A DNA stretch of 64,000 bases from Methylocystis heyeri. GTDB lineage: Bacteria; Pseudomonadota; Alphaproteobacteria; Rhizobiales; Beijerinckiaceae. Under the pieces are notes generated by a model. That model was given only the letters and a program-made list of their open reading frames with translations. It made no database searches and was not told the DNA's origin. Positions 1 through 64,000 of the stretch are shown here, one piece after another (position 1 is the first letter of the stretch; each line of letters starts with the position of its first letter). Location: positions 3,449,501-3,513,500 of the forward strand of contig NZ_CP046052.1 in the NCBI RefSeq assembly GCF_004802635.2, in the 5' to 3' direction. The translations under genes were made by a program, and so were the position numbers.

Positions 1-2
1 TA

Positions 3-374
3 AGCGCAGAGGAGCGGCAGGCCGTCATCGAGAACAGCCCGCTCTATGGGCTTTACGACACGCCGATGGACCGCGAGTCCGCCTACGAGGTTCTGCAAAA
101 ACGCGCCGGCGCGCGCATGGAAAACATCGGCTCCGGCCCGGCGAAGCGCACCGACGCCGAGAACGCCGAGTCCGCGCCCGAGCCTTCGGCCGGCGGCGGC
201 CTTCTCGGCAAGCTCACGGGCGCAGTCGGAGGCCTCTTCACCCGCTCCAATCCAAAACGGATGTCTCCCGCCGAACTCGCCGCGCGCGCGGCGCTGCAGT
301 CGGCCGCGCGCTCTCTCGGCACGCAGATATCCCGGGAGATCATGCGCAATATTTTCGGCAATATGTCGCGATGA
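3..374 (+). CDS. HerA-like ATPase (DUF853, YjgR-type), C-terminal part
   Basis: Partial gene: the frame is open to the window edge, and only the last 123 residues are visible. The stretch PLYGLYDTPMDRESAYEVL followed by a low-complexity linker and a basic amphipathic tail (ending RNIFGNMSR) resembles the C-terminus of the DUF853/YjgR family of HerA-like P-loop ATPases. The ATPase core with its Walker motifs lies outside the window, so the activity cannot be checked. The linker at about residues 50-80 of the visible part is rich in Ala, Pro, Glu and Gly. Family members are predicted DNA-translocase-like ATPases whose role is poorly known. The family call rests on pattern memory only. Confidence 0.7.
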   Translation, partial: SAEERQAVIENSPLYGLYDTPMDRESAYEVLQKRAGARMENIGSGPAKRTDAENAESAPEPSAGGGLLGKLTGAVGGLFTRSNPKRMSPAELAARAALQSAARSLGTQISREIMRNIFGNMSR

Positions 375-383
375 CGCCCCGGC

Positions 384-875
384 TCAGCGGAGCGTTTCCT
401 CGCGCGCGGCGATCAGCCAATAAACCGCGCCTGTAAGCGCCCCGGTAAGAAAAAACAGCACGGCGACGCGGATTTCCAGCGGGTTGGCGTGAGTCGCTCC
501 GGGAAGGCCCCGGGCGGCGCGCAGGATCCAGGGCGAAGCGGCGGCGAGTGCGCCGCTCGCTCCTGCGTGCCAGATCAGGCTGCTCGTTCCGGCCATTTCC
601 CCGAGAAGCGCGGCGAAGGCCAGCGGCGCAGCGCATACGCCGACGAGAACCGCCCAAAAAGCCTGGCCCAGAACGGCGAGGCTCCAGCCGAGATCGGGCT
701 CGCGCCATGGTTCGTCCAGAGCGCCGAGCAAAGTCGCGCCCAGGGCGCGCAGGCCGGTCTCGCGCAGGACAGGATCGGCCAGCGCGGCAAGCGGCAGGAA
801 CAGCGCGCCGGCGCTGGCGGCGATCAGGAAAGCGAAGCAAATCACCAGGACGCGACGAAGCAGCCGTCCGATCAA
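384..875 (-). CDS. hypothetical four-helix membrane protein
   Basis: 163 residues. I chose the TTG at 875 because it overlaps the TGA of the upstream HNH gene as TTGA, which suggests translational coupling. The protein has about four hydrophobic stretches: LVICFAFLIAASAGALFLPL near the N-terminus, FWAVLVGVCAAPLAFAALL in the middle, SGALAAASPWIL, and VAVLFFLTGALTGAVYWLI at the C-terminus. It is therefore very probably an inner-membrane protein. I recognise no domain. Pairing with the HNH gene suggests co-expression, but no function follows from this. The downstream end faces the DUF853 gene with a 9-bp gap. The start is the least certain point; GTG codons slightly downstream are possible. Confidence 0.6.
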   Translation of the reverse strand: MIGRLLRRVLVICFAFLIAASAGALFLPLAALADPVLRETGLRALGATLLGALDEPWREPDLGWSLAVLGQAFWAVLVGVCAAPLAFAALLGEMAGTSSLIWHAGASGALAAASPWILRAARGLPGATHANPLEIRVAVLFFLTGALTGAVYWLIAAREETLR

Positions 876-1459
876 GGCTCCAGCACCGAGTCCCAATAGA
901 GATAATCCATCCAGCTTTCGTGCAGATAGTTCGGCGGAAACAGCCGGCCGTTGCGGTGGAGGTCCACCACCGTAGGGGCGTAGGGCTTTTGCGCCGGGAA
1001 CATATGCGCTTCGTCGGGCAGGCGGTCGCTCTTGCGCAGATTGCAGGGCGAACAGGCGGCGACGACGTTCTCCCAGGTGGTGGCGCCGCCCTTGGAGCGG
1101 GGGATCACATGGTCGAAGGTGAGTTCCTCCTGCTGCCCGCAATACTGGCAGGTGAACCTGTCGCGCAGGAACACGTTGAAGCGGGTGAAGGCGGGCTGGC
1201 GCGACGGCCGCACATAGGCCTTGAGGGACACGACCGAAGGCAGCCGCATCTCGAAAGACGGGCTTTTGACCACCTTGTCGTATTCCGAGACGATATTCAC
1301 GCGATCGAGGAACACCGCCTTGATGGCGTCCTGCCAGCCCCACAGCGACAAGGGATAGTAGCTCAAAGGCCGAAAATCGGCGTTGAGAACCAACGCCGGG
1401 CACGACTGCGGCGAGACATTATGGCTTCGAAAGTGAATCGTCACGCCGCCGCCTCTCAT
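872..1459 (-). CDS. HNH endonuclease family protein
   Basis: 195 residues from the ATG at 1459; a GTG at 1444 preceded by a GAGAGG-like site is an alternative. The N-terminal half (ALVLNADFRPLSYYPLSLW) is typical of a widespread alphaproteobacterial HNH protein. The nuclease fold sits at about residues 100-150: CQYCGQQEELTFDHVIPRSKGG, then WENVVAACSPCN. It carries two CxxC zinc knuckles and the DHVIPRSKGG HNH core. Family members are metal-dependent nucleases, often of unknown physiological role. There is no sign of a homing element or prophage nearby, so it is probably a resident housekeeping-type gene. It is coupled to the membrane protein gene downstream. Confidence 0.85.
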   Translation of the reverse strand: MRGGGVTIHFRSHNVSPQSCPALVLNADFRPLSYYPLSLWGWQDAIKAVFLDRVNIVSEYDKVVKSPSFEMRLPSVVSLKAYVRPSRQPAFTRFNVFLRDRFTCQYCGQQEELTFDHVIPRSKGGATTWENVVAACSPCNLRKSDRLPDEAHMFPAQKPYAPTVVDLHRNGRLFPPNYLHESWMDYLYWDSVLEP

Positions 1460-1754
1460 CTTGCGAGGGGAGACCCGAGCAACGACCGCTCGGGATGGCC
1501 CTTGCGAATGTCGCACATAGTCTATAGCGAGGATGACGTCTTTGTGAAGCCCCGCGGCTTCGGCGCTCGAGCGGCGAGCAGGTCGCGGCCCGAATGGTTT
1601 TCAAGCAATCGAATCGCCTGCAGAGCGATTTTCCGAGACCTCGGCTGAGTTTATTCCAGCAAGGGCGCCCGGCTTGCAGCCTCCCCTTCAAGACTTCTCG
1701 TCGGAAAGAAAATGTGCCGAATCGAGACGATTTTGTTTCAATCGGAGGCGTTGC

Positions 1755-3263
1755 ATGACCCTGATTCTGGACAAGGCGCCCCTGCGGCGCAATGGCGCAG
1801 GTTTCCGGCCGTTCGTTCTCCCCCGTCCGGCCGAGCGGCCGCGACGCGGCGATTGGAGTCAAAAACTGCCAAGGCGCAACGCGTCTTTGGCGCGCGCGCT
1901 GCTCGGAGGCGGAGTGGCGACGGCGGAGCTGCTGGCCGCCTGCGTCGCGGCGCTGGCCACGGTGGCTCTTTACCATGCCTTTGCTTACGGGGAAGCAGCG
2001 CTGACCTCGCATAATCTGGAGCTGTGCCTGCTTTCCGCGCTGCTCTTCGTGGTCTCCAACGTCACGCGTGGCGATTATCGCATCGCCGATTACCTCGCCC
2101 TGCGCCGGCAGGGCTGGAGATTGTTCGGCGTCTGGACCATCAGCCTTCTGATTGCGCTGGCCTTCGGCTTTCTGACCAAGACGAGCGAAACCTATTCGCG
2201 CGGCGCGGTCATGCTCTTTTACGCCGCGGGCTACCTTTCGATCTACGCGACGCGCCTGCTCCTGGTGAAGCTCGCGCGCGGCGCGACGCGCGCGGGCGGC
2301 GTCGCTTCGCGCCGGGTGTTTCTTGTCGGCCTCGGCGAAGACATCGAGAGCTTCGAACTCCGCTACAAGCCCGAAAGCTGCGGCATTGACGTCGTTGGGG
2401 CGATCGAATTGCGCCGTGAGGATCCCTCCACCATGGAAGAGGATCTGGTTCTGGCCGCCGCGGCGGCGCGCATGCTGCGGCCCGACGATATTTTCATCCT
2501 CGCCCCATGGTCTCATACAAGCACGATCGAGGCCTGCGTCGACGCCTTCATGCGGGTGCCGGCTCAAATACATCTCGGACCGGAAAAGGTGCTGGATCGT
2601 TTCGCGAACGCGCGCATCGACAAGCATGGCGGCGTCTCCAGCCTGAGCCTCGGCGGCCACCCGCTCAACGCCATGGAAGTGATGGGCAAGCGCGCCTTCG
2701 ACGCCGCCGCCGCGAGCCTCGCCCTGCTCATGCTTTCCCCCGTGCTGCTCGCGACCGCCGTCGCGATCAGGCTCGACAGCAAGGGTCCGGTCCTGTTCCT
2801 GCAGCGCCGCTACGGCTTCAACCGCGAGCCCTTCCGGATCTTCAAGTTCCGCTCGATGACCACGATGGACGACGGCCGGGATGTGAGACAGGCGACCGTG
2901 GGCGACAGCCGCATCACCCGCGTCGGCCGGTTCATTCGCCGCTACAACATCGACGAACTGCCCCAGCTGCTGAATGTGCTGAGAGGCGAGATGTCGCTGG
3001 TCGGGCCGCGCCCCCATGCTCTGGCGCACGACCAGCTGTTCGAGCGCAAGATCGCGCTCTACGCCCGCCGCCACAACGTCAAGCCGGGCATCACCGGCTG
3101 GGCCCAGGTCAACGGGCTGCGCGGGGAGATCGACAAGCCGGAGAAAATCCGTCTGCGCGTCGAGCACGACCTCCACTATATCGACAACTGGTCGCTGCTC
3201 CTCGACCTATGGATCATCTTCATGACCGTATTCTCGAAGAAGGCCTATCGGAACGCGGTTTGA
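1755..3263 (+). CDS. undecaprenyl-phosphate glucose/galactose phosphotransferase (WcaJ-type polyprenyl glycosylphosphotransferase)
   Basis: 502 residues. The ATG at 1755 follows GGAGG at a good distance; an upstream in-frame ATG at 1674 lacks such a site. The N-terminal half has four to five hydrophobic helices and a CoA-binding-like domain. The C-terminal half is a bacterial sugar transferase domain: KRAFDAAAASLALLMLSPVL, FRIFKFRSM, RRYNIDELPQLLNVL, GEMSLVGPRPH, and KPGITGWAQVNGLRGE. The family transfers a hexose-1-phosphate from UDP-sugar to undecaprenyl phosphate, the first step of exopolysaccharide synthesis at the inner membrane. No other exopolysaccharide genes are adjacent. Its 3' end overlaps the convergent MFS gene by 19 bp. 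Confidence 0.9.
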   Translation: MTLILDKAPLRRNGAGFRPFVLPRPAERPRRGDWSQKLPRRNASLARALLGGGVATAELLAACVAALATVALYHAFAYGEAALTSHNLELCLLSALLFVVSNVTRGDYRIADYLALRRQGWRLFGVWTISLLIALAFGFLTKTSETYSRGAVMLFYAAGYLSIYATRLLLVKLARGATRAGGVASRRVFLVGLGEDIESFELRYKPESCGIDVVGAIELRREDPSTMEEDLVLAAAAARMLRPDDIFILAPWSHTSTIEACVDAFMRVPAQIHLGPEKVLDRFANARIDKHGGVSSLSLGGHPLNAMEVMGKRAFDAAAASLALLMLSPVLLATAVAIRLDSKGPVLFLQRRYGFNREPFRIFKFRSMTTMDDGRDVRQATVGDSRITRVGRFIRRYNIDELPQLLNVLRGEMSLVGPRPHALAHDQLFERKIALYARRHNVKPGITGWAQVNGLRGEIDKPEKIRLRVEHDLHYIDNWSLLLDLWIIFMTVFSKKAYRNAV

Positions 3264-4480
3264 GGAGCAGCGATCCGCGTTGCCGAAAGCGCGACCGGGA
3301 GACTTGCGCAAAGCAGCGCCGCCGAAAGGAAATAGGCGGCGCCGGGGAACTCGCCGGTCGCGACGCTCAGCCCGAATATCTGGGTGAAGAGCAACGGGCC
3401 GATCATTCCCGAGACGCCGCGCAGGCTGGCGAGCGCGCCCTGGAGCCGCCCCTGATGCGAGGGATCGGCGAAGCGGGTGGCGAGCGCCTGGAACGACGGA
3501 TTGGCCATGGCCCACAGCGCGATCAGCGGCGGCGCCGAGAGAAACGCCCATTCGTTGGAGGCAAAGGCGTAGACGGCGAAGCCCAGCGCGCCGAAAACCA
3601 GCGCGATCGTCAGCGTCCTGACCTCGCCGAGGCGCGCGACGGCGGGCCGCACGAGACCGCCCGAGACGATAGTCTGCGAAACCCCGACGATGGTCAGCGC
3701 CCAGCCGGTGGTCTTCGAATCCCAGTGATAGCGGTAATCGGTGTAGAGAACGAAGAGGCTCGGCAGGGACTCATGGGCGAGATAGGAGAGAAACACCGCC
3801 GCGGTGAGCAGAGCGAGCTCGCGTTTCGACGTCAGCAGCTCGAGCACGCCGAAGATGTTCGCGCCGCGCCAGGCGATATTGGGCGTGCGCTTTTCCGGCG
3901 CAAGCGATTCGGGCAGGATGAAATAGCCGTAGAGGGCGTTGGCGAGGCTCAACACCGCCGCCGCGACGAAGGGCAGCCGCAGCCCGTACTCGCCGAGCAA
4001 CCCGCCGATCGCGGGTCCGATGATGAAGCCGAAACCGAAGGCGGCGCCCAGCATGCCGAAGCGGCCCGCGCGTTTTTCCTCCGGGGTGATATCGGCGATA
4101 TAGGCGCTGGCGGTGGAGAAGCTCGCCGCGCTGATCCCCGAGATCAACCGGCCCATGTAGAGAAAGGCCAGCGACGGCGCGAGCGCCATGAACACGTAAT
4201 CCAGCCCGAGGCCGAAATTCGAGGCCAGCACCACGGGCCGGCGGCCGAAGCGGTCCGAAAGCGCTCCCAGAACCGGCTGAAACAGGAATTGCATCAGCGC
4301 CCAGGAGAAGCCGAAGAATCCTGCGATGGTCGCCGCCCTGTGCAGGTCGCCGCCCTCGAACTGGACGATGAGCTTGGGCAGCACCGGCAGCATCACGCCC
4401 AAGGCGAGCATGTCGAGCGCGACCGTGATAAGGATGAAGATAAAGGCGGCCTGGCGCCGCCCCTTGGAAATTGCCGCCAT
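3245..4480 (-). CDS. MFS transporter, TetA/TCR-type drug:H+ antiporter-like
   Basis: 411 residues from the ATG at 4480, where the membrane protein clearly begins (RRQAAFIFILITVALDMLALG). Twelve hydrophobic segments are apparent. The loop 2-3 signature GALSDRFGRRPVVL is the canonical MFS G-x3-D-x-x-G-R-R motif, and the N-terminus resembles the tetracycline-resistance (TCR/TetA) subgroup. Many chromosomal members of this group are not tetracycline pumps, so the substrate is unknown. The frame stays open upstream to 4624, but that part is Arg-rich and lacks membrane character, so I excluded it. It is convergent with the sugar transferase gene. Confidence 0.85.
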   Translation of the reverse strand: MAAISKGRRQAAFIFILITVALDMLALGVMLPVLPKLIVQFEGGDLHRAATIAGFFGFSWALMQFLFQPVLGALSDRFGRRPVVLASNFGLGLDYVFMALAPSLAFLYMGRLISGISAASFSTASAYIADITPEEKRAGRFGMLGAAFGFGFIIGPAIGGLLGEYGLRLPFVAAAVLSLANALYGYFILPESLAPEKRTPNIAWRGANIFGVLELLTSKRELALLTAAVFLSYLAHESLPSLFVLYTDYRYHWDSKTTGWALTIVGVSQTIVSGGLVRPAVARLGEVRTLTIALVFGALGFAVYAFASNEWAFLSAPPLIALWAMANPSFQALATRFADPSHQGRLQGALASLRGVSGMIGPLLFTQIFGLSVATGEFPGAAYFLSAALLCASLPVALSATRIAAPQTAFR

Positions 4481-4820
4481 ATTCGCCGCCGATCCTCGCC
4501 GCCGCGCCGTTCCGGAGCGCATTGTCGTAATGCCGACAGGCCTGCGCGACAATGGGCTCCGCTCCCCGTTCCCGTGCGATTTTCGGATCGTCGGGCGGCG
4601 GCGCTCCAGCAGAAAGCGCGCCAAGGGGTTCGGGCGATTGCGATAACGGCAAACGGGCCTGCGTGCAAACCCTCAAAAACGCAACGCGGGCGAGGTCCAT
4701 GCTGGCGCCGGGCGCCCGCTGTGGTGTAAAGTCATCCTGACGAGCCATTGAAAAATGCGCAACAGCTTGTTTATTTCCTCACTGAGACGTCTCACCCGAC
4801 GCGTGACCGGCGGCCTGCGT
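4481..4820. other. divergent intergenic region
   Basis: This region separates the MFS gene from the DUF2093 gene. It must carry both promoters, but I see no clear -35/-10 pair or palindromic operator. An in-frame ATG at 4755 could extend the DUF2093 protein by 22 residues (basic, MRNSLFISSLRRL), which I judge less likely than the internal start. Confidence 0.4.
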
Positions 4821-5042
4821 ATGAACAGATTCGAACGACATCCCCAGCCAGCCGTTGAAGCGGAGCTGGAATATCGCGACGGCGAATATCGCGTGCGAAA
4901 AGCAGGCGCCTTCGTGCGTTGCGCCGTTACCGGCGAGGCGATTCCCCTCGAGGAACTGCGTTATTGGAGCGTCGACCGCCAGGAGGCCTACAGCGGCCCC
5001 GAGGCGCGGATGAAGCTGCTGCGGGCCGGACGCCGGTCTTGA
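4821..5042 (+). CDS. DUF2093 domain-containing protein
   Basis: 73 residues starting MNRFERHPQP. The core YRVRKAGAFVRCAVTGEAIPLEELRYWSVDRQEAY matches the conserved alphaproteobacterial DUF2093 family, including the VRCAVTG and LRYWSV motifs. Its function is unknown. In Rhizobiales the gene commonly sits beside lpxK and waaA, and that neighbourhood is kept here, although an AT-richer gene has come between them. The single Cys in a CAVTG context hints at a small zinc- or ligand-binding fold, but that is speculation. Confidence 0.85.
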   Translation: MNRFERHPQPAVEAELEYRDGEYRVRKAGAFVRCAVTGEAIPLEELRYWSVDRQEAYSGPEARMKLLRAGRRS

Positions 5043-5050
5043 CGCAGGGC

Positions 5051-5084
5051 GTCGTCGCAAAAGGCGAGGCGGCCTTGCGACGAC
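5051..5084 (+). terminator. stem-loop after the DUF2093 gene
   Basis: Perfect 10-bp arms GTCGTCGCAA and TTGCGACGAC enclose a 14-nt loop, starting 9 bp after the DUF2093 stop. No T-run follows, so this is a terminator-like or repeat-derived hairpin rather than a canonical intrinsic terminator. Confidence 0.4.
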
Positions 5085-5263
5085 ATTGCGCTTAAACTTC
5101 AGGATTAGTAGCTCCTCACGTTAACAAGCGCGCCATCGCCAAGTAATGGATCAAACTATCGGAACGATCCGACCTTTGTCGCGGCAATATATCCGACAAC
5201 ACCAGCTCAATTGCATTGTAATTGCGTTATCGCTGGCCGTCCCGGCCGAGGGATTGGACCTCA

Positions 5264-5740
5264 ATGAAAGAGCCGCACGAATTTTTTGAACCCAAATTGA
5301 TAATCGCTTGGAACGAATATCATCGAACTCCCAAGGACTTTTCCCGGGTGGAGCCATTCTTTGTAGAGGCTCTGTCTGATGGAACTCTGCAAGCGCGCCA
5401 TCATTACGCGAAATTCATCGAGCAGTTCGACAAGCCTCGGGCAAAAACAATGTTCCTGGAATTATCCGGGGTACATGAGACGTCAAAGTTGTTCTATGCT
5501 AGGCACTTGGCGTTTTTCGGCTCCCGCCATGAAAAACTGAGAGCGATCGCCATCCTCAAGAAAATGGCGACGAAAGGAAATTCGGTCGCCCGCTTTTTTC
5601 TGGAGGCCTCTATCAACAAATTGATGATCGCGGATCGGAGATTTCTGTCCGTGCCCTGCAGTCTCACCAAACAGATTTTAATATGCTGTAGCTTGGCCAG
5701 GGATGCCGATCGAGCGCGCAAGGAAATGTGGGGGGCATAG
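5264..5740 (+). CDS. hypothetical protein, AT-richer orphan gene
   Basis: 158 residues beginning MKEPHEFFEPKLIIAWNEY; an upstream in-frame start at 5222 would add 14 residues. The base composition is visibly more AT-rich than the neighbours, with many AAA, AAT and TTT codons. The content (LQARHHYAKFIE, TSKLFYARHLAFFGSRHEK, GNSVARFFLEASINKL) suggests alpha-helical repeat architecture of the Sel1/TPR kind, but no clear repeat can be proven. It sits between DUF2093 and lpxK, where related genomes usually carry conserved genes. The odd composition and lack of recognisable relatives suggest horizontal acquisition. The C-terminus (RDADRARKEMWGA) is ordinary. Confidence 0.6.
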   Translation: MKEPHEFFEPKLIIAWNEYHRTPKDFSRVEPFFVEALSDGTLQARHHYAKFIEQFDKPRAKTMFLELSGVHETSKLFYARHLAFFGSRHEKLRAIAILKKMATKGNSVARFFLEASINKLMIADRRFLSVPCSLTKQILICCSLARDADRARKEMWGA

Positions 5741-5771
5741 TCTCTTCTCTTTATTCATCCGCTTCGGATCC

Positions 5772-6770
5772 TCATTCGCCGCGAGAGCCCCTCCCGGCTC
5801 GCGCCCGGGCGAGAACCTCCGCGAGCATGTCCTTCACGCGGTCCGGCTCCTTGAATTTCAGCGTCGCCGCAACGGCTTCGAAAGCCGCGGTCGCCTCGAT
5901 CCGCGCCAGATCCTTTTCCGTCGTAACCGGCGAGGCCCCGAGCTTTTGGGCCGTCAGCGCAAGGCCCGCGAGTTCGGCGGCGTCATAAAAGTGGTGGTCG
6001 GGGAACCATCTGACGCCCGCGACCGAGGCGCCCGCCCGCTCCAGCGTTCTTTTGAATTTCTCCGGCCGGCCCACGCCGGCGAAGGCGAACACACTGCGCC
6101 CGGAAAGCCGGGCTGCGGCTTGCGGATCGACCTCGAGCCTTGCGCGCATCACCCTCCGATCCAAGCCGAAGCCCGGCGCAGGCCCGTCTCCTATGAGGAG
6201 CAGCGCGTCGGCCCGGGCGAGCTGGGCCGCGAGCGGCGCGCGCAGCGGCCCCGCGGGCGGACAAAAGCCGTTTCCGGCCCCATATTCGGCGTCGACGACG
6301 AGAAGCGAGAGATCGGGGTCGAGACGCCGGCTGTGCAGGCCGTCGTCCAGCACCAGCACGGAAGCCTCGAGCCCGGCGGCGAGCCGGGCCGCTGCGATGC
6401 GGTCGGCCCCGACGATGGTGGGCGCCGCCCGCGCCAGCAGCAGAGCTTCGTCTCCGGCTGTGAGGGCGTCGTGCCGCGCCGGGTCCACGACGAAGGGCTC
6501 CCCCTCGGCGCTTCTGCGGCGGCCATAGCCGCGCGTCGACAGAAAAGGCCGCTCGCCCAGCTGTTTGAGCATGGCGGTCAGCGCCAGCGCGGTCGGAGTC
6601 TTGCCGTCGCCGCCCAGGGTCAGGCCGCCGATCGAAATGACCGGGAGGTCGGCCCGCGGCGCAGGCCGCGCCAGCCGGGCTCGCGCAGCGGCGGCGTAAA
6701 GCGCGGCGAGAGGCGAGAGCGCAAAGGCTCGCAGCCCCGCCGGCGCACCCCAGAAATCAGGCGCGCGCAT
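5772..6770 (-). CDS. lpxK: tetraacyldisaccharide 4'-kinase
   Basis: 332 residues, the normal length for the family. LpxK phosphorylates the 4' position of the lipid A disaccharide precursor at the inner membrane. An N-terminal hydrophobic helix (LRAFALSPLAALYAAAAR) is followed by the P-loop SIGGLTLGGDGKTPTALAL at about residues 46-64. Further conserved segments are STRGYGRR, GDEALLLA, VLVLDDGLHSRRL and FPDHHFYD. The gene is 9 bp downstream of waaA on the same strand, so the two are co-transcribed. No anomalies were seen. Confidence 0.95.
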   Translation of the reverse strand: MRAPDFWGAPAGLRAFALSPLAALYAAAARARLARPAPRADLPVISIGGLTLGGDGKTPTALALTAMLKQLGERPFLSTRGYGRRRSAEGEPFVVDPARHDALTAGDEALLLARAAPTIVGADRIAAARLAAGLEASVLVLDDGLHSRRLDPDLSLLVVDAEYGAGNGFCPPAGPLRAPLAAQLARADALLLIGDGPAPGFGLDRRVMRARLEVDPQAAARLSGRSVFAFAGVGRPEKFKRTLERAGASVAGVRWFPDHHFYDAAELAGLALTAQKLGASPVTTEKDLARIEATAAFEAVAATLKFKEPDRVKDMLAEVLARARAGRGSRGE

Positions 6771-6779
6771 GTCTTTGGG

Positions 6780-8057
6780 TCACTGTCGGGCCGCCGCGAG
6801 CTGGGCGAGATAGGGCTCGATCGCCGTCATTATCTCCTGAGAGGCGCCGCCCAGCCGCTCGACCGCTTCGGCTCCCGCGCGGCCCATTTTCCGGGTGCGC
6901 GCCGGCTGCGAGAGCAGATAAAGCGCCGCGCGCGCCAGTCCCGGCGCGTCGCTCACCCGCGCGGCCCCTTTCGCAGCGTTGAGCTCCGCATAGACGTCGG
7001 CGAAATCCTCCACCGAGGGGCCGTGCAGAATGGCGCAGCCCAGCTTGGCCGCTTCGATCGGATTGTGTCCCCCGCCCGGAGCCAGCGAGCGGCCCATGAA
7101 GACGACCTCCGCTGACCGAAAGATCAGACCCAGCTCGCCCACCGTATCGGCGACATAAATCTGGGCGTCGCGCTGCGGCTGCGCCCCCGCGGATCTTTGA
7201 ACGGCGTTCAACCCCCGGCTGCGCGCCAGTCCCGCGATCTCGGCCCCGCGCTCGGGATGGCGCGGCGCGATCACGGTCAGAAGCGCCGGCATCTGCCGCG
7301 CCATTTCCTGATGGGCGTCGAGGATGAAAGCCTCCTCGCCGGGATGGGTCGAAACCGCGGCGAACACCGGCCGCGCGCCGATGGCTCCCTTGAAGCCGGC
7401 GAGCTGCGCCGCTTCGATCGGGGGCGGCGGCACGTCGAACTTCAGATTGCCGGCGACGCGGGCGCGGGGCGCGCCGAGCCCCAGAAAGCGCGCGGCGTTT
7501 TCGGGGTCCTGGGCGAGGCAGAGATCAATCTTGCCGAAAAGCGAGGCCCCTACGCCCGGCGCGCGGCGCCAGCGCTCCGCGGAAGCGGTCGATATTCTGG
7601 CGTTGACCAGCACCAGCGGCGCCCGCCGCTTGTGGATCGAGGCGACGATATTGGGCCAGAGCTCCGACTCGGCGAACAGCGCGAGATCGGGCCGCCAGTG
7701 ATCCAGAAAACGCTCGACGAAGCGAGGGGCGTCCAGAGGCAGAAATTGGTGAAAGGCCCCCGCGGGCAGGCGCGCCGCGAGAAGCCGCGCCGAAGTGACG
7801 GTGCCGCTCGTCACCAGCACCTCCACGCCGCGCTGGATGAAACGATCGATCAAAGGGAGCAGAGACAGGCTCTCGCCGAGGCTCGCCCCGTGCAGCCACA
7901 CCAGCCGCCCCGCCGGACGAGGCAGACTTGCAAACCCCAGCCGTTCGTTCAAGCGGGCCGGATCTTCCTTGCCTTGTCTGGCGCGGATGGCGAGCAGAGG
8001 ACGGGCGAGAGGCGTCAGCGCGATCGTCGCAAGCCGGTATAACGCAAGAATCGGCAT
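6780..8057 (-). CDS. waaA: 3-deoxy-D-manno-octulosonic acid transferase
   Basis: 425 residues from the ATG at 8057 (MPILALYRLAT), matching the usual WaaA length; a start at 8144 would add 29 atypical residues. WaaA adds KDO residues from CMP-KDO to lipid IVA. Landmarks are LVWLHGASLGESLSLLPLI in the N-terminal domain, VTSGTVTSARLL, ESELWPN, APRHPERGAEI, and GGHNPIEAAKLGCAILHGPSVEDF in the CMP-sugar-binding C-terminal domain. It forms an operon with lpxK. The 5' side is unusual: a repeat-filled gap of about 350 bp separates it from DUF4170-cysQ, where relatives often keep a contiguous operon. Confidence 0.95.
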   Translation of the reverse strand: MPILALYRLATIALTPLARPLLAIRARQGKEDPARLNERLGFASLPRPAGRLVWLHGASLGESLSLLPLIDRFIQRGVEVLVTSGTVTSARLLAARLPAGAFHQFLPLDAPRFVERFLDHWRPDLALFAESELWPNIVASIHKRRAPLVLVNARISTASAERWRRAPGVGASLFGKIDLCLAQDPENAARFLGLGAPRARVAGNLKFDVPPPPIEAAQLAGFKGAIGARPVFAAVSTHPGEEAFILDAHQEMARQMPALLTVIAPRHPERGAEIAGLARSRGLNAVQRSAGAQPQRDAQIYVADTVGELGLIFRSAEVVFMGRSLAPGGGHNPIEAAKLGCAILHGPSVEDFADVYAELNAAKGAARVSDAPGLARAALYLLSQPARTRKMGRAGAEAVERLGGASQEIMTAIEPYLAQLAAARQ

Positions 8058-8408
8058 CGGGAACCAATCCAACCAACTGAACGGGGATGCGAAGCTGCGC
8101 GCCGCAACTCCGGGCGCCCGGAGCGCCGTCGCAAAACCAGACATGCTTTTGCGACGTCGACCGGACGTTTCCGCCCGGCCTGAAAGCGCTCGGAGCGGAT
8201 ATGCGAAACTAGACCGCTTTTGCGACCAAAATGCGCTCCAAATCTACGACCGGCCGGAGCGATTTCTCATCGGCCGGACGCTTCCGCCCCGGCCCGCATT
8301 CGAAGCCGGTTGCGAAATCGGCGAATGTCGCCGCCTGTCGTCGGCGGATGAGGTCGCCGGTCCTTTGTCGCAGAGGAAACGGCGCCCGGGACCGGGGAAT
8401 TTTTGAAT
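8058..8408. repeat. gap filled by interspersed palindromic repeats (family C copy)
   Basis: No gene is visible here. At 8128-8155 there is a hairpin with arms GTCGCAAAA and TTTTGCGAC. From about 8190 to 8285 lies a family C repeat containing GCGACCAAAATGCGCTCC and a downstream GGAGCGATTTCTCATCGG. The first of these recurs exactly near 62466. Related copies lie at 43770-43883 and 55647-55744. The repeats separate waaA from the DUF4170 gene. Confidence 0.7.
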
Positions 8409-8666
8409 TCACAGGCTCTCGATATCGGGATCGAGCAGCTTGTGCAGATGGACCACGAAATAGCGCATATGGGCGTTGTCCACCGTCGAATGCGCCTTCG
8501 CCTTCCAGGCGGCCAGGGCGCTTTCATTGTCGGAGAAGACGCCTACGATGTCGAGCTTGCCCGGATCGCGGAACGCTACGCCGTCGAGATCGACGAGTTC
8601 GCCGCCGAAGACGAGATGCAGGAGCTGTTTCGGTTTCTCGTGTTTTTCGATCGCCGATTGCGTCAT
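8409..8666 (-). CDS. DUF4170 domain-containing protein
   Basis: 85 residues. The sequence runs from QLLHLVFGGELVDLDGVAF through DIVGVF to STVDNAHMRYFVVHLHKLLDP. It matches the small, conserved alphaproteobacterial DUF4170 family of unknown function. Its ATG overlaps the cysQ stop codon by four bases (ATGA), so it is translationally coupled to cysQ. The family regularly occurs between cysQ and waaA in Rhizobiales, as here, which suggests a link to envelope or sulfur-nucleotide metabolism without proving it. Confidence 0.85.
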   Translation of the reverse strand: MTQSAIEKHEKPKQLLHLVFGGELVDLDGVAFRDPGKLDIVGVFSDNESALAAWKAKAHSTVDNAHMRYFVVHLHKLLDPDIESL

Positions 8667-9490
8667 GGTTTTCCTTTCATAGCGGCCCTGGCGAGGGCGA
8701 GGGTTTGATCAAAGAGCGCCTTCGGCGCCGCAATCAGCATGTCGCGCCGTGAACTGCTGCGATTGTAGGTCAAGGGGACCCCCTCGGGCTCGGCGAGCGC
8801 GCCGCCGGCTTCGCTCAATATCACGTCGGCTGCGGCTATGTCCCAGTCGCGCGCGTCCGGCGCCGCGATGGCGAGATCATTGGCTCCCATGGCGACGTCG
8901 GCCAGCCGCAGGGCGAGGGAGGGGGTTCGCGGCGCAATCTCCAGCCCGAGCGCGGAGGCTTCGAAAAAGCCCGCGAGGTCGCGCGGCGAGACCATCCGGG
9001 CCCCGGCGAGATCGCCCCGCGCAGAAACCTTTATCGGCGCGCCGTTGAGCAAGGCGCCGCCCCCCGCAAAAGCGGTGAAAGTGCGCTCCAGCGCCGGAGC
9101 GTGAATGACGCCCGCGACCGGGCGGCCGTTCTCCACCAGCGCGATGGACACGGCCCAACGGCTGTCGCCGCGCGCAAAGGCTTTGGTTCCGTCGATGGGA
9201 TCGACCACGATCAGAGAGGACCGGGCGAGGCGTTCGGGGCTGTCCGCGCTTTCCTCGGACAGCCAGCCCGCCTGCGGCGCGAGCGACGTCATTTCTCCGA
9301 ACAGAAATCGGTCGACGGCGAAATCCGCCTCTGTGACCGGCGAGCCCCCGCCCTTGTAGCTGACGCCCGCGCTGGTGCGCTCGCCGTGGCGGAAATAGGC
9401 CATGGCGATCTCGCCCGCCGCTCGCGCCGCCGCTTCGAGGCGCCGGGTGAGCTCGGGCAGCGCGGCGGGTTGGGTTTGTGTGCTCTGCAT
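8663..9490 (-). CDS. cysQ: 3'(2'),5'-bisphosphate nucleotidase / inositol monophosphatase family protein
   Basis: 275 residues from the ATG at 9490; an in-frame ATG at 9526 would add 12 residues. The inositol-phosphatase superfamily metal site is intact: GSPVTEADFAVDRF, WLSEESADSPERL, then VVDPIDGTKAF (the DPxDGT motif), and a C-terminal ARDWDIAAADVILSEAGG. CysQ hydrolyses 3'-phosphoadenosine 5'-phosphate, a by-product of sulfate assimilation. Relatives can act on inositol phosphates, so the substrate is inferred from family and context. The stop overlaps the start of the DUF4170 gene. Confidence 0.85.
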   Translation of the reverse strand: MQSTQTQPAALPELTRRLEAAARAAGEIAMAYFRHGERTSAGVSYKGGGSPVTEADFAVDRFLFGEMTSLAPQAGWLSEESADSPERLARSSLIVVDPIDGTKAFARGDSRWAVSIALVENGRPVAGVIHAPALERTFTAFAGGGALLNGAPIKVSARGDLAGARMVSPRDLAGFFEASALGLEIAPRTPSLALRLADVAMGANDLAIAAPDARDWDIAAADVILSEAGGALAEPEGVPLTYNRSSSRRDMLIAAPKALFDQTLALARAAMKGKP

Positions 9491-9734
9491 CGTCAAGGGA
9501 GTAGGCGACGCGCTCGCGGCCTGCAAGGCGCCATTTCGCGCAGGGCCGCCCTCCGTTTACGCAAATTGCGCGCATTTTAGCGAAACCCTTTTCCGGCCTT
9601 TCACCCTGTGTCCGCAAACCTCTCGAAAACCCAAGGATTTACGAGCCATTCACCAGCCTTCTTAGCGACTTTCGCCAGCCGCCCGGGGCAGGATGCCTCT
9701 CAGAAAAGCGATCCGCTGTTTTGAGGAGACCACC

Positions 9735-10259
9735 ATGTTCGAAGCGAATTATGCAGCCCAGAGCGCGGGATCCTGCCTGGTGCAGCGCGACCGGCGCGCG
9801 GACGAGGGCAAGCGCAAAGTGCGCGTCACGCGCAAGGACATCGTCATCGCCCGCAGCCTGGAAGGCATCGCCATGATGGTCTCCGTGCCGGTGAGATCCT
9901 ATCGGGGCGTGGCGCTCGCCGTGGAAGCGGCGGCGGGAGGCGGAGCCGCCTATCGGCTCTCGCTCGCTCACGCGGACCCCGACCTCGACATCGTTCTTTG
10001 CGAAACCAGGGACAGCGCCGCCGTGGCGGCGGATTGGAAATACTGGTCCAACTATCTCGACCTTCCCCGGCTGTCTCAGGAGGACGGCGACGTGGAGCCG
10101 GTCGACGGAACGCAGGATTCAAACCGGGCGATTGGGCGCCGCCGCAATTTCGGGATCGCCGGCCGCCGGCCGCGTTTCCTGTCGCGGCGCAAGAAGGGCG
10201 AAGCGAGCCGTACGGAAACGGTCTTCGCCGGAGAGCGCGAGATCGTCTGCTACGAGTGA
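9735..10259 (+). CDS. DUF6101 family protein
   Basis: 174 residues; the ATG at 9735 is preceded by TTGAGGAGACCACC, a strong ribosome-binding site. The N-terminal region (RVTRKDIVIARSLEGIAMMVSVPVRSYRGVALAV) and the LAHADPDLDIVL segment resemble a conserved Rhizobiales family of unknown function. That family is often encoded next to ubiA, as here. A basic C-terminal tail (RRPRFLSRRKKGEASR) precedes the end. No catalytic motif is evident and there is no signal peptide. The 3' end overlaps the convergent ubiA gene by 10 bp. Confidence 0.7.
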   Translation: MFEANYAAQSAGSCLVQRDRRADEGKRKVRVTRKDIVIARSLEGIAMMVSVPVRSYRGVALAVEAAAGGGAAYRLSLAHADPDLDIVLCETRDSAAVAADWKYWSNYLDLPRLSQEDGDVEPVDGTQDSNRAIGRRRNFGIAGRRPRFLSRRKKGEASRTETVFAGEREIVCYE

Positions 10260-11209
10260 AACGTCGAGGCGAGGCTCTGGACGAGGAAGCCCGCGAACAG
10301 AAGCAGGCCCGCGTCGCGATTGGCGCGGAACAGCGTGAGGGCCAGGGCGGGCGGACAATCCTCGCCGACCTGACGCGCCTGCCAGGCGAGATGAGCGGCG
10401 AAAGCCAGCGCTCCGAGGTGGGCGAAGACGCCGAGATGCGCCGCAGCGACGGCGACCCAGGCGAAAATCGCGGAAATGGCGTAGAGCGTCCCCACCGCCA
10501 ACCGCACCCGCGAGCCGAACAGGCGCGCCGTCGACAAAACGCCCGCGCGCGCGTCGTCCTTCACGTCCTGCAGGGCATAGATCGTATCGTAGCCGATCGT
10601 CCAGAAAATCGCGCTCAGGTAGAGCAGCAGGGCGGGCCAATCGAAGCTGCCCGTGCGGGCGGTCCATCCGAGCAGCCCGCCGTAAGCGAAAGCGCAGCCG
10701 AGAATGGCCTGCGGCCAGGAGGTGAAGCGCTTGGCGAAGGGATAGAGCAGGACGATCAAAGGCGAGGCCAGCGCCAGCGCGATCGTCAGTCCGTTGAAGG
10801 ACAGCAGCACGAAAAGCCCGACGAGACACTGCGCGACGAGGAAAACGATCGCGGCGCGGGCCGAGACGCGCCCGCTCGCCAGCGGGCGATTGCGCGTGCG
10901 CTCGACCTGCGCGTCGATGTTGCGGTCGACCAGATCGTTGTAGGTGGAGCCGGCGCCCCGCATGGAAACCGCGCCCAGAAAGAACAGCGCCAATTGCTTG
11001 ATGTCGGGCGCCGCGCCGAGGGCGGCCGCCGCAAGCGCGCTGCTTTCCCAACAGGGCAGCAACAAGAGCCACCAGCCGATGGGACGATCCAGCCGCGCGA
11101 GCTGGATGAAGGGTTTTACCGGCGCCGGCGCCAGCCGCAGCAGCGGATGGCCGCTTACGGCGTCGGGCAGGGCCTCGGCGGCCCCGGATTGGTTCTGCGT
11201 CAGAGTCAC
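10250..11209 (-). CDS. ubiA: 4-hydroxybenzoate polyprenyltransferase
   Basis: 319 residues. The start is the GTG at 11209, which overlaps the upstream stop as GTGA; the longer open frame upstream runs through another gene. UbiA attaches the polyprenyl tail to 4-hydroxybenzoate in ubiquinone synthesis. The two Asp-rich Mg-diphosphate motifs are present: NDLVDRNIDAQVERT (about residue 88) and YALQDVKDDARAGV (about residue 210). Eight to nine membrane helices surround them. The family signature GAGSTYNDL is intact. Coupling to the exported protein upstream is unusual for a ubiquinone gene. Confidence 0.93.
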   Translation of the reverse strand: MTLTQNQSGAAEALPDAVSGHPLLRLAPAPVKPFIQLARLDRPIGWWLLLLPCWESSALAAAALGAAPDIKQLALFFLGAVSMRGAGSTYNDLVDRNIDAQVERTRNRPLASGRVSARAAIVFLVAQCLVGLFVLLSFNGLTIALALASPLIVLLYPFAKRFTSWPQAILGCAFAYGGLLGWTARTGSFDWPALLLYLSAIFWTIGYDTIYALQDVKDDARAGVLSTARLFGSRVRLAVGTLYAISAIFAWVAVAAAHLGVFAHLGALAFAAHLAWQARQVGEDCPPALALTLFRANRDAGLLLFAGFLVQSLASTFHS

Positions 11210-11667
11210 AGCGGCCCGGCCGGCAGCCTGGCGGGCGCGTTCTGCGGGTTGGCGGCCTGCTGGCGCTGCTGCTCCTGCATTTTCTTCACCTTGACGGCGA
11301 CGCCGCAGGCCTGCGAGGCGAAGTTCTGGGATTTCGCGCGCGCCTGCTTGAAATTGTCGATGACGTTGTCGGGAATGGCGCACCAGTCCTTGTTCTTGGT
11401 CATATATCCGAGCATCTCGCCTTCGACGGCCGCGAGATTGCGCGCGATCGGGCAAGCGGCGACCGGGTCCATCTTGCCTTTGCCCGACTTGCCCAGCTTG
11501 TTCAAAGCGCCGATCTGCGCCATGCGCTTCTGCGTGAGGCGCTGGAAATCGGCCTGGCAGGAGGACTCCTGGGCCCGCGCGGCCGAGGCGGCGTCGAGGC
11601 CGAGCAGCGCAGCGGCGAGCAGCAATCCCGTCATTACGGGACGGTACGCCGGGAAACGAGTGCTCAT
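11206..11667 (-). CDS. exported hypothetical protein upstream of ubiA
   Basis: 153 residues with a probable Sec signal peptide (PVMTGLLLAAALLGLDAASAARAQ, cleavage near AQE). The ATG at 11667 is preferred over the one at 11688 because it sits closer to the hydrophobic core. The mature part has four cysteines (SSCQADFQRL, AACPIARNL, KDWCAIPDN, SQACGVAV), so two disulfides are likely. It ends in a Gln-, Pro- and Ala-rich tail. The segment AVEGEMLGYMTKNKDWCAIPDNVIDNFKQ recurs in small periplasmic proteins of Rhizobiales, but I know no function. It is translationally coupled to ubiA. Confidence 0.7.
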   Translation of the reverse strand: MSTRFPAYRPVMTGLLLAAALLGLDAASAARAQESSCQADFQRLTQKRMAQIGALNKLGKSGKGKMDPVAACPIARNLAAVEGEMLGYMTKNKDWCAIPDNVIDNFKQARAKSQNFASQACGVAVKVKKMQEQQRQQAANPQNAPARLPAGPL

Positions 11668-11982
11668 GCGATAAAATCCGTTACTCATCCGCTTCAGTTA
11701 ACAGGAGGCGCGCACGACGCGCAAGCTGTGCGCTGGGCCGGCAGGGCGCCGAATCCGGATTTCCAGCCGCCCGGCGTCGACGACAAGCCCCGTCAGGACG
11801 CGGAAGCAACAAGTCATCGAGCCGGATTCTTCGTCGCGTCAGAGCGCATATGCCCAAAGTGGACATGCGCCTGCGATGGAGAATGCGCCTCGATCCGGAT
11901 CCCCGCGCCGCGCCCGCCCGGGACCAAAGGCCGCAGGGCGAACGGCGCCCGTCGGAACCCGCATCGCCCCGCCGCGTCGGCC
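11668..11982. other. intergenic region, nothing recognised
   Basis: About 315 bp lie between the exported-protein gene and the CXXCW gene, both on the minus strand. I see no open frame with coding character, no strong hairpin and no member of the repeat families. It presumably holds the promoter of the downstream pair. Confidence 0.4.
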
Positions 11983-12534
11983 TCACATGGGCTCGGGCGC
12001 GCGTTCTTCGAGCGGATGCCCCGCTTTCTCCCAGGCGTCCGCGCCGCCCGGATACCAGAGCACGTTCCTGTAGCCGAGCGTGAGAGCGCGCTTGGCGGCG
12101 TTCCAGGACGCCCAGCAGTCGGTGCGGCAATAGAACACGACCGGCTTTTCCTTGCCGCCGCCGGTCGCACGCGCGAGGCCTTTTTCGAAATAGGCCTGCA
12201 TTTCGGGCGACAGTTCGCCCAGACCCGTCCCGGGCAGCCATACGCTGCCGGGAATGTCATGCCGCGGCGAAGGCCTCCAGATCACCTCCCTCGGCAGATC
12301 GGCCGGGCGCGGCGGCCGCGTCAGCGCGTCGATGAAGACGGCCTCTTTCCTGCTCCAGAGTTCATAGGCGCGGTCGACGCCGATCACGGTCGCGCCCTTC
12401 AGCGTGGCGGGGGTCGGAGTATGGTAATTGTCGAGGCGGTAGCCCTCCGGCTCCGGAGGCGCCGCGGGCTGCTGCGCCCATGCGGCGCCCATCATCGCCA
12501 TGCAAAAAACAGCGGCGGCGCCGCGCAGCTTCAT
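11983..12534 (-). CDS. PQQ-dependent catabolism-associated CXXCW-motif (rhodanese-like) protein
   Basis: 183 residues; the ATG at 12534 follows GGTGAGAG. A signal peptide (LRGAAAVFCMAMMGAAWAQ) is followed by a rhodanese-like domain. Characteristic blocks are GYRLDNYHTPTPATLKG, HDIPGSVWLPGTGLGELSPEMQAYFEKGL, VVFYCRTDCWASWNAAKRAL and GYRNVLWYPGGADAW. They match the family defined by a C-x(2-3)-C-W motif in genomes with PQQ-dependent alcohol oxidation. Its exact role is unsettled; a periplasmic thiol or accessory function for quinoprotein dehydrogenases is usually supposed. No PQQ or dehydrogenase genes are adjacent. A frame extension upstream runs into a palindromic repeat and was excluded. Confidence 0.85.
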   Translation of the reverse strand: MKLRGAAAVFCMAMMGAAWAQQPAAPPEPEGYRLDNYHTPTPATLKGATVIGVDRAYELWSRKEAVFIDALTRPPRPADLPREVIWRPSPRHDIPGSVWLPGTGLGELSPEMQAYFEKGLARATGGGKEKPVVFYCRTDCWASWNAAKRALTLGYRNVLWYPGGADAWEKAGHPLEERAPEPM

Positions 12535-12616
12535 TGCTCTCACCTGCCTGCCCTCATATAAGTTGCTTCTCCCGCGAAGCGTCCCGCATGAAACCGCCCG
12601 CAGCCGGCCTCGCGCG

Positions 12617-12720
12617 CTAGAGTGTTTTCGAGCGAAGTGGATACCGGTTCGCGTGAAGAAAACACAATTAAACAAAGAGTTCTAGAGTCTTTCCGGTTCA
12701 ATCTGAACCGGAAAGACTCT
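12617..12720 (+). repeat. interspersed palindromic repeat, family A copy 1
   Basis: The element starts CTAGAGTGTTTTCGAGCG and ends in a perfect palindrome with 17-bp arms at 12684-12700 and 12704-12720 and a 3-nt loop (ATC). An inverted copy lies at 61857-61959; it shares AAACAAAGAGTTCT and GAGTCTTTCC exactly. A diverged copy lies at 30004-30108. The element type resembles intergenic repeats widespread in Rhizobiales genomes. Confidence 0.9.
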
Positions 12721-12777
12721 ATGGCTCGAGAAGCGACGCGTCGTCTTCGACAATTCAGGACGCCCCCGAGGAAGATC

Positions 12778-13563
12778 TTGTCCAGCTATGATTTTGCCGC
12801 CCAGCGGCTATTTGTCAAAGTCGAGCTGGCGGAAGGCGCCCGCGTGACGCCCGATTCGGGGGCGCAGAACTACATTTTGAACGTCTTGCGCCTCGGCGAA
12901 GGCGATCCTTTGCTGCTTTTCAACGGCCGCGACGGCGAGTGGCGGGCGAGGGTTTCGATGGTCTCGCGCCGCGCCGCGGATCTCGTCGTCGAAAGACGGA
13001 TGCGCGAGCAGACCGCCGCCGGCGACCTCGAATACGCCTTCGCTCCTCTCAAACAGGCCCGACTCGACTACATGGTTCAGAAGGCGGCGGAAATGGGAGC
13101 CGCGCGGCTCACGCCGGTCATAACCCGCCGCACTCAGGTCCGAAAAATCAACGGCGACCGCCTGCGCGCCAATATCATAGAGGCCGCGGAGCAATGCGGC
13201 CTGCTCAACGCGCCGGAGCTCGCCGATGCGCTGGGGCTGGAGAGCTGGCTGGAGAAACTGCCTCCGCAACGCCTGGTGATTTTCTGCGACGAAGACGCCG
13301 AGCTTTCGAACCCTGTCGAAGCTCTGCGACGAGTCGCCGCGGCGGCCGGCGAAGCCGTTCCGGTCAGCGTGCTGATCGGGCCCGAGGGCGGGTTCGACGA
13401 CGTCGAAAGGTCGCTCGTCCTGCGCCGGCCCCATGTGTTGCGCATATCGCTCGGGCCCCGCATTCTCCGGGCCGACACCGCCGCAGTGGCCGCCCTCGCC
13501 CTGGTGCAGGCGGTGCTCGGCGACTGGCGCCAGGACCTTTCGAAGGCCGGCAGAATGTATTAA
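12778..13563 (+). CDS. rsmE: 16S rRNA (uracil-1498-N3)-methyltransferase
   Basis: 261 residues. I chose the TTG at 12778, preceded by GAGG at six bases, because the protein then begins SSYDFAAQRLFV like other RsmE proteins. Upstream in-frame starts would put a palindromic repeat inside the gene. Domains: an N-terminal PUA-like part with NYILNVLRLGEGDPLLLFNGRDGEW, then a SPOUT methyltransferase with KQARLDYMVQKAAEMGA, LIGPEGGF and LGPRILRADTAAVAALALVQ, the knot that binds S-adenosylmethionine. It methylates N3 of U1498 in 16S rRNA. It lies near gshA, as commonly in Rhizobiales. Confidence 0.93.
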   Translation: MSSYDFAAQRLFVKVELAEGARVTPDSGAQNYILNVLRLGEGDPLLLFNGRDGEWRARVSMVSRRAADLVVERRMREQTAAGDLEYAFAPLKQARLDYMVQKAAEMGAARLTPVITRRTQVRKINGDRLRANIIEAAEQCGLLNAPELADALGLESWLEKLPPQRLVIFCDEDAELSNPVEALRRVAAAAGEAVPVSVLIGPEGGFDDVERSLVLRRPHVLRISLGPRILRADTAAVAALALVQAVLGDWRQDLSKAGRMY

Positions 13564-13812
13564 TCCCGCGCGGCTTTCCGCCCGCGGCGGCGCTCGCCGC
13601 CGACACGATGCTGCCATTATGTTCGCGTTAGTTGGATATGCCGGTCCTGGCGCTCTGGTCGTTCCGGCCTGCGCATGAGACCTCGGCGCGTTCTCGCGTT
13701 AACTTTCAGGTAAGACCTTCGCGCAAAGAATCCGATCGATTCCCTGCGCGGCTCGCAAGCGCGTCGCTGCGACGCTCTATCCTCGCAAAAACCTCACAAG
13801 GCAGAGAGGCGC

Positions 13813-14157
13813 ATGAATTTATCGGCAATCCGCAAACGATCCGAGACGCCGGGGGTCTTTTCGTCGATCAGGGCTTCGCTTCCCGGAGCTTTGGCGGCGT
13901 TGGCCTTTTGCGCGCCGGTCCATGCGGAGAGCTCGCTCGGAGCCGCCGGCGCCTCCTGCTCTCGCCTCGGCAATGATTTCGTTTCGGTTTCGGGGGCCGA
14001 AGGCTGCGTTCGAATAGGCGGCCATGTGCGCGCTGCTAAAGCCCAGCCGGCGCCGCTCGGCTATGCGGAAACCCAAGACGGCGTGCGTCGCGCCTCCGAG
14101 GCCTTTCATGTGCGCGCCGGCGCGCCGAGCGCCGATGCGGCGCTCTACCGGCGCTGA
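13813..14157 (+). CDS. small exported protein with a porin-like N-terminal motif
   Basis: 114 residues; GAGAGGCGC precedes the ATG. A signal peptide (SLPGALAALAFCAPVHA) leads into a mature chain with CSRLGNDFVSVSGAEGCVRIGGHVRAA. This closely follows the start of alphaproteobacterial porins (Porin_2), where C-x4-G-x2-F-x(4)-G-x3-C-x2-IGG-x-VR precedes the barrel. Here the chain ends about 50 residues later with no beta-barrel. It may be a stand-alone motif protein or the remnant of a porin. The gene looks intact, with a good ribosome-binding site. Function unknown. Confidence 0.65.
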   Translation: MNLSAIRKRSETPGVFSSIRASLPGALAALAFCAPVHAESSLGAAGASCSRLGNDFVSVSGAEGCVRIGGHVRAAKAQPAPLGYAETQDGVRRASEAFHVRAGAPSADAALYRR

Positions 14158-14232
14158 CGAAAAAAGGGCGCGAGGGAAGACCTCTTCCGCCTGCTGCGGG
14201 CCGCCGCCATCCGACGCCCGCGCGAGAGCGGT

Positions 14233-15600
14233 TCACATCACGCATTCCTCGAAGGCGGGCTCCACCGAACCGCCCCACCGCATGTGGAAACTCTCCAGCC
14301 GCTGCGCCGCGAGCGGCCGGCCCTCCTGCGCGATCGTCTCCAGCGGCTCCAGATAGATCGTCTCGTCGAATCCGCCCGCGTCGAGTCGCGCCCTACGCTG
14401 CAGGCCGGAGCGTGAAAAGCCCAGGATGTCGAGCGCGATCTCCCTGGCGCTGCGGCCTTTGATCTGCGTCTCCAACGCGCGCACGGGCGCCTCCGCGCGC
14501 AAATTCGCCCTGTCTTCGGCGCTCCAGTCCTTTATCAGCTCGGAGGCGGCGTCGAGGGCGACGGCGTCGTAGAACAGTCCGGCGAACAGCGCCGGAAGCG
14601 CCGTGATATGGGTCCGAGGTCCCGCGTCGGCTCCGCGCATTTCGAGGTAGGTTTTGAGCCGCACCTCGGGAAAGATGGTGGAAAGATGGTTCGCCCAGTC
14701 CGAAATCGTCGCGCGTTCGCCGGGCAGCCGGGCGAGCCTGCCTTCGAGCAGGTCGCGAAAGCTCGCCCCCGCGACGTCGTGATAGACCTCGCCGCGCTTT
14801 ACGAAATACATCGGCACGTCGAGCGCGTAATCGACATAGCGCTCGAAACCCATGCCTTCTTCAAAGGCGAAAGGCAGCATTCCGGTTCGCGCAGCGTCGG
14901 TGTCGAGCCAGATTTGGGATCTTTTCGACATCACGCCGGCCGGCTTGCCGTCGATGAAAGGGGAGTTCGCGAACAGCGCCGTGACGATGGGCTGCAGCGC
15001 GAGACCGACGCGAAGCTTTCGCACCATGTCGCTCTCGCCGGTGAAATCCAGATTGACCTGAATAGTCGCGGTCCTGAACATCATGTCGAGGCCGTGGCCG
15101 CCGACTTTCGGCATATAGGCGGACATGATGCCGTAACGCTGCTTGGGCATTACCGGAGTCTGCGCCCGCGACCATTTCGGGCTCGTGGCGAGATCGAGAA
15201 ACCTTATCCCCAGCGACCCCGCGATAGGACGCAGCGCCTCGAAATGCGCATCGCATTCGGCTTTCGTGGCGTGGACGTCGGTCAGCGGAGCGCCCGAAAG
15301 TTCGAATTGTCCGCCGGGCTCCAGGGAAATGGCGCCGCCCCCCGTTTCGTCGTAGAGGCCGATCAGCGCGTCGCGGTCGCATATCGGAGACCATCCCTGC
15401 GCCGCCTGCAGCCCCTCGAGCAAGGCGCGGATTCCACCCTCGTAGGGAACCGGCGCGTGCGTCGCAGCATAGAACGGGATCTTCTCGTGCTCGGTTCCGA
15501 TCAGCAACGGCTCCGACGGGTTTTTCTCGCCGGCTTCGAGCCAGGCGACCAGTTCGCGGCGCGACGTGATCGGCGTTGTGTCGTTAGCGTCGCGGGCCAT
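14233..15600 (-). CDS. gshA: glutamate--cysteine ligase (plant/alphaproteobacterial type)
   Basis: 455 residues, normal length. It catalyses the ATP-dependent first step of glutathione synthesis. Recognisable blocks are LLIGTEHEKIPFY near the N-terminus, GGAISLEPGGQFELSGAPL, PKQRYGIMSAYMPKVGGHGLDMMFRTATIQVNLDF, MSKRSQIWLDTDAARTGMLPF, and MRGADAGPRTHITALPALFAGLFYD. All belong to the GshA2 type rather than the enterobacterial GshA. It is convergent with the small porin-motif gene. No anomalies were seen. Confidence 0.95.
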   Translation of the reverse strand: MARDANDTTPITSRRELVAWLEAGEKNPSEPLLIGTEHEKIPFYAATHAPVPYEGGIRALLEGLQAAQGWSPICDRDALIGLYDETGGGAISLEPGGQFELSGAPLTDVHATKAECDAHFEALRPIAGSLGIRFLDLATSPKWSRAQTPVMPKQRYGIMSAYMPKVGGHGLDMMFRTATIQVNLDFTGESDMVRKLRVGLALQPIVTALFANSPFIDGKPAGVMSKRSQIWLDTDAARTGMLPFAFEEGMGFERYVDYALDVPMYFVKRGEVYHDVAGASFRDLLEGRLARLPGERATISDWANHLSTIFPEVRLKTYLEMRGADAGPRTHITALPALFAGLFYDAVALDAASELIKDWSAEDRANLRAEAPVRALETQIKGRSAREIALDILGFSRSGLQRRARLDAGGFDETIYLEPLETIAQEGRPLAAQRLESFHMRWGGSVEPAFEECVM

Positions 15601-15941
15601 GGTTCGCTTTCATTCGATGTTTTTCACAACAGGACGCGCCGAGGAGAGACCGGCGCGGAGATCGCCTCCACGTCCTGGCAAGGTCCGGGGGGAGGCAAAG
15701 CCCTTTGGACGCCGGAGCTTGCGAACCTGGAAGCCGTCGAGTTCAAAACGGCGCTGAAAGCAGGACCGTTCCCCTAGACCGGGCTTGGCCGCTGCATTGC
15801 CGCAAAAGCGGCGCCAAGGCAAGCCCCGGTCCTTCCGGCACGGTGAAACCAAGAAAGTTAAGCGTCGAGCGCAGATAGATGGATTCCGATTAACGGTTTC
15901 GCGACGGTCGCCGATTATAGCTGGCCCCGAGGAGTAATCTT
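15601..15941. other. divergent intergenic region between gshA and the pilin gene
   Basis: 341 bp. It must contain the gshA promoter on the minus strand and the pilin promoter on the plus strand. I see no convincing coding frame, repeat-family member or operator palindrome. Confidence 0.4.
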
Positions 15942-16106
15942 ATGAAGCTAGCGTTGCTTCGCTTTTTTCGGGACGAGAGCGGGACGACCGTCCTGGAATA
16001 CGCCTGGATCGCCATGATGATCTCGCTCGCCGCGATCGGGGCGATGAACGTGATCCACGACAAAATGCAATCCTGGTATTGGCCGATCGTCAACAATCTG
16101 CGCTGA
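15942..16106 (+). CDS. Flp/Fap-type pilin
   Basis: 54 residues, a typical length for Flp pilins. CGAGGAGTAATCTT gives a strong ribosome-binding site before the ATG. The prepilin reads MKLALLRFFRDESGTTVLEY followed by a hydrophobic helix (AWIAMMISLAAIGAMNVI) and a short tail. The basic leader, the DESG(A/T)T stretch, the Glu at position +5 of the mature protein and the adjacent Tyr are the Flp hallmarks, with cleavage by a CpaA/TadV-type peptidase. No tad/cpa assembly genes are present in this window, so this is an orphan pilin locus. It ends one base before the convergent DUF937 stop. Confidence 0.9.
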   Translation: MKLALLRFFRDESGTTVLEYAWIAMMISLAAIGAMNVIHDKMQSWYWPIVNNLR

Positions 16107-16877
16107 TCATTTTCGGGGAAAGACCCTGTCCAGCACATCCTGAAGCTCGGCGTCCCGGGCCGGAGCGGGCGGAGTGTTTCCTTCCGGATTCAAAGTCTTC
16201 TTGATTTGCTCGATTGCGGCTTCGAGCCCGGCGGGGTCGAAGCCGCCCGGCAGCGAAGGCGCGTCTGCACGGGTAGAGGGCTGGCCCGCCGGCCGGCCGC
16301 CGCCGCGCAGAAGAATTCCGAGCAAGGCCCCCAGCAGACCGCCGAGGCCGCCGCCCGCCTGACTCTGCGGCTTGGGAGCGCCGCCGCCGAGCTGGCCGAG
16401 TATGGAGCCGAGGCCGCCGGCTTCGGCCAGCTGGCCCAGAATCGAGCCGAGCCCCTGCTTGTCCAATGATTTGAACAGCCCGCCCAGCACCACCGAAGCG
16501 AGCACCGGCAGAAGGCGGGCCAATATATCGGGACGCAGGCCGGCGTCCCGCGCCGCGACCTGGGCCATCTGGCCCGCAGCAGAACCGGAGCCGAACAGAT
16601 TGGCGACGGCGGCCTGGCCGATCGCGCCGGTCTCCTCCCCCGCGGCTGCGGCGGGATCGAGGAACGCCGCGGCGTGGACGGGATGAGCGACGTCGGAGAC
16701 GAGCTTGTCCAGCGCCTCTGGATCGGCCGCGGCGTTGCGCAGACCCAGGGCGAGCGCCGGGGCGAGAGCCTCCACGGCGGCTCTGGTCTGCTCCTTCGTG
16801 AGCCCGAATTGCTCGGCCAGGTTTTCAACGAGCTTCCCGCCCTGGGCGGCGTCAATAATCTCTGCGACTGTCGACAT
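16107..16877 (-). CDS. DUF937 domain-containing protein
   Basis: 256 residues; AAGGGGGGGCT precedes the ATG. The N-terminal part is helical (IIDAAQGGKLVENLAEQFGLTKEQTRAAVEALAPALALGLRN), typical of DUF937. It is followed by a Gly- and Leu-rich section with near-repeats: LGSILGQLAEAGGLGSILGQLGGG, then GGGLGGLLGALLGILLRGGG. The C-terminal domain (FDPAGLEAAIEQIKKTLN) is charged. Function unknown. Homologues are cytoplasmic or surface-associated proteins often annotated YidB-like. It converges on the pilin gene with no gap. Confidence 0.75.
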   Translation of the reverse strand: MSTVAEIIDAAQGGKLVENLAEQFGLTKEQTRAAVEALAPALALGLRNAAADPEALDKLVSDVAHPVHAAAFLDPAAAAGEETGAIGQAAVANLFGSGSAAGQMAQVAARDAGLRPDILARLLPVLASVVLGGLFKSLDKQGLGSILGQLAEAGGLGSILGQLGGGAPKPQSQAGGGLGGLLGALLGILLRGGGRPAGQPSTRADAPSLPGGFDPAGLEAAIEQIKKTLNPEGNTPPAPARDAELQDVLDRVFPRK

Positions 16878-17212
16878 AGCCCCCCCTTAAGAGCGCATCG
16901 CATTGCGACTGCGCTCCACGCTTTGGTCCGACGCCATTTCTCGTCGCCCGATCGAGGGATGAGAGCGCGGCGGCTGCATTCTAGGGCAGCACCATAACGG
17001 AAAGTTTACAAAACGGCGAGCGCCTTGGCGCGCGCTCGCGATCCACCACTTTATTTGATAGAGATTTCCGTTCCTTTTGCCGAAAGGGAGCGCTGTCGTT
17101 TCCAATTCTGGCGAATTGGACTATGGTGAGGCAAAGATTGTGCGTTGCAGCATAGCGCAGGCGCGCCAGCGCCGCGGCTCCTGCTTGCGACGCGTCTGCG
17201 GAGAACAGTGAA
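16878..17212. other. divergent intergenic region between the DUF937 gene and phaZ
   Basis: 335 bp with a locally AT-richer stretch at about 17040-17120. It should contain the phaZ promoter. I could not define -35/-10 elements or an operator with confidence. Confidence 0.4.
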
Positions 17213-18484
17213 ATGGACAGGTATTCCTATCAGATGTACGAGCTGCTGCATCTGGCCTTCGCTCCGGCGCGCGCGCTGTCGGAGGCCACGACGCAGATGC
17301 TCAAAAGTCCGTTCCACCCGCTCGCCAACACCACCCTGGCGCGCAACCTCGCCGCCTCCGCCGAATTGTTCGAACGCATGACCCGGCGCTACGGCAAGCC
17401 CGTCTTCGGGTTTGAACCGGTCCAGATCGACGGCGAGCCGGTCCCGATCGTCGAGGAGCATGTCTGGTCCAAGCCTTTCTGCCGCCTCCTCCATTTCAAA
17501 AGGGAGTTCGCCGGCGCCGCTCCGCGCCAGTCGAAGCTGCTGATCGTGGCGCCGATGTCCGGCCATTACGCCACGCTTCTGCGCGGCACGGTCGAGACCT
17601 TTCTGCCGAGCCACGACGTCTACATCACGGATTGGAGCGACGCGCGCGCCGTTCCGCTGAGCGAGGGCCGTTTCGACCTCGAAGACTACATCGACTACAT
17701 CGACGAGATTCTGACCCATCTTTCCAGGGAGCGCGACGGCGTTCCGCTCCATACGCTCGGGGTGTGCCAGGCGTCAGTCCCCCTGATCGGCGCGATCGCC
17801 GTAAAGGAAGCCGCCAACGATCCCCACGCCCCGGAATCCATGGTTCTGATGGGCGGCCCGATCGATCCCCGGGTCAACCCGACCGCCGTGAACAACCTCG
17901 CCGAGAAGCGCGGGATCAACTGGTTCAGGCAGCATTGCATCCACACCGTGCCCTTCCCCAACGCAGGCATGGGGCGCAAGGTCTATCCAGGCTTTCTGCA
18001 GCTCTCCGGCTTCATGGCCATGAACATCGAGCGCCATGTTTCGGCCCATCTCGAAATGTTCAACCATCTCGTCGAGGGTGACGGCGACAGCGCCGAGAAG
18101 CATCGCGATTTCTACGACGAATATCTCGCGGTCATGGATCTCACCGCCGAGTTCTATCTGCAGACGGTCGAGGAAATATTCATCAAGCACGCCCTGCCGC
18201 TGGGCCTGCTGCGCCACAGGGGCGAACTCATCGATCTCCACGCGATAAGACACACGGCGCTGCTCACCGTCGAGGGCGAGAAGGACGACATCTCCGGCGT
18301 CGGACAGACCTATGCGGCGCAGACCCTCTGCGCGAAAATCCCGCCGGAGCGCCGCATGCATTATCTGCAGGCGGGCGTCGGCCATTACGGCGTCTTCAAC
18401 GGCTCGCGCTTCCGCACCGAGATCGCGCCACGCATCCGCGCCTTTTTCCTCGAGATGGAACATGCGCCGATGATGGCCATGTGA
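17213..18484 (+). CDS. phaZ: intracellular polyhydroxyalkanoate depolymerase
   Basis: 423 residues; GGAGAACAGTGAA precedes the ATG. The protein follows the intracellular PHB depolymerase family along its length: YELLHLAFAPARALSEAT at the N-terminus, LLIVAPMSGHYATLLRGTVETFLPSHDVYITDW in the middle, and the nucleophile elbow LGVCQASVPL with Cys in place of Ser at about residue 183. A C-terminal VGHYGVFNGSRFR supplies the catalytic His. There is no signal peptide, as expected for an enzyme mobilising stored PHB granules. PHB storage fits a type II methanotroph. It stands alone, with no phaABC nearby. Confidence 0.95.
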   Translation: MDRYSYQMYELLHLAFAPARALSEATTQMLKSPFHPLANTTLARNLAASAELFERMTRRYGKPVFGFEPVQIDGEPVPIVEEHVWSKPFCRLLHFKREFAGAAPRQSKLLIVAPMSGHYATLLRGTVETFLPSHDVYITDWSDARAVPLSEGRFDLEDYIDYIDEILTHLSRERDGVPLHTLGVCQASVPLIGAIAVKEAANDPHAPESMVLMGGPIDPRVNPTAVNNLAEKRGINWFRQHCIHTVPFPNAGMGRKVYPGFLQLSGFMAMNIERHVSAHLEMFNHLVEGDGDSAEKHRDFYDEYLAVMDLTAEFYLQTVEEIFIKHALPLGLLRHRGELIDLHAIRHTALLTVEGEKDDISGVGQTYAAQTLCAKIPPERRMHYLQAGVGHYGVFNGSRFRTEIAPRIRAFFLEMEHAPMMAM

Positions 18485-18532
18485 GCGAGGAATCGATCGG
18501 CCGCCGGACCGGGAAGCCGGCCCGGCCCGGCT

Positions 18533-19582
18533 TCACAGGGTCGGCGTGGCGGCTTGCGATAAATTCTCTTGAGCGAGGGCGACGAGCCTGCGGGTGAGAC
18601 TCTCGTCGGAAAGCCAGCCGTCGATGCGCGGATGGGCGATCTGCGCCGGCCGCGCCCGTTTGTAGACGGCGTAGCAGGCGTCGATATATTCGGGCAGGGT
18701 CAGGAAATTTCCTACTCCGTTGGAGATATGGAAATTGCCCTGCTTGAACAGATAGCCTCCGCGCACGCCGAAATTCTCGGCGATTTCGGGATAAACCGGG
18801 AAAATCTCGGCGCGGGCGAGATCGTCGATCGCGTAATCGTCGAAATTTTCATTGCGCACGGCGAGCCCTTTTTTGGCGAAGAGCTGTCTCGCGATGTCGG
18901 CGAGCACATAGGGCTTCGGGTGAACGATGGAATACATGAACACCCCGCGGCGCGCCCAGCTCATCAGCTCCTGCGACAGATCGAGGCCATAGCGTCTCGC
19001 ATTGTCGAGAAACTCCTGCGCCGCCGAGTTCCACACGTCGAAATAGCCCACGGCTTCGAAGACGTTGCGATTGAACAGCGCATTGGCCTGTTTCGCCGAA
19101 AGGCCGACGCGATAGGCGAACACCGCGAGCGCCGAGTGGTAAGGACGCAGGGGACCGGACAAGGCCTTTCCGCCGTTGTCGGCGTCGAGCAGATAAACGA
19201 GATCGGGTTGAAACGCGGCGAAGCTCACCGTGGGGAAGAGCGTCGCGTTGGAAAGGCGCCGAAGCAGCTCCTGCGAATCCCCGCCCTTCACGATATGGGC
19301 GGGGAAATCCTGCGTGAAGACATAATCGTAGCCCGCCAGCGTCCCGGCGAGAAGGTCGATGTCCGCCAGGGCCTTCGCCACCGCGGAATAGTGATCGACG
19401 CGGGCGGTCGGGTCGAGCAGCTTCATCGCATAGGCGACGCCGAAACTCTGGCAATTGCCGACGACGGCGATGCGCGGACCCGCCTCTTCGGCGACGCCGC
19501 GCCATTTGGCGAGACGAGGCCCGAGCAGCGCCGCGGTCCGGGCGCGGAGAATCTGTTTGTCGATCTGCGAAATAAGGATCAT
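18533..19582 (-). CDS. WcbI family polysaccharide biosynthesis putative acetyltransferase
   Basis: 349 residues from the ATG at 19582; the open frame continues upstream but loses coding character. The N-terminal motif RIAVVGNCQSFGVAYAMKLL is the WcbI signature, followed by VFTQDFPAHIV and a domain rich in aromatic residues. WcbI-like proteins adopt an SGNH-hydrolase-type fold and act in capsular polysaccharide modification. The partner gene diverging from it encodes a GSCFA protein, also of SGNH type, so the two may modify the same surface glycan. No capsule export genes are adjacent. Substrate unknown. Confidence 0.8.
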   Translation of the reverse strand: MILISQIDKQILRARTAALLGPRLAKWRGVAEEAGPRIAVVGNCQSFGVAYAMKLLDPTARVDHYSAVAKALADIDLLAGTLAGYDYVFTQDFPAHIVKGGDSQELLRRLSNATLFPTVSFAAFQPDLVYLLDADNGGKALSGPLRPYHSALAVFAYRVGLSAKQANALFNRNVFEAVGYFDVWNSAAQEFLDNARRYGLDLSQELMSWARRGVFMYSIVHPKPYVLADIARQLFAKKGLAVRNENFDDYAIDDLARAEIFPVYPEIAENFGVRGGYLFKQGNFHISNGVGNFLTLPEYIDACYAVYKRARPAQIAHPRIDGWLSDESLTRRLVALAQENLSQAATPTL

Positions 19583-19737
19583 CGGTGCGAAGGGCCATAT
19601 GCAGGAAGGCGCGTGGACCCCGAACCTCGGGCGGCGCCTACGGATGACAAGCGGCCGGGCTGCGTTTATGTTCCCGGCACGATCATGGGCGGCGCCGAAC
19701 GAAAGGCGGGCGGGCCCGTCCAAAAGGAGATCGACCC

Positions 19738-20802
19738 TTGGCCGACAACCCCTATAGCTCCCTACCCGACCATCGCTTTTGGCGCAAGGCGGTGGCTTCG
19801 CTGCCCCCTTTCGCCCTCGATCCGATCGTCGGGGCGCCGTTCCGGATCACGCCGCAGGACAAGGTGGCGACGGCGGGAAGCTGCTTCGCCCAGGAGATAG
19901 CCCACCGCCTCCAGCACAGCGGCTATCACTATTACCTCGCCGAGCGGCCGCCCGAGGGCATGCCGGACGAAGAAGCGCAGCGCCGCAATTATTCGATGTA
20001 TTCCTGCCGCTACGGCAATCTCTATACGACGACCCAGCTCCTGCAGCTGATCCGGCGCGCCTATGGCGAATACAAACCCGATCTCGACGTCTGGACCCGC
20101 GAAGACGGGCGCTTCGTCGACCCGTTCCGGCCGCGCATCGAGCCGGAGGGATATGACAGCGCCGAGGCCATGCGCGCCGATCGCGAGCGCCATTTCGCGG
20201 CGGTGCGGAAGATGATCGAGACCATGGACGTCTTCGTCTTCACTTTCGGACTCACCGAATGCTGGCGCCATCGTTCGGACGGCGCCGTGCTGCAGCTCGC
20301 ACCCGGCGTCGCCGGCGGCGAATACGACCCGCAGCTCTATGAGTTCTGGAACATGACGGTCGGCGAGGTGGTGCGCGATTTCCTCGCCTCCGCCGATCTG
20401 ATCCATTCCCGCAACCCCAATGTGCGGATGATCCTGAGCGTCTCGCCGGTCTCGATCATCGCGACCGGCGAAGACCGCCATGTGCTGGTGTCCAATTCGG
20501 CGTCCAAGGCGATCCTGCGCGCGGCCGCCGACGAAGTCGTGCGTTCGCGTTCGAACATCGCCTATTTCCCCTCCTACGATCTCGTGACGGCCTCGCCGAA
20601 CGCGGCGCGCTTCTACGGCGACGACACGAGACGCATAAACGCCTTCGGCGTCGATCGCACCATGAAGATGTTCTTCGAACACTTCACTGCGCGGGACGGC
20701 GCAGCCACGGGCGGAGTTCAGGCGATCAGGCTCGATGTCGCCTCGGAGGCCAAGACCAACGCCAGGGTCGTCTGCGACGAAGAAGCGATCGAAACCGCCT
20801 GA
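19738..20802 (+). CDS. GSCFA domain-containing protein
   Basis: 354 residues starting at TTG 19738, which follows AAAAGGAGATCGACCC, an excellent ribosome-binding site. The family signature is clear: VATAGSCFAQEIAHRL at about residues 43-58, YGNLYTTTQLLQLI, VFVFTFGLTECWRHR and ILSVSPVS. GSCFA proteins are SGNH/GDSL-hydrolase-like enzymes associated with surface polysaccharides. It diverges from the WcbI gene across a gap of about 155 bp, which suggests shared regulation and a joint role. Reaction unknown. Confidence 0.88.
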   Translation: MADNPYSSLPDHRFWRKAVASLPPFALDPIVGAPFRITPQDKVATAGSCFAQEIAHRLQHSGYHYYLAERPPEGMPDEEAQRRNYSMYSCRYGNLYTTTQLLQLIRRAYGEYKPDLDVWTREDGRFVDPFRPRIEPEGYDSAEAMRADRERHFAAVRKMIETMDVFVFTFGLTECWRHRSDGAVLQLAPGVAGGEYDPQLYEFWNMTVGEVVRDFLASADLIHSRNPNVRMILSVSPVSIIATGEDRHVLVSNSASKAILRAAADEVVRSRSNIAYFPSYDLVTASPNAARFYGDDTRRINAFGVDRTMKMFFEHFTARDGAATGGVQAIRLDVASEAKTNARVVCDEEAIETA

Positions 20803-20847
20803 ACCGGCTAGCCGCTCCTCGCGGCTTCACCACAAAGGACGCAAGCT

Positions 20848-21276
20848 ATGATCATTGGTTCTATCGCGCTCGCCGCCGCCGGCGGTTTCAGCGGCGCCTC
20901 GCTTTACCTCAACTACGTGGAACAGCCGGCCCGGGAGGCCCTCGACGACGCGGCGCTCGCCAAGGAATGGGAGCCTTCCGACCACCGCGGCTTCATCGTG
21001 CTCGCGGGCCTCGCCCTGTTGTCGGCGATCGCCGGCTTCGTCGCCTTCCGCGAACTCGACGACATCCGCTGGCTGCTCGGCGCCCTGGTCATCATCGCGA
21101 GCTGGCCGTACACCTATTTCGCCATCGTGCCCCTCAACAACCGCATCCTGGCCCTGATCGGGGGCGAGGATGCGCATGAGGCGCGCAAAGTCATCCGGCT
21201 TTGGGGCCAGCTGGAATTGGGCCAGACCGGCATCGGCCTGCTCGCGCTGGCCATTTATTTCTGGGCGGCGGGCTGA
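20848..21276 (+). CDS. DUF1772-like integral membrane protein
   Basis: 142 residues; CAAAGGACGCAAGCT precedes the ATG. Four membrane helices are visible: IIGSIALAAAGGFSGASLYL, FIVLAGLALLSAIAGFVAF, WLLGALVIIASWPYTYFAIV and TGIGLLALAIYFWAAG. The loop PLNNRILALIG and the N-terminal YVEQPAREAL recall the DUF1772/anthrone-oxygenase-like family of small membrane proteins. Its function in bacteria is not known. It follows the GSCFA gene by 45 bp and precedes lpdA, so read-through expression is possible. Confidence 0.75.
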   Translation: MIIGSIALAAAGGFSGASLYLNYVEQPAREALDDAALAKEWEPSDHRGFIVLAGLALLSAIAGFVAFRELDDIRWLLGALVIIASWPYTYFAIVPLNNRILALIGGEDAHEARKVIRLWGQLELGQTGIGLLALAIYFWAAG

Positions 21277-21406
21277 AACCAGACCGAGCCTTCAAGATAG
21301 AGGCGCAGGCGCGGGGAGGCTTGGCCTCGGGCTTGCTGCGGCCCTTCGGCCGCGGCGGGCGTTGTCCCGGGAGAGCCGGCGGCGCAAAGGGGGGGTGGAC
21401 AGCTTC

Positions 21407-22828
21407 ATGAGCTATGATCTCGTCGTCATCGGAACGGGCCCGGGGGGCTATGTTTGCGCTATTCGCGCCGCGCAGCTCGGGTTGAAAACGGCCGTCGTCG
21501 AAAAGAACCCCACCTTCGGCGGGACCTGCCTCAACGTCGGCTGCATCCCTTCCAAGGCGCTGCTGCACGCCTCCCATATGTTCAGCGAGGCGGCCTACGC
21601 TTTGGCCCCGCTCGGCGTCGTCGTGGATTCTCCCCGCCTCGATCTTTCGGCGATGATGAAGCACAAGGACGCCACGGTCGCCGCCAATGTGAGCGGCGTC
21701 GCCTTCCTGCTCAAGAAAAACGGCGTCGATTCCTTCATCGGCTCGGGGCGGCTCTTGCCCCCGGAGGGAGAGCATCGGGTCGAGGTGACCGCCGCCGACG
21801 GCGGCAAGCAGATCGTCTCAGCCCGCAACGTGGTCGTCGCAACCGGCTCGGCGGTGGCGCCGCTGCGCGACTCCACCGGCGCGGCGATAGAAATCGACGA
21901 AAAACTGGTTCTCTCGTCCACCGGCGCGCTCAGCCTGCCGCGGGTTCCGGAAAACCTCACAATCGTCGGGGCGGGCGTGATCGGGCTCGAGCTGGGTTCG
22001 GTCTGGCGACGCCTCGGCGCCAAGGTCACGGTGATCGAATTTCTCGACCGGATATTGCCGGGCTTCGATCTCGAAATCGCGCAGCGCTTCCAGAAAATTC
22101 TCGAAAAGCAGGGATTCGGGTTCCGCCTTTCGACCAAGGTCACGCGCGTGGATCGGGGCGAAGGGAAAGCGACGGTATCTTTCGCCGCAGTCGACGGCGG
22201 CGGGGAAGGAACCATCGAGGCTGACGGCGTGCTGATCGCGACCGGCCGCATTCCTTATACCGAGGGTCTGGGGCTGGCCGAGGCCGGCGTCGCCATCGAT
22301 CGGGGCAGGGTCGTCGTCGACGATCGTTTCGCGACCAGCGCGCCCGGCGTATACGCCATCGGGGATGTGATCCGCGGCGCCATGCTCGCGCACAAGGCCG
22401 AGGAGGAGGGCGTCGCGGTGGCCGAGATTCTCGCCGGCCAGCATGGCCATGTCGATTATGGTGTCATCCCCGGCGTGGTCTATACGATGCCCGAGATCGC
22501 CAGCGTCGGCCTCACCGAGGAAGAAGCGCGCGCCAAAGGCGCCGCCGTCAATATCGGCAAGTTTCCCTTCACCGCCAATGGCCGCGCCCGCGCCATGCGG
22601 GAAACCGACGGCTTCGTGAAGATCATCGCGGATGCGGCGACCGATCGGGTTCTCGGCGTGCATATCCTCGGCGCCAGCGCGGGAGAGCTGATCGCCGAAG
22701 CCTGCGTGCTGATGGCCTTTTCAGGCTCGGCGGAGGATCTCGCCCGCATCTGCCACGCTCACCCGACCATGTCCGAGGCGGTCAAAGAGGCGGCGCTCGG
22801 CGTGGATAAAAGGGCGATCCATATCTAA
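21407..22828 (+). CDS. lpdA: dihydrolipoyl dehydrogenase
   Basis: 473 residues from the ATG at 21407 (MSYDLVVIGTGPGGYVCAIRA); an open extension upstream to 21170 is not family-like. It reoxidises dihydrolipoamide in 2-oxoacid dehydrogenase complexes or the glycine cleavage system. Motifs: N-terminal FAD GxGPGG, redox disulfide GGTCLNVGCIPSKALLH at about residue 38, NAD-binding IVGAGVIGLELGSVWRRLG, ATGRIPYTEGLG, YAIGDVIRGAMLAHKAEEEG, and the C-terminal CHAHPTMSEAVKEAAL with the catalytic His/Glu pair. No E1/E2 genes are adjacent in the window. Confidence 0.96.
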   Translation: MSYDLVVIGTGPGGYVCAIRAAQLGLKTAVVEKNPTFGGTCLNVGCIPSKALLHASHMFSEAAYALAPLGVVVDSPRLDLSAMMKHKDATVAANVSGVAFLLKKNGVDSFIGSGRLLPPEGEHRVEVTAADGGKQIVSARNVVVATGSAVAPLRDSTGAAIEIDEKLVLSSTGALSLPRVPENLTIVGAGVIGLELGSVWRRLGAKVTVIEFLDRILPGFDLEIAQRFQKILEKQGFGFRLSTKVTRVDRGEGKATVSFAAVDGGGEGTIEADGVLIATGRIPYTEGLGLAEAGVAIDRGRVVVDDRFATSAPGVYAIGDVIRGAMLAHKAEEEGVAVAEILAGQHGHVDYGVIPGVVYTMPEIASVGLTEEEARAKGAAVNIGKFPFTANGRARAMRETDGFVKIIADAATDRVLGVHILGASAGELIAEACVLMAFSGSAEDLARICHAHPTMSEAVKEAALGVDKRAIHI

Positions 22829-22865
22829 GCCTTGCGACGCTCCATATCCCGGGTTGGGTGCGGTC

Positions 22866-22896
22866 TTTTCGCAAAGCCATGTCTGCTTTTGCGAAA
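22866..22896. terminator. stem-loop between lpdA and the convergent csp gene
   Basis: Inverted arms TTTTCGCAAAGC and GCTTTTGCGAAAA with a short loop lie between two convergent genes and could end transcription on both sides. The sequence CTTTTGCGAAAATGCGTTC also resembles the family C repeats, so it may be a repeat fragment reused here. Confidence 0.45.
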
Positions 22897-22902
22897 ATGC
22901 GT

Positions 22903-23343
22903 TCACCCCGCCGCCTTGCGACATTCCTCGGCGCAGGTCCGGCACGCCGCGCCGAGCGCCAGGCATTCGGCGATTTGCGGGAATTTCTCGCATTCCTTTT
23001 TGCACGCGAGGCAGAGATCGGCCGCGGTGCGGGCGAAGCCGACAGCAAAGGGCGCGCCGGTCCCGGCAAGGGCTTCGAGCGCGGCGCAGGCCGCGGCGAC
23101 CTCGCTCGCAAGGCTTGCGCAATCCGCAAGGCTCGGGTCCTTGGCCGAGAGCCGCTCGAAGGATTTGCGAAGACAATCCCGCGACGCCTCGAGGCATTTG
23201 GCGCTCGTCTCGGCGAGCGTCTTGTAGGGCTTTCGCGGGGCCGCGGGCGCCGCCGCCGCGGGGACCGCCGGCGCCTGCCCGGCGAGAGCGCTCGATCCAT
23301 AGGCGGCCGCGCCGATCCCTGCGATGAAGCTGCGCCGTTTCAT
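22903..23343 (-). CDS. Csp-type four-helix-bundle copper-storage protein, divergent copy
   Basis: 146 residues; TTTGGAAA precedes the ATG. A Tat-type signal (MKRRSFIAGIGAAAYGSSALAG) leads to a mature helical domain with 11 cysteines in the Csp pattern: AKCLEASRDC, LADC, AAAC, ADLCLACKKEC, IAECLALGAAC, RTCAEEC. Known Csp1 proteins bind many Cu(I) ions through Cys side chains inside a four-helix bundle. Compared with the paralogue at 58711-59142, this copy has CLRKSFERLSAKDPSLADC where the other has CLRHCFGMLSMNDTSMADC. It thus lacks one Cys, the His and all three Met at the presumed copper-entry end. Metal capacity or release may therefore differ. It converges on lpdA. Confidence 0.85.
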   Translation of the reverse strand: MKRRSFIAGIGAAAYGSSALAGQAPAVPAAAAPAAPRKPYKTLAETSAKCLEASRDCLRKSFERLSAKDPSLADCASLASEVAAACAALEALAGTGAPFAVGFARTAADLCLACKKECEKFPQIAECLALGAACRTCAEECRKAAG

Positions 23344-23461
23344 TTTCCAAAGCTCTCGAAAAACAACGAGGCTCCCTGACGGGAAATTCGCCTCGCGCAA
23401 AGGTCTCATTGCTACTATAGGCGTGAGCCTAGGCAATTGCATCTCACCGACGGATCGCGGC

Positions 23462-24175
23462 ATGGCGGGGCTCATTCATTTCGACCCTCAGGAATTCCTG
23501 AACACTTTCATATCCCTCGCCGTCGCGCTGGCGCTTGGGACCGCGATCGGGGCCGAGCGGCAATACCGCCAGCGCAATGCGGGCTTGCGCACCAATGCGC
23601 TGGTCGCGCTCGGCGCTTCGGCTTTCGTCGATCTCGGCATGAGGCTCAATGGGAACCCCGGAGCGACGCAGGTGCTCGCCTATGTCGCCTCGGGCGTCGG
23701 CTTTCTCGGCGCCGGCGTGATCCTCAAGGAAGGCATGAACATCCGGGGCCTCAACACCGCCGCGACGATCTGGTGCTCGGCCGTCACCGGCGCTTTCGCC
23801 GGCGCCGACCATCCCGCCGAGGCCGTGCTGCTCGCCGCTTTCGTACTTGGCGGAAACACGTTTTTGAGGCCGCTGGTCACACTTATCGAACGCGCGCCGA
23901 TCGACGAGAGCGCAACCGAAGCCATCTATGAGGTCCGCCTGACCGCCATCGAAACCAGGAGAGAGTCGCTGCGCGATCTGCTCGTCGAAACGCTGGAAGG
24001 CGCGAATTATCCGGTTCGCGACGTCGAGGAACTCGACCGCGACGACGAGGTCGAGCTCGTCGCCACCCTTTCGGCGAGCAGCGTCAAGGCCGAAGAACTC
24101 GACGCCGTCACCAACGAGCTGGCCGCGCTCGACGGCGTTTCTTACGCGACATGGACCTCGCGCAGCAGCGATTGA
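23462..24175 (+). CDS. MgtC/SapB family protein
   Basis: 237 residues from the ATG at 23462. The N-terminal membrane domain has the family pattern ALALGTAIGAERQYRQRNAGLRTNALVALGASAFVDLG, then VGFLGAGVILKEGMNIRGLNTAATIWCSAVTGAFAG, with about five helices. A soluble C-terminal domain of roughly 85 residues (IYEVRLTAIETRRESLRDLLVE onward) looks ACT-like. MgtC proteins help cells cope with low Mg2+ and influence ATP and phosphate homeostasis. No mgtA/B or Mg2+-sensing leader is visible. The upstream ribosome-binding site is weak. Confidence 0.85.
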   Translation: MAGLIHFDPQEFLNTFISLAVALALGTAIGAERQYRQRNAGLRTNALVALGASAFVDLGMRLNGNPGATQVLAYVASGVGFLGAGVILKEGMNIRGLNTAATIWCSAVTGAFAGADHPAEAVLLAAFVLGGNTFLRPLVTLIERAPIDESATEAIYEVRLTAIETRRESLRDLLVETLEGANYPVRDVEELDRDDEVELVATLSASSVKAEELDAVTNELAALDGVSYATWTSRSSD

Positions 24176-24219
24176 GGCCGCCCCCCGCCAAAAGGCCGTC
24201 TTTGTGGCAGTTTGAAGAA

Positions 24220-24369
24220 ATGGACCGGCAGGACATCATCGCAAAACTCAAAGAGAACGAGGCGGCTCTGCGCGCGAAGGGCGTGGCCCATGCTGCGCTG
24301 TTCGGTTCGCGCGCACGGGGCGACAACCGCCGCCCTGCCGCGGCGGCGGATCTGGTCTATGCCTTCTAA
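24220..24369 (+). pseudogene. truncated minimal nucleotidyltransferase (MNT-type antitoxin-like) remnant
   Basis: A 49-residue frame: MDRQDIIAKLKENEAALRA, then GVAHAALFGSRARGD. The second segment is the glycine-serine core of small nucleotidyltransferases of the MNT/HepT antitoxin type. In intact proteins a D-x-D metal motif and about 40 more residues follow. Here the sequence changes to NRRPAAAADLVYAF and stops, so the catalytic acids are lost. A frameshift or deletion in the GC-rich stretch near 24335 is likely. No HepT partner remains. It lies directly upstream of the DGQHR gene. Confidence 0.65.
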
Positions 24370-24531
24370 AAGCCCGGATGCCGCGCGCCGCGACATCCTT
24401 TGCCGACCAACTGCGCGCTTATCGCCAAACCTTCTTATGTTGTTCCCGCTGAATTTCCCGCTTACCCTGTTTTCGCCTCGCGTGATTCGCCGCAAGGATG
24501 GCGAAGATCCGCAAAACGAAAGGCCAGGCGC

Positions 24532-25605
24532 ATGGGTCGCGGCCAGACGGTTCCCACAAAAGGCTCCGGGAGGCGCACGCCTCGCCCGGATGTAAATTCC
24601 GCAGAAAGCGCGGCGCCGCCGGACGGCGGCATTGTGGCGGAGACCGCCCTGCTGGTCACGCAAGGCGAGCATCGGTTCTATTCCACCGTCCTGCCGAGCG
24701 ACGTGCTCGCGGCCACCTGCGCCGCGGAAACCCGTCAGGAAAACCCCATCGACGGCTTCCAGCGCCTGCTCGACGAGCGCCGCGCGCGCGAAATCGCGGA
24801 TTACATCGACAGCGGCTTCGGTTCGGCGCCGAGCGCCGTCATCCTTTCGGCCCAGCCCGGCGCCGGGTTGCAATATGACGACGCCAGCCGGACGCTGCGC
24901 TTTCGCAAGGTTGCCCGTTCCTTTCTGATCATCGACGGACAGCATCGCATCTTCGGGTTCAACCTCGCCAAGCGCCGCGTCAATGTGCCGGTGGTCATCT
25001 ACAACAAGCTGACGCGGGCCCAGGAATGCCAGCTCTTCATGGACGTCAACACCAAGCAGCGTCCCGTGCCCCCAGAGCTGCTGCTCGACATTCGAAGGCT
25101 TTCGGAGAGCGAAACCGAGGCCGAAGCCCTGCTGCACAATGTCTTCGATCTGTTCTGCAGCCGCGACGACAGCGCGCTCAAAGGGCTGCTTTCGCCATCC
25201 GAGCGGCGCAAGGGCATGATCTCGCGCGTCACCTTCAACGCCGCCCTGAAGGCGATCGACGGAACCTTCGTCGAAGCCGGGCCGCTCGACGTCTACCGGG
25301 TGCTCAACCCCTATCTGCGGGCCTGTGTCGCTGGGCTGAAACTGCACGAGGCCGAAGCCAATATCGTCAATCCCGCCTTGTTCAAGGCGCTGCTGCTTTT
25401 GTTCCCGGACATTGCCGAGCGCGTCTCGGAGCGCTTCAACGGCGTCTATACCCTCGCCAATTTCGAGGCGCTCTCGCAGCCCTTTTTCCGCAGGCTGAAG
25501 AAGAACGAGCTGCCGAAGCCCGGCGCCGGCCATCTCGCCCTCTATGAACATTTCCGCAAGACGCTGGCGGCGGGCTTCGCGCTGAAACTCTGGCTGTTCG
25601 GCTGA
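24532..25605 (+). CDS. DGQHR domain protein (DndB-like)
   Basis: 357 residues from the ATG at 24532 (AAAGGCCAGGCGC upstream). The defining motif SFLIIDGQHRIFGF lies at about residues 126-139. It is followed by VPVVIYNKLTRAQECQLFMDVNTKQRPVPPELLLDIRRL, the usual continuation in DndB and stand-alone DGQHR proteins. DndB regulates DNA phosphorothioation operons, but no dndC, D or E genes are nearby. Orphan DGQHR proteins occur in defence islands and mobile regions, and their function is unclear. The adjacent broken nucleotidyltransferase suggests a decayed mobile or defence locus. The gene itself looks intact. Confidence 0.8.
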   Translation: MGRGQTVPTKGSGRRTPRPDVNSAESAAPPDGGIVAETALLVTQGEHRFYSTVLPSDVLAATCAAETRQENPIDGFQRLLDERRAREIADYIDSGFGSAPSAVILSAQPGAGLQYDDASRTLRFRKVARSFLIIDGQHRIFGFNLAKRRVNVPVVIYNKLTRAQECQLFMDVNTKQRPVPPELLLDIRRLSESETEAEALLHNVFDLFCSRDDSALKGLLSPSERRKGMISRVTFNAALKAIDGTFVEAGPLDVYRVLNPYLRACVAGLKLHEAEANIVNPALFKALLLLFPDIAERVSERFNGVYTLANFEALSQPFFRRLKKNELPKPGAGHLALYEHFRKTLAAGFALKLWLFG

Positions 25606-25648
25606 GCGCAATCCAGCGGGCCGCCCGAACCTCTCGGCGGCCGGTTCG

Positions 25649-26620
25649 CTATTCGAACTCTTTGGGATCGTAGCTGCGCGAAACGCCGCAAAATTCGCAG
25701 GTGACCCCGATGCGGCCGTCGTCTCCGACCATGTGCTCGCGCTCATGGGGAGGAAAGCTGCGGATGAGGTTTTCGACCTTCAGATCCGAGCAGCGGCAGA
25801 ACTCCGCCATTTCGCGTTCGGGAAAAACCTTCACGCCGCGTTCGTGGAACAGGCGATAGAGGAGCCGCTCGCCCGAGAGATTGGGATCGACGAGTTCGTG
25901 ATCCTGAATCGTCGCGGCGAGAGCGAGGCCCTCGGCCCAGGCGTCGGCGCGCTCCTCGTCTGCGAGGGAGGAGGCCATTCCTTCCGGCGCGTCGCCGGGA
26001 TGGAGGTCACGCGGCCTGGAGCCGCCCGAGGGAAGATGCTGGAGCAGCAGGCCGCCGGCGCGCCAGCTTCGCCCCTGCGGGGTGATTGCTTCCGCGACCG
26101 CGAGGCGCACGAAAGTCGGGATCTGCTCCGACTGGCTGAAATAGCGATGCGCGGCTTCCTCGAGGCTCTCGCCCTCCAGCGCGACCACGCCCTGATAGCG
26201 GGCGGCGTCCTCCTCGCGCTCGATGGTGAAGGCCATGTTCCCGAGCCCCAGCAGCTCGCCGGTCGAACGCGCTTGCCCGACGCGTTCGGCGTCGAAGCGG
26301 GCGAAACCGCGAAGCTGGCCCGGGGCGTCGTAGTCCACCACGATCATATCGACGGGGCCGTCGCTGCGCGTCTGCATCTGGAAACGGCCATGGGATTCGA
26401 GCACCGACCCCAGCAGGGCGGTGAGCGCGATCGACTCGCCCAGCGCCCGGGCGACGGCGAGCGGATAGTCGTAATGGGAGAGAATGGCGTCGACCGTCGG
26501 CCCGAAGCGCACCAGCCGGCCACGCAGGTCGAGCCCCTCCACCGCGAAAGGAAGCAGGCGATCGTCCTGCGCCGTGATGGTGAAAGGGCGGCTCGGCGTA
26601 TCTCCGTTGGGGTCGCTCAC
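25649..26620 (-). CDS. hslO: Hsp33 family redox-regulated chaperone
   Basis: 323 residues. The start is the GTG at 26620, which overlaps the argF stop as GTGA. Hsp33 is an ATP-independent holdase activated by oxidation. The C-terminal zinc switch is present: [10 protein letters not shown] (CxC) and [13 protein letters not shown] (CxxC). The N-terminal core includes [39 protein letters not shown] and GAFTIERE-like [10 protein letters not shown]. Coupling to argF is a common Rhizobiales arrangement. Length and zinc ligands are normal, so it should be functional. Confidence 0.95.
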
Positions 26621-27564
26621 GTCGTTGCGGGCTCCAGGCACCAGGACAGAATGCCCTTTTGCGCATGCAGGCGGTTTTCGGCCTCGTCGAAAACGACGGA
26701 ATGGGGTCCGTCGATCACCGAGTCGGTGACCTCCTCGCCCCGATGGGCCGGGAGGCAATGCATGAAGATAGCGTCCCTGGCCGCCGCTTTCATCAGCTCG
26801 TCGTTGACCTGGAACGGCGCGAGGAGATTGTGGCGATAGGTCTCCTCCTCGTCGCCCATCGAAATCCAGCAATCGGTGATGACGGCGTCCGCGCCCGAAA
26901 CTGCGGCGTAAGGATCATTGGTGAGATTGAGCCGCACATCATTCGCCCTGGCCCAGGACAGGATCTGTTCGCCCGGCGCGAGATCGGGCGGCGTCGCGAC
27001 ATTGATGGTGAAGTCGAAACGCTGCGCCGCATGGATCCAGCTCGCGAGCACGTTGTTGGCGTCTCCGCTCCAGGCGACTGTGCGGCCTTTGATCGGGCCG
27101 CGATGCTCCTCGAAGGTGAGCACATCGGCCATCACCTGGCACGGATGCGAGAGCTTCGTCAGCCCGTTGATGACCGGAACGCTCGCGTAGCGCGCAAGCT
27201 CCGTAAGCTCGCCGTGATCGAGAATGCGGATCATCACCGCGTCGAGGAAGCGGGAAAGAACGCGGGCGGTGTCGGCGATGGTTTCGCCGCGCCCGAGCTG
27301 CATCTCGGCGCCTGTGAGCATGATGGTTTCGCCCCCGAGCTCCCGCATGGCGACGTCGAAGGAGACTCGGGTGCGGGTCGAAGGCTTGTCGAACACCATG
27401 CCGAGAAACTTCCCGGCGAGCGGTTGTTCGCGAGGCGGAGAGCCCTTGACGCGGCGGGACTTCAGCTCGGCCGCGCGATCGAGAATGCGGCGCAGCTCGG
27501 CCGCGGAAACCTCCGAGAGGTCGAGGAAATGCCGCAGCTCCGGCTTTTCGGCGGCGGTTTTCAT
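26617..27564 (-). CDS. argF: ornithine carbamoyltransferase
   Basis: 315 residues; GGGGGCGGGTCT precedes the ATG at 27564. The reaction joins carbamoyl phosphate and ornithine to citrulline. Motifs: [16 protein letters not shown] (carbamoyl-phosphate STRTR site), [32 protein letters not shown] (HPxQ), and [15 protein letters not shown] (the ornithine-binding HCLPAHR). All are intact. The ATG overlaps the argD stop (ATGA) and the stop overlaps the hslO GTG, giving a tightly coupled argD-argF-hslO operon. Confidence 0.97.
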
Positions 27565-28763
27565 AGACCCGCCCCCGTATGAGGCTTCGCGCTTTTCTGC
27601 AACTCGGCGCAGGCGTTGTCCAGTCGCCGCGCGGCTTCGAGGATATGTTCCTCTTCGACGATCAACGGCGGCAGCAGGCGGACGACATTGTCGCCGGCGC
27701 CGATCGTCAGCAGTCCGGCCTTGCGGGCGGCCGCGACGAATTCGGTGTTGGGAACGCGCGTCTTGACGCCGAACAGGAGACCTTCGCCGCGGATGCTTTC
27801 GATGACCGACGGATAACGGTCGCCGAGTTCTGCGAGACGCTGACGCAGCAGCGAGCCCAGCCGGGCGACACGCTCCATGAAGCCGGGGGAGAGAACCACG
27901 TCGAGCACGGCGCCGCCGACCGCAGCGGCGAGCGGATTGCCTCCGAAGGTCGAGCCGTGCGCGCCCAACGTCATGCCCTTCGCCGCCTCCCTGGTGGCGA
28001 GGCAGGCCCCGATCGGAAATCCGCCGCCGAGGCCTTTGGCCAGCGCGGCGATATCGGGGCTCACGCCGGCCTGTTCGATGCACAGGAAAGTTCCGGTGCG
28101 ACCGACGCCGGTCTGAACTTCGTCGACCGCCAGCAGCAGCCCGCGCCTGTCGCAAAGTTCGCGCAGGCCTTTGAGGAAATTGCGCGGGAAGACCCTCACG
28201 CCGCCCTCGCCCTGGATGGGCTCCAGCAATATGCCCGCGGTCTCCGGACCGATGAGCGCCTCGACCGCGGCGAGATCGCCGAAGGGGGCCGGATCGAAGC
28301 CGTCGACCTTCGGACCGAAGCCTTCGAGATATTTGGCGTTTCCGCCGGCGGCGAGCGTGGCGAGGGTGCGGCCGTGGAAAGCCCCCTCGAAGGTGATGAG
28401 GCGGTAGCGTTCCGGCGCGCCGTTGGCGGCATGATATTTACGCGCGGTCTTGATGGCGCATTCGACCGCCTCGGCGCCGGAATTGGAGAAGAAGACGAGG
28501 TCGGCGAAGGTCGCCTCCGTCAGCCGCCGCGCCAGTCGCTCCGCCTGCGGAACCTGATACAGATTGGAGACATGCCACGGTTTTTCTGCGGCGTCGCGCA
28601 GGGTCTCGACGAGATGGGGATGGGCGTAGCCGAGCGACATGACGGCGACTCCGCCGCCAAAATCGAGATAGCGGTCGCCGTCGGCGGCGAACAGCCACGG
28701 GCCTTCGCCGCGCTCGAAAGAGACATCCGCTCGCGCATAGGTCGGGAATAGCGCCGAGTTCAA
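27561..28763 (-). CDS. argD: acetylornithine aminotransferase
   Basis: 400 residues from a TTG at 28763 ([21 protein letters not shown]), which has GGAG eight bases upstream and gives the usual N-terminus. An ATG at 28808 would add 15 residues without a clear ribosome-binding site. This PLP enzyme converts N-acetylglutamate semialdehyde to N-acetylornithine. Motifs: [45 protein letters not shown] and [14 protein letters not shown], where the Lys of ALAKGLGGG forms the Schiff base. First gene of argD-argF-hslO. Confidence 0.95.
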
Positions 28764-29231
28764 TGTGCCAACTCCATCCGCCCTGAACGTCTTCTGCGCC
28801 CGGCGCATGGAAACGTGTCAGATCGGCCGCCGCCGAAGGGGTCGAAAAACAAAGCGCCGCCCGAGAGGGCGGCAGGGTCCGCGCATACTAGGATTTTGCG
28901 CTCTGATGGTCAAACCCGGCGACGCTTTTTGCGCCGGTCGCGACCGCGAATCCGCAACGGGTGAGTCCTGCGCGCCACAGTGCGGACTCAATGACGCATG
29001 AGAAGCCTGTGGGGAACTGGCTTTGGCTTGCCAGCGACTCTTGCGCGTGATTCATTGGCGAGAGTAACGTTCACGGCAGCGCTGACGGGCTTCCGTCGCG
29101 CCGTAATTTTCTCGCGAGTTCGAGTGGGTGTCTATCGCTGCCGGTCCATGCCGGCTTCAGCGAATGCTGGCCGATTCTCGATCAGACAGCGCGCCGGTCG
29201 TTTGCGGCCGGCCCTCGAATGGAGACAAACC
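28764..29231. promoter_or_regulatory. argD/gcrA divergent region with a cluster of GANTC sites
   Basis: 468 bp without a supported gene. GANTC sites occur at 28948 (GAATC), 28963 (GAGTC), 28985 (GACTC), 29036 (GACTC), 29049 (GATTC) and 29173 (GATTC). GANTC is the methylation target of CcrM, and GcrA is known in Caulobacter to act at methylated GANTC promoters. The clustering ahead of gcrA therefore suggests cell-cycle or autoregulatory control, which is an inference. A 7-bp-arm hairpin (GCCGCCC/GGGCGGC) lies at 28856-28873, on the argD side. Confidence 0.55.
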
Positions 29232-29750
29232 ATGTCTTGGACCGAAGAACGCGTCGAGCTCCTCCGGAGACTCTGGAACGAAGGGCTCAGCGCCAGCCAG
29301 GTTGCAGCCGAATTGGGGCCGGGCGTCACAAGAAACGCCGTCATAGGCAAGATCCACCGGTTGGGACTGGCCGAACGCGCCAAGGCGCCGGCCTCTCCGC
29401 GCCCGCGCGCCGCAAAGCCGCCGCGCGTTCAGCAGCCCGCCGCGCGGACGCAAAGCGCGCCGGTGATGGGCAATGTCGCTCTTGCCTACTCGCCTCGCCC
29501 GGTGGTCGCGATAGCTCCCCAGGTGGAAGAGGAGGATGTCGTGGTGCCGCTGACCGCGCGCGTGACGCTGATGGAGCTGCGGGAGTCGATGTGCCGATGG
29601 CCGATGGGCGATCCCACTGCGTCCGAATTCCGTTTTTGCGGGGCCAAGTCTCCCATCGGCGCCGGTCCCTATTGCAGCCATCATGCGGGCATCGCCTATC
29701 AGCCGGCGCAGGACCGGCGGCGGCGGGATCACGCGCGCATCGCTCGCTAG
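29232..29750 (+). CDS. gcrA: GcrA cell cycle regulator
   Basis: 172 residues; GGAGACAAACC precedes the ATG. GcrA is an alphaproteobacterial sigma-70 cofactor that recognises methylated GANTC DNA. The N-terminal helix-turn-helix is clear: MSWTEERVELLRRLWNEGLSASQVAAELG, then TRNAVIGKIHRLGL. A Pro/Ala-rich linker follows, then the sigma-interacting C-terminal region (LMELRESMCRWPMGDPTASEFRFCGAK, YCSHHAGIAYQP), with Cys and His residues that look zinc-binding. The TAG stop falls on the left edge of a palindromic repeat (CTAGAGCGCG). The upstream region is rich in GANTC sites. Confidence 0.95.
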   Translation: MSWTEERVELLRRLWNEGLSASQVAAELGPGVTRNAVIGKIHRLGLAERAKAPASPRPRAAKPPRVQQPAARTQSAPVMGNVALAYSPRPVVAIAPQVEEEDVVVPLTARVTLMELRESMCRWPMGDPTASEFRFCGAKSPIGAGPYCSHHAGIAYQPAQDRRRRDHARIAR

Positions 29751-29850
29751 AGCGCGTTCCGTTCAAACGCAGTCGGACGCGCTCCAGATCTCAGTGACGG
29801 AGCATGTTCTTTCCCAAAAACCGCTTCGCACTTTTTGGGAAAATGCTCCG
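29748..29850 (+). repeat. composite interspersed palindromic repeat after gcrA
   Basis: It begins CTAGAGCGCGTTCCG, whose TAG is the gcrA stop codon, and contains a hairpin GAGCGCGT.../ACGCGCTC. A second palindrome follows (GAGCATGTTCTTTCCCAAAAA ... TTTTTGGGAAAATGCTC). The latter resembles a Rhizobiales-wide intergenic repeat. From 29851 to 30003 nothing else is recognised. Confidence 0.75.
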
Positions 29851-30003
29851 ACCCGCGCTCGGCGCCGAACGGTCGGGGCAGCCCTGGCCCCACCCAATTT
29901 CGCCCGGCAAATCGCGCAGGCTCTCAAGCCGATGCGATCGAACCTTTATTCATCGGAGAGCGATAGACGGGGACCCGACGATTTCGTTCGGCGGTCGCGC
30001 CGT

Positions 30004-30108
30004 CCGGAGTCTTTTCATGATTCCATGGAAACATGAAAAGACTCCGGGTCGTTGTTTTAACGCGTTTCCCACGCCGAACAGGCATGCGCTTCGGCTGCAA
30101 ACGCTCTA
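30004..30108 (+). repeat. interspersed palindromic repeat, family A copy 3 (diverged)
   Basis: Perfect 16-bp arms at 30004-30019 and 30032-30047 (CCGGAGTCTTTTCATG and its complement) are followed by a tail ending AAACGCTCTAG. The orientation matches the copy at 61857-61959. The terminal CTAG at 30105-30108 supplies the phoB stop codon (TAG on the minus strand). Confidence 0.8.
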
Positions 30109-30849
30109 GTTTCGGCCGAAGGTTTCATCGAAAGAATAGCCCGCTCCCCGCACGGTGCGGATCGGGTCTTTCTCGCGGCTGCGTATCAGCGCCTTGCGCA
30201 GCCGTCCGACATGAACGTCCACGGTGCGTTCGTCGATTTCGGCGGACATTCCCCAGACGCTGTCGAGAAGCTGGGCCCTGGTGAACACGCGCCCCGGCTT
30301 TTCCATGAAATATTCGAGCAGACGAAACTCGGTGGGGCCGAGGTGGATTTCCCTCCCGCCCCTTTTCACCCTTCGGGTTTCCCGGTCGAGATCGATGTCC
30401 CCCGCGGTGAGGCGGCTCGCGACCCGTTCGGGGCGGGCGCGGCGAAGAAGAGCGTGCACCCTCGCCATGAGTTCGGGAGTCGAGAAAGGCTTCACCACAT
30501 AATCGTCGGCGCCGACCGAGAGCCCGCGAACTCTCTCGCTTTCTTCGCCGCGTGCGGTCAGCATGATGATCGGCATGTCGCGGGTGTCGTCCCGGGCGCG
30601 CAGACGCCGGCAGATCTCGAGGCCCGACACGCCGGGGAGCATCCAATCCAGTATCACGAGGTCCGGCGGCGCCTCCGCGAGGCGAAGCTCGGCCTCGTCG
30701 CCGCGGTCGACATGCTCCACGATGAAACCCTCCGCCTCCAGATTATAGACGAGCAGAAGCGCGAGAGAGGATTCATCCTCGACGACCAGAATGCGCGGCG
30801 CCCTGTCGTTGGCCGTGTCGCGCATCGGCGAAGTTCGCAGATCATTCAT
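30106..30849 (-). CDS. phoB: phosphate regulon response regulator PhoB
   Basis: 247 residues. The receiver domain shows the acidic pair in VVEDESS, the phospho-acceptor Asp in LVILDWMLPGVSG (about residue 65), Thr in MLTARGEE and Lys in YVVKPFST. The OmpR/PhoB winged helix follows, with LGPTEFRLLEYFMEKPGRVFTRAQLLDSVWG and RTVDVHVGRLRKAL. It activates the Pho regulon when phosphorylated by PhoR. An alternative ATG lies at 30825. The last codons run directly into a palindromic repeat that provides the TAG stop. It lies 14 bp downstream of phoU and ends the pst operon. Confidence 0.96.
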   Translation of the reverse strand: MNDLRTSPMRDTANDRAPRILVVEDESSLALLLVYNLEAEGFIVEHVDRGDEAELRLAEAPPDLVILDWMLPGVSGLEICRRLRARDDTRDMPIIMLTARGEESERVRGLSVGADDYVVKPFSTPELMARVHALLRRARPERVASRLTAGDIDLDRETRRVKRGGREIHLGPTEFRLLEYFMEKPGRVFTRAQLLDSVWGMSAEIDERTVDVHVGRLRKALIRSREKDPIRTVRGAGYSFDETFGRN

Positions 30850-30863
30850 GCCGTTTTCTCACA

Positions 30864-31586
30864 TCAAAGCGGAGCGGCGGGAGGAATCGCGCCGCCGCCG
30901 TCAGGGGACCGCGTTTTCGGCCGGTCCGTCGGCATGGGTTCGCCGGTGACGAGGTAGATCACGGTCTCCGCTATATTGGTGGTGTGGTCGCCGATCCGCT
31001 CCAGGTTCTTCGAGCAGAACAGCAGATGCGTGCAGAAGGAGATGTTGCGCGGGTCTTCCATCATGAAGGTGAGAAGATCGCGAAAGACGGAGTCTTCCAG
31101 CGCGTCGAGTTCCGCGTCGTTGATCCAGACCGAACGCGCGCGCTCGACGTCGCGCTGGGCGTAGGCGTCCAGGGCGTCCTTGAGCTGGAGCGCCGCGACG
31201 TCGTGCATCGACTTGAGGCCGATGATCGCGCGCGGCAGGCGCGCCTCGCCGGCGATCTTCACCGTTCGCTTGGCGATATTCTTGGCGAGATCGCCCACCC
31301 TTTCGAGATCTCCCGAAATGCGGATCGCTGCGATGCACTCGCGCAGGTCGATGGCGAGAGGCTGGCGCCGCGCGATGGTCAGGATCGCGCTCTCCTCGAT
31401 GTCGCGCTGCAGGGCGTCGAGTCGCGCATCCGCCACGACGACGCGCTGCGCCAGGGTCACGTCGAAAGCGGCGAGCGCGTCCATGGCTTCCGCCAGCATT
31501 TTTTCCGCGATGCCGCCCATTTCCGCGATTCTGCGGCCGAGCGTCTCGAGGTCCCGGTCATAGGATTTAACGATATGGTCGCTCAT
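30864..31586 (-). CDS. phoU: phosphate transport system regulator PhoU
   Basis: 240 residues; GTCGAGGAAAGAAAA precedes the ATG at 31586. PhoU consists of two three-helix-bundle repeats and restrains PhoR when phosphate is plentiful. The metal-binding motifs E-x3-D-x2-E can be seen in RISGDLERVGDLAKNIAKR (first half) and LLFCSKNLERIGDHTTNIAETVIYLV (second half). It lies between pstB (41 bp) and phoB (14 bp). It has a short disordered C-terminal tail rich in Pro. Confidence 0.96.
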   Translation of the reverse strand: MSDHIVKSYDRDLETLGRRIAEMGGIAEKMLAEAMDALAAFDVTLAQRVVVADARLDALQRDIEESAILTIARRQPLAIDLRECIAAIRISGDLERVGDLAKNIAKRTVKIAGEARLPRAIIGLKSMHDVAALQLKDALDAYAQRDVERARSVWINDAELDALEDSVFRDLLTFMMEDPRNISFCTHLLFCSKNLERIGDHTTNIAETVIYLVTGEPMPTDRPKTRSPDGGGAIPPAAPL

Positions 31587-31626
31587 TTTTCTTTCCTCGA
31601 CCGCTTTTTGGAAGGCCGCAAAGGAC

Positions 31627-32412
31627 TCAACCGAAACGTCCTGTGATGTAATCCTGGGTACGCTTTTGTTTCGGGTTGGAGAAAACCTCGTCGGTTTCGC
31701 CAAACTCGACCAGCTCGCCCAGATACATGAAGGCGGTGTAGTCGGACACTCGGACCGCCTGCTGCATGTTGTGGGTGACGATGGCGATGGTGTAGCGATC
31801 GGACAGCTCGTCGATGAGCTCCTCGACCTTCGCCGTGGAGATGGGATCGAGCGCCGAGCACGGCTCGTCGAAGAGGATCACCTCCGGCTGGATGGCGACG
31901 CTGCGCGCGATGCAGAGGCGCTGCTGCTGCCCGCCCGAGAGGCCGAGACCGCTCATATGGAGCTTGTCTTTGACTTCGTCCCAAATGGCGGCTCCGCGGA
32001 GCGCCTCCTCGACGCGTTCGTCCAGCGCAGCTTTCGAAATCTTTTCATAGAGGCGAATGCCGAAAGCGATGTTTTCGTAAATCGTCATCGGAAAAGGCGT
32101 GGGCTTCTGGAACACCATGCCGACGCGCGCCCGCAGGAGATTGACGTCGACGCGCGGGTCCAGGATGTTTTCGCCGTCGAGCAGAACCTCGCCCTGGGCG
32201 CGCTGTTTGGGATAAAGGTCGTACATCCGGTTGAGCACGCGCAGCAGCGTCGATTTCCCGCATCCCGACGGCCCGATGAAAGCGGTCACCTTGTTTGTGC
32301 GCAGGCCGAGGTTGACCCCTTTGAGGGCGTGATGATCGCCATAGAAGAAATCGAGATTTCGGACCGAGACCTTGGTGGGAAGGTCGTTGGCCGGAATATG
32401 CGACGCCATCAT
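31627..32412 (-). CDS. pstB: phosphate ABC transporter ATP-binding protein
   Basis: 261 residues. The ATG at 32412 overlaps the pstA stop as ATGA; the very next codon is another ATG. Walker A is [14 protein letters not shown] at about residue 42, the Q-loop [15 protein letters not shown], the ABC signature [16 protein letters not shown], Walker [14 protein letters not shown], and the H-loop [14 protein letters not shown]. It powers high-affinity phosphate uptake together with PstC and PstA. No anomalies were seen. Confidence 0.97.
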
Positions 32413-33251
32413 TTGGTGGTCCTTTGGCGGCTGAGAGCGCGTGCGAAGATCGAAAGGGCGAGAACCATCGCCGTGACCAGCAGCGCGCCCGTCCAGGCGA
32501 GCTGCTGCCAATCTTTGTAGGGCGACAGGGCGAATTGGAAGATCACGACCGGCAGACTCGCCATCGGCGCATTGAGGTCGAGGCTCCAGAACTGGTTGTT
32601 CAGCGAGGTAAAGAGCAGAGGCGCCGTTTCTCCGGAAACGCGCGCCACCGCCAGCAGCACGCCCGTGACGAGGCCTGATTTGGCCGCCCGGTAAGCGACG
32701 CGCTGGATCATGTAGGATCGGGGCATGCCGAGCGCCGAAGAAGCCTCGCGAAGCGCGCCCGGCACGAGCAGAAGCATATCCTCGGTGGTGCGGAGCACGA
32801 CCGGGATCACCAGTATCGACAACGCAGCCGCTCCGGCGACGGCCGAAAAATGCTTCATCTGCGCGACCAGCACCTCATAGACGAAGAGGCCGATGACGAT
32901 CGAAGGCGCGCTGAGCAGGATGTCGTTGATGAACCGGATCACGACGGTCAGCTTCGAATAGCGTCCGTATTCCGCCATATAGGTGCCCGCCAGCATGCCG
33001 AGCGGCGTGCCTATGGCGACGCCGATGACGGTCATGATCAGGGATCCCATTATCGCATTGAGGAGGCCGCCGGCGCTGCCCGGCGGCGGCGTGTTCTGGG
33101 TGAAGACGTCGAGCGAAAGCCCCTTGACGCCCTCGACGACGAGCGCCCCGAGGATCATGACCAGCCAGGCGAGGCCGAAGGCGGCCGCGCCCCAGCACAG
33201 CGTCGTGGCGACGGCGTTGGCGTTGCGGCGTCTGTAATAGAGCGAGGACAT
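32409..33251 (-). CDS. pstA: phosphate ABC transporter permease PstA
   Basis: 280 residues with six predicted helices. The permease EAA-type loop reads [25 protein letters not shown], followed by [20 protein letters not shown], the conserved PstA segment. The ATG at 33251 starts one base after the pstC stop ends at 33253, so translation is nearly coupled. The stop overlaps the pstB start. Inner-membrane component of the Pst phosphate importer. Confidence 0.96.
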
Positions 33252-33252
33252 G

Positions 33253-34311
33253 TCAGGCTCCGGCCTTGCTTTCGATCCGCAGCAGCAGCAAGCGCGCGCC
33301 GGCGAGAACGAAGAAGGTGATGATGAAGAGAATGAGCCCGAGCTCCACCAGAGCCGAGGTGTAGACGTCGCCCACGGCCTCGGTGAACTCGTTGGCGATG
33401 GTCGCGGAGATCGTGGTGCCGGGCGCGAGGAGCGAGCCTGAGATCTTGTGGGCGTTGCCGATCACGAAAGTGACCGCCATGGTTTCGCCGAGGGCGCGGC
33501 CGAGGCCGAGCATCACCCCGCCGATGACGCCCGTCTTGGTGTAGGGCAGCACCACATGGCGCATCACTTCCCAGGTGGTGCAGCCGACGCCCGAGGCGGC
33601 TTCCTTGAGTACGGGCGGCACGGTGTCGAACACGTCGCGGGAGATCGAAGCGATGAAAGGAAGCACCATGACGCCGAGAATCAGGCCCGCGGTCAGCATG
33701 CCGATGCCGTAGGGCGGCCCGGCGAAGAGGGTCGAGAGCCCCGGCGCGCCCGCGAAGATCGAGATCAACGCCGGTTGCACATGCTGCTGCAGGAACGGCG
33801 CGAGGATGAACAATCCCCAGATGCCGTAGATGATGGAGGGAATCCCGGCCAGGAGCTCGATCGCCATTCCGATGGGCCGGCGCAAGGGGTGGGGGCAGAG
33901 CTCGGTGAGAAACACCGCAACCCCGATCCCGACCGGGACCGCCACCAGCATGGCGATGCTCGAAGTGACGACGGTGCCGTAGACCGCAGGCAAGGCCCCG
34001 AAATTGTCGGTGACGGGATTCCACGACTGAGAGGCGAGAAAGCCGAAGCCGAAGGCCCTGATGGCCGGTATCGATCCCTCGATCAGCGAGAGGATCACGC
34101 CCCCCAGCAGGATCAACACCGTGAACGCCGCGGAGAAAGTAACTCTGCGAAAGAACGCGTCGTGAAAACTCAGTTTGGCGAGCACGCGGGCTCGCTCGGT
34201 TTTGGCGGCGCCGGACTGCATTCCCGTCAACGCGAAATCTGACATAGAGTTTTCCCTGGCGGGAGCGCTGCGCGCGCCGGCGCGGTCGATGCTCGGCTGC
34301 GTCACGGTCAT
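33253..34311 (-). CDS. pstC: phosphate ABC transporter permease PstC
   Basis: 352 residues from the ATG at 34311, preceded by GGAAGGGTGGCGGAAA; an ATG at 34245 is an alternative that trims 22 polar residues. Six helices are predicted. The conserved [71 protein letters not shown] and C-terminal [20 protein letters not shown] segments mark PstC. It is separated from pstS by 95 bp containing a stem-loop that may lower its expression relative to pstS. Confidence 0.95.
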
Positions 34312-34340
34312 TTTCCGCCACCCTTCCTTTTTTGCTTAAT

Positions 34341-34385
34341 GACGGAGGCGCCCGACGCCCGCAAAGCGTTCGTCAGGCGCCCGTC
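34341..34385 (-). promoter_or_regulatory. intercistronic stem-loop between pstS and pstC
   Basis: Imperfect arms GACGGAGGCGCCCGACG (34341-34357) and CGTCAGGCGCCCGTC (34371-34385) form a long GC-rich hairpin. No T-run follows on the minus strand, so it is better read as an RNA-stabilising or attenuating element after pstS. Such elements are common where the binding protein is needed in excess over the permease. Confidence 0.5.
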
Positions 34386-34406
34386 GCTGTCTCCTGCGCC
34401 GACGGC

Positions 34407-35459
34407 TCAGTTCGCCGCCGCCAGCGGCTTTCCGTCCGCGCCCTTCACATTGGCGGCCCAGCTCTTCTTGATCAGAGCCACGACCGACTCGGGGAGCGGA
34501 ATATAGTCGAGTTCTTCCGCGGCCTTGCCGCCCTTGGCGAAGGCCCAGCCGAAGAATTTGAGCGCTTCGGCCGCTGCGGCGGCGTCCTGCGGCTGCTTCG
34601 GCAGCAGGATGAAGGTCGCCGCAGTGATCGGCCACGACTTGGCGCCCGGCTCGTCGGTGAGGATCTGGTAGAAGCCCGGCGATTTCGCCCAGTCCGCGTT
34701 GGAAGCCGCAGCCTGGAAGCTCTCGGAGGTCGGCGCGACCACCTTGCCGTCCTTGTTGGCCAGCTTGACGTAGGTCAGCTTGTTCTGCTTGGCGTAGGCG
34801 TATTCGACATAGCCGATCGCGCCCTTGGTGTTGGCGACGGTGTTCGCGACGCCTTCATTGCCCTTGGCGCCGAGACCGACAGGCCATTCGACTGCGGAGT
34901 TCTCGCCGACCTTGGTCTTCCAGTCCGCAGAAACCTTGGACAGGTAATTTGTGAAGTTGAAGGTCGTGCCGGAACCGTCCGAACGATGGGCGACCGCGAT
35001 CGCCTGAGACGACAGCTTGGCCTTGGGGTTCAGCTTCTTGATCGCGGGATCGTCCCAGGTCTTGATCTCGCCGAGGAAGATCTTGGCGAGCGCGTCGCCG
35101 TTGAGCGTGAGGTCGCCGGGAGCGACGCCGTCGAGATTCACCACCGGGACGATGCCGCCGATGACCTGCGGCCACTGGGTGAGGCCCGCAGCCTCGAGAT
35201 CCTCGGCCTTCAGGGGCTGGTCGGAAGCGCCGAAGGTGACCGTGCGCGCCTTGATCTGCTTGATGCCGCCGCCGGAGCCGATCGACTGGTAGTTCATGCT
35301 CGAACCCGTCTCCTTCTTATAGGCTTCCGCCCATTTGGCGTAGATCGGGTAGGGGAAGGTGGCGCCCGCGCCGGAAATGTCCACTGCGAACGCCAGCTGC
35401 GCCGACGCGGCGAGGCTCAGGGCGGCGACGGCGGCCCGCTTCAAAAACTTGGGTAGCAT
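34407..35459 (-). CDS. pstS: phosphate ABC transporter substrate-binding protein
   Basis: 350 residues with a signal peptide ([21 protein letters not shown], cleavage before VDISGAG). The periplasmic phosphate-binding fold is shown by [72 protein letters not shown] and [11 protein letters not shown]. These are the loops that hydrogen-bond phosphate. The ATG at 35459 is chosen; an upstream TTG at 35486 has no better ribosome-binding site. A triple Pho box lies about 90 bp upstream. First gene of pstSCAB-phoU-phoB. Confidence 0.97.
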
Positions 35460-35782
35460 CACAGAGGCTCTTTTCAGTTGGATCAAAGGGAAGCGATGCG
35501 GCGGGCGTATCGCCGTGATGGAATCTAAGTTTCCTAGGCCAGAGTTTTATGACAACCCAATGAAGGAAGCATGACAGCCTATCATCAATAAAACCATGTA
35601 CTTGAGACAATGCGTCCCCGAATTGAACGCGCTTCCGGCCCTAAGCGCGCCCCTTCGGCTCTTTCCCGTAATGTTTGTTTAAGCAGGAACTTATAATTTT
35701 AGCAAAAGTCAGCCGGCGTAAACCATGGCCCGGCTCGGGAGCCGGCCCAATGTCCGACACATCGCCCAGAGGCGGAAAAGAG
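35460..35782. other. intergenic region upstream of pstS
   Basis: 323 bp between pstS and the divergent hypothetical gene. It contains the Pho boxes described separately and is AT-richer at about 35580-35700, as expected of a promoter region. No other gene or repeat is seen. Confidence 0.5.
35549..35577 (-). promoter_or_regulatory. triple Pho box upstream of pstS
   Basis: On the minus strand there are three 7-bp units at 11-bp spacing: CTGTCAT (35577-35571), CCTTCAT (35566-35560) and TTGTCAT (35555-35549), each separated by 4 bp. This is the PhoB-binding arrangement (CTGTCAT-N4-CTGTCAT) extended by a third half-site. The first unit matches the consensus fully, the third in six of seven positions, and the middle in five. 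It lies about 90 bp upstream of the pstS ATG. PhoB control of the pst operon is inferred from this. Confidence 0.88.
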
Positions 35783-36532
35783 ATGCGTCTCGAGCGCATC
35801 AATTACGGGAAGCTCGCCTCCGGCCCGGGGCTCTCGATCTCGCCGCAGGAAGGATACGGCGTCACGCGACGCAGCATCGGCCTCGATCCCGATTGGGATG
35901 CGGCGCTCTCTCCATCCCTTCTCCTCGGCGTGCGCCGGGTCGAGCCGGATCTCATCGAGCTGCAGGCCCGAGCCCGAGGCTGCTTCATCGGGCGGCCGGC
36001 GCCCCAATGGCCGGGCCCCGGCGCGCGGCCTTTCGTCCTGCTGCGGACGCGGTTCCGGCATGAGGACGGCGACCGGGGGCAAGGCCGGCTTTATCAGCAG
36101 AGCGCCGTCTGGCTGTGCGATTTCGAGAGCTGGCGGCGCCGGCCGGACGCACTGCTCGATCTCGCCGGCGCGCAGCTCGAAGCCGAACCCGATCTCGTCC
36201 AGGAAAGCGAAGCTGCGCGTTTCCAGTCGCCGCCCCTGCGCCGAGCCCCGCCGCCGGGACGGACCTTCTCCTCGCCGGGCGCGGCGTTTCTGCGCGAGGC
36301 GCTGATGCGCTACGCTCTTTCCCGCGAGAGCTGCGTAATGACCTTCGGAGCCGGCTGCGAATTCGGCTCCGAGGCCGCATATCTTTCGTCCGTGGGGGCG
36401 GCGTTGCGCCAATTGCCGCCGGATTATCCGCGCTGGCGCGAGATCAGCGTGCTGTCGGGCATAAGGCACAGCCTGCCCGGCATTTGCCTGCGCTTCCTGC
36501 CTTCCTACGCCGCGCCGCGGGCCGCGGCCTGA
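35783..36532 (+). CDS. hypothetical protein, convergent partner of the coiled-coil membrane protein
   Basis: 249 residues from the ATG at 35783, preceded by GAGGCGGAAAAGAG; an ATG at 35750 is possible. The N-terminus reads RLERINYGKLASGPGLSISPQEGYGVTRRSIGL. The rest is Arg- and Pro-rich with no membrane segment or signal peptide. I do not recognise the family with confidence. The GYGVTRRS start faintly recalls N-terminal domains of GTPase-associated proteins, but the match is too weak to name. The stop lies one base from the stop of the large convergent membrane protein, also of unknown function, so the two may be linked. Confidence 0.6.
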   Translation: MRLERINYGKLASGPGLSISPQEGYGVTRRSIGLDPDWDAALSPSLLLGVRRVEPDLIELQARARGCFIGRPAPQWPGPGARPFVLLRTRFRHEDGDRGQGRLYQQSAVWLCDFESWRRRPDALLDLAGAQLEAEPDLVQESEAARFQSPPLRRAPPPGRTFSSPGAAFLREALMRYALSRESCVMTFGAGCEFGSEAAYLSSVGAALRQLPPDYPRWREISVLSGIRHSLPGICLRFLPSYAAPRAAA

Positions 36533-36533
36533 T

Positions 36534-38744
36534 TCACCGCGCCCGCTCCGCCGGCGCAGATTGCGCTTCGCCTTCCGGCGAGGGAGAAAGATAGCGCTCG
36601 AGGGCGCTGGGCCGGCGCCGGCGCGGCGCGCCCCCGACATAATAGGCCTGGGGCCCGTCGGGATAGGCTTCGAGCCCCCCTCTCGCGCTCTTGGTGGGCC
36701 AGCGCATCCTGAGGCCGTGGAGCAGTCGCTGCTCGATCTGGGCGATGGTCATGTTGTCGACCACGTAAAAGCCCCGCCGGTCGACATGGGCGATTTCGTC
36801 GCGCACCAGCCGGTTGAGCAGCGCCGTCAGATTTTCCCGCGCATTCAGCGGCAACAGCTGGAACGTCGCCGCTTCGGGGTCGATTTCGCTCATGTCGCCG
36901 TGCACGGGCCTGGCGGCGCGGATCACCGCTTTCATGGCGCGGATTTCGGTGGGCTCGTCTTCGCCGTCGGTGAGGTCGATGGGCGCGCCGAACTGGCGCT
37001 TCTCGCGGGTTTCATAGGCGCGGCGGAAGATCTCCGAGAGGAACTTCATGATGAACACGAAAGCGTCCTGAGCCATCGCGACCGCCAGCGCCATGGTGGA
37101 GTCGGGCGTAAAGCTCCAGAAGGCCTCGCGCGCGAGTTCGAACTTGTTGCGCTCCGTGGTGTGGCCGCGCAGAAAATCGTCGCTCTTCTTCAATAGCTCG
37201 CGCACGTCGGTTTCGGACAGGCCGGCCGCGCGCGCGGAGATGACGCAGGCGTCGACCAGCTTTTTTGACTCGGCGAAACCCCTGGCGCCGGCGTCGGGCG
37301 CGGAAGATTCCCGTATCTGCGCGGCGATCTTTCCGATCTCCTCGCGAAGCTCGCCGTCGAGCGAGCATTTCTTGTCGAAGACCGCCCTCGCGGCGACGAC
37401 TTCCTCGCGCGCCGCCAGGGCTTCGCGCGTCGGGCCGCCGGCGGGCTCGCAGGCGAAATCCGAAGCGATCGACTGGGGCTGCGCTCGGGCGTTGCGCGCC
37501 GCGGCCAGGATGGTCTCGCAAAGCGGCTTGGCTTCCCGCACCAGCCGCCAGCTCGGATCGGAGCGAAGCTGCTCGCGCGCGGCGTCGAGATCGCGCTCCA
37601 GGCCCTGCAGATCAGGCGCCGCCTCGGTCTTGGGAAGGGGGCGCTGCGTCACGACCGCAGCCTGCTCCGCCTTTTGCGCCAGGGCGATGGTCTGCGCGTT
37701 GAGCGCGTCGCGCTGCTTGAACGCCGCGGCGCGTTCGGCGACCGGGCCCGCCAGCGTGTCGCGTATGGTGGCCGCGCGCTTCAGCGCCTCGCTGGATTTC
37801 GCCCGATGGGAAAGACAATTGGCTCCGCAGGCGGCGCCGAGGCCGTCGAGACCTTTGGAGGCGTCCACGGCCGCCTGTTCCTCCTGCCGGGCGGTGGTGG
37901 AAAGGGCGGAGATTTCGTCCTGCTTGAGCTTGATGATGGCGTCGAGGTCGGCGACGCTGCGGTCGAGCTGCCTGATGCGGCCGCGGAGGTCTTCGAGCTG
38001 GCGCCCCGCCGCCTGGGCGTCGGCGAGCTCCGCCGCAGCCTGCCGGGCCGCGTCGGCGGCGACCTTCTGCTGCGCCTCCTGTCCCTTGCGGATCGATTCG
38101 CGCAGGGAGGCGGAGGCGCCGCGGGAGGCCTCGCTCAGAGAGTCGAGCCCGGCGAGATATTCCTTGAAGCTCGCCGAGGCCAGAATTTTGGCCGAGGCCT
38201 CGTCGTAACGCGCGGCGATTTCTTTGGAGGCGGGCAGCAGAACCTCGGTCGCAAGCTCCATCGGCTGCAGTTCGCCCGCGATCTTCTTGGAGGAGAGCTT
38301 GAAGATGTTGTTGTAATAATAGGTGAAGGAGAAAAAGGCGGAGATCGAGAACACAAAAAGGAACACCAGCGCGGTGATCGCCGTCTTGATGACCATTCGC
38401 TCGCGCGCCATCCTGCGCCGCGTGATCAGGCCGGCGAGGTCCGAGCCGAGCGACCAGGATGTCGAGGTCAGCATGACCAGTATGGCGCTGGTGCCGATGA
38501 AGGCGCCGAGGAAGCCGACCCAGTCGCCGCTCTCCTTCTGCATGATGTCGATCATGCCGCTGGAGGTCGTGTAGAACACCCAGCACAGCACCGGAGCGGC
38601 GATCCAAACGCCGATGCGGCCGAGGTTGATCTCCCGCGGCCAGTGCTGCCGGAAGGCGAGGGCCGCGAATCGCTCCTGCAGCGATGGTTTGGGAGCAGGC
38701 GCGCTGGGACGGGCGGGTTCGGTCGTCGCCGCGGCCTCGGTCAT
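36534..38744 (-). CDS. large membrane protein with a long coiled coil, unknown function
   Basis: 736 residues; the ATG at 38744 follows GAGGAGCGCGTTC. Three membrane helices lie within the first 150 residues (IGVWIAAPVLCWVFY, WVGFLGAFIGTSAILVMLTS, VIKTAITALVFLFVFSISAFFSFTYYY). A heptad-rich, Ala-, Glu- and Lys-rich coiled coil of about 350 residues follows (for example DLRGRIRQLDRSVADLDAIIKL), with several scattered Cys. A fourth hydrophobic stretch (MALAVAMAQDAFVFIMKFLSEIF) precedes a soluble C-terminal domain that includes LNRLVRDEIAHVDRRGFYVVDNMTIAQIEQRLLHGL, perhaps winged-helix-like. The architecture suggests an envelope-spanning or sensing protein. No known family was recognised. Confidence 0.75.
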   Translation of the reverse strand: MTEAAATTEPARPSAPAPKPSLQERFAALAFRQHWPREINLGRIGVWIAAPVLCWVFYTTSSGMIDIMQKESGDWVGFLGAFIGTSAILVMLTSTSWSLGSDLAGLITRRRMARERMVIKTAITALVFLFVFSISAFFSFTYYYNNIFKLSSKKIAGELQPMELATEVLLPASKEIAARYDEASAKILASASFKEYLAGLDSLSEASRGASASLRESIRKGQEAQQKVAADAARQAAAELADAQAAGRQLEDLRGRIRQLDRSVADLDAIIKLKQDEISALSTTARQEEQAAVDASKGLDGLGAACGANCLSHRAKSSEALKRAATIRDTLAGPVAERAAAFKQRDALNAQTIALAQKAEQAAVVTQRPLPKTEAAPDLQGLERDLDAAREQLRSDPSWRLVREAKPLCETILAAARNARAQPQSIASDFACEPAGGPTREALAAREEVVAARAVFDKKCSLDGELREEIGKIAAQIRESSAPDAGARGFAESKKLVDACVISARAAGLSETDVRELLKKSDDFLRGHTTERNKFELAREAFWSFTPDSTMALAVAMAQDAFVFIMKFLSEIFRRAYETREKRQFGAPIDLTDGEDEPTEIRAMKAVIRAARPVHGDMSEIDPEAATFQLLPLNARENLTALLNRLVRDEIAHVDRRGFYVVDNMTIAQIEQRLLHGLRMRWPTKSARGGLEAYPDGPQAYYVGGAPRRRRPSALERYLSPSPEGEAQSAPAERAR

Positions 38745-39143
38745 GAACGCGCTCCTCATTCAGGCGAAGATCTGCGCCGTCGCAAAATCCCGGCGCCGGC
38801 GTCCCGGCGCAACCTAGCACATGACTTTGGGGCCTAGAAATGGCGCGGAGCCCGAAAAGCGCAGGCGGCGGCGGCGCTGCGAGCTCGTTCCCGCCCGCGG
38901 GGCGTGGGTTTTCCTTGGCCCGGCTTTCATGTTAGGGACGATCGCAAAATGCTCGCGCGGTTCCTTCAAACCTGCGCAACGCGCTTCGCCTCCGGCGCGT
39001 TTTCCCTGGCGCATTGGTCGGGAAAACGGGCCGGAACGTCGTTTATCGGCATTTTCTGCGCCCGGCGGCTCAAAGTAGCGGCGGGGAAAATGCGCGCAGC
39101 CCCGCCGTTACCGAAGGCGGCTGAAACACACAGGGATAGAGCC
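38745..39143. other. divergent intergenic region upstream of hpnH
   Basis: 399 bp between the coiled-coil protein gene and hpnH. Short open frames here lack coding character. I see no member of the repeat families and no clear promoter motif. Confidence 0.4.
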
Positions 39144-40295
39144 TTGTCCATTCCTTTTCGCTATGTCGCCACTGTCGGTTCCTATCTCCTTCGCCAGAAG
39201 CTCCTCGGCCGCAAGCGCTATCCGCTGGTGCTCATGATGGAGCCGCTGTTCCGCTGCAATCTCGCCTGCGCGGGCTGCGGCAAGATCGACTATCCCGACC
39301 ATATTCTGAACCGCCGCCTGCCGGTGGAGGACGCTCTCGCGTCGGTCGACGAATGCGGCGCGCCGGTCGTCGTGATCGCCGGCGGCGAGCCGCTCTTGCA
39401 CAAGGATCTCTCCCAGATCGTCGAGGGCGTGATCGCGCGCAAGAAATTCGCCATCGTCTGCACCAATGCGCTCTTGCTGCAGAAGCGCATCGATCAGTTC
39501 AAGCCGAGCCCTTATTTCACCTGGTCGATCCATCTCGACGGCGACAAGGAGATGCACGACCACGCCGTCAGCCAGGAAGGCGTTTTCGAGCGCGCGGTCG
39601 AGGCGATCAAGCTCGCGAAATCCAAGGGCTTCCGGGTCACGACCAACAGCACCTTCTTCTCCAACACCGATCCCGCCCGCGCCGCCGCCTTCCTCGACGA
39701 GCTGACGAGGCTCGGCGTCGACGGCATGACGGTCTCGCCGGGCTACGCCTATGAGCGCGCGCCGGATCAGGAACACTTCCTCAGCCGCGCGCGGACCAAG
39801 GAGCTGTTCCGCGCAATATTGCGGCGCGGCCGCGGCGGCCGGGCCTGGGCGCTGCAGCAGTCGGGCCTGTTCATCGACTTCCTCGCCGGCAATGTCAGCT
39901 ACCACTGCACGCCCTGGGGCATGCCGCTGCGCACCGTGTTCGGATGGCAGCGCCCCTGCTATCTGCTCGGGGAATCCTATGTTCCCACCTTCAGGCAGCT
40001 GATGGAGGAGACCGATTGGGACTCCTATGGCGTCGGCAATTACGAGAAATGCGCCAACTGCATGGTGCACAGCGGCTTCGAGGCCACCGCGGTCGAGGAC
40101 AGCGTGATGCGTCCGTGGCGCGCGCTCAAGGTCGCGCTGTTCGGCGTGAGGACCGAAGGCCCGATGGCGCCGGACATTCCGCTCGATAAGCAGCGGCCGG
40201 CGGAATATGTCTTCGACGCCAATGTGGCGACGCTGTCCCAGCTACGCGAGCGCGAGGCCCAGGAGCGGGCCAAGCAGCCCTCCACAGCGGCGTAA
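39144..40295 (+). CDS. hpnH: adenosyl-hopene transferase HpnH (radical SAM)
   Basis: 383 residues from the TTG at 39144, which follows AGGGATAGAGCC and gives the family N-terminus SIPFRYVATVGSYLLRQKL. HpnH joins a 5'-deoxyadenosyl group to diploptene, the first step to C35 hopanoids. The radical-SAM cluster motif is FRCNLACAGCGKIDYP (CxxxCxxC), followed by VVVIAGGEPLLHKDL. A C-terminal Cys-containing part (NYEKCANCMVHSGFEA) may bind an auxiliary site. Its last 54 bp overlap hpnG on the other strand, an unusually long convergent overlap. Confidence 0.95.
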   Translation: MSIPFRYVATVGSYLLRQKLLGRKRYPLVLMMEPLFRCNLACAGCGKIDYPDHILNRRLPVEDALASVDECGAPVVVIAGGEPLLHKDLSQIVEGVIARKKFAIVCTNALLLQKRIDQFKPSPYFTWSIHLDGDKEMHDHAVSQEGVFERAVEAIKLAKSKGFRVTTNSTFFSNTDPARAAAFLDELTRLGVDGMTVSPGYAYERAPDQEHFLSRARTKELFRAILRRGRGGRAWALQQSGLFIDFLAGNVSYHCTPWGMPLRTVFGWQRPCYLLGESYVPTFRQLMEETDWDSYGVGNYEKCANCMVHSGFEATAVEDSVMRPWRALKVALFGVRTEGPMAPDIPLDKQRPAEYVFDANVATLSQLREREAQERAKQPSTAA

Positions 40296-40970
40296 GGTGG
40301 AGAAAGCCGCGCGGGCGTCGAAGCCTGCGCGGATCAGATCGCCGAGCTGGGCCGGCCGACGCGCAAGCTCCTTGGCCACAAAACCGACGTCGACGCCCCC
40401 GTCCGGCCTGATCGCCTGGCCGGCGAGGGGCGGCAGCGCCCGTCCCGCCGGATCGCTGATGACGCGCACGATCGCGAAAGGCAGATTATGCCGCCGCGCA
40501 AAAGCGTCGGCGAGATGCGATTCCATATCCACCGCCGCCGCTCCGCTGCGCTGTCGCAACAGGGTCTTCTCCGCGACGGTCATGACCGGCGCATCGACGC
40601 CGAAAACGGCGCCATGCCGCGCCGCGACCCCCGCGCCCGAAAAGCCTTCGAGCAGAATGCGGCCGAGCATGGGTTGGAGACGCTCGCTGGTCTCGGTGTC
40701 GCTCACGGCGCAGGTGGCGATGACGGCGTCTCCCGGCCGCAGAACCGGGTCCAGCCCGCCCGCAAGGCCGAAGCTCACCACCGCGGAATATTGGGTCGCG
40801 TCCTTCTCGGCGAGGGCGCTGCGCAGCGCATTCGCGTCGGCGCCGCTGCACAGAAAGGTTACGCCCTCTCCCCGCAGGCAATCGGCCTCCCGGGTCAGTC
40901 CGGTGATGACCAGGATCGGCGCCTGCGGACGCGAGCCTTGCTGTTTGCGCCGCCGATGGCCGCCCGTCAT
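40242..40970 (-). CDS. hpnG: hopanoid-associated phosphorylase (adenosylhopane nucleosidase)
   Basis: 242 residues from the ATG at 40970; an upstream ATG at 41006 is possible. It belongs to the nucleoside phosphorylase fold: VVSFGLAGGLDPVLRPGDAVIA, a central AAAVDMESHLADAFARRHNLPFAIVRVISDPAGRALPP, and FVAKELARRPAQLGDLI. HpnG removes adenine from adenosylhopane to give ribosylhopane. It lies next to hpnH but on the opposite strand, and is separated from the main hpn operon by a small membrane protein gene and a repeat. Confidence 0.88.
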   Translation of the reverse strand: MTGGHRRRKQQGSRPQAPILVITGLTREADCLRGEGVTFLCSGADANALRSALAEKDATQYSAVVSFGLAGGLDPVLRPGDAVIATCAVSDTETSERLQPMLGRILLEGFSGAGVAARHGAVFGVDAPVMTVAEKTLLRQRSGAAAVDMESHLADAFARRHNLPFAIVRVISDPAGRALPPLAGQAIRPDGGVDVGFVAKELARRPAQLGDLIRAGFDARAAFSTLRRCGGLLGPLLGLALA

Positions 40971-41178
40971 GCGCCATATCTCCCGATTGAAAGAAAGCCT
41001 CTCCAACGACTCGGACTAAGCCGTTTATTTTTGCCATGCGCGGGATTCGCGCACAAGCTCGGCTATTTGTGAGCCGAGCGCCTGCTGGCCGAACGCACAG
41101 TCTGACGGAATGGCGAATTGGGAGGTTTTTTCTTTGCGGTGTGCGAGCCCACCCTCGATGAAAGACGCGGGCTCACGC

Positions 41179-41200
41179 CGCTCGAACAAATGTTCGAGCG
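41179..41200. repeat. perfect 9-bp inverted repeat
   Basis: CGCTCGAAC and GTTCGAGCG are separated by AAAT. The same arms recur at about 43791-43804 within another repeat. The hairpin follows the small membrane-protein gene (minus strand) but has no T-run. Confidence 0.5.
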
Positions 41201-41226
41201 TGGGGAAAATCCGGATGTTTGAAGTG

Positions 41227-41448
41227 CTATGACAGCCGCGTCAGCGCGGGCTCTGGCGACGCCTCTCGCCTCAAGCGCAGCCTTGGCCGACGGGCGAAGA
41301 GCTGCTGCGCCTGCAGGCGCTTCTCATTCGCCAGCTTCGAAAGCTCCGGGAGTCTGCGCCGGCAATAGGTGAATATGCGGGGCGCCAGGATCAACGAGGC
41401 CGGGATGACGAGAGGCCAGACGCCAAGGGTCTGATGGCTGCAGGACAT
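41227..41448 (-). CDS. small single-span membrane protein
   Basis: 73 residues. TCAGGAGTAACTC gives an excellent ribosome-binding site before the ATG, the main reason to accept this short gene. The N-terminus has one hydrophobic helix (LGVWPLVIPASLILAPRIF) after a His- and Cys-containing start (MSCSHQT). A strongly basic tail (CRRRLPELSKLANEKRLQ) follows, which would stay in the cytoplasm. No family was recognised. It sits between hpnG and shc, on the same strand as both, so a hopanoid link is possible but unproven. Confidence 0.6.
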   Translation of the reverse strand: MSCSHQTLGVWPLVIPASLILAPRIFTYCRRRLPELSKLANEKRLQAQQLFARRPRLRLRREASPEPALTRLS

Positions 41449-41489
41449 GAGTTACTCCTGAAAAAATGCGGAACGCCAAATCCGGTCAC

Positions 41490-41620
41490 TGATCACGGTA
41501 ATACGAAATCCGCTGGATTTCGTATTCCTTCGCCGCAAAAACCGCTGTCGACCAGTGATTTCTACGGCGGTGGTTACGCGTATCGCAAAGCGATCTCGCG
41601 GAAGTCATATAAAGACGCAA
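41490..41620 (+). repeat. interspersed repeat, family B copy 1
   Basis: It contains a perfect hairpin at 41500-41526 (AATACGAAATCC / GGATTTCGTATT, loop GCT), then TTCGCCGCAAAAA and AAGCGATCTCGCGGAAG. The same blocks occur in the reverse orientation at 57765-57905. Confidence 0.8.
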
Positions 41621-41669
41621 CCTTGCAGTTTTTGGGGCAGGCTCTGGGCGCCGCGATCGAAGTATTCGC

Positions 41670-41699
41670 AAAAAAAGCGGCCCAGAAGGACCGCTTTTT
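41670..41699 (-). terminator. intrinsic terminator of shc
   Basis: On the minus strand, arms AAAAAGCGG and CCGCTTTTT enclose a 10-nt loop and end in an uninterrupted run of seven T. It lies 23 bp after the shc stop. This is a canonical rho-independent terminator and marks the end of the hpn operon. Confidence 0.85.
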
Positions 41700-41722
41700 C
41701 GATTCCCGTAGCTGCGAAAAGA

Positions 41723-43690
41723 TCAAAGCCCCACGGTCACGGTCCTGGCGTTGGTCTCCCGCAGATTGCGGTAGCGCGCCAGCGCCCACAGCGGGAAGAA
41801 TTTGGCGTAGCCGTGGTAGCGCAGATAGAACACGCGCGGGAAGCCGGTGGCGGTGAAGCGCGCCTCCTCCCACAGGCCGTCCTCCGCCTGCGTGCGCAGC
41901 AGATAGTCGACGCCCCGCGTCGCGGCCTCGCAATCGCGCTCGCCGGCGGCCATCAGCGCGAGCAGCGCCCAGGCGGTTTGCGAAGCGGTGGAAGGCGCCG
42001 GCTCATAGCCCTTGTAATCGAGCTTGTAGCTGGAAAGATCCTCGCCCCAGCCGCCGTCGGGATTCTGGATCGACTGCAGCCAGGCGACGCCGCGGCGATA
42101 GGCCTCGTGATCATGCGGCAGGCCGGCGGCGTTCAGCGCGCAGAGGCTCGACCACGCCCCATAGATGTAATTGGCCCCCCAACGGCCGAACCAGCTGCCG
42201 TCCGGCATCTGCTCCGACAGCAGATATTGCACGCCGCGGAAGAGGACCGCGCTCGTGTCCGGGGTCTCGCCGAGCTGGGCCAGCATCGAGACGCAGCGCG
42301 CCGAGACGTCGGCGGTCGGCGGATCGAGCAGCGCGCCATGATCGGCGAAAGGAATATGGTTGAGATAATGATAGGCGTTGTCGGCGTCGAAGGCGCCCCA
42401 GCCGCCGTTCTTGCTTTGAAGGCCCTCGACCCAGATGCGGCCCCGCTCCATCCGCTCGCCATAGGGCGCGTCGCCGCTCTCGCGGGAATAGCGATCCATC
42501 GCCGTGACCACCACGGCGGTGTCGTCGACATCGGGGTAATGGGGATTGGCGTATTGGAAAGCCCAGCCTCCGGGCGGCGTGTCGGGCCGCTGAACGGCCC
42601 AATCGCCTTTCACATCGAGGATCTGCAGCGGCGCCAGCCAGTCGAGCGCCTGTTTCACCCGGCTCTCGACGCCCCCAGCCTCCATCAGCGCGTGGCAGGC
42701 GAGCGCCGTATCCCACACCGGCGAGACGCAGGGCTGGCAATAGGCCTCATGCTCCTTGACGACCAGCAGAAGCTCGATCGATTTGCGCGCGGCGACGACG
42801 CGGGGGTCGCCGGCCGGAACGCCGAGCACGTCATACATCAGCAGGCTGTTGACCATGGCCGGAAAGATCGCGCCGAGGCCGTCGACGCCGTTGAGGCGTT
42901 CGGTGGTCCAGCTTTCGGCGCGGGCGATGGAAAGTTCGCGGGTCGCCTTGGGGAAGAAGGGCTCCACGACGCGCAGAATATTGTCCACCGTCCCGAAGAT
43001 CGCGGTCCAGGGGAAGGTCTGGTGCTCACCCTTGGGCCACTCGCGGACCTCATCCGGCGGCGTCACGAAAAGCTCGGCGATATGGACCCCGAGCGGATTT
43101 TTCGCCCGCGGTTTTTTGGCCATCAGCACCAGCAGCGGCGCCAGAACGGTGCGCGCCCAATAGGACACCTTGTCGAGATGGAAGGGAAACCATTTCGGCA
43201 GCAGCATGATCTCGGCCGGCATCACAGGCACGCCGCGCCACGGGATTTCACCATAGAGCGCCAGCAGCGCGCGGGTGAAGACGTTGGAGGTCGCGGCCCC
43301 GCCATGGCGCAGGATCGCTTCGCGGGCGCGCGCCATATGCGGCGCGTCGATGTCGTCGCCGATCATCTTGAGCGCGAAATAGGCCTTCACGCTGGCGCTG
43401 ATGTTGAAATCGCCGTCCTGGAACAGCGGCCAGCCGCCATGGGCGCCCTGCACCCTTCGCAGATAATTGGCGATCTTGCCCTCGAGCTCGGCGTCGACCG
43501 GCTCGGCGCGATAATGGCGCATCAGCACATATTCGGCGGGGATGGTGCAATCGGCTTCGAGCTCGAAACACCAATGGCCGTCGCTCTTGCCGAGGGCGAG
43601 CAGCGCGTCCCTGGCGCGCTCGACGCTCGCCTCAAGCGGATCGGCGGGGGCGGAAGGAACGGACAAAACGGGCGCTTCTGCGGTGGTCAT
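41723..43690 (-). CDS. shc: squalene--hopene cyclase
   Basis: 655 residues from the ATG at 43690 (MTTAEAPVL); an ATG at 43741 would add 17 residues. It cyclises squalene to hopene and hopanol at the membrane. The catalytic DxDD motif is in NPHYPDVDDTAVVVTAMDRY (about residue 390). QW-type repeats are spread over both halves, for example GGWAFQYA, NGGWGAFDADN, DGSWFGRWGANYIYG and DGGWGEDLSSY. The N-terminal half has HWCFELEADCTIPAEYVL. Length and motifs are normal. It is last in the hpnB-C-D-E-HTH-shc series and is followed by a strong terminator. Confidence 0.97.
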   Translation of the reverse strand: MTTAEAPVLSVPSAPADPLEASVERARDALLALGKSDGHWCFELEADCTIPAEYVLMRHYRAEPVDAELEGKIANYLRRVQGAHGGWPLFQDGDFNISASVKAYFALKMIGDDIDAPHMARAREAILRHGGAATSNVFTRALLALYGEIPWRGVPVMPAEIMLLPKWFPFHLDKVSYWARTVLAPLLVLMAKKPRAKNPLGVHIAELFVTPPDEVREWPKGEHQTFPWTAIFGTVDNILRVVEPFFPKATRELSIARAESWTTERLNGVDGLGAIFPAMVNSLLMYDVLGVPAGDPRVVAARKSIELLLVVKEHEAYCQPCVSPVWDTALACHALMEAGGVESRVKQALDWLAPLQILDVKGDWAVQRPDTPPGGWAFQYANPHYPDVDDTAVVVTAMDRYSRESGDAPYGERMERGRIWVEGLQSKNGGWGAFDADNAYHYLNHIPFADHGALLDPPTADVSARCVSMLAQLGETPDTSAVLFRGVQYLLSEQMPDGSWFGRWGANYIYGAWSSLCALNAAGLPHDHEAYRRGVAWLQSIQNPDGGWGEDLSSYKLDYKGYEPAPSTASQTAWALLALMAAGERDCEAATRGVDYLLRTQAEDGLWEEARFTATGFPRVFYLRYHGYAKFFPLWALARYRNLRETNARTVTVGL

Positions 43691-43769
43691 GTCTCTGGCC
43701 TTCGTCCAATTGGACAAACGTTCAGCGAGTAGATTCAGCATATCTTCAGACTGGGATTCCCTTGGGCGC

Positions 43770-43883
43770 TCACGCGATTTCCGCTCGAACGAGTTCGTTC
43801 GAGCGATCAGAAAACGCGTAAAATCAAAAGCTGGAGCGAATTCCTATCGAAAAAGTCTGTCAACTTTTTCGGAAATTCGCTCA
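43770..43883 (-). repeat. interspersed palindromic repeat, family C copy between shc and the HTH gene
   Basis: On the minus strand it reads TGAGCGAATTTCCGAAAAAGT, then CTTTTTCGATAGGAATTCGCTCCAGCT, TTGATTTTACGCG and CGATCGCTC-like ends. This parallels the copy in imuB (55647-55744) block by block. Its first three bases (TGA) are the stop codon of the HTH gene. Confidence 0.85.
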
Positions 43884-44108
43884 AGGTCGCACCACGATTT
43901 CGACGTCCTGTCCGAGCGGCGCCAGAAAGCGCAGCAGGCGCTCCACCGAAAACTGCCGGAAGTCGCCATGCAGCAATTTCGAGACATCCGGCTGCGTCAC
44001 CCCGAAAAATCCAGCGGCCTCGATCTGGCGCAGGCCGCGTTCCCGCATGAGAACGGCGATCCGCCGCACCGGCTCGGCCTTTAAGAGGTTGTCGGTCTCC
44101 TGGACCAT
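43881..44108 (-). CDS. orphan XRE-type helix-turn-helix protein (HigA/COG5606-like)
   Basis: 75 residues. VRRIAVLMRERGLRQIEAAGFFGVTQPDVSKLLHGDFRQFSVERLLRFLAPLGQDVEIVVRP is a typical single-domain Xre HTH, as in antitoxins paired with HigB/Gp49-like toxins. No toxin gene is adjacent. The protein is shorter than usual at the N-terminus, and its stop codon (TGA) is provided by the edge of a palindromic repeat, so the original C-terminus may be lost. It lies inside the hopanoid operon between hpnE and shc, where a regulatory role or a relic are both possible. Confidence 0.75.
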   Translation of the reverse strand: MVQETDNLLKAEPVRRIAVLMRERGLRQIEAAGFFGVTQPDVSKLLHGDFRQFSVERLLRFLAPLGQDVEIVVRP

Positions 44109-44222
44109 TCTGCTTCGGGGGCTCGGAGAGCATTCGCCAATCCGCAGGCGGCGCAGGGCCGACCGCTTGGCCTTCAGCGTGGCTTATAGTGATTTGGCTA
44201 TAGGATCAAGCCGCGGGCGGAC

Positions 44223-45479
44223 CTATCGCCCGGCATAGCCGGCCAGCGCCAGATCGGCGGCCTTGTATCCTGAGCGAATCGTGCCCTCGATCGTCGCCGG
44301 CAGGCCGGTCGCGGTCCAATCCCCGGCGAGCCAGAGATTGGGCCATTCGGTTTTCGCGCCCGGCCGGCGCGCCTGCTGGGCCGGCGTGGCGGCGAAGGTG
44401 GCGCGCTTCTCCTTGACGATCTGCCAGGGCGGCAGGTCTTCGGAAAGGCCGGTCGCGGCGGCGACTTCCCGCCAGATCCGCCGGGCGAGATCCTCGCGCG
44501 ACTCGTCCATCAGCCGGTCCGCGCCGCTGATCGTCACCGAGAGACGGTCTGGAAAGGCGAACAGCCATTCGCTGAGGCTTCCGATCATCCCGAGCAGAAG
44601 CGGCTGGCCCTGCGGCGGCGCGACCTTGAAATGCGCGTTCAGAATGGCGCGGAAATCATCCGGCGCGACGAGGCCGGGAACGAAACCCGAGGCGGCCCAG
44701 GGCGGGACCGCCAGCACGATCTGGTCCTGCGGAGAGATCTCGACCGTTTCCTCTGGAAAATGAAGCGCACCCGCACGACCATCGCAAAAATCCAGCGCCT
44801 TCAGCCGCGCGCCGAAGCGGACCTCCGCTCCGAGCTCCCGCAGCCTCGTCAAGGCGGGATCGATGAAGGCGGCCCCGAGACCGTCCCTTGCGACCATCGG
44901 GCGGCAGGCGTCGCCGCCGGCCGCCAGCGTCTCGGCAAGCACGGCTCCGGCGAGTTCGGCGCTCGATTCTCTGGGCTCGGTGTTGAGGGCGGAGAGCAGC
45001 ACCGGCCCCCACAGCCGCTCATAGAGCAGGCCGGAGCAATCCATCGTCTCGCCGATGGTCGCACCCTTTTTGGCGCGGAGCAGGCGGGCGGCTCCGAGAT
45101 AATCGAGCGGTCTCGTTCCGGGCACGCGCCGCGAGGGAACCAGGACCCACCACGGCAGGCGGGAGGCGTTGGGCGCGAGCCGCCATCGCGAGCCGTCGCG
45201 CGCATCCAGAAAATCGAAGACGCATTGTTCGGGCGCGACCAGCGCGTCGCCGGCCCCGATGCGGCGGCAATAGTCCCGCGCCGCCGCATTGCCGGACAGC
45301 AGCAAATGGTTGCCATTGTCGATGGCGAGACCCAGCGCCGAATCATAATAGGAGCGGCAACGGCCGCCCGCCATGCGCGCGCCTTCGTGCAAAATCACGC
45401 GCCGGCCGGCCTCCGCGAGCCTGATCGCGCAAGAAAGACCGGCAAGACCGGCTCCGACGACATGAACGACATCGCTCAT
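44223..45479 (-). CDS. hpnE: hydroxysqualene dehydroxylase / squalene-associated FAD-dependent desaturase HpnE
   Basis: 418 residues. The N-terminal FAD-binding motif VVHVVGAGLAGLSCAIRLAEAGRRVILHEG and the C-terminal NLWLAGDWTATGLPATIEGTIRSGYKAADLAL are the hallmarks of this amine-oxidase/phytoene-desaturase-like family. HpnE reduces hydroxysqualene to squalene, completing the HpnCDE route from farnesyl diphosphate. It follows hpnD by 12 bp on the same strand. No anomalies were seen. Confidence 0.95.
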   Translation of the reverse strand: MSDVVHVVGAGLAGLSCAIRLAEAGRRVILHEGARMAGGRCRSYYDSALGLAIDNGNHLLLSGNAAARDYCRRIGAGDALVAPEQCVFDFLDARDGSRWRLAPNASRLPWWVLVPSRRVPGTRPLDYLGAARLLRAKKGATIGETMDCSGLLYERLWGPVLLSALNTEPRESSAELAGAVLAETLAAGGDACRPMVARDGLGAAFIDPALTRLRELGAEVRFGARLKALDFCDGRAGALHFPEETVEISPQDQIVLAVPPWAASGFVPGLVAPDDFRAILNAHFKVAPPQGQPLLLGMIGSLSEWLFAFPDRLSVTISGADRLMDESREDLARRIWREVAAATGLSEDLPPWQIVKEKRATFAATPAQQARRPGAKTEWPNLWLAGDWTATGLPATIEGTIRSGYKAADLALAGYAGR

Positions 45480-45491
45480 GGAAAAAACCCG

Positions 45492-46361
45492 CTATGCAAG
45501 AATATAACGTAGAAACACCGCCAGGACCGCCAGCTTCGAGGCGCTGACCTTCTCGCGCGGCGCTGTAAAGCCCCGCGCGCAAAGCCGATCGAGAATGGAG
45601 CGATAGGCCGCCGCCATCAGCGCCGGCGCCTTCACCGCATGAGCGGGACTGGCGGCGATGATCCCGGCAGCCGCCTTGAAATGCTCCCGCGCCTTGGCCG
45701 CGACCTCGGCGCAGGCGGCGCCGAGTCCTGGATGCGCAAGCACGGCTTTCGGCGAGAAATCGGTCATCCCTGCAGCGGCCAGCGCTTCTTGCGGCAGATA
45801 GAGTCGCCCGCGCTCGGCGTCTTCGTCGAGGTCGCGCAGGATATTGGTGAGCTGCAGCGCCCGCCCCAGATGGTGGGCGAGCATGCGCGCCTTCTCCAGC
45901 AATTGGGGAGAAGAGGCCTCGGCGAGGCCGAAGGCGTGGATCGAAAGCCGCCCGACGGCGCTCGCCACCCGATCGCAATAGAGATCGAGCGTCGCCCAAT
46001 CGGGCGCGCAGATATCGCGGTCGACGTCCATCTGCATGCCGTCGATGACGGCTTCGAAATCCTCGCGCTTGAGCCCGTAGCGGCGGACGGGAGCCGCGAG
46101 CTGGATGCAGCTCTGGCGCACCCGGCCGGCGTAGAGTTCATCGAGGTCGGCGCGCCAGACATCGAGCTGACGCCGCCGGTCGGCGCGGTCGCCGTCTTCG
46201 TCGGCGATGTCGTCCACCGCCCGGCAGAAGGCGTAGATGGCGAACATCGCCTCGCGGCGCTCCGGCTCCAGCACGCGCATGGCGAGATAGAAGGAGCTTT
46301 TTTTGGCGGGCTCGGCCTTTTTTTGCGGGTCGAGCGCCGCGGCGTTGTCGATCGCGCTCAT
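45492..46361 (-). CDS. hpnD: presqualene diphosphate synthase HpnD
   Basis: 289 residues from the ATG at 46361, which overlaps the hpnC stop as ATGA. Trans-isoprenyl diphosphate synthase motifs: FYLAMRVLEPERREAMFAIYAFCRAVDDIADE (first Asp-rich region) and LGRALQLTNILRDLDEDAERGRLYLP (second Asp-rich region, DxxxD). It condenses two farnesyl diphosphates to presqualene diphosphate. The order hpnC-hpnD-hpnE with tight overlaps is the standard hopanoid operon. Confidence 0.95.
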   Translation of the reverse strand: MSAIDNAAALDPQKKAEPAKKSSFYLAMRVLEPERREAMFAIYAFCRAVDDIADEDGDRADRRRQLDVWRADLDELYAGRVRQSCIQLAAPVRRYGLKREDFEAVIDGMQMDVDRDICAPDWATLDLYCDRVASAVGRLSIHAFGLAEASSPQLLEKARMLAHHLGRALQLTNILRDLDEDAERGRLYLPQEALAAAGMTDFSPKAVLAHPGLGAACAEVAAKAREHFKAAAGIIAASPAHAVKAPALMAAAYRSILDRLCARGFTAPREKVSASKLAVLAVFLRYILA

Positions 46362-47236
46362 CGGCTGCGTCCCCGCTCGAGAATGCGGCGCATGAGCACG
46401 GCTGCGGCGCCGGCGGTCCCGATAAGGGCGAACTGCGCCTTGCCGGCGTGGACCTTGTCGCACAGCGGGTCGGCGACGCTCAGCTTTTCGACGAGGGTCT
46501 CGGCGAGGCTCTGGATCGCGCCCACCTCCATCGCCAGCCGCAGGTCGCGGATCCGTCCGGAAAACTCGCGCGACTGCGCGAGGAGCAGGCGGGTTTTGCC
46601 GGCGAGTTCCGCAATCGCGGCGCGGAGCTCAGGCGGCGAGCGCTCCCCGGCGAGCATTTCGACGCCGGCGCCGTGTCTCGCAAGGCAGTCCTGCGGAAGA
46701 TAGACCCGGTTCAACTCCCGGTAGTCCTTGCCGCAGTCCTGCAGGTGGTTGATGATCTGCAGCGCTGCGCAAAGCGCGTCGTTGGGGCCCCATGATCTGG
46801 CGGCGTCCTCGCCATGAACGTCGAGGACATAGCGTCCCACCGGCATGGCCGAATAACGGCAGTAGTCGATGAGATCGTCCCAGTCGTCGTAGCGAAGCTT
46901 GGTCACGTCGCGGCGGAAGGCGGTCAGGAGATCGAGCGCATGCTGGGCCGCGACGCCCCGGTCCGCGAGGGTTTCCCGCAGCGCACGGGCGACCGGCTCG
47001 TCCGGCCCCTCGCCCAGCAGCGCCGCCTCCAGGCGGTCGAGCAAAACGAGCTTTTCGAGCGGCGATAGCGTCGCGTGGTCGGAAATGTCGTCGGCCGCGC
47101 GCACGAAATTATAGAAGGCGAGGACCGGGGCTCGTCTCTCGGGAGAGATCAGAAAAGACGCGACCGGGAAATTCTCGTCCCGATGCGACTTGCCCGAGGC
47201 CGTCTCTGCGATTGCGATCATGCCGGCGCTGCCCAT
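46358..47236 (-). CDS. hpnC: hydroxysqualene synthase HpnC
   Basis: 292 residues from the ATG at 47236; an ATG at 47221 is nearly as good. The phytoene/squalene-synthase fold shows HRDENFPVASFLISPERRAPVLAFYNFVRAADDISD and the second motif LQIINHLQDCGKDYRELNRVYLPQD. HpnC turns presqualene diphosphate into hydroxysqualene. It lies 82 bp downstream of hpnB and is coupled to hpnD. The second Asp motif reads DCGKDY, normal for HpnC and distinct from HpnD. Confidence 0.95.
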   Translation of the reverse strand: MGSAGMIAIAETASGKSHRDENFPVASFLISPERRAPVLAFYNFVRAADDISDHATLSPLEKLVLLDRLEAALLGEGPDEPVARALRETLADRGVAAQHALDLLTAFRRDVTKLRYDDWDDLIDYCRYSAMPVGRYVLDVHGEDAARSWGPNDALCAALQIINHLQDCGKDYRELNRVYLPQDCLARHGAGVEMLAGERSPPELRAAIAELAGKTRLLLAQSREFSGRIRDLRLAMEVGAIQSLAETLVEKLSVADPLCDKVHAGKAQFALIGTAGAAAVLMRRILERGRSR

Positions 47237-47318
47237 GGTGCTTTATAAATTCCCGCGTAGATCCCGCTCGGGGCCAATTTTCGGCGAAGTAGTCGCTCTA
47301 TGCTCAAGCAAAACCGCG

Positions 47319-48479
47319 TTAATGAGCCTGATAACGTCCCTTCCAGGCCCCGCCCCGCCCGCGCCCGTGCTGAAGCGCCGACTCTAGCGTGAACCACGTA
47401 TAACAGGCGGCCACCAGGGGCAAGGCCAGGGCGCGCCAGCGCGAAAGCCCGTAGAAGCCCAAGCTCGGCATAAAGGCCTGAACCATCAGCGCATAGGCGA
47501 CCAGCGCGGCCTCCCGGGCGGGAGTTTCGCCGAAAACGGCGAGCAGCGGCGGCGCCAGATAAACGATCGCCATGCCTATGAGCGCGCCGAATAGCCGCAG
47601 CGGCGAAAAGCCGAGCTGGGCGTAGGCCGAGCGCGTGACCATTTTTTCGATGTCGGCGAAATCGGGATAGGGCCGCAGGCTGTGGACGGACTGCGTCAGC
47701 CCGAGCCATATCGGCCCCTGTCTTTTCATCAGGGCGCCGAGCGCGCAATCGTCGATGAGGGCGCTTCGGATCGCGGCGAGGCCTCCCGCCCGAGCGAGCG
47801 GCTCCGGCCGCGCCAGCATCACGCCGCCGGCGGCGGCGGCGACCGCGGATTCGGGATCGTTCACCCGGGAGAAGGGATAGAGCATCTGGAAGAAAAACAC
47901 GAAAGCCGGCACGAACCAAAGCTCGGCCGCGCTTTCGCAACGCAGCTTCACCATCAAAGAGGTGAGCACGGTCCCGCGCGCGAAGGCGCCCGCGACCAGA
48001 CGCTCCAGAGCGACGGGCTCGAAGGCGATGTCTGCGTCGCAGAAGAGCACGAAAGCCGGCTGGGCCTCAAGGGCGCGCACATGGTCGAACCCACGCTGCA
48101 TGGCGGCGAGCTTGCCGGTCCAGCCCGGAGCGGGCCCGTCTGAACCCAGCACCGTCAGCCGCTCCGAAGCGCCCATCTCCTCGGCGCAGGAGCGCGCGAC
48201 CTCCCCCGTTCCGTCCGAACTCTGATCATCCACCAGGACGATATGCAGGCTTCCCGAGAATTTCTGGCCGAGCAGAGAGGAAACGCATTGCGCGACGACG
48301 TCCGCCTCGTTGCGGGCGGGCACGATTGCGACGACGCTCGCGTCTTTTGGAGCCGCAGCGCCTTCCGGGGCGAGGAAGCGGTCCTGTTCGGCGAGCCGCC
48401 AGAAACCGCCGTTGAAGGCGATGAGATAAAGCCAGGCTGCGAGCGCCATCAAGGCGACTGCGAGCGCGATCGTTTCCAT
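47319..48479 (-). CDS. hpnB: hopene-associated glycosyltransferase HpnB
   Basis: 386 residues from the ATG at 48479. An N-terminal helix (ALAVALMALAAWLYLIAFNG) anchors a GT2 domain. The fold is shown by VVAIVPARNEADVVAQCVSSLLGQ, IVLVDDQSSDGTGEVARS, the DxD-type FVLFCDADIAF and ALIDDCALGALM. Two or three helices close the C-terminus (LRLFGALIGMAIVYLAPPLLAVF). The family is found in hopanoid clusters; its sugar acceptor has not been settled. First gene of the hpn operon here. Confidence 0.9.
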   Translation of the reverse strand: METIALAVALMALAAWLYLIAFNGGFWRLAEQDRFLAPEGAAAPKDASVVAIVPARNEADVVAQCVSSLLGQKFSGSLHIVLVDDQSSDGTGEVARSCAEEMGASERLTVLGSDGPAPGWTGKLAAMQRGFDHVRALEAQPAFVLFCDADIAFEPVALERLVAGAFARGTVLTSLMVKLRCESAAELWFVPAFVFFFQMLYPFSRVNDPESAVAAAAGGVMLARPEPLARAGGLAAIRSALIDDCALGALMKRQGPIWLGLTQSVHSLRPYPDFADIEKMVTRSAYAQLGFSPLRLFGALIGMAIVYLAPPLLAVFGETPAREAALVAYALMVQAFMPSLGFYGLSRWRALALPLVAACYTWFTLESALQHGRGRGGAWKGRYQAH

Positions 48480-48787
48480 TGGGAGCTGTGCTCGGGATGT
48501 TGGCGCTGCGAAAAGCGCGCCCATCCGGGCGCGTTCGAGCCTGCTCATAGCATTTCCGGCGCTTTGGTGGCCAGGGTTGCGCCCGGGACGCGCGGAGGGC
48601 CGGAATTGTCGGGGTTTTTTGCGAGTCCGGATCCAAGGGAAAAACCGGCGCGGCGAAACCCGGGATCAAACTTCGCGGAAACGTGCAATTTTCTTAAAAA
48701 TGTCTTAGCAGCGTGAGCGGCCGCTCGAAGCCAAGCAAAACGACGGCGCCGGGCCGCGCTCGCCGCGCCGCAAGAGAGGGAGCTTTT

Positions 48788-49066
48788 ATGAATAAGATCA
48801 ATCTGATTAAAATCGCCGCCCTGGCCGGAGCCATGTACGCCTCACCCGCCATGGCGGAGCAGGTGTGGGCCCCGCCGGCCGAGATCGCAGGCAAGGTTCC
48901 GCAAGCTCAGGCTCAGGCCGAGACTGCGCCGGCCCCGGCGGCGCAGAAACCGGCGACCGCGGAGGACGCCAAGACCAAGCGCAAGGATTGCCGCGCCCAG
49001 GCCGACGCCAAGGGGCTCCACGGCAAGGCCCGCAAGGCCTTCCGGGCCGAATGCGAAAAGGCCTGA
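48788..49066 (+). CDS. exported PsiF-repeat protein
   Basis: 92 residues; GAGGGAGCTTTT precedes the ATG. A signal peptide (IKIAALAGAMYASPAMA) is followed by a Gln-, Ala- and Pro-rich linker. One PsiF-type repeat closes the protein: KDCRAQADAKGLHGKARKAFRAECEKA, with the paired Cys typical of the family. E. coli PsiF is phosphate-starvation inducible, but no Pho box is visible upstream here. Function unknown; probably a small periplasmic protein. Confidence 0.75.
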   Translation: MNKINLIKIAALAGAMYASPAMAEQVWAPPAEIAGKVPQAQAQAETAPAPAAQKPATAEDAKTKRKDCRAQADAKGLHGKARKAFRAECEKA

Positions 49067-49074
49067 GAACAAAT

Positions 49075-49099
49075 GGCGTCCCCAATTCAAGGGGACGCC
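49075..49099 (+). terminator. stem-loop after the PsiF-repeat gene
   Basis: Perfect 9-bp arms GGCGTCCCC and GGGGACGCC enclose a 7-nt loop, starting 8 bp after the stop codon. No T-run follows, so efficiency is uncertain. Confidence 0.55.
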
Positions 49100-49240
49100 G
49101 GGAAAATGTTTCACGCAGCGCCGAGCTCTTGCCAAGGCCAAGTCCTGGCGCCACAATTCCTTATAAGTCGTTTCCACAGGTGAAAGACGTTCGGGAGCCC
49201 GCCGTCGCGCCGCCGCCCGGACGCCCGTTTAAGGGTTTTC

Positions 49241-51211
49241 ATGAGTTCGCCCCGGCCCGACGGCCGCATTTCGGAAAATCAGGCGAAAAGTCCGCCCCGT
49301 CATGGCGACCGCCGCCGGGCGGAAGGCGCGGACGCCTCCGTTTTCCCGCCAAATGCGCGCCTTCGCGACGGCTTCGCTTCCGAAAAACCCACGCCCCGGC
49401 CGCTGCCGCAGGAGATCGCCTTTCTCGCGGCCTTCGGCGCGCCTGGCGAAGTTCTCCTTTACGCTAGCGCTTTGGCGCGGCGCCAAGGCGTTTCGGCCGA
49501 CGCCGCCCTGCTGGCCGAAGGCCTGATGGCGGAAGAAAGTTTCTACCGGCTGCTCGCCGCGCATCTCGGCGTGCGATTTCTGGAGCAGGGATTTAGGATC
49601 GCGAGTTCCGCCGACGCCGCTCACGCCGAGGAACTCGGTTATGCGCCGCTCGCCCCAAATCCGCTGGAGCTCAGATGGCTTTTTGCGCCGAAGGGCGCCG
49701 CAATTGGCACGCTGATCGGCGCCGCGCGAGGCAAGAACGCCCGGCCTCTTTTCGCGGTGACGACGCGCAGTCGCTTTCTGAAGGCGCTGGAGCAGGAACC
49801 ATTGCGGCGAGCCGCGGCCGCCGCCCCGTTTTGTGCAGAACGCGCGGATCCGGAACTCTGCGCCCGGGGCGCGATCGGGCGCAGCGGCGCAGCGCTGGCC
49901 GCGTTTAGCGCGGCCCTGCCCCTCGCCTGTCTTTTTCTTCCCTTTGGTCCGGCGGCGCTGGGAGCCGCCCTCCTGCTCGCCGCATTATTCCTTGTGAGCG
50001 TCTTCACGCGGCTGCTGGCCGGCGCAGCGAGCTTCGAGCGCGACGAGCGTAATTTCGAGATCGCCGACGCGGAACTGCCGGTCTATTCCATCATCGCGCC
50101 GCTCTACAGGGAAGCCGCAGTCGTCCGCCAGCTTTCTTCGGCTATCGACGGTCTGGATTATCCCCGCGCCAAGCTCGACGTCGTTTTCATGGTCGAGGAA
50201 GACGATTTGGAAACGCAGGCGGCGCTGCGCCTCCATGGGCCCGCCGCGCCGCATCGGGTGATCGTGGCGCCCGCAGGCGCGCCGAAAACCAAACCCCGCG
50301 CCATGAATATCGCCGCGCCTTTTCTCCGCGGCGCCCTGGTCACCGTCTATGACGCCGAGGACATGCCCGAGCCGCGGCAGCTGCGCCGGGCCGCGGCGCT
50401 GTTCCGGCGGCTGCCGGGCGAGACCGCCTGCCTGCAGGCGAGCCTCTGCATCCATAATGGCGGACAAAATGCGCTGACCGCCCATTTCGCCCTGGAATAT
50501 GCAGCCCTGTTCGACGTCTTCAACAAAGGCTCCAGCGTCATGGGAACGCCCATGTTTCTCGGAGGGACCTCGAACCATTTCCGCATCGAGGCCTTGGCGC
50601 AGCTCGGCTTCTGGGACGCCTACAATGTGACCGAGGACGCCGATCTCGGCCTGCGTCTCGCCCGCGCGGGATATCTCATTCGCACGTTCGACTCCGAGAC
50701 CTATGAGGAAGCGCCGGCGCGGCTGAAGGCGCTTTTGAACCAGCGCAGCCGATGGCTCAAAGGCTGGATGCAAACGGCCTTGACCCATTGCCGCAATCCG
50801 AGACGCTTCATCCGCGACCTCGGGCCGGCGCGGGCGCTGGCCACGATCGGCCTGTTCGCCGGCGGGCTGGCCGGCCCGCTGCTGGGCCTCCCACTGACAT
50901 TGGCTCTTTTTATCAACTGCGTATTCGGGAATCTGCTGGCGCCGGTGACGGGCGCCGAAATCGCGCTCTCGACGCTGTGGTGCTCCCTTGCGTTGTTCGG
51001 CGCGGCGGCGATCCTTTTCCCGCTCGTCCTCGGCATGGCGCGGCGCAGGCTGTGGCGACTGTGGCCGGCGCTGCTCATCACGCCGTTCTGGCTCCTGATG
51101 CTGACCGCTGCGGCCTGGCGCGCGCTATGGGAGCTGTGGAGAGAGCCGTACTATTGGCGAAAGACCGAGCATGGCCTGGCGGCGAAGGGGGAAGGTCGTC
51201 AATCGGCCTGA
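49241..51211 (+). CDS. GspE-N/MshEN-type domain fused to a BcsA-like GT2 glycosyltransferase
   Basis: 656 residues. Residues about 60-170 resemble the N-terminal domain of GspE/MshE ATPases (ARRQGVSADAALLAEGLMAEESFYRLLAAHLGVRFLE), a fold known to bind c-di-GMP in some proteins. Two membrane helices follow (LAAFSAALPLACLFLPFG, ALLLAALFLVSVFTRLL). The GT2 domain then shows VYSIIAPLYREAAVVRQL, VVFMVEEDD, VTVYDAEDMPEP (DxD), VTEDADLGLRLARAGY and the processive-enzyme signature LNQRSRWLKGW. Several C-terminal helices complete a synthase-like layout. The polymer made is unknown. Its last 13 bp overlap the sensor kinase gene. Confidence 0.85.
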   Translation: MSSPRPDGRISENQAKSPPRHGDRRRAEGADASVFPPNARLRDGFASEKPTPRPLPQEIAFLAAFGAPGEVLLYASALARRQGVSADAALLAEGLMAEESFYRLLAAHLGVRFLEQGFRIASSADAAHAEELGYAPLAPNPLELRWLFAPKGAAIGTLIGAARGKNARPLFAVTTRSRFLKALEQEPLRRAAAAAPFCAERADPELCARGAIGRSGAALAAFSAALPLACLFLPFGPAALGAALLLAALFLVSVFTRLLAGAASFERDERNFEIADAELPVYSIIAPLYREAAVVRQLSSAIDGLDYPRAKLDVVFMVEEDDLETQAALRLHGPAAPHRVIVAPAGAPKTKPRAMNIAAPFLRGALVTVYDAEDMPEPRQLRRAAALFRRLPGETACLQASLCIHNGGQNALTAHFALEYAALFDVFNKGSSVMGTPMFLGGTSNHFRIEALAQLGFWDAYNVTEDADLGLRLARAGYLIRTFDSETYEEAPARLKALLNQRSRWLKGWMQTALTHCRNPRRFIRDLGPARALATIGLFAGGLAGPLLGLPLTLALFINCVFGNLLAPVTGAEIALSTLWCSLALFGAAAILFPLVLGMARRRLWRLWPALLITPFWLLMLTAAAWRALWELWREPYYWRKTEHGLAAKGEGRQSA

Positions 51212-52650
51212 AACGGAACGCCCCCCGGCCCCGCCTCCCCAATCGGCGCCTCGAAAACCACCCGGGTTCCTTCGCCCGGAGCGCTGATGATTTCCAGCCT
51301 GCCGCCGAGCGATTGCGCCCGCTCCTTCATTCCGGCGAGCCCGAAATGCCCGCCCGGCAACCGGGAACTGTCGAACCCCGCGCCGTCGTCGGCGACGACG
51401 AGGCGAAGGCCTCCCGCCTGCTGCGATAATTCCACCTCCACCCCGCCCGCATTGGCGTGCAGCTCGACGTTGCGCAGCGCCTCGCGCAGGATGCGGTTCA
51501 GCGTCTCCGCGGTCTCGACCGGCAGAGAGAAAAAATCGATCTCGGATCGGAAGCTCGATTCCAACGGCCGGATATTTTGCATCCTTGCGGAAAAACCCTC
51601 CACGATCGCGGCGGGATCGCCATCCTCGCGTCTCGCCCGCAATTGCGTGATCGCCTCCCGGGCCTCGTCCAGGCCGGCCCGCGCCTGCGCCTGCAGATCG
51701 GCCAGCGCCCCGCGGGCGGAAGGGTCCGCCGTGGTTTTGGCGATGAGCCCCATTTCGAGGATCAGCGAGACGATCGAACGCACCAGAGTGTCGTGAAGAT
51801 CCTGGGCGATGCGCAGGCGCTGCGAGGCGAGCGCCGCCGCACGGGCTTCCTCCCGCGCCTTTTCCTGCTCGGCGGCGAGGCGGCGCACATGGGTGACGTC
51901 GCGGCCCACCGCCTGGAATTCGCCGCCTCCCTCCGGCCCCGAGTAGCGCACGTCCCACCACAGCCACACCGCCTCCCCCAGCGCATTGCGCGCAGCCATT
52001 TCGAAGGAGGCCGGCCGTTCGGCGTAGCCGTCTAGGCGCCAGACATTCCGGGGATCGGCGGACGGAAACAGAACGTCGATCGGCCGGCCCAGCAGCGCGT
52101 CCTGAGCGAGCCCCAGAAACCGGGCGGCGAAACGGTTGGCGAAGGCGACCCGCCCATCGGCGTGAAAACGCACCACCAGATCGCCCGCGCATTCCACAAT
52201 GTCGCGATAGAGCGTGTTCGCGATGTGGAGACGCGCGGCGACGGCCTCCGCCTGCTGCTGCAATAGCTGTTTTTCCCGGCGTCCCGAGGCGAGCAGCCTC
52301 TCGATCTGATCGCCGCCATGGTCGAGCGTGGTGACGATCACAAAAGATCGGCGCTCGGCGCTCCAGCTGATCGAGATCGTCACCCGCACGGCGCTGAGCT
52401 CCGGCCCCCGCATCGAGGGCAGAACGATGTCGTCGCCCTCGCCGCGCCTCAATGCCAGCAGCGCGCCTTCCATATGGAGCAGAAACGGGGAGGAGCAGAG
52501 CGATTCGCCTTCCGCCGGCAGCCACAGCGACAGAGGCCCATGACGCCGGGAGACGACAAGATCGGCGTCGGCCGTCCCGACCCCGAAATGCGCCCCCTCC
52601 AAGGCGAGCGCAAGGGTCCCCTCAGGTAAAGCCGACCCCTCGTATGTCAT
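51199..52650 (-). CDS. PAS sensor histidine kinase of the NarL-partner (HisKA_3) type
   Basis: 483 residues. There is no membrane helix, so it is cytoplasmic. The N-terminal 130 residues form an unrecognised sensor-like domain. A PAS domain follows (YRDIVECAGDLVVRFHADGRVAFANRFAARFLG), then the HisKA_3 dimerisation helix with phospho-acceptor His (RLRIAQDLHDTLVRSIVSLILEMG). The ATPase domain has the N box ILREALRNVELHANA and G boxes VADDGAGFD and GHFGLAGMKERAQSLGG. Such kinases normally pair with LuxR-type regulators, and none is adjacent, so the partner is elsewhere. The signal is unknown. Convergent overlap of 13 bp with the GT2 gene. Confidence 0.88.
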   Translation of the reverse strand: MTYEGSALPEGTLALALEGAHFGVGTADADLVVSRRHGPLSLWLPAEGESLCSSPFLLHMEGALLALRRGEGDDIVLPSMRGPELSAVRVTISISWSAERRSFVIVTTLDHGGDQIERLLASGRREKQLLQQQAEAVAARLHIANTLYRDIVECAGDLVVRFHADGRVAFANRFAARFLGLAQDALLGRPIDVLFPSADPRNVWRLDGYAERPASFEMAARNALGEAVWLWWDVRYSGPEGGGEFQAVGRDVTHVRRLAAEQEKAREEARAAALASQRLRIAQDLHDTLVRSIVSLILEMGLIAKTTADPSARGALADLQAQARAGLDEAREAITQLRARREDGDPAAIVEGFSARMQNIRPLESSFRSEIDFFSLPVETAETLNRILREALRNVELHANAGGVEVELSQQAGGLRLVVADDGAGFDSSRLPGGHFGLAGMKERAQSLGGRLEIISAPGEGTRVVFEAPIGEAGPGGVPFQAD

Positions 52651-52847
52651 TGCTTTTCCAAAGACCGCGCCGTCCGAAGGCGAATTCGCGGTCGATTGCG
52701 GAGAGTTGGAGCGAAGCTTCCAGCGAAAAGCCGCTTCCCGGTCGTTCGCCGCGCGCTCCAGGCTCGATCGGCCCGGTCAGAGCAATAATTCAAAAACGGC
52801 CCCGGGCCCAAGCCGATTGCGCGACCGTCTTCCCCGCATGGATAGAT

Positions 52848-53963
52848 TCAAAGTCCTTCGATCTGGTCGGGCTGCAAAAGCGGCAGAACCACCCGGAACG
52901 CCGCGCCCGAGCCGGAGATCGAGTCGATCGACAATTTCCCGCGGTGGCGCAAGACGATGTGCTTGACGATGGCGAGGCCGAGGCCGGTGCCGCCCTTCGA
53001 GCGGCTCTTGCCGGCGTCCACACGATAAAAGCGCTCGGTCAGGCGCGGAATATGTTCGGAGGCGATTCCGGGGCCATGGTCACGCACCGTAAAAATCGCT
53101 GCGGCGGAGCAGGTCCGCAGGGAAACCTCGATCCTGCCCTCGCCGTCGTCGGAGGAGCGGCCGTATTTTATGGCGTTTTCGACCAGATTCTCGACCACCC
53201 GAGCGAGCTCGTCCCGATCGCCCGGCACGATGACATTGGGAGCGAGCTCGATCTCCATGACGAGTCCGCTCTCCTCGGCCATGGGGGCGAGAGTGTCGCA
53301 GATATGGGCGACCAGCATGGTCAGATCGACGGGCGTGTCGGGCCGCAGATGCAGATGCTGCTCGATGCGCGAGAGCGAAAGAAGATCGTCAACCAGCCGG
53401 GCCATGCGCTGGGCCTGCTCCCGCATGATGCCGAGGAAGCGCTCGCGGGCCTTGGCGTCGTCGCGGGCCGGGCCCTGCAGCGTTTCGACGAAGCCGAGCA
53501 GCGAAGCCAGCGGCGTGCGCAGCTCATGGCTGGCGTTGGCGATGAAATCGACCCGCATCCGCTCGACCCGGCGCGCTTCGGTGAGGTCGCGCAGACTGAT
53601 GATGACGGCGGGCTCATAGCCGTCGAGGCGCAAAGGCGCGAGATGAGCCTCGAACCAGCATTCGACCGGCTGGCGCTCCACCCATAAGACCTTCTCCGCG
53701 CCGCCGCCGGCGAGGATGCGGTCCAGGGCGTCGAGCACATCGGGAGAGCGCAGGCTGCGGGCGAGCGGCTCGCCGAGGCGCAGGGAGGGCAGCACGGAAA
53801 GCGCCGCCGGATTGGCCGCGACGGCGTGAACTTCGGAATCGATGACGAAGATCGCCTCCGGCAAGGCGCCGATCATCGTCGCGAGCCAGGTTTCGTCATA
53901 GCAATATTTGACGGCGTCGCGTTTCAAGCCGGTTTCTTCTCCCCCCGCGCCGGGCGCGCTCAT
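52848..53963 (-). CDS. phoR: PhoR-like phosphate regulon sensor histidine kinase
   Basis: 371 residues from the ATG at 53963, which overlaps the upstream stop as ATGA. A PAS domain (WLATMIGALPEAIFVIDSEVHAVAANPAAL) precedes HisKA (RVDFIANASHELRTPLASLLGFVETLQG, with phospho-acceptor His) and HATPase_c (LVENAIKYG, VRDHGPGIASEHIPRLTERFYRVDAGKSRSKGGTGLGLAIVKHIVLRHRG). This is the PhoR layout, but with no N-terminal membrane helix in the predicted protein. The pst-phoB operon is about 18 kb away and has no kinase, so this is the best PhoR candidate. It is coupled to a YbhN-type membrane protein, which might supply the membrane tether. Confidence 0.82.
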   Translation of the reverse strand: MSAPGAGGEETGLKRDAVKYCYDETWLATMIGALPEAIFVIDSEVHAVAANPAALSVLPSLRLGEPLARSLRSPDVLDALDRILAGGGAEKVLWVERQPVECWFEAHLAPLRLDGYEPAVIISLRDLTEARRVERMRVDFIANASHELRTPLASLLGFVETLQGPARDDAKARERFLGIMREQAQRMARLVDDLLSLSRIEQHLHLRPDTPVDLTMLVAHICDTLAPMAEESGLVMEIELAPNVIVPGDRDELARVVENLVENAIKYGRSSDDGEGRIEVSLRTCSAAAIFTVRDHGPGIASEHIPRLTERFYRVDAGKSRSKGGTGLGLAIVKHIVLRHRGKLSIDSISGSGAAFRVVLPLLQPDQIEGL

Positions 53964-54997
53964 GGCGCGCCCCTCCGCTCTGCGGCCTTGAAAAAACCGC
54001 CGAAGGCCTCCGCCCAGAGGCCTGCGCCGCCCTGGCTGGCGATGAGCGCCAGCGAGGCCGCGAAGGGGATGAGATAATAGATCGCGCGGAACAACAACAG
54101 AGCTGCGAGCAGCGCCTCCTGCGAAGGCGCCGGAACGGCGCTGAGCATGGCGGCCTCGAAAACCCCGACCCCGCCGGGAGAATGGCTGATCGCTCCGAGC
54201 AGCGCCGCAAAGACATAGATCGCCGCGAGGGCGGGAAAGCCCAGCGCCTGGCTTTCCGGCGGCAGGAGGGCGTAAAGCGTCGCCGCGGCGCAGCCGATGT
54301 CGGCCAGCCCCAGCGCGAGCTGGACGAGGGTCGCGCGCAGTCCGGGCAGATCGATTTCGCGGCGCAGGAAACGCAGCTTGCGGCGGGCCTGGGCGACCCA
54401 TGCGCCATAGGCCGCGATCAGGGCGAGGAGAAATGCGCCGAGAAAGAAATTCGCCGCAGCCGGGAGGTGATCGATCGGCGCGAGGGGCCCTGCGGCGGAG
54501 ATCAGCCCCAGGCAGAGCCATCCGGCCATGCCGAGCCAGAAGGTGAGGCTGGCGATGAAAGTGACCACGGCGATCTGGCGCGCGTTCAGCGCCACCCCGG
54601 CGTAGATCCAGTAGCGCACCGCCGCGCCGGTCAGAAGCGGAAATCCGAGCGTGAAGGAAAAGGCGTTGGAGGTGAAGGAGGCCATCGCCACGGCCGCGGC
54701 CGGAGCGCGCGCCCCGATCTGGCGCAGGGCCGCGAAATCATATCCGGTGAGCGCGAGATAGGACAGGCCCGTGAAGAACAGCGCTTCGCCTATGGCGCCG
54801 CCGCGGATTTGCGCGAGAGCCGTAGCGACGTCGGCGAATCGCATCTGCGCCAGGGCGCAGCCGATCGTATAGGCCGCAAGAAGGAACAGGATCAGGCTCA
54901 TCACACCGCCGAGCAACGCCGCCGCGCCTTGCTTCGGCCTTTGCACAGGCTGCTGCACAAGCGCCGGGAGCGCTGAAAACTCAGGCCTTTCCCGCAT
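53960..54997 (-). CDS. UPF0104/YbhN-type (lysylphosphatidylglycerol synthase transmembrane region) protein
   Basis: 345 residues with about eight hydrophobic helices. The family features are FTSNAFSFTLGFPLLTGAAVRYWIYAGVAL, then LALGLADIGCAAATLYALLP, and the motif HSPGGVGVFEAAMLSAVPAP, the conserved P-G-G-x-G-x-x-E element. The family is the integral-membrane half of MprF without the synthase domain, and is implicated in lipid handling. The stop overlaps the PhoR-like kinase start by four bases, an unusual operon partner for phoR. Substrate unknown. Confidence 0.85.
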   Translation of the reverse strand: MRERPEFSALPALVQQPVQRPKQGAAALLGGVMSLILFLLAAYTIGCALAQMRFADVATALAQIRGGAIGEALFFTGLSYLALTGYDFAALRQIGARAPAAAVAMASFTSNAFSFTLGFPLLTGAAVRYWIYAGVALNARQIAVVTFIASLTFWLGMAGWLCLGLISAAGPLAPIDHLPAAANFFLGAFLLALIAAYGAWVAQARRKLRFLRREIDLPGLRATLVQLALGLADIGCAAATLYALLPPESQALGFPALAAIYVFAALLGAISHSPGGVGVFEAAMLSAVPAPSQEALLAALLLFRAIYYLIPFAASLALIASQGGAGLWAEAFGGFFKAAERRGAP

Positions 54998-55158
54998 CTT
55001 TTTTCCTCTTTGGAGCGGCGCGGCGGCCTCTCGAATAATCGCGCGGAGCCCTGGCGCCGGCCGAAGCGCCGCTCGCCGCCGAAGCGGCGCCGAGATCGAC
55101 TTTCGGGCTCAAAGCGTGACAAGACGATGACGATTCATGAGGAATCGCGGTTCGACGG

Positions 55159-56880
55159 TCAAAACAGCCCGTGCACGAACCAGGGGGCGCAGGCGCATTC
55201 CTCGCCGAGCAGGCCTTCTCGATAAATCCAGAAGCGCCGGCCTTCGCGGTCGACGACGCTGAAATAATCGCGGGTGAAGGCGTTTTTCGGCGCGCGCCAC
55301 CAGGGCGGCGCAATGCGCTCCGGCCCCTCGAAGGCGACGGTCTCGTGCAGGGCCCGCCGCCAGCGGAAGCGCAAGGGCGGTCCGTCGGGCGCCAGGGCCA
55401 TCGCCTCGATGGGTTCGGGTCGTTCGAACAATCTTGCGGGACGCGAGGGCGTCGGCGCGAAACCTTCCCTCGCAGCCGCGGCATGGGAGAGATCCGGCGC
55501 AACGGAGGGGGAAGGCGCGGGATAGGCCGCCGGGATCGCGGCGATGGCGAATTCGGGCAAATGGGCCTGCTGCGGATAAAGGCGCAGCACCCGGCGCAAT
55601 CCCAGCCGGGCTCCGAGGCGGTCGACGATATCGGCGAGGTCGGGCGCTAGAGCGCATTCCGCAAAAGTTGACTGGCTTTTGCGATAAGAATGCGCTCCAG
55701 CTATTTGATTCTGATGCGATTTCTTATCGCCCGAACGATCATAGGGCGTCCCTTTGGACGCCCATACAGGACGGGCTATGTCGAGCGCTCCGGGAGCTGC
55801 GGATTCATCCTCCCGCAAGCCGAGCGGGTTCTGCTCGTCGTCCATCCGCTCGACCGCATCGGCGCAAAGGCGCAGCACATCGAAGCCGAAGCCTGCGTCC
55901 AGCCCGTCTTCCTCGCGGAGCCGCGCGAGACGTTCGCGCAGGAGCGCGAATATGCGCGCGGGATCGCGCAGGGGCCGGCTGGTCCCCGTCCTCACCCGCT
56001 TCACGGCGCCGTCGACGCGATAAAACACCGCCTCCAGCTCCCGCGCCCCGACGCCCTCGCGCTCCAGCAAGGGCCGCAATTCGTCCGCGAGGCGCCGCAG
56101 AGTCGCCTCTATGTCCGCCAATTGAGTCAATCCATCGGGAAAACGCCGTTCAGCCATGAAAGCCGGAGCCTCGAAACGCGGCGTGATGGGATCGCGGATG
56201 CGGCAGGTCAGCGCGTCGAGGCTCGTCAGCGCCCGTTCCCCGAAACGCGCCGCCAGCGGCGCGCGCGGGCGGGCGAGAAGATCGCCGATGCGGCGCAGGC
56301 CGGCTCTAGCCATGGCCGCGAGCACGCCTTCGGCGAGACCGAGGGCGGCGATCGGCAGTTCCGCCGCCGCGGCGTCTATGTCCTCCTGGGCGGCCTCTGC
56401 CGGAACAATGTTCACATCGGAAAAGCGCGCCAGAGCCCGCGCCAGAGCCGGTCCCGGCGCCAAAGCCGTCCGGGCGCAAAATCCCTGGGCGGCGAGACGG
56501 CGCCCGATCTCTTCGAGCAGGCTGGCTTCGCCGCCGAAAAGCTGCGCCGCCCCGGTTACGTCGAGCATCACGCCGTCGGGAGCGTCGAGCGCGGCCAGGG
56601 GCGTGAAGCGGCGATGCCAGTCGGCGACGGCCTCCAGCATGGCGGCGTCGGATTCAGGATCGTTCTCCTCCAGCGCAAGAGCGGGATAAAGCGCGCGGGC
56701 GTCGGCGACCGCCATGCCGGGGAAAACCTTCCGCCTTTGCGCGGCGGCGTTGACGGCGACGATGCGTTCGGCGCCCTTGACCTTGCGCCACAGCGCGAAA
56801 GGCCGTTCAGCCGCGTCGCCGCCCCGGCGCAAAATCCGGTCGGTCGGCAGCCTCGGCAGGAACACGCTCAGGAAACGCAT
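55159..56880 (-). CDS. imuB: ImuB, Y-family polymerase-like mutagenesis protein, with in-frame repeat insertion
   Basis: 573 residues from the ATG at 56880 (MRFLSVFLPRLPTDRILR). ImuB is the catalytically inactive Y-family hub that links DnaE2, ImuA and the beta clamp in SOS mutagenesis. As in other ImuB proteins the first Asp motif of true polymerases is absent (FLSVFLPRLPTD), while the Y-family fold remains (VAVNAAAQRRKVFPGMAVADARALYP, GVMLDVTGAAQLFGG, ALAPGPALARALARF). About residues 379-412 (from TPYDRSGDKKSHQNQIAG to STFAECAL) are encoded by a palindromic repeat also found between genes elsewhere in this window. The frame stays open through it. It overlaps imuA by 74 bp. No dnaE2 follows. 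Confidence 0.9.
   Translation of the reverse strand: MRFLSVFLPRLPTDRILRRGGDAAERPFALWRKVKGAERIVAVNAAAQRRKVFPGMAVADARALYPALALEENDPESDAAMLEAVADWHRRFTPLAALDAPDGVMLDVTGAAQLFGGEASLLEEIGRRLAAQGFCARTALAPGPALARALARFSDVNIVPAEAAQEDIDAAAAELPIAALGLAEGVLAAMARAGLRRIGDLLARPRAPLAARFGERALTSLDALTCRIRDPITPRFEAPAFMAERRFPDGLTQLADIEATLRRLADELRPLLEREGVGARELEAVFYRVDGAVKRVRTGTSRPLRDPARIFALLRERLARLREEDGLDAGFGFDVLRLCADAVERMDDEQNPLGLREDESAAPGALDIARPVWASKGTPYDRSGDKKSHQNQIAGAHSYRKSQSTFAECALAPDLADIVDRLGARLGLRRVLRLYPQQAHLPEFAIAAIPAAYPAPSPSVAPDLSHAAAAREGFAPTPSRPARLFERPEPIEAMALAPDGPPLRFRWRRALHETVAFEGPERIAPPWWRAPKNAFTRDYFSVVDREGRRFWIYREGLLGEECACAPWFVHGLF
55647..55744 (-). repeat. family C palindromic repeat inside the imuB coding sequence
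   Basis: The plus strand reads CTAGAGCGCATTCCGCAAAA, GTTGACTGGCTTTTGCGATAA, GAATGCGCTCCAGCT, TTGATTCTGATGCG and TTTCTTATCGCCCGAACGA. The same blocks occur at 43770-43883, and parts occur at 8190-8285 and 62430-62575, all outside genes. The palindromic part (GAGCGCATTCCGCAAAA / TTTTGCGATAAGAATGCGCTC) is intact. It is translated as part of ImuB on the minus strand without a stop. Confidence 0.88.
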
Positions 56881-57676
56881 GACGAAACACAGCCTTCTCG
56901 GGGTCAAAGGAAATTTCGCGCCAGGCCAGGGGATCGAACGCGCCGAAAAGGCCGGCGCGCGCCTTGGCGACGCGCAGGCGCCAGCCGAGCGGACCCGGCG
57001 TCCCGAGAGACGACGCCCCGGGCCGGGCCGGCGCCGGAAGCGAGAGCGGCGGCCGCGCGGCGACCTCGAAGCGCAGCTGCGCCGCGCTGCTCAGCCTGCC
57101 GGCCTCGCCGCAAGGGCGCAGCAGAAGCAGGAGACCGCTGCCGCCGCCGCGGCTTGCCGCCAGCAGCAGCCGGCGCGAGGCGGAAAGGCCATAGGCCCGG
57201 GGCGCGATCCAGCTTTCGGCGACAACCGCCGCGGCGCGGGCTTTGAGCGCCTCCTCCATCGCCCACAGGGTTTCGGAAGGCCCGCGCGTGCGCACGAAAA
57301 CCAGCCGGGAAAGATCGAGGCCCAGCGCCTCCAGCCCCCTGCCGTAGGGCAGGCCGATCTCGCGCGCCGCCATGTCCTCGCTGATCCAGACGACGCCGCC
57401 GTGCGGGCGCGCGGCGCAGGAGCGCAAGGCGAGAGCGCAGGCGAAGCCCGCCGCGGCGCCGCAGTCGCGGGGATGGGCGGGAAGGATCTCGCCGAGGCCG
57501 CCCCCCGAAAGATTTTGCAGCAGAAGCTCGGGAGAATCCTGCGGCGCGAGAACCGGAAAGACGCCGGCTTCCCTGCCCGTGGCATCGCCGCCGCCGGCCG
57601 CTCCGCCGCGCGCCTCGAGGGCGGCGATGCGCCGGCGCAAAAAGAGAATGCGTTCGGAAACGCTGTTCCGCGTCAT
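56807..57676 (-). CDS. imuA: ImuA-like SOS mutagenesis protein (RecA/SulA-like)
   Basis: 289 residues from the ATG at 57676. The RecA-like core can be followed from GGLGEILPAHPRDCGAAAGFACALALRSCA, the position of the RecA ATP site but without a canonical P-loop, to VVWISEDMAAREIGLPYGRGLEALGLDLSRLVFVR and LLLLLRPCGEAGRLSSAAQLRFEVAARP. ImuA works with ImuB and DnaE2 in damage-induced mutagenesis. A GTTC-N7-GTTC LexA box lies directly upstream. The overlap with imuB suggests coupled translation. A further in-frame start upstream (57736) would run across the LexA box and was rejected. Confidence 0.85.
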   Translation of the reverse strand: MTRNSVSERILFLRRRIAALEARGGAAGGGDATGREAGVFPVLAPQDSPELLLQNLSGGGLGEILPAHPRDCGAAAGFACALALRSCAARPHGGVVWISEDMAAREIGLPYGRGLEALGLDLSRLVFVRTRGPSETLWAMEEALKARAAAVVAESWIAPRAYGLSASRRLLLAASRGGGSGLLLLLRPCGEAGRLSSAAQLRFEVAARPPLSLPAPARPGASSLGTPGPLGWRLRVAKARAGLFGAFDPLAWREISFDPEKAVFRHAFPERVPAEAADRPDFAPGRRRG

Positions 57677-57691
57677 CGAGCTTCGCCTTGT

Positions 57692-57706
57692 GTTCTTGAT
57701 ATGTTC
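57692..57706. promoter_or_regulatory. LexA (SOS) box of imuA-imuB
   Basis: GTTC at 57692-57695 and GTTC at 57703-57706 are separated by exactly seven bases (TTGATAT). This is the direct-repeat LexA operator known for Alphaproteobacteria. It lies 16-30 bp upstream of the imuA ATG, well placed to block transcription of imuAB. Confidence 0.9.
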
Positions 57707-57764
57707 TATGCTGGAATCCTTAATGAAAAGAGTCAAGCGTCAGGGGCGCGGCGGCGTCCTCGAA

Positions 57765-57905
57765 TCTCTGCCGGCTCGTTCGGTCATACGGCTTCCGCGA
57801 GATCGCTTCGCGATCCGCAGAAGCGACCGCCGCAAAAATCGCCGATCGGCATCGCTTTTTGCGGCGAACGAATACGAAATGCCGCTCCAGTCGAGCGGAT
57901 TTCGC
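57765..57905 (-). repeat. interspersed repeat, family B copy 2
   Basis: In reverse orientation it repeats the blocks of 41490-41620: GAAATCCGCT, TTTCGTATTC, TTCGCCGCAAAAA, and AAGCGATCTCGCGGAAG. It fills the gap between imuA and the GST gene. Confidence 0.8.
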
Positions 57906-57906
57906 A

Positions 57907-58548
57907 TCAGTCCGCCGCAGCAAAATGCGCGAACTGGTCTGCCTGCGCCTTTACGAAGGACGGGCGCGCCGTGGCGCGCGCGACATAGCCGCGACAGGCG
58001 GGGCGCTCCGCCAATCCCCCGAACCGATCGACGAGGCGCAGCACGTCCGCCATGAGTATGTCGGCGACGGAGAATCGCCCCGCGACCAGCCACTCGCGGC
58101 CCGCCAACGCCTTCTCCATGTGGCGCAGGCGGCTCTCGAGAAATTCGTCCAGATGCTTGCGTCCCGGCGTTTCGGACGTATCGCCGAAGAACTTGAATAT
58201 GGACCAGGGCAGGCTCGCGGCCTCGACGGAATTGAGCGCCGAGAACAGCCATTGGATGACTTCGCTGCGGCCGCGCCGGTCGGTCGGCATCAAGGCTTCG
58301 CTGCGCTCGCCCAGATGAAGCAGGATCGCCCCGCTCTCGAAGATCGAAATATCGCCGTCGATCAGCCAGGGGGTCTGGCCGAAAGGCTGGCGCCTGAAGT
58401 GTTCGGCGCTGCGTTCGCGAAACGGCGTGCTCTCGACGCGATAGGGCAGTCCGGCTTCCTCCAGCGCCCAACGCACGCGTATGTCGCGCACATGTCCCCG
58501 AGGCGTCTCGGGGACCCAGTCGAAGGTCACGAGAGTGAGCTGGCCCAT
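57907..58548 (-). CDS. glutathione S-transferase family protein
   Basis: 213 residues; GAGGGAAATTTCG precedes the ATG at 58548. The thioredoxin-like N-terminal domain has the glutathione-binding PFGQTPWLIDGDISIFESGAILLHLGER (cis-Pro and the ESxAI motif). The C-terminal helical domain ends with GRFSVADILMADVLRLVDRFGGL, the N-capping-box region conserved in GSTs. The specific substrate is unknown. Its stop lies right at the edge of a family B repeat. gshA in this window provides glutathione synthesis. Confidence 0.9.
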   Translation of the reverse strand: MGQLTLVTFDWVPETPRGHVRDIRVRWALEEAGLPYRVESTPFRERSAEHFRRQPFGQTPWLIDGDISIFESGAILLHLGERSEALMPTDRRGRSEVIQWLFSALNSVEAASLPWSIFKFFGDTSETPGRKHLDEFLESRLRHMEKALAGREWLVAGRFSVADILMADVLRLVDRFGGLAERPACRGYVARATARPSFVKAQADQFAHFAAAD

Positions 58549-58710
58549 CGAAATTTCCCTCATTACTTAAAGAAATAGTTGACGCTTCTCGAAATCCAAA
58601 CCGGGACGGCAGCGGGGCCGCGACAGTTTTCTTCTTGTTTTCAGCAGCGAAACAGAACAATCTGCCCCATCGATCCGATTCCGGGATTGAATATTTTGGG
58701 AGGCCTTTCA

Positions 58711-59142
58711 ATGGAACGCCGTGAATTCATGGCCGCGCTCGGCGCGGTCGCCGCCGCCGCTTCGGTTTCTTCCGCCATGGCCGAAGAGGGCAAGCACGTC
58801 CATAACCATCCGCCCAAATACAAGGGCCTGTCCGAAGCCTCCGGCAAATGCGTCGCCGAAGGCGACAACTGCCTGCGTCATTGCTTCGGCATGCTGTCGA
58901 TGAACGACACGAGCATGGCCGATTGCACCAAGATCACCTACGACACGATCGCCGCCTGCGGCGCGCTGCAAACCCTCGCCTCGGTGAATTCCAGCTACAC
59001 GCCCGCTTTCGCCAAGGTCGTCGCGCAGCTCTGCGTCGACTGCAAGAAAGAGTGCGACAAATTCCCGCAATACAGCGAATGCGTGGCCATGGCCGCGGCC
59101 TGCAAGGCCTGCGCCGAAGAGTGCCAGAAGGTCGCGGCGTAA
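58711..59142 (+). CDS. csp1: Csp1-type copper-storage protein
   Basis: 143 residues; TTGGGAGGCCTTTCA precedes the ATG. A Tat-type signal ([24 protein letters not shown]) precedes a His-rich start (HVHNHPPK) and a four-helix bundle with 12 cysteines: SGKC, NCLRHC, ADC, AAC, QLCVDCKKEC, SEC, AACKAC, EEC. The sequence CLRHCFGMLSMNDTSMADC keeps the His and three Met near the open end that, in Methylosinus trichosporium Csp1, help copper enter the bundle. The protein is expected to hold many Cu(I) ions outside the cytoplasm, to supply copper for particulate methane monooxygenase. A divergent paralogue lies at 22903-23343. Confidence 0.93.
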   Translation: MERREFMAALGAVAAAASVSSAMAEEGKHVHNHPPKYKGLSEASGKCVAEGDNCLRHCFGMLSMNDTSMADCTKITYDTIAACGALQTLASVNSSYTPAFAKVVAQLCVDCKKECDKFPQYSECVAMAAACKACAEECQKVAA

Positions 59143-59151
59143 TCGCCGCCT

Positions 59152-59182
59152 AAAAACTCCGGGCGGCGGCTCGTCCGCCCGG
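59152..59182 (-). terminator. intrinsic terminator of the NUDIX gene
   Basis: On the minus strand, arms CCGGGCGG and CCGCCCGG with an 8-nt loop (59182-59159) are followed by TTTTT (59156-59152). It lies just downstream of the NUDIX stop and also just past the convergent csp1 gene, so it can serve both sides. Confidence 0.75.
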
Positions 59183-59188
59183 GGTCTG

Positions 59189-59764
59189 CTATTTCCCAGC
59201 GAACTCCAGGCCCTTCGCCCGGGCCAAGGCGATGAACAGCAGCCCCACGTGCTGGGCGTGGATCATCTCGCCCGCGATCGCCATTCTCACGGCCTCGCGC
59301 CAGGGCGTCGGCTCGACCACGACATCCTCGGTGGCGTCGAGACTCAGTTCCCCGCGCCGCTTCACGCCCGTCGCCAGCAGAATGTGCAAACCATTGGTGT
59401 GCGACGACGGATTGGGCGACAGGCGGGCGAGATGGGCGAGAGTCTCGGCCACATGGCCGGTTTCCTCCAGCAATTCCCGCGCGCCGGCCGCGAGCGGATC
59501 GTCTTCGCCGGGATCCATCATGCCGCCCGGCAGCTCCAGCGTCATCCGCCGCGCGCCATGACGATATTGCCGCACCAGAAGCAGGCGGTCTTCATCGTCG
59601 AATGCGGCGACATGGACCCATTCCGGGTAGTCGAGCAGATAAAAGGGATCGAGCACCGCGCCGCGCTGGGTGACGCAGCGCTCGGCGCGAAGCCTGATCC
59701 AGGGCGAATCCACCAGAACGCGCGAAGAATCCGCCTTCCAGGGCCGCAAGGCGTCTTTCGTCAC
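59189..59764 (-). CDS. NUDIX hydrolase (ADP-ribose pyrophosphatase-like)
   Basis: 191 residues from the GTG at 59764, which overlaps the stop of the thioredoxin-like gene as GTGA; GAGG lies seven bases upstream. The Nudix box is complete: GGMMDPGEDDPLAAGARELLEETGHV (G-x5-E-x7-REUxEExGU). The preceding ALVRQYRHG-like LLLVRQYRHGARRMTLELPGG resembles ADP-ribose and nucleoside-diphosphate-sugar hydrolases. The exact substrate is not determined. The gene is translationally coupled to the TlpA-like gene. Confidence 0.88.
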   Translation of the reverse strand: MTKDALRPWKADSSRVLVDSPWIRLRAERCVTQRGAVLDPFYLLDYPEWVHVAAFDDEDRLLLVRQYRHGARRMTLELPGGMMDPGEDDPLAAGARELLEETGHVAETLAHLARLSPNPSSHTNGLHILLATGVKRRGELSLDATEDVVVEPTPWREAVRMAIAGEMIHAQHVGLLFIALARAKGLEFAGK

Positions 59765-60420
59765 CGCCACGCCTCGCTGACGCTTTGAACCAAGGCGAGA
59801 GCGTCGGCCGAATCCCACACCGCCGGGCCGGCGAGCTGACCGATCTCGCAGCCTCTGGCGTCCACGAGATAGCTCGTGGGCAAGCCCAGCAGCCCCCCGT
59901 TCTGCCGCAGCGCGACGAAGGCCTCGCCTTTGGGATCGGCGTAGAATTTCAGGTTCTTCACGCCGATCTCGTCGAGAAAGGCCTTGGGCCGGTCGAGTCG
60001 GCTGGTGTCGACATTGATGGCGACGACCTCGAAATTGTCGGAGCCGGCCGCCTTCTGCAGCCGGTCGAGCGCGGGCATTTCCGCGCGGCAGGGCACGCAC
60101 CAGGTCGCCCAGATATTCACGAGGAGGGCCTTGCCTTTAAAAGCCTCCAGCGTGGTCGGCTTCCCGTCGGGGCCGTTGAAGGTCAGCGCCGTCATGGGCT
60201 CGGGGTCCCTGGCGGCGGCGAAAGCCGCGATGTCGCCCTTGGCGATGTCCCCGGCGAGCTTGGCGGTGATCCGGGCGGCGTCGCAGGCGGCGCTGTGCGC
60301 TTTCTTGCCGCCGTGGCCGGCCTTCACGTATAGAAAAGCCGCGCCCGCGACGAGCAGGGCGGCGGCGAGAGCAAAAGCGCCGCGTTTGAATTGCGGCGGC
60401 GCAGCCTTGGTATCGTTCAT
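59761..60420 (-). CDS. TlpA-like membrane-anchored thiol:disulfide oxidoreductase
   Basis: 219 residues. One N-terminal membrane helix ([19 protein letters not shown]) anchors a periplasmic thioredoxin domain. The active site is [23 protein letters not shown] (WCxxC), followed by [22 protein letters not shown] and the cis-Pro loop [12 protein letters not shown]. TlpA-like proteins reduce periplasmic disulfides, for example during cytochrome c or oxidase copper-site maturation. It is divergent from argH with a 40-bp gap, leaving little room for two promoters. Confidence 0.92.
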
Positions 60421-60460
60421 CTGGGACGAGTCCGGGTTGTCGGCGTTTCGAAAGGGTCAC

Positions 60461-61852
60461 ATGACGAGCAAAATATGGGGCGGGCGTTTCCAAGACGCAA
60501 CCGACGCCGTTCTCGAGGCGATCAACGTCTCCATCGATTTCGACAAGCGCCTGTGGCCGCAGGACATCGAGGCCTCGCTCGCCCATGTGGCGATGCTAGA
60601 GGCCTGCGGGATCGTTTCGCAAGCAGACGCCGAAAAAATCGCCGACGGCCTCGTTCGCATCCGCCAGGAGATCGAGTCCGGCGCTTTCGTATTCTCGCGC
60701 AAGCTCGAAGACATCCATATGAATGTCGAGGCGCGCCTCGCCGAGCTGATCGGCCCGGCGGCGGGGCGGCTGCATACGGCGCGCTCGCGCAACGATCAGG
60801 TCGCGGTCGATTTCCGCCTCTATATCCGGGACTGCATCGACCGCATCGACGCCCAGCTGCACGACCTCCAACAGGCCCTGGCGGAGAAGGCGCTGGCCGA
60901 AGCCGCCTCGGTCATGCCGGGCTTCACCCATCTGCAATCGGCGCAGCCCGTCACCTTCGGCCATCATCTGCTCGCCTATGTCGAGATGATCTCGCGCGAC
61001 CGCGGCCGCTTCCAGGACGCGCGCAGGCGGCTCAACGAATCCCCCCTCGGCGCCGCCGCCCTTGCGGGAACCTCCTTCCCGATCGACCGGGAGATGACCG
61101 CCAGGGCGCTGGGCTTCGACCGCCCCACCGCAAATTCGCTCGACAGCGTCTCGGCCCGAGATTTCGCGCTCGAAACGCTGGCGGCGGCGGCGATCTGCGC
61201 TACGCATCTTTCGCGCTTCGCGGAAGAGATCGTGCTCTGGACCACGTCGCAGTTCGCTTTTGTGTCCTTGAGCGACAAATTCACCACCGGCTCCTCGATC
61301 ATGCCGCAAAAGCGCAACCCGGACGCGGCGGAGCTGGTGCGCGGCAAGAGCGGGCGCATCATCGGCGCGCTCCAGGCGCTGCTGATCGTCATGAAGGGGC
61401 TGCCGCTCGCCTATTCCAAGGACATGCAGGAGGACAAGGAGGGCGCATTCGATTCGCTCGATTCCCTCGCGCTCTGCATCGCCGCGGCTTGCGGAATGAC
61501 CCGCGACATGACCGTCAACGCCCAGCGGATGCGCGCCGCGGCCGGCGCCGGCTACGCCACCGCCACCGATCTCGCGGACTGGCTGGTGCGGGCGCTCGGC
61601 CTTCCCTTCAGGGAGGCCCATCACGTCACGGGCCGGATCGTCGGAATCGCCGAGGCGCGCGGCCTCGGACTCGAAGAGCTGGAACTCTCCGATCTCCAGG
61701 GGGTCGAGCCGCGAATAACCGAGGACGTGTTCGGCGTGCTCGGCGTCGAGCGCTCGGTCGAGAGCCGCACCAGCTACGGCGGCGCCGCTCCTTCCAATGT
61801 GAGGGCGCAGGCGCAATCGTGGTTGAAGCGGCTGGAGGCGGAACGCCCTTGA
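60461..61852 (+). CDS. argH: argininosuccinate lyase
   Basis: 463 residues; AAAGGGTCAC precedes the ATG. It splits argininosuccinate into arginine and fumarate. Fumarase/aspartase superfamily regions are intact: [65 protein letters not shown], and the signature [19 protein letters not shown]. The stop is followed within a few bases by a family A repeat. It is divergent from the TlpA-like gene; argD and argF are in the same window but not linked. Confidence 0.97.
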
Positions 61853-61856
61853 GCTC

Positions 61857-61959
61857 GAGTCTTTCCGGTTCAGATCGAACTGGAAAGACTCCAGAACTCT
61901 TTGTTTAGTCGTGTTTTCATCACGCGAACCGGCATCCGCTTCGCTCGAAGACGCTTTAG
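61857..61959 (-). repeat. interspersed palindromic repeat, family A copy 2
   Basis: Near-perfect arms (GAGTCTTTCCGGTTC at 61857-61871 and GAACTGGAAAGACTC at 61877-61891) are followed by the family A tail. The element is an inverted copy of 12617-12720. It fills the whole convergent gap between argH and the PEBP gene. Its outer edge, CTAAAGCG on the minus strand, supplies the TAA stop of the PEBP gene. Confidence 0.9.
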
Positions 61960-62414
61960 CGCTGATAAACCCCCTCCAGCACAGCCTCCGCCAGAAGATG
62001 CTTCCCGGCCTCCTGCTCGACCTCCTTGCAAGTGGCGCCGGGACGGAGGACGAGTTCCGCCCGGTTCAGCGCAATGAGCCGGAAACGGTAACGATGCGGC
62101 CCGTGGCCGCGCGGGGGACAGGGACCGCCGTAGCCGACCTCGCCGAAATCATTGACGCCCTGCCTGAAGTCCTCGAAACCTTCAGCCCGGCCGGCGCCCT
62201 CCGCCAGCTCGCTGCGCCCCGAAGGAATGTCGAAAACCGCCCAATGGCGCCATGTGCCGGCGGGCGCGTCGGGGTCATCGCAAAGCAGAGCGAAGCTCTT
62301 GGCGTCCATCGGCGCGCAGGTCCACTGAAGCGCAGGCGAAAGATTTTCCCCGTCACAGGTGAATCTGCGCGGAACGACAGCCCCGTCATGGAAAGCGGTC
62401 GACGTCAGCATCAT
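61956..62414 (-). CDS. YbhB/YbcL-type PEBP (Raf kinase inhibitor-like) protein
   Basis: 152 residues from the ATG at 62414, with AAGGGACG upstream; the next codon is also ATG. Family motifs: FTCDGENLSPALQWTCAP, FALLCDDPDAPAGTWRHWAVFDIP (the DPDAP ligand-binding pocket) and CPPRGHGPHRYRFRLIALNRAELVL. Bacterial PEBP proteins have no settled function. The TAA stop codon is part of the adjacent palindromic repeat, so the terminal residues (EGVYQR) border repeat DNA. Confidence 0.9.
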   Translation of the reverse strand: MMLTSTAFHDGAVVPRRFTCDGENLSPALQWTCAPMDAKSFALLCDDPDAPAGTWRHWAVFDIPSGRSELAEGAGRAEGFEDFRQGVNDFGEVGYGGPCPPRGHGPHRYRFRLIALNRAELVLRPGATCKEVEQEAGKHLLAEAVLEGVYQR

Positions 62415-62429
62415 CTCGCTCGTCCCTTT

Positions 62430-62575
62430 TCGGAAAAGCGCATTTTCGCGAAAGCCAATATGCTCTGCGACCAAAATGCGCTCCGCCATATGATCTGGAG
62501 CGATTTCGTTTCGGCCGAAGGCGGGGTCCGACCGATCATAAAAAAATATTACGGCGCAGTCCGCAAAAGTTGACG
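62430..62575. repeat. interspersed palindromic repeat, family C copy 4
   Basis: It contains GCGACCAAAATGCGCTCC and GGAGCGATTTCGTTTCGGCC, parallel to the copy at 8190-8285, and GCAAAAGTTGACGGG at its far end, as in the imuB copy. It lies between the PEBP gene and the sensor kinase gene. Confidence 0.75.
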
Positions 62576-62647
62576 GGAACGCGCCGCAATTTGTCGATCC
62601 GGCGCAGTTTCCGACGAAGACGGGCTGAGCCCGAACGCGGACGGCGG

Positions 62648-64000
62648 TCACTCTTCCAGGGAAATCGCTCCCGCCAGCGGCAGGGTGAAGCTGAATCTGG
62701 AGCCCGAGGGCGTATTGGGTTCGGCCCAGAGCTTGCCATAATGGCCTTCGATGATCGACTGCGAGATCGCCAGTCCCACGCCGAGACCGTCGGACTTCGT
62801 GCTGTTGAAAGGCTCGAACAACTCGGCCCTCGCCGCTTCGGTGAGACCGCAGCCGGTGTCGATCACATCGGTCTGGATATCCCCGTTCCTGAGCTGGGTG
62901 GATATGGTGAGAACCCGCTCGTTCGAATGGATCATGGCCTCCCTGGCGTTGCGAATGAGATTGAGCAGCACCTGCTGGATCTGCAGCTTGTCGGCCAGGA
63001 CGGCGTCCTCTCCGGCGTCGAGGCGCAGCACGAATTCGACGCCGGCCTTCTGCACGCGGGAAAGAGAGAGTTCATAGGCCTGCCTGATCAGCTGATGCAG
63101 ATTCTGCATCGATTTCTCGGGCTCGCCATGTGAAATGAACTGCCGCAACTGCCCGATGATGCGCCCGGCCCTGACCAGTTCGCCGGCTGCGCTGTTCAGG
63201 GTCTTGTCTATATCGAACGGCTTTTCCTCGAGCACGACGAACTGCCGCCGCGCCGCCTGCAGATATGTCGCCGCGGCCGCGAGCGGCTGGTTGATCTCAT
63301 GGGCGAGCGCCGTCACCATCTCGGCCATCGAGGAGAGCCGGTTCTTGTGCAGCCTGTCGAGACGGGCCTCGAACTTCCGCTTCTCGGAAAGGTCTCTCAC
63401 AAAAACGATGAACAGCAGTTCCTCGTCGCGCCGGACTTGCGAAACCATCAGCTCCGCCGGGAAATACGAACCGTCCTTGCGCCGCCCCTCGACCTCGCGC
63501 GGAGAGCCGAACATCTCGGCGGCGCCGGCCTCGGCGTAATTCTGCACGAAGGATTTTCGCCGGGAGCCGAAGGGCGGCGGGATGAGAGCGGCCGCGTCCT
63601 TGCCGAGCATTTCCTCCTGCGAATAGCCGAACACTCTGACGGTCGCGCTGTTGACCGATCTCATCGCGCCCGACGCGTCGATGGTGACGATGGCGTCGCC
63701 CACGCCGTCGATGACCGACCTCAAGCGGGCTTCGCTTTCGCGCAGCGCCTCTTCCGCGCGCCTGCGCTCGGTGAAATCGACCAGCGTGACCACCACGCCG
63801 TCGATCTTGTTTTCGACCGTCCGATAGGGCCTCATGCGCATGAGCCGCCAGCTGCCGTCCCGGCTGCGCACCTGCCGCTCGATCGAAGAGAGATCGCGCA
63901 GCACCGCCTGGGCGTCCCGTTCCAGGCCCTCGTAATCGAGATTATGCGTGAAGTCGGTGATGGACCGGCCTTCGTCGCCGGAGACTATGTTGAAGAGGTC
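62648..64000 (-). CDS. C-terminal part of a CheB/CheR-type hybrid with PAS domains and histidine kinase
   Basis: 450 visible residues; the gene continues beyond the window. The upstream part (LFNIVSGDEGRSITDFTHNL, then RSRDGSWRLMRMRPYRTVENKIDGVVVTLVDFTERR) resembles the PAS-like segment that follows CheB/CheR methyl-transfer domains in large chemosensory hybrids. A PAS domain (LRSVIDGVGDAIVTIDASGAMRSVN) comes next, then a FixL-like kinase: MAEMVTALAHEINQPLAAAATYLQAARRQF with the phospho-His, VLLNLIRNAREAM, and DTGCGLTEAARAELFEPFNSTKSDGLGVGLAISQSI. The CheB/CheR assignment is inferred because those domains lie outside. Confidence 0.82.
   Translation of the reverse strand, partial: DLFNIVSGDEGRSITDFTHNLDYEGLERDAQAVLRDLSSIERQVRSRDGSWRLMRMRPYRTVENKIDGVVVTLVDFTERRRAEEALRESEARLRSVIDGVGDAIVTIDASGAMRSVNSATVRVFGYSQEEMLGKDAAALIPPPFGSRRKSFVQNYAEAGAAEMFGSPREVEGRRKDGSYFPAELMVSQVRRDEELLFIVFVRDLSEKRKFEARLDRLHKNRLSSMAEMVTALAHEINQPLAAAATYLQAARRQFVVLEEKPFDIDKTLNSAAGELVRAGRIIGQLRQFISHGEPEKSMQNLHQLIRQAYELSLSRVQKAGVEFVLRLDAGEDAVLADKLQIQQVLLNLIRNAREAMIHSNERVLTISTQLRNGDIQTDVIDTGCGLTEAARAELFEPFNSTKSDGLGVGLAISQSIIEGHYGKLWAEPNTPSGSRFSFTLPLAGAISLEE

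Follow-up and report, generated by a model that had tools for sequence, protein, structure and literature searches.

The imuB gene of Methylocystis heyeri carries, in frame, a copy of a palindromic repeat that is dispersed over the genome of this bacterium, so that short hairpin-forming repeat DNA in the Methylocystis group now codes for part of a predicted protein. We consider it very probable that this is a case of in-frame capture of a MITE-like repeat, tolerated in a disordered linker of the protein in the manner of the Rickettsia palindromic elements (RPE). Rickettsia provides the best-known palindromes of this in-frame kind, and isolated examples exist elsewhere among bacteria. The analysis started from a first-pass annotation of 64,000 nucleotides (the window; G000:C1:3449501-3513500, where G000 is the 4.73 Mb genome in three contigs); it confirms the observation made there and its interpretation, and the phenomenon proves to be broader than was stated.

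The imuB gene (55159..56880, minus strand) codes for a protein of 573 residues (P0001) with the Pfam domains IMS (residues 26-149) and IMS_C (residues 242-324). Directly upstream on the same strand lies imuA (57736 down to 56807, minus strand), which is recognized by NCBIfam ImuA_translesion (E=1.7e-12) with 47.6 bits, below the 150-bit cut-off of that family, while a Pfam scan of its product gave no match. As had been claimed, the repeat in imuB is read on the minus strand without a stop: the frame runs uninterrupted from ATG to stop, repeat included, and the insert would be translated as part of ImuB. The size first given to the element (98 bp, 55647-55744, about 30 added residues) had to be revised upwards. 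The covariance-model match covers 55647-55756 (94.2 bits) and the likeness to another copy, L002, extends in the 5' direction to about 55786. Because the copy is a composite with a 5' extension, we place the repeat at approximately 55647-55786 (minus strand), where it codes for residues 366-411 (LDIARPVWASKGTPYDRSGDKKSHQNQIAGAHSYRKSQSTFAECAL); the predicted peptide includes SHQNQIAGAHSYR, and the net gain is 45 codons in comparison to the closest homologue, G188. Its 3' hairpin is found at 55650..55697 (minus strand; GAGCGCATTC..CGCAAAAG..CTTTTGCG..GAATGCGCTC), and a GGGCGTCC-AAAG-GGACGCCC hairpin at 55744..55763 (minus strand) replaces the loop of the 5' hairpin in the imuB sense.

The element was absent among the best 20 of 23 direct families and the 25 inverted pairs listed by a repeat finder for the window, and therefore BLAST and a covariance model were applied. 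With BLAST at least 45 rows were obtained in G000 (E<=0.01; best 40 of 118 candidates scored), including the imuB copy itself and one opposite-strand overlap; the covariance model yielded at least 138 matches (E<=0.01; best 150 of 2903 candidates scored). This abundance is far beyond chance and establishes a dispersed family, for which a scan of the window against Rfam at gathering scores matched no known entry. The model was built from 25 copies, with the imuB copy among them and those at 8190 and 62433 left out. All four places in the window that were said to share the repeat are matches of this model. The description of the other three as intergenic holds for 43770..43885 (plus strand, 112 bits) and for the diverged copy at 8190..8303 (minus strand, 30.9 bits, E=9e-4), neither of which overlaps a called gene, but not fully for the diverged copy at 62433..62539 (minus strand, 36.4 bits), which runs into the beginning of a minus-strand ORF that the gene caller scored weakly.

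Complete copies in G000 measure about 117 bp and contain two hairpins, against 140 bp for the imuB composite. The consensus structure has 30 pairs, and over the whole family 12 of these show pair-keeping changes on both sides. Like a MITE, the element has terminal inverted repeats: of 46 full copies, 43 carry a sequence close to CTAGmGCGC, read inwards, at both termini when a loose criterion is applied, and 9 when the criterion is strict (the two ends are thus close to CTAGmGCGC and GCGCkCTAG). No target-site duplication could be demonstrated, and the CTAG-like palindromic ends would mask one. Among 30 aligned copies, a composite 5' loop module of the kind seen in imuB is shared by the imuB copy, L002, L005 and L010, and L006 carries a different one. 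Two of the four composite copies are in frame within genes (imuB and a SCO1-like gene) and two are called intergenic.

After removal of three opposite-strand overlaps, 135 of the 138 matches were retained for counting gene context: 122 are intergenic, 11 lie over gene ends and 2 inside genes (one of these being a weak partial match). These counts come from a home-made and noisy gene caller, which missed the SCO1 case and failed to place inside genes two of the seven in-frame cases of a second genome (G154, see below). Long open frames over L105, L109, L113, L079, L086, L128, L132, L136, L145, L149, L154, L076 and L176 were not counted as in-gene; judged by reading, several of them have the repeat ahead of the probable start codon or look antisense, and the 'spanning' call for L128 was set aside as a 42-nt partial match (30.4 bits). 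In L136, whose frame we take to be MutY-like, and in L076 the start may be upstream of the repeat, which makes these two candidate in-gene copies.

The window contains further repeated sequence. An inverted pair at 12614-12719 and 61857-61962 (106 nt, 90% complementary, with the hairpin GAGTCTTTCCGGTTC..GAACCGGAAAGACTC) represents a further repeat family, and a second inverted pair at 41512-41610 and 57786-57885 (82-88% complementary) has one member upstream of imuA. A Cys-rich protein is encoded at 58711-59142, with a related stretch on the other strand at 22899-23037; it presumably resembles the copper-storage proteins of methanotrophs.

The closest ImuB found, that of G188, is 83% identical and its insertion site is empty: it reads DESSHPALDAPDLAD where G000 has DES, the repeat-encoded residues and APDLAD. 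The same residues are thus not carried by this repeat-free homologue, and alignment with related proteins, the check proposed in the first-pass annotation, gives a gap over the repeat-encoded residues. In a first alignment 28 of 29 other ImuBs are without an insert, the exception (L040) having one that derives from a palindrome of its own genome. A genus alignment, 15 rows of which (L206-L220) belong to a divergent type of ImuB with identity near 40%, shows inserts only in L195 and L040 among 30 others.

The insertion point had been described as a flexible linker, and an AlphaFold model of ImuB (based on a 68-sequence alignment) agrees: the only segments of at least three residues with pLDDT<50 are 350-411, which covers the repeat residues and is predicted to be disordered, and 459-475, which corresponds to a second linker (linker 2). 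The first linker (linker 1) has a median length of 23 residues over 117 distinct ImuBs (136 loci minus 2 that are not full length and 17 near-duplicates; a separate motif filter was failed by 37 of the 136) and is not unusually long in most of them, against 75 residues in G000.

A search of the genome for further in-frame copies, as had been suggested, revealed a second one in a SCO1/SenC-like gene (L084:1952-2788 = G000:C1:709058-709894; Pfam SCO1/SenC, 42.5 bits). Here a sister repeat, 91% identical to the imuB copy and in the same frame, lies inside the signal peptide, the N-terminus being composed of MTRRGKFAGGALAPLV, the repeat and AAVALFAPAALA. The ATG overlaps an upstream TGA, and the start is likewise overlapping in the 7 relatives checked. 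In 14 genus relatives that were read the repeat is absent from the SCO1 N-terminus (L191 was not usable for this reading). Four relatives (L179, L183, L187 and L188) aligned from query residues 22-25, over the repeat-encoded residues; inspection of their reading frames over the SCO1 N-terminus showed no repeat peptide.

More cases are found in G154, a genome of the same genus with a resident palindrome of its own. In 37 fetched regions 52 copies were located, of which 45 are intergenic, 2 overlapping and 5 inside genes according to the caller; spanning frames together with Pfam give seven in-frame proteins, ImuB included. The repeat is internal in ImuB, a glycosyltransferase, an alpha/beta hydrolase and a histidine kinase, and resides in the N-terminal regions of FecR-like, RND adaptor and DUF1254 proteins, three cases where the start may lie inside the repeat. 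Besides ImuB, the comparison with relatives covered the kinase and the hydrolase: the repeat-encoded residues are absent in all 7 relatives fetched and aligned for the kinase and in all 11 for the hydrolase. The kinase alignment places six residues within the gap in 6 of the 7 relatives, and the G000 orthologue has a single clean gap over the repeat residues. Two further frames were left out of the count (L319, for which Pfam and NCBIfam scans gave no match, and L331). In L312, L325 and L329 of G154 an in-frame repeat stands near the N-terminus, before a hydrophobic stretch resembling the core of a signal peptide; together with the SCO1 case, these suggest that insertions are tolerated in signal peptides too, as a second kind of site.

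The in-frame copies of G000 and G154 share a single frame, +1 when counting starts at the 3' end, both in imuB and the SCO1-like gene and in all seven cases of G154. Of the 52 copies in G154, 43 have this frame open (37 of the 38 of equal length) and no other frame is open in more than 6; in G000 it is open in 26 of 46 copies and one minus frame in 28 of 46. According to these open-frame counts, the shared frame is therefore mainly a consequence of which frame is stop-free. A simulation for G000, which covered two length classes (28 of the 46 copies) and ignored pairing constraints, gave no excess of open frames (10/18 against 11.7 expected and 3/10 against 1.9 expected). For G154, in a simulation likewise disregarding pairing constraints, the excess is small: 37 of 38 copies are open against 33.4 expected (8 of 500 simulations as high), and outside genes 32 of 33 against 29.2 (33 of 500 as high).

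ImuB linkers were found to hold repeats in other genomes as well. Linker 1 of the G154 protein (L195) contains a palindrome different from the G000 element, although layout and 3' end are alike by eye; this insert has 46 other rows in G154, 41 of them full-length at 90-97% identity. In G136 (L040, Methylovirgula) the same linker holds a copy of that genome's own palindrome (40 other rows, best 84%), and linker 2 contains a further palindrome (19 rows including itself). Linker 2 of the G105 protein harbours a near-perfect palindrome (L035:1252-1344) that is read in frame and whose stem measures about 26 bp; its genome gave at least 80 rows, corresponding to 40 places matched on both strands (best 40 of 122 candidates scored). 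Linker 2 of G061, with one other match only in its genome, was not counted. Linker hairpins are also present in L049, L051, L058 and L197, some of which look like common rhizobial repeats. Over the 117 ImuBs, hairpin windows with z<-4 are confined to the two linkers: 10 such windows, from 4 genes, occur among 2,198 linker windows and none among 12,315 core windows. The contrast is one of the extreme tail, with 12 linker windows from 4 genes against 8 core windows from 7 genes at z<-3.5 and 23 against 28 at z<-3.

The presence of dispersed palindromes in ImuB linkers of four genomes (G000, G154, G136 and G105) raises the question whether the insert is adaptive or regulatory, with an mRNA hairpin or the peptide tuning the ImuB level or mutasome contacts and hence repeated hits. 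The strong hairpin of the imuB copy (-40.5 kcal/mol for a 102-nt piece) and the G154 frame being open somewhat more often than simulated count for such a role. Nonetheless, we regard it as unlikely: palindromes and peptides differ between the genomes, two distinct linkers are involved, sister lineages do without an insert and, for the element of G000, open frames are no more frequent than simulated.

Since the inserts resemble the other copies in their own genomes and the near relatives are empty, we take them to be independent events, judging from the sequences compared. A single ancestral insertion, inherited by G000, G154 and G136 and lost elsewhere, would account for the shared linker and orientation and for the 3' ends of the inserts lying in a common frame, but is highly improbable. 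Each insert matches the repeats of its own genome, and the 90-97% identity in G154 exceeds what an ancestral copy should have kept when the ImuBs of G154 and G136 are 65% and 55% identical to that of G000; moreover, linker 1 is empty both in G188, which is related to G000, and in L041, which is related to G136.

Comparison of imuB between G000 and G188 gives a dN/dS of 0.21 overall, the part of the gene that precedes the insert having 0.26 and the part that follows it 0.14. Polarising the changes with L198 results in 21 nonsynonymous and 34 synonymous changes on the G000 branch, and 29 and 35 on the G188 branch. Judged by these ratios, the coding flanks of the insert are under purifying selection. 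The insert itself would be neutral. A decaying ImuB, with this large lineage-specific insertion in a stress gene as a step to a pseudogene, is next to negligible as an explanation given the intact frame, the low ratio after the insert, the absence of a surplus of replacement changes on the G000 branch and the conserved C-terminal end WF.HGLF, which the insert-bearing protein retains.

Ogata 2000, Ogata 2002 and Osteras 1995 are cited in the literature on palindromic repeats, and RIME of Sinorhizobium is a multi-copy palindromic repeat from the order Rhizobiales. As was stated in the first-pass annotation, in-frame palindromes are known from Rickettsia, and the literature adds Wolbachia, enterobacteria, Neisseria, Yersinia and Coxiella, including MITE insertions (PMC10969869, PMC2229807, PMC3767692, PMC5896051); the mechanism itself is therefore not new. 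As reported in PMC3767692 for RPE-4, -6 and -7, the RPE groups that lie near each other in orthologues may differ from one Rickettsia to another, which is attributed there to hotspots or common origin. A guanylate kinase with an RPE insert is described as active with a changed substrate affinity (PMC2229807), and a YPAL-type repeat as part of a signal peptide (PMC2229807 and PMC5896051). Bru-RS of Brucella (118 bp) is classed as intergenic (PMC2267715) and Br-REP1 and Br-REP2 of Bradyrhizobium are placed in intergenic regions (PMC5082802). Our literature search, thin on subscription papers, returned no Methylocystis case, ImuB-linker case or Rhizobiales coding palindrome.

The closest parallel is with the coding palindromes of Rickettsia and Wolbachia, likewise dispersed hairpins of 100-150 bp that are in frame in unrelated genes. 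The G000 element resembles the RPE in size (about 117 bp, 140 bp as composite), hairpins and copy number (at least 138 model matches), in hitting several unrelated genes that are empty in relatives (imuB and the SCO1-like gene; kinase and hydrolase in G154), and in the use of one reading frame, +1, in imuB, the SCO1-like gene and the seven G154 cases. This likeness concerns layout and behaviour rather than an alignment of the sequences to RPE. The differences are the host (Methylocystis/Beijerinckiaceae, not Rickettsiales), the mostly intergenic location of the copies and the sites used, which are linkers of a mutagenesis protein and signal peptides. ERIC, the 107-bp Correia element, YPAL and QMITE of Coxiella are also small mobile repeats that fuse with host ORFs, and occur in free-living bacteria too, though hosts and sequences differ from the Methylocystis repeats; repeated capture in orthologues by different families is seen here and not in the available portions of those accounts. 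RIME, Bru-RS and Br-REP, set against the G000 element by description only, are likewise multi-copy palindromes from the same order, but unlike the repeats here they are not described inside proteins in the partial texts available.

In-frame capture of a mobile repeat by imuB would then have proceeded as follows. The palindromic element, about 117 bp long and folded into two hairpins, would be MITE-like and non-autonomous, probably mobilized by a transposase acting in trans whose ends would match CTAGAGCGC. Its 140-bp composite version would have entered imuB after the split of the G000 lineage from G188, falling in the disordered linker that joins IMS_C to the C-terminal region and could tolerate an additional 45 residues. 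It was presumably kept because the frame was preserved, the frame contained no stop and the linker was disordered. Resident palindromes of other Beijerinckiaceae-type genomes would independently have undergone the same capture in ImuB linkers, and that of G154 in several further genes. Overall, the pattern is consistent with selfish spread in which copies are mostly purged from genes and retained where protein structure permits, like the RPE.

The resident repeats of three genomes appear to have filled the same disordered linker of an orthologous protein independently, and other palindromes a second ImuB linker; one genome has seven such proteins, and empty sites in the compared relatives accompany the filled ones. 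With this the rule that insertions are tolerated where the protein is disordered can be put to a direct test in genomes of ordinary size, and annotators are warned that linkers of ImuB, like signal peptides, can derive from repeats. More tentatively, and with considerable doubt on our side, it might be argued that these methanotrophic alphaproteobacteria have a protein-coding palindrome system of their own, whose persistently stop-free elements would rewrite signal peptides and disordered linkers again and again. The two linkers of ImuB would then be a preferred and possibly useful landing place, through which selfish DNA might change a protein of mutagenesis.
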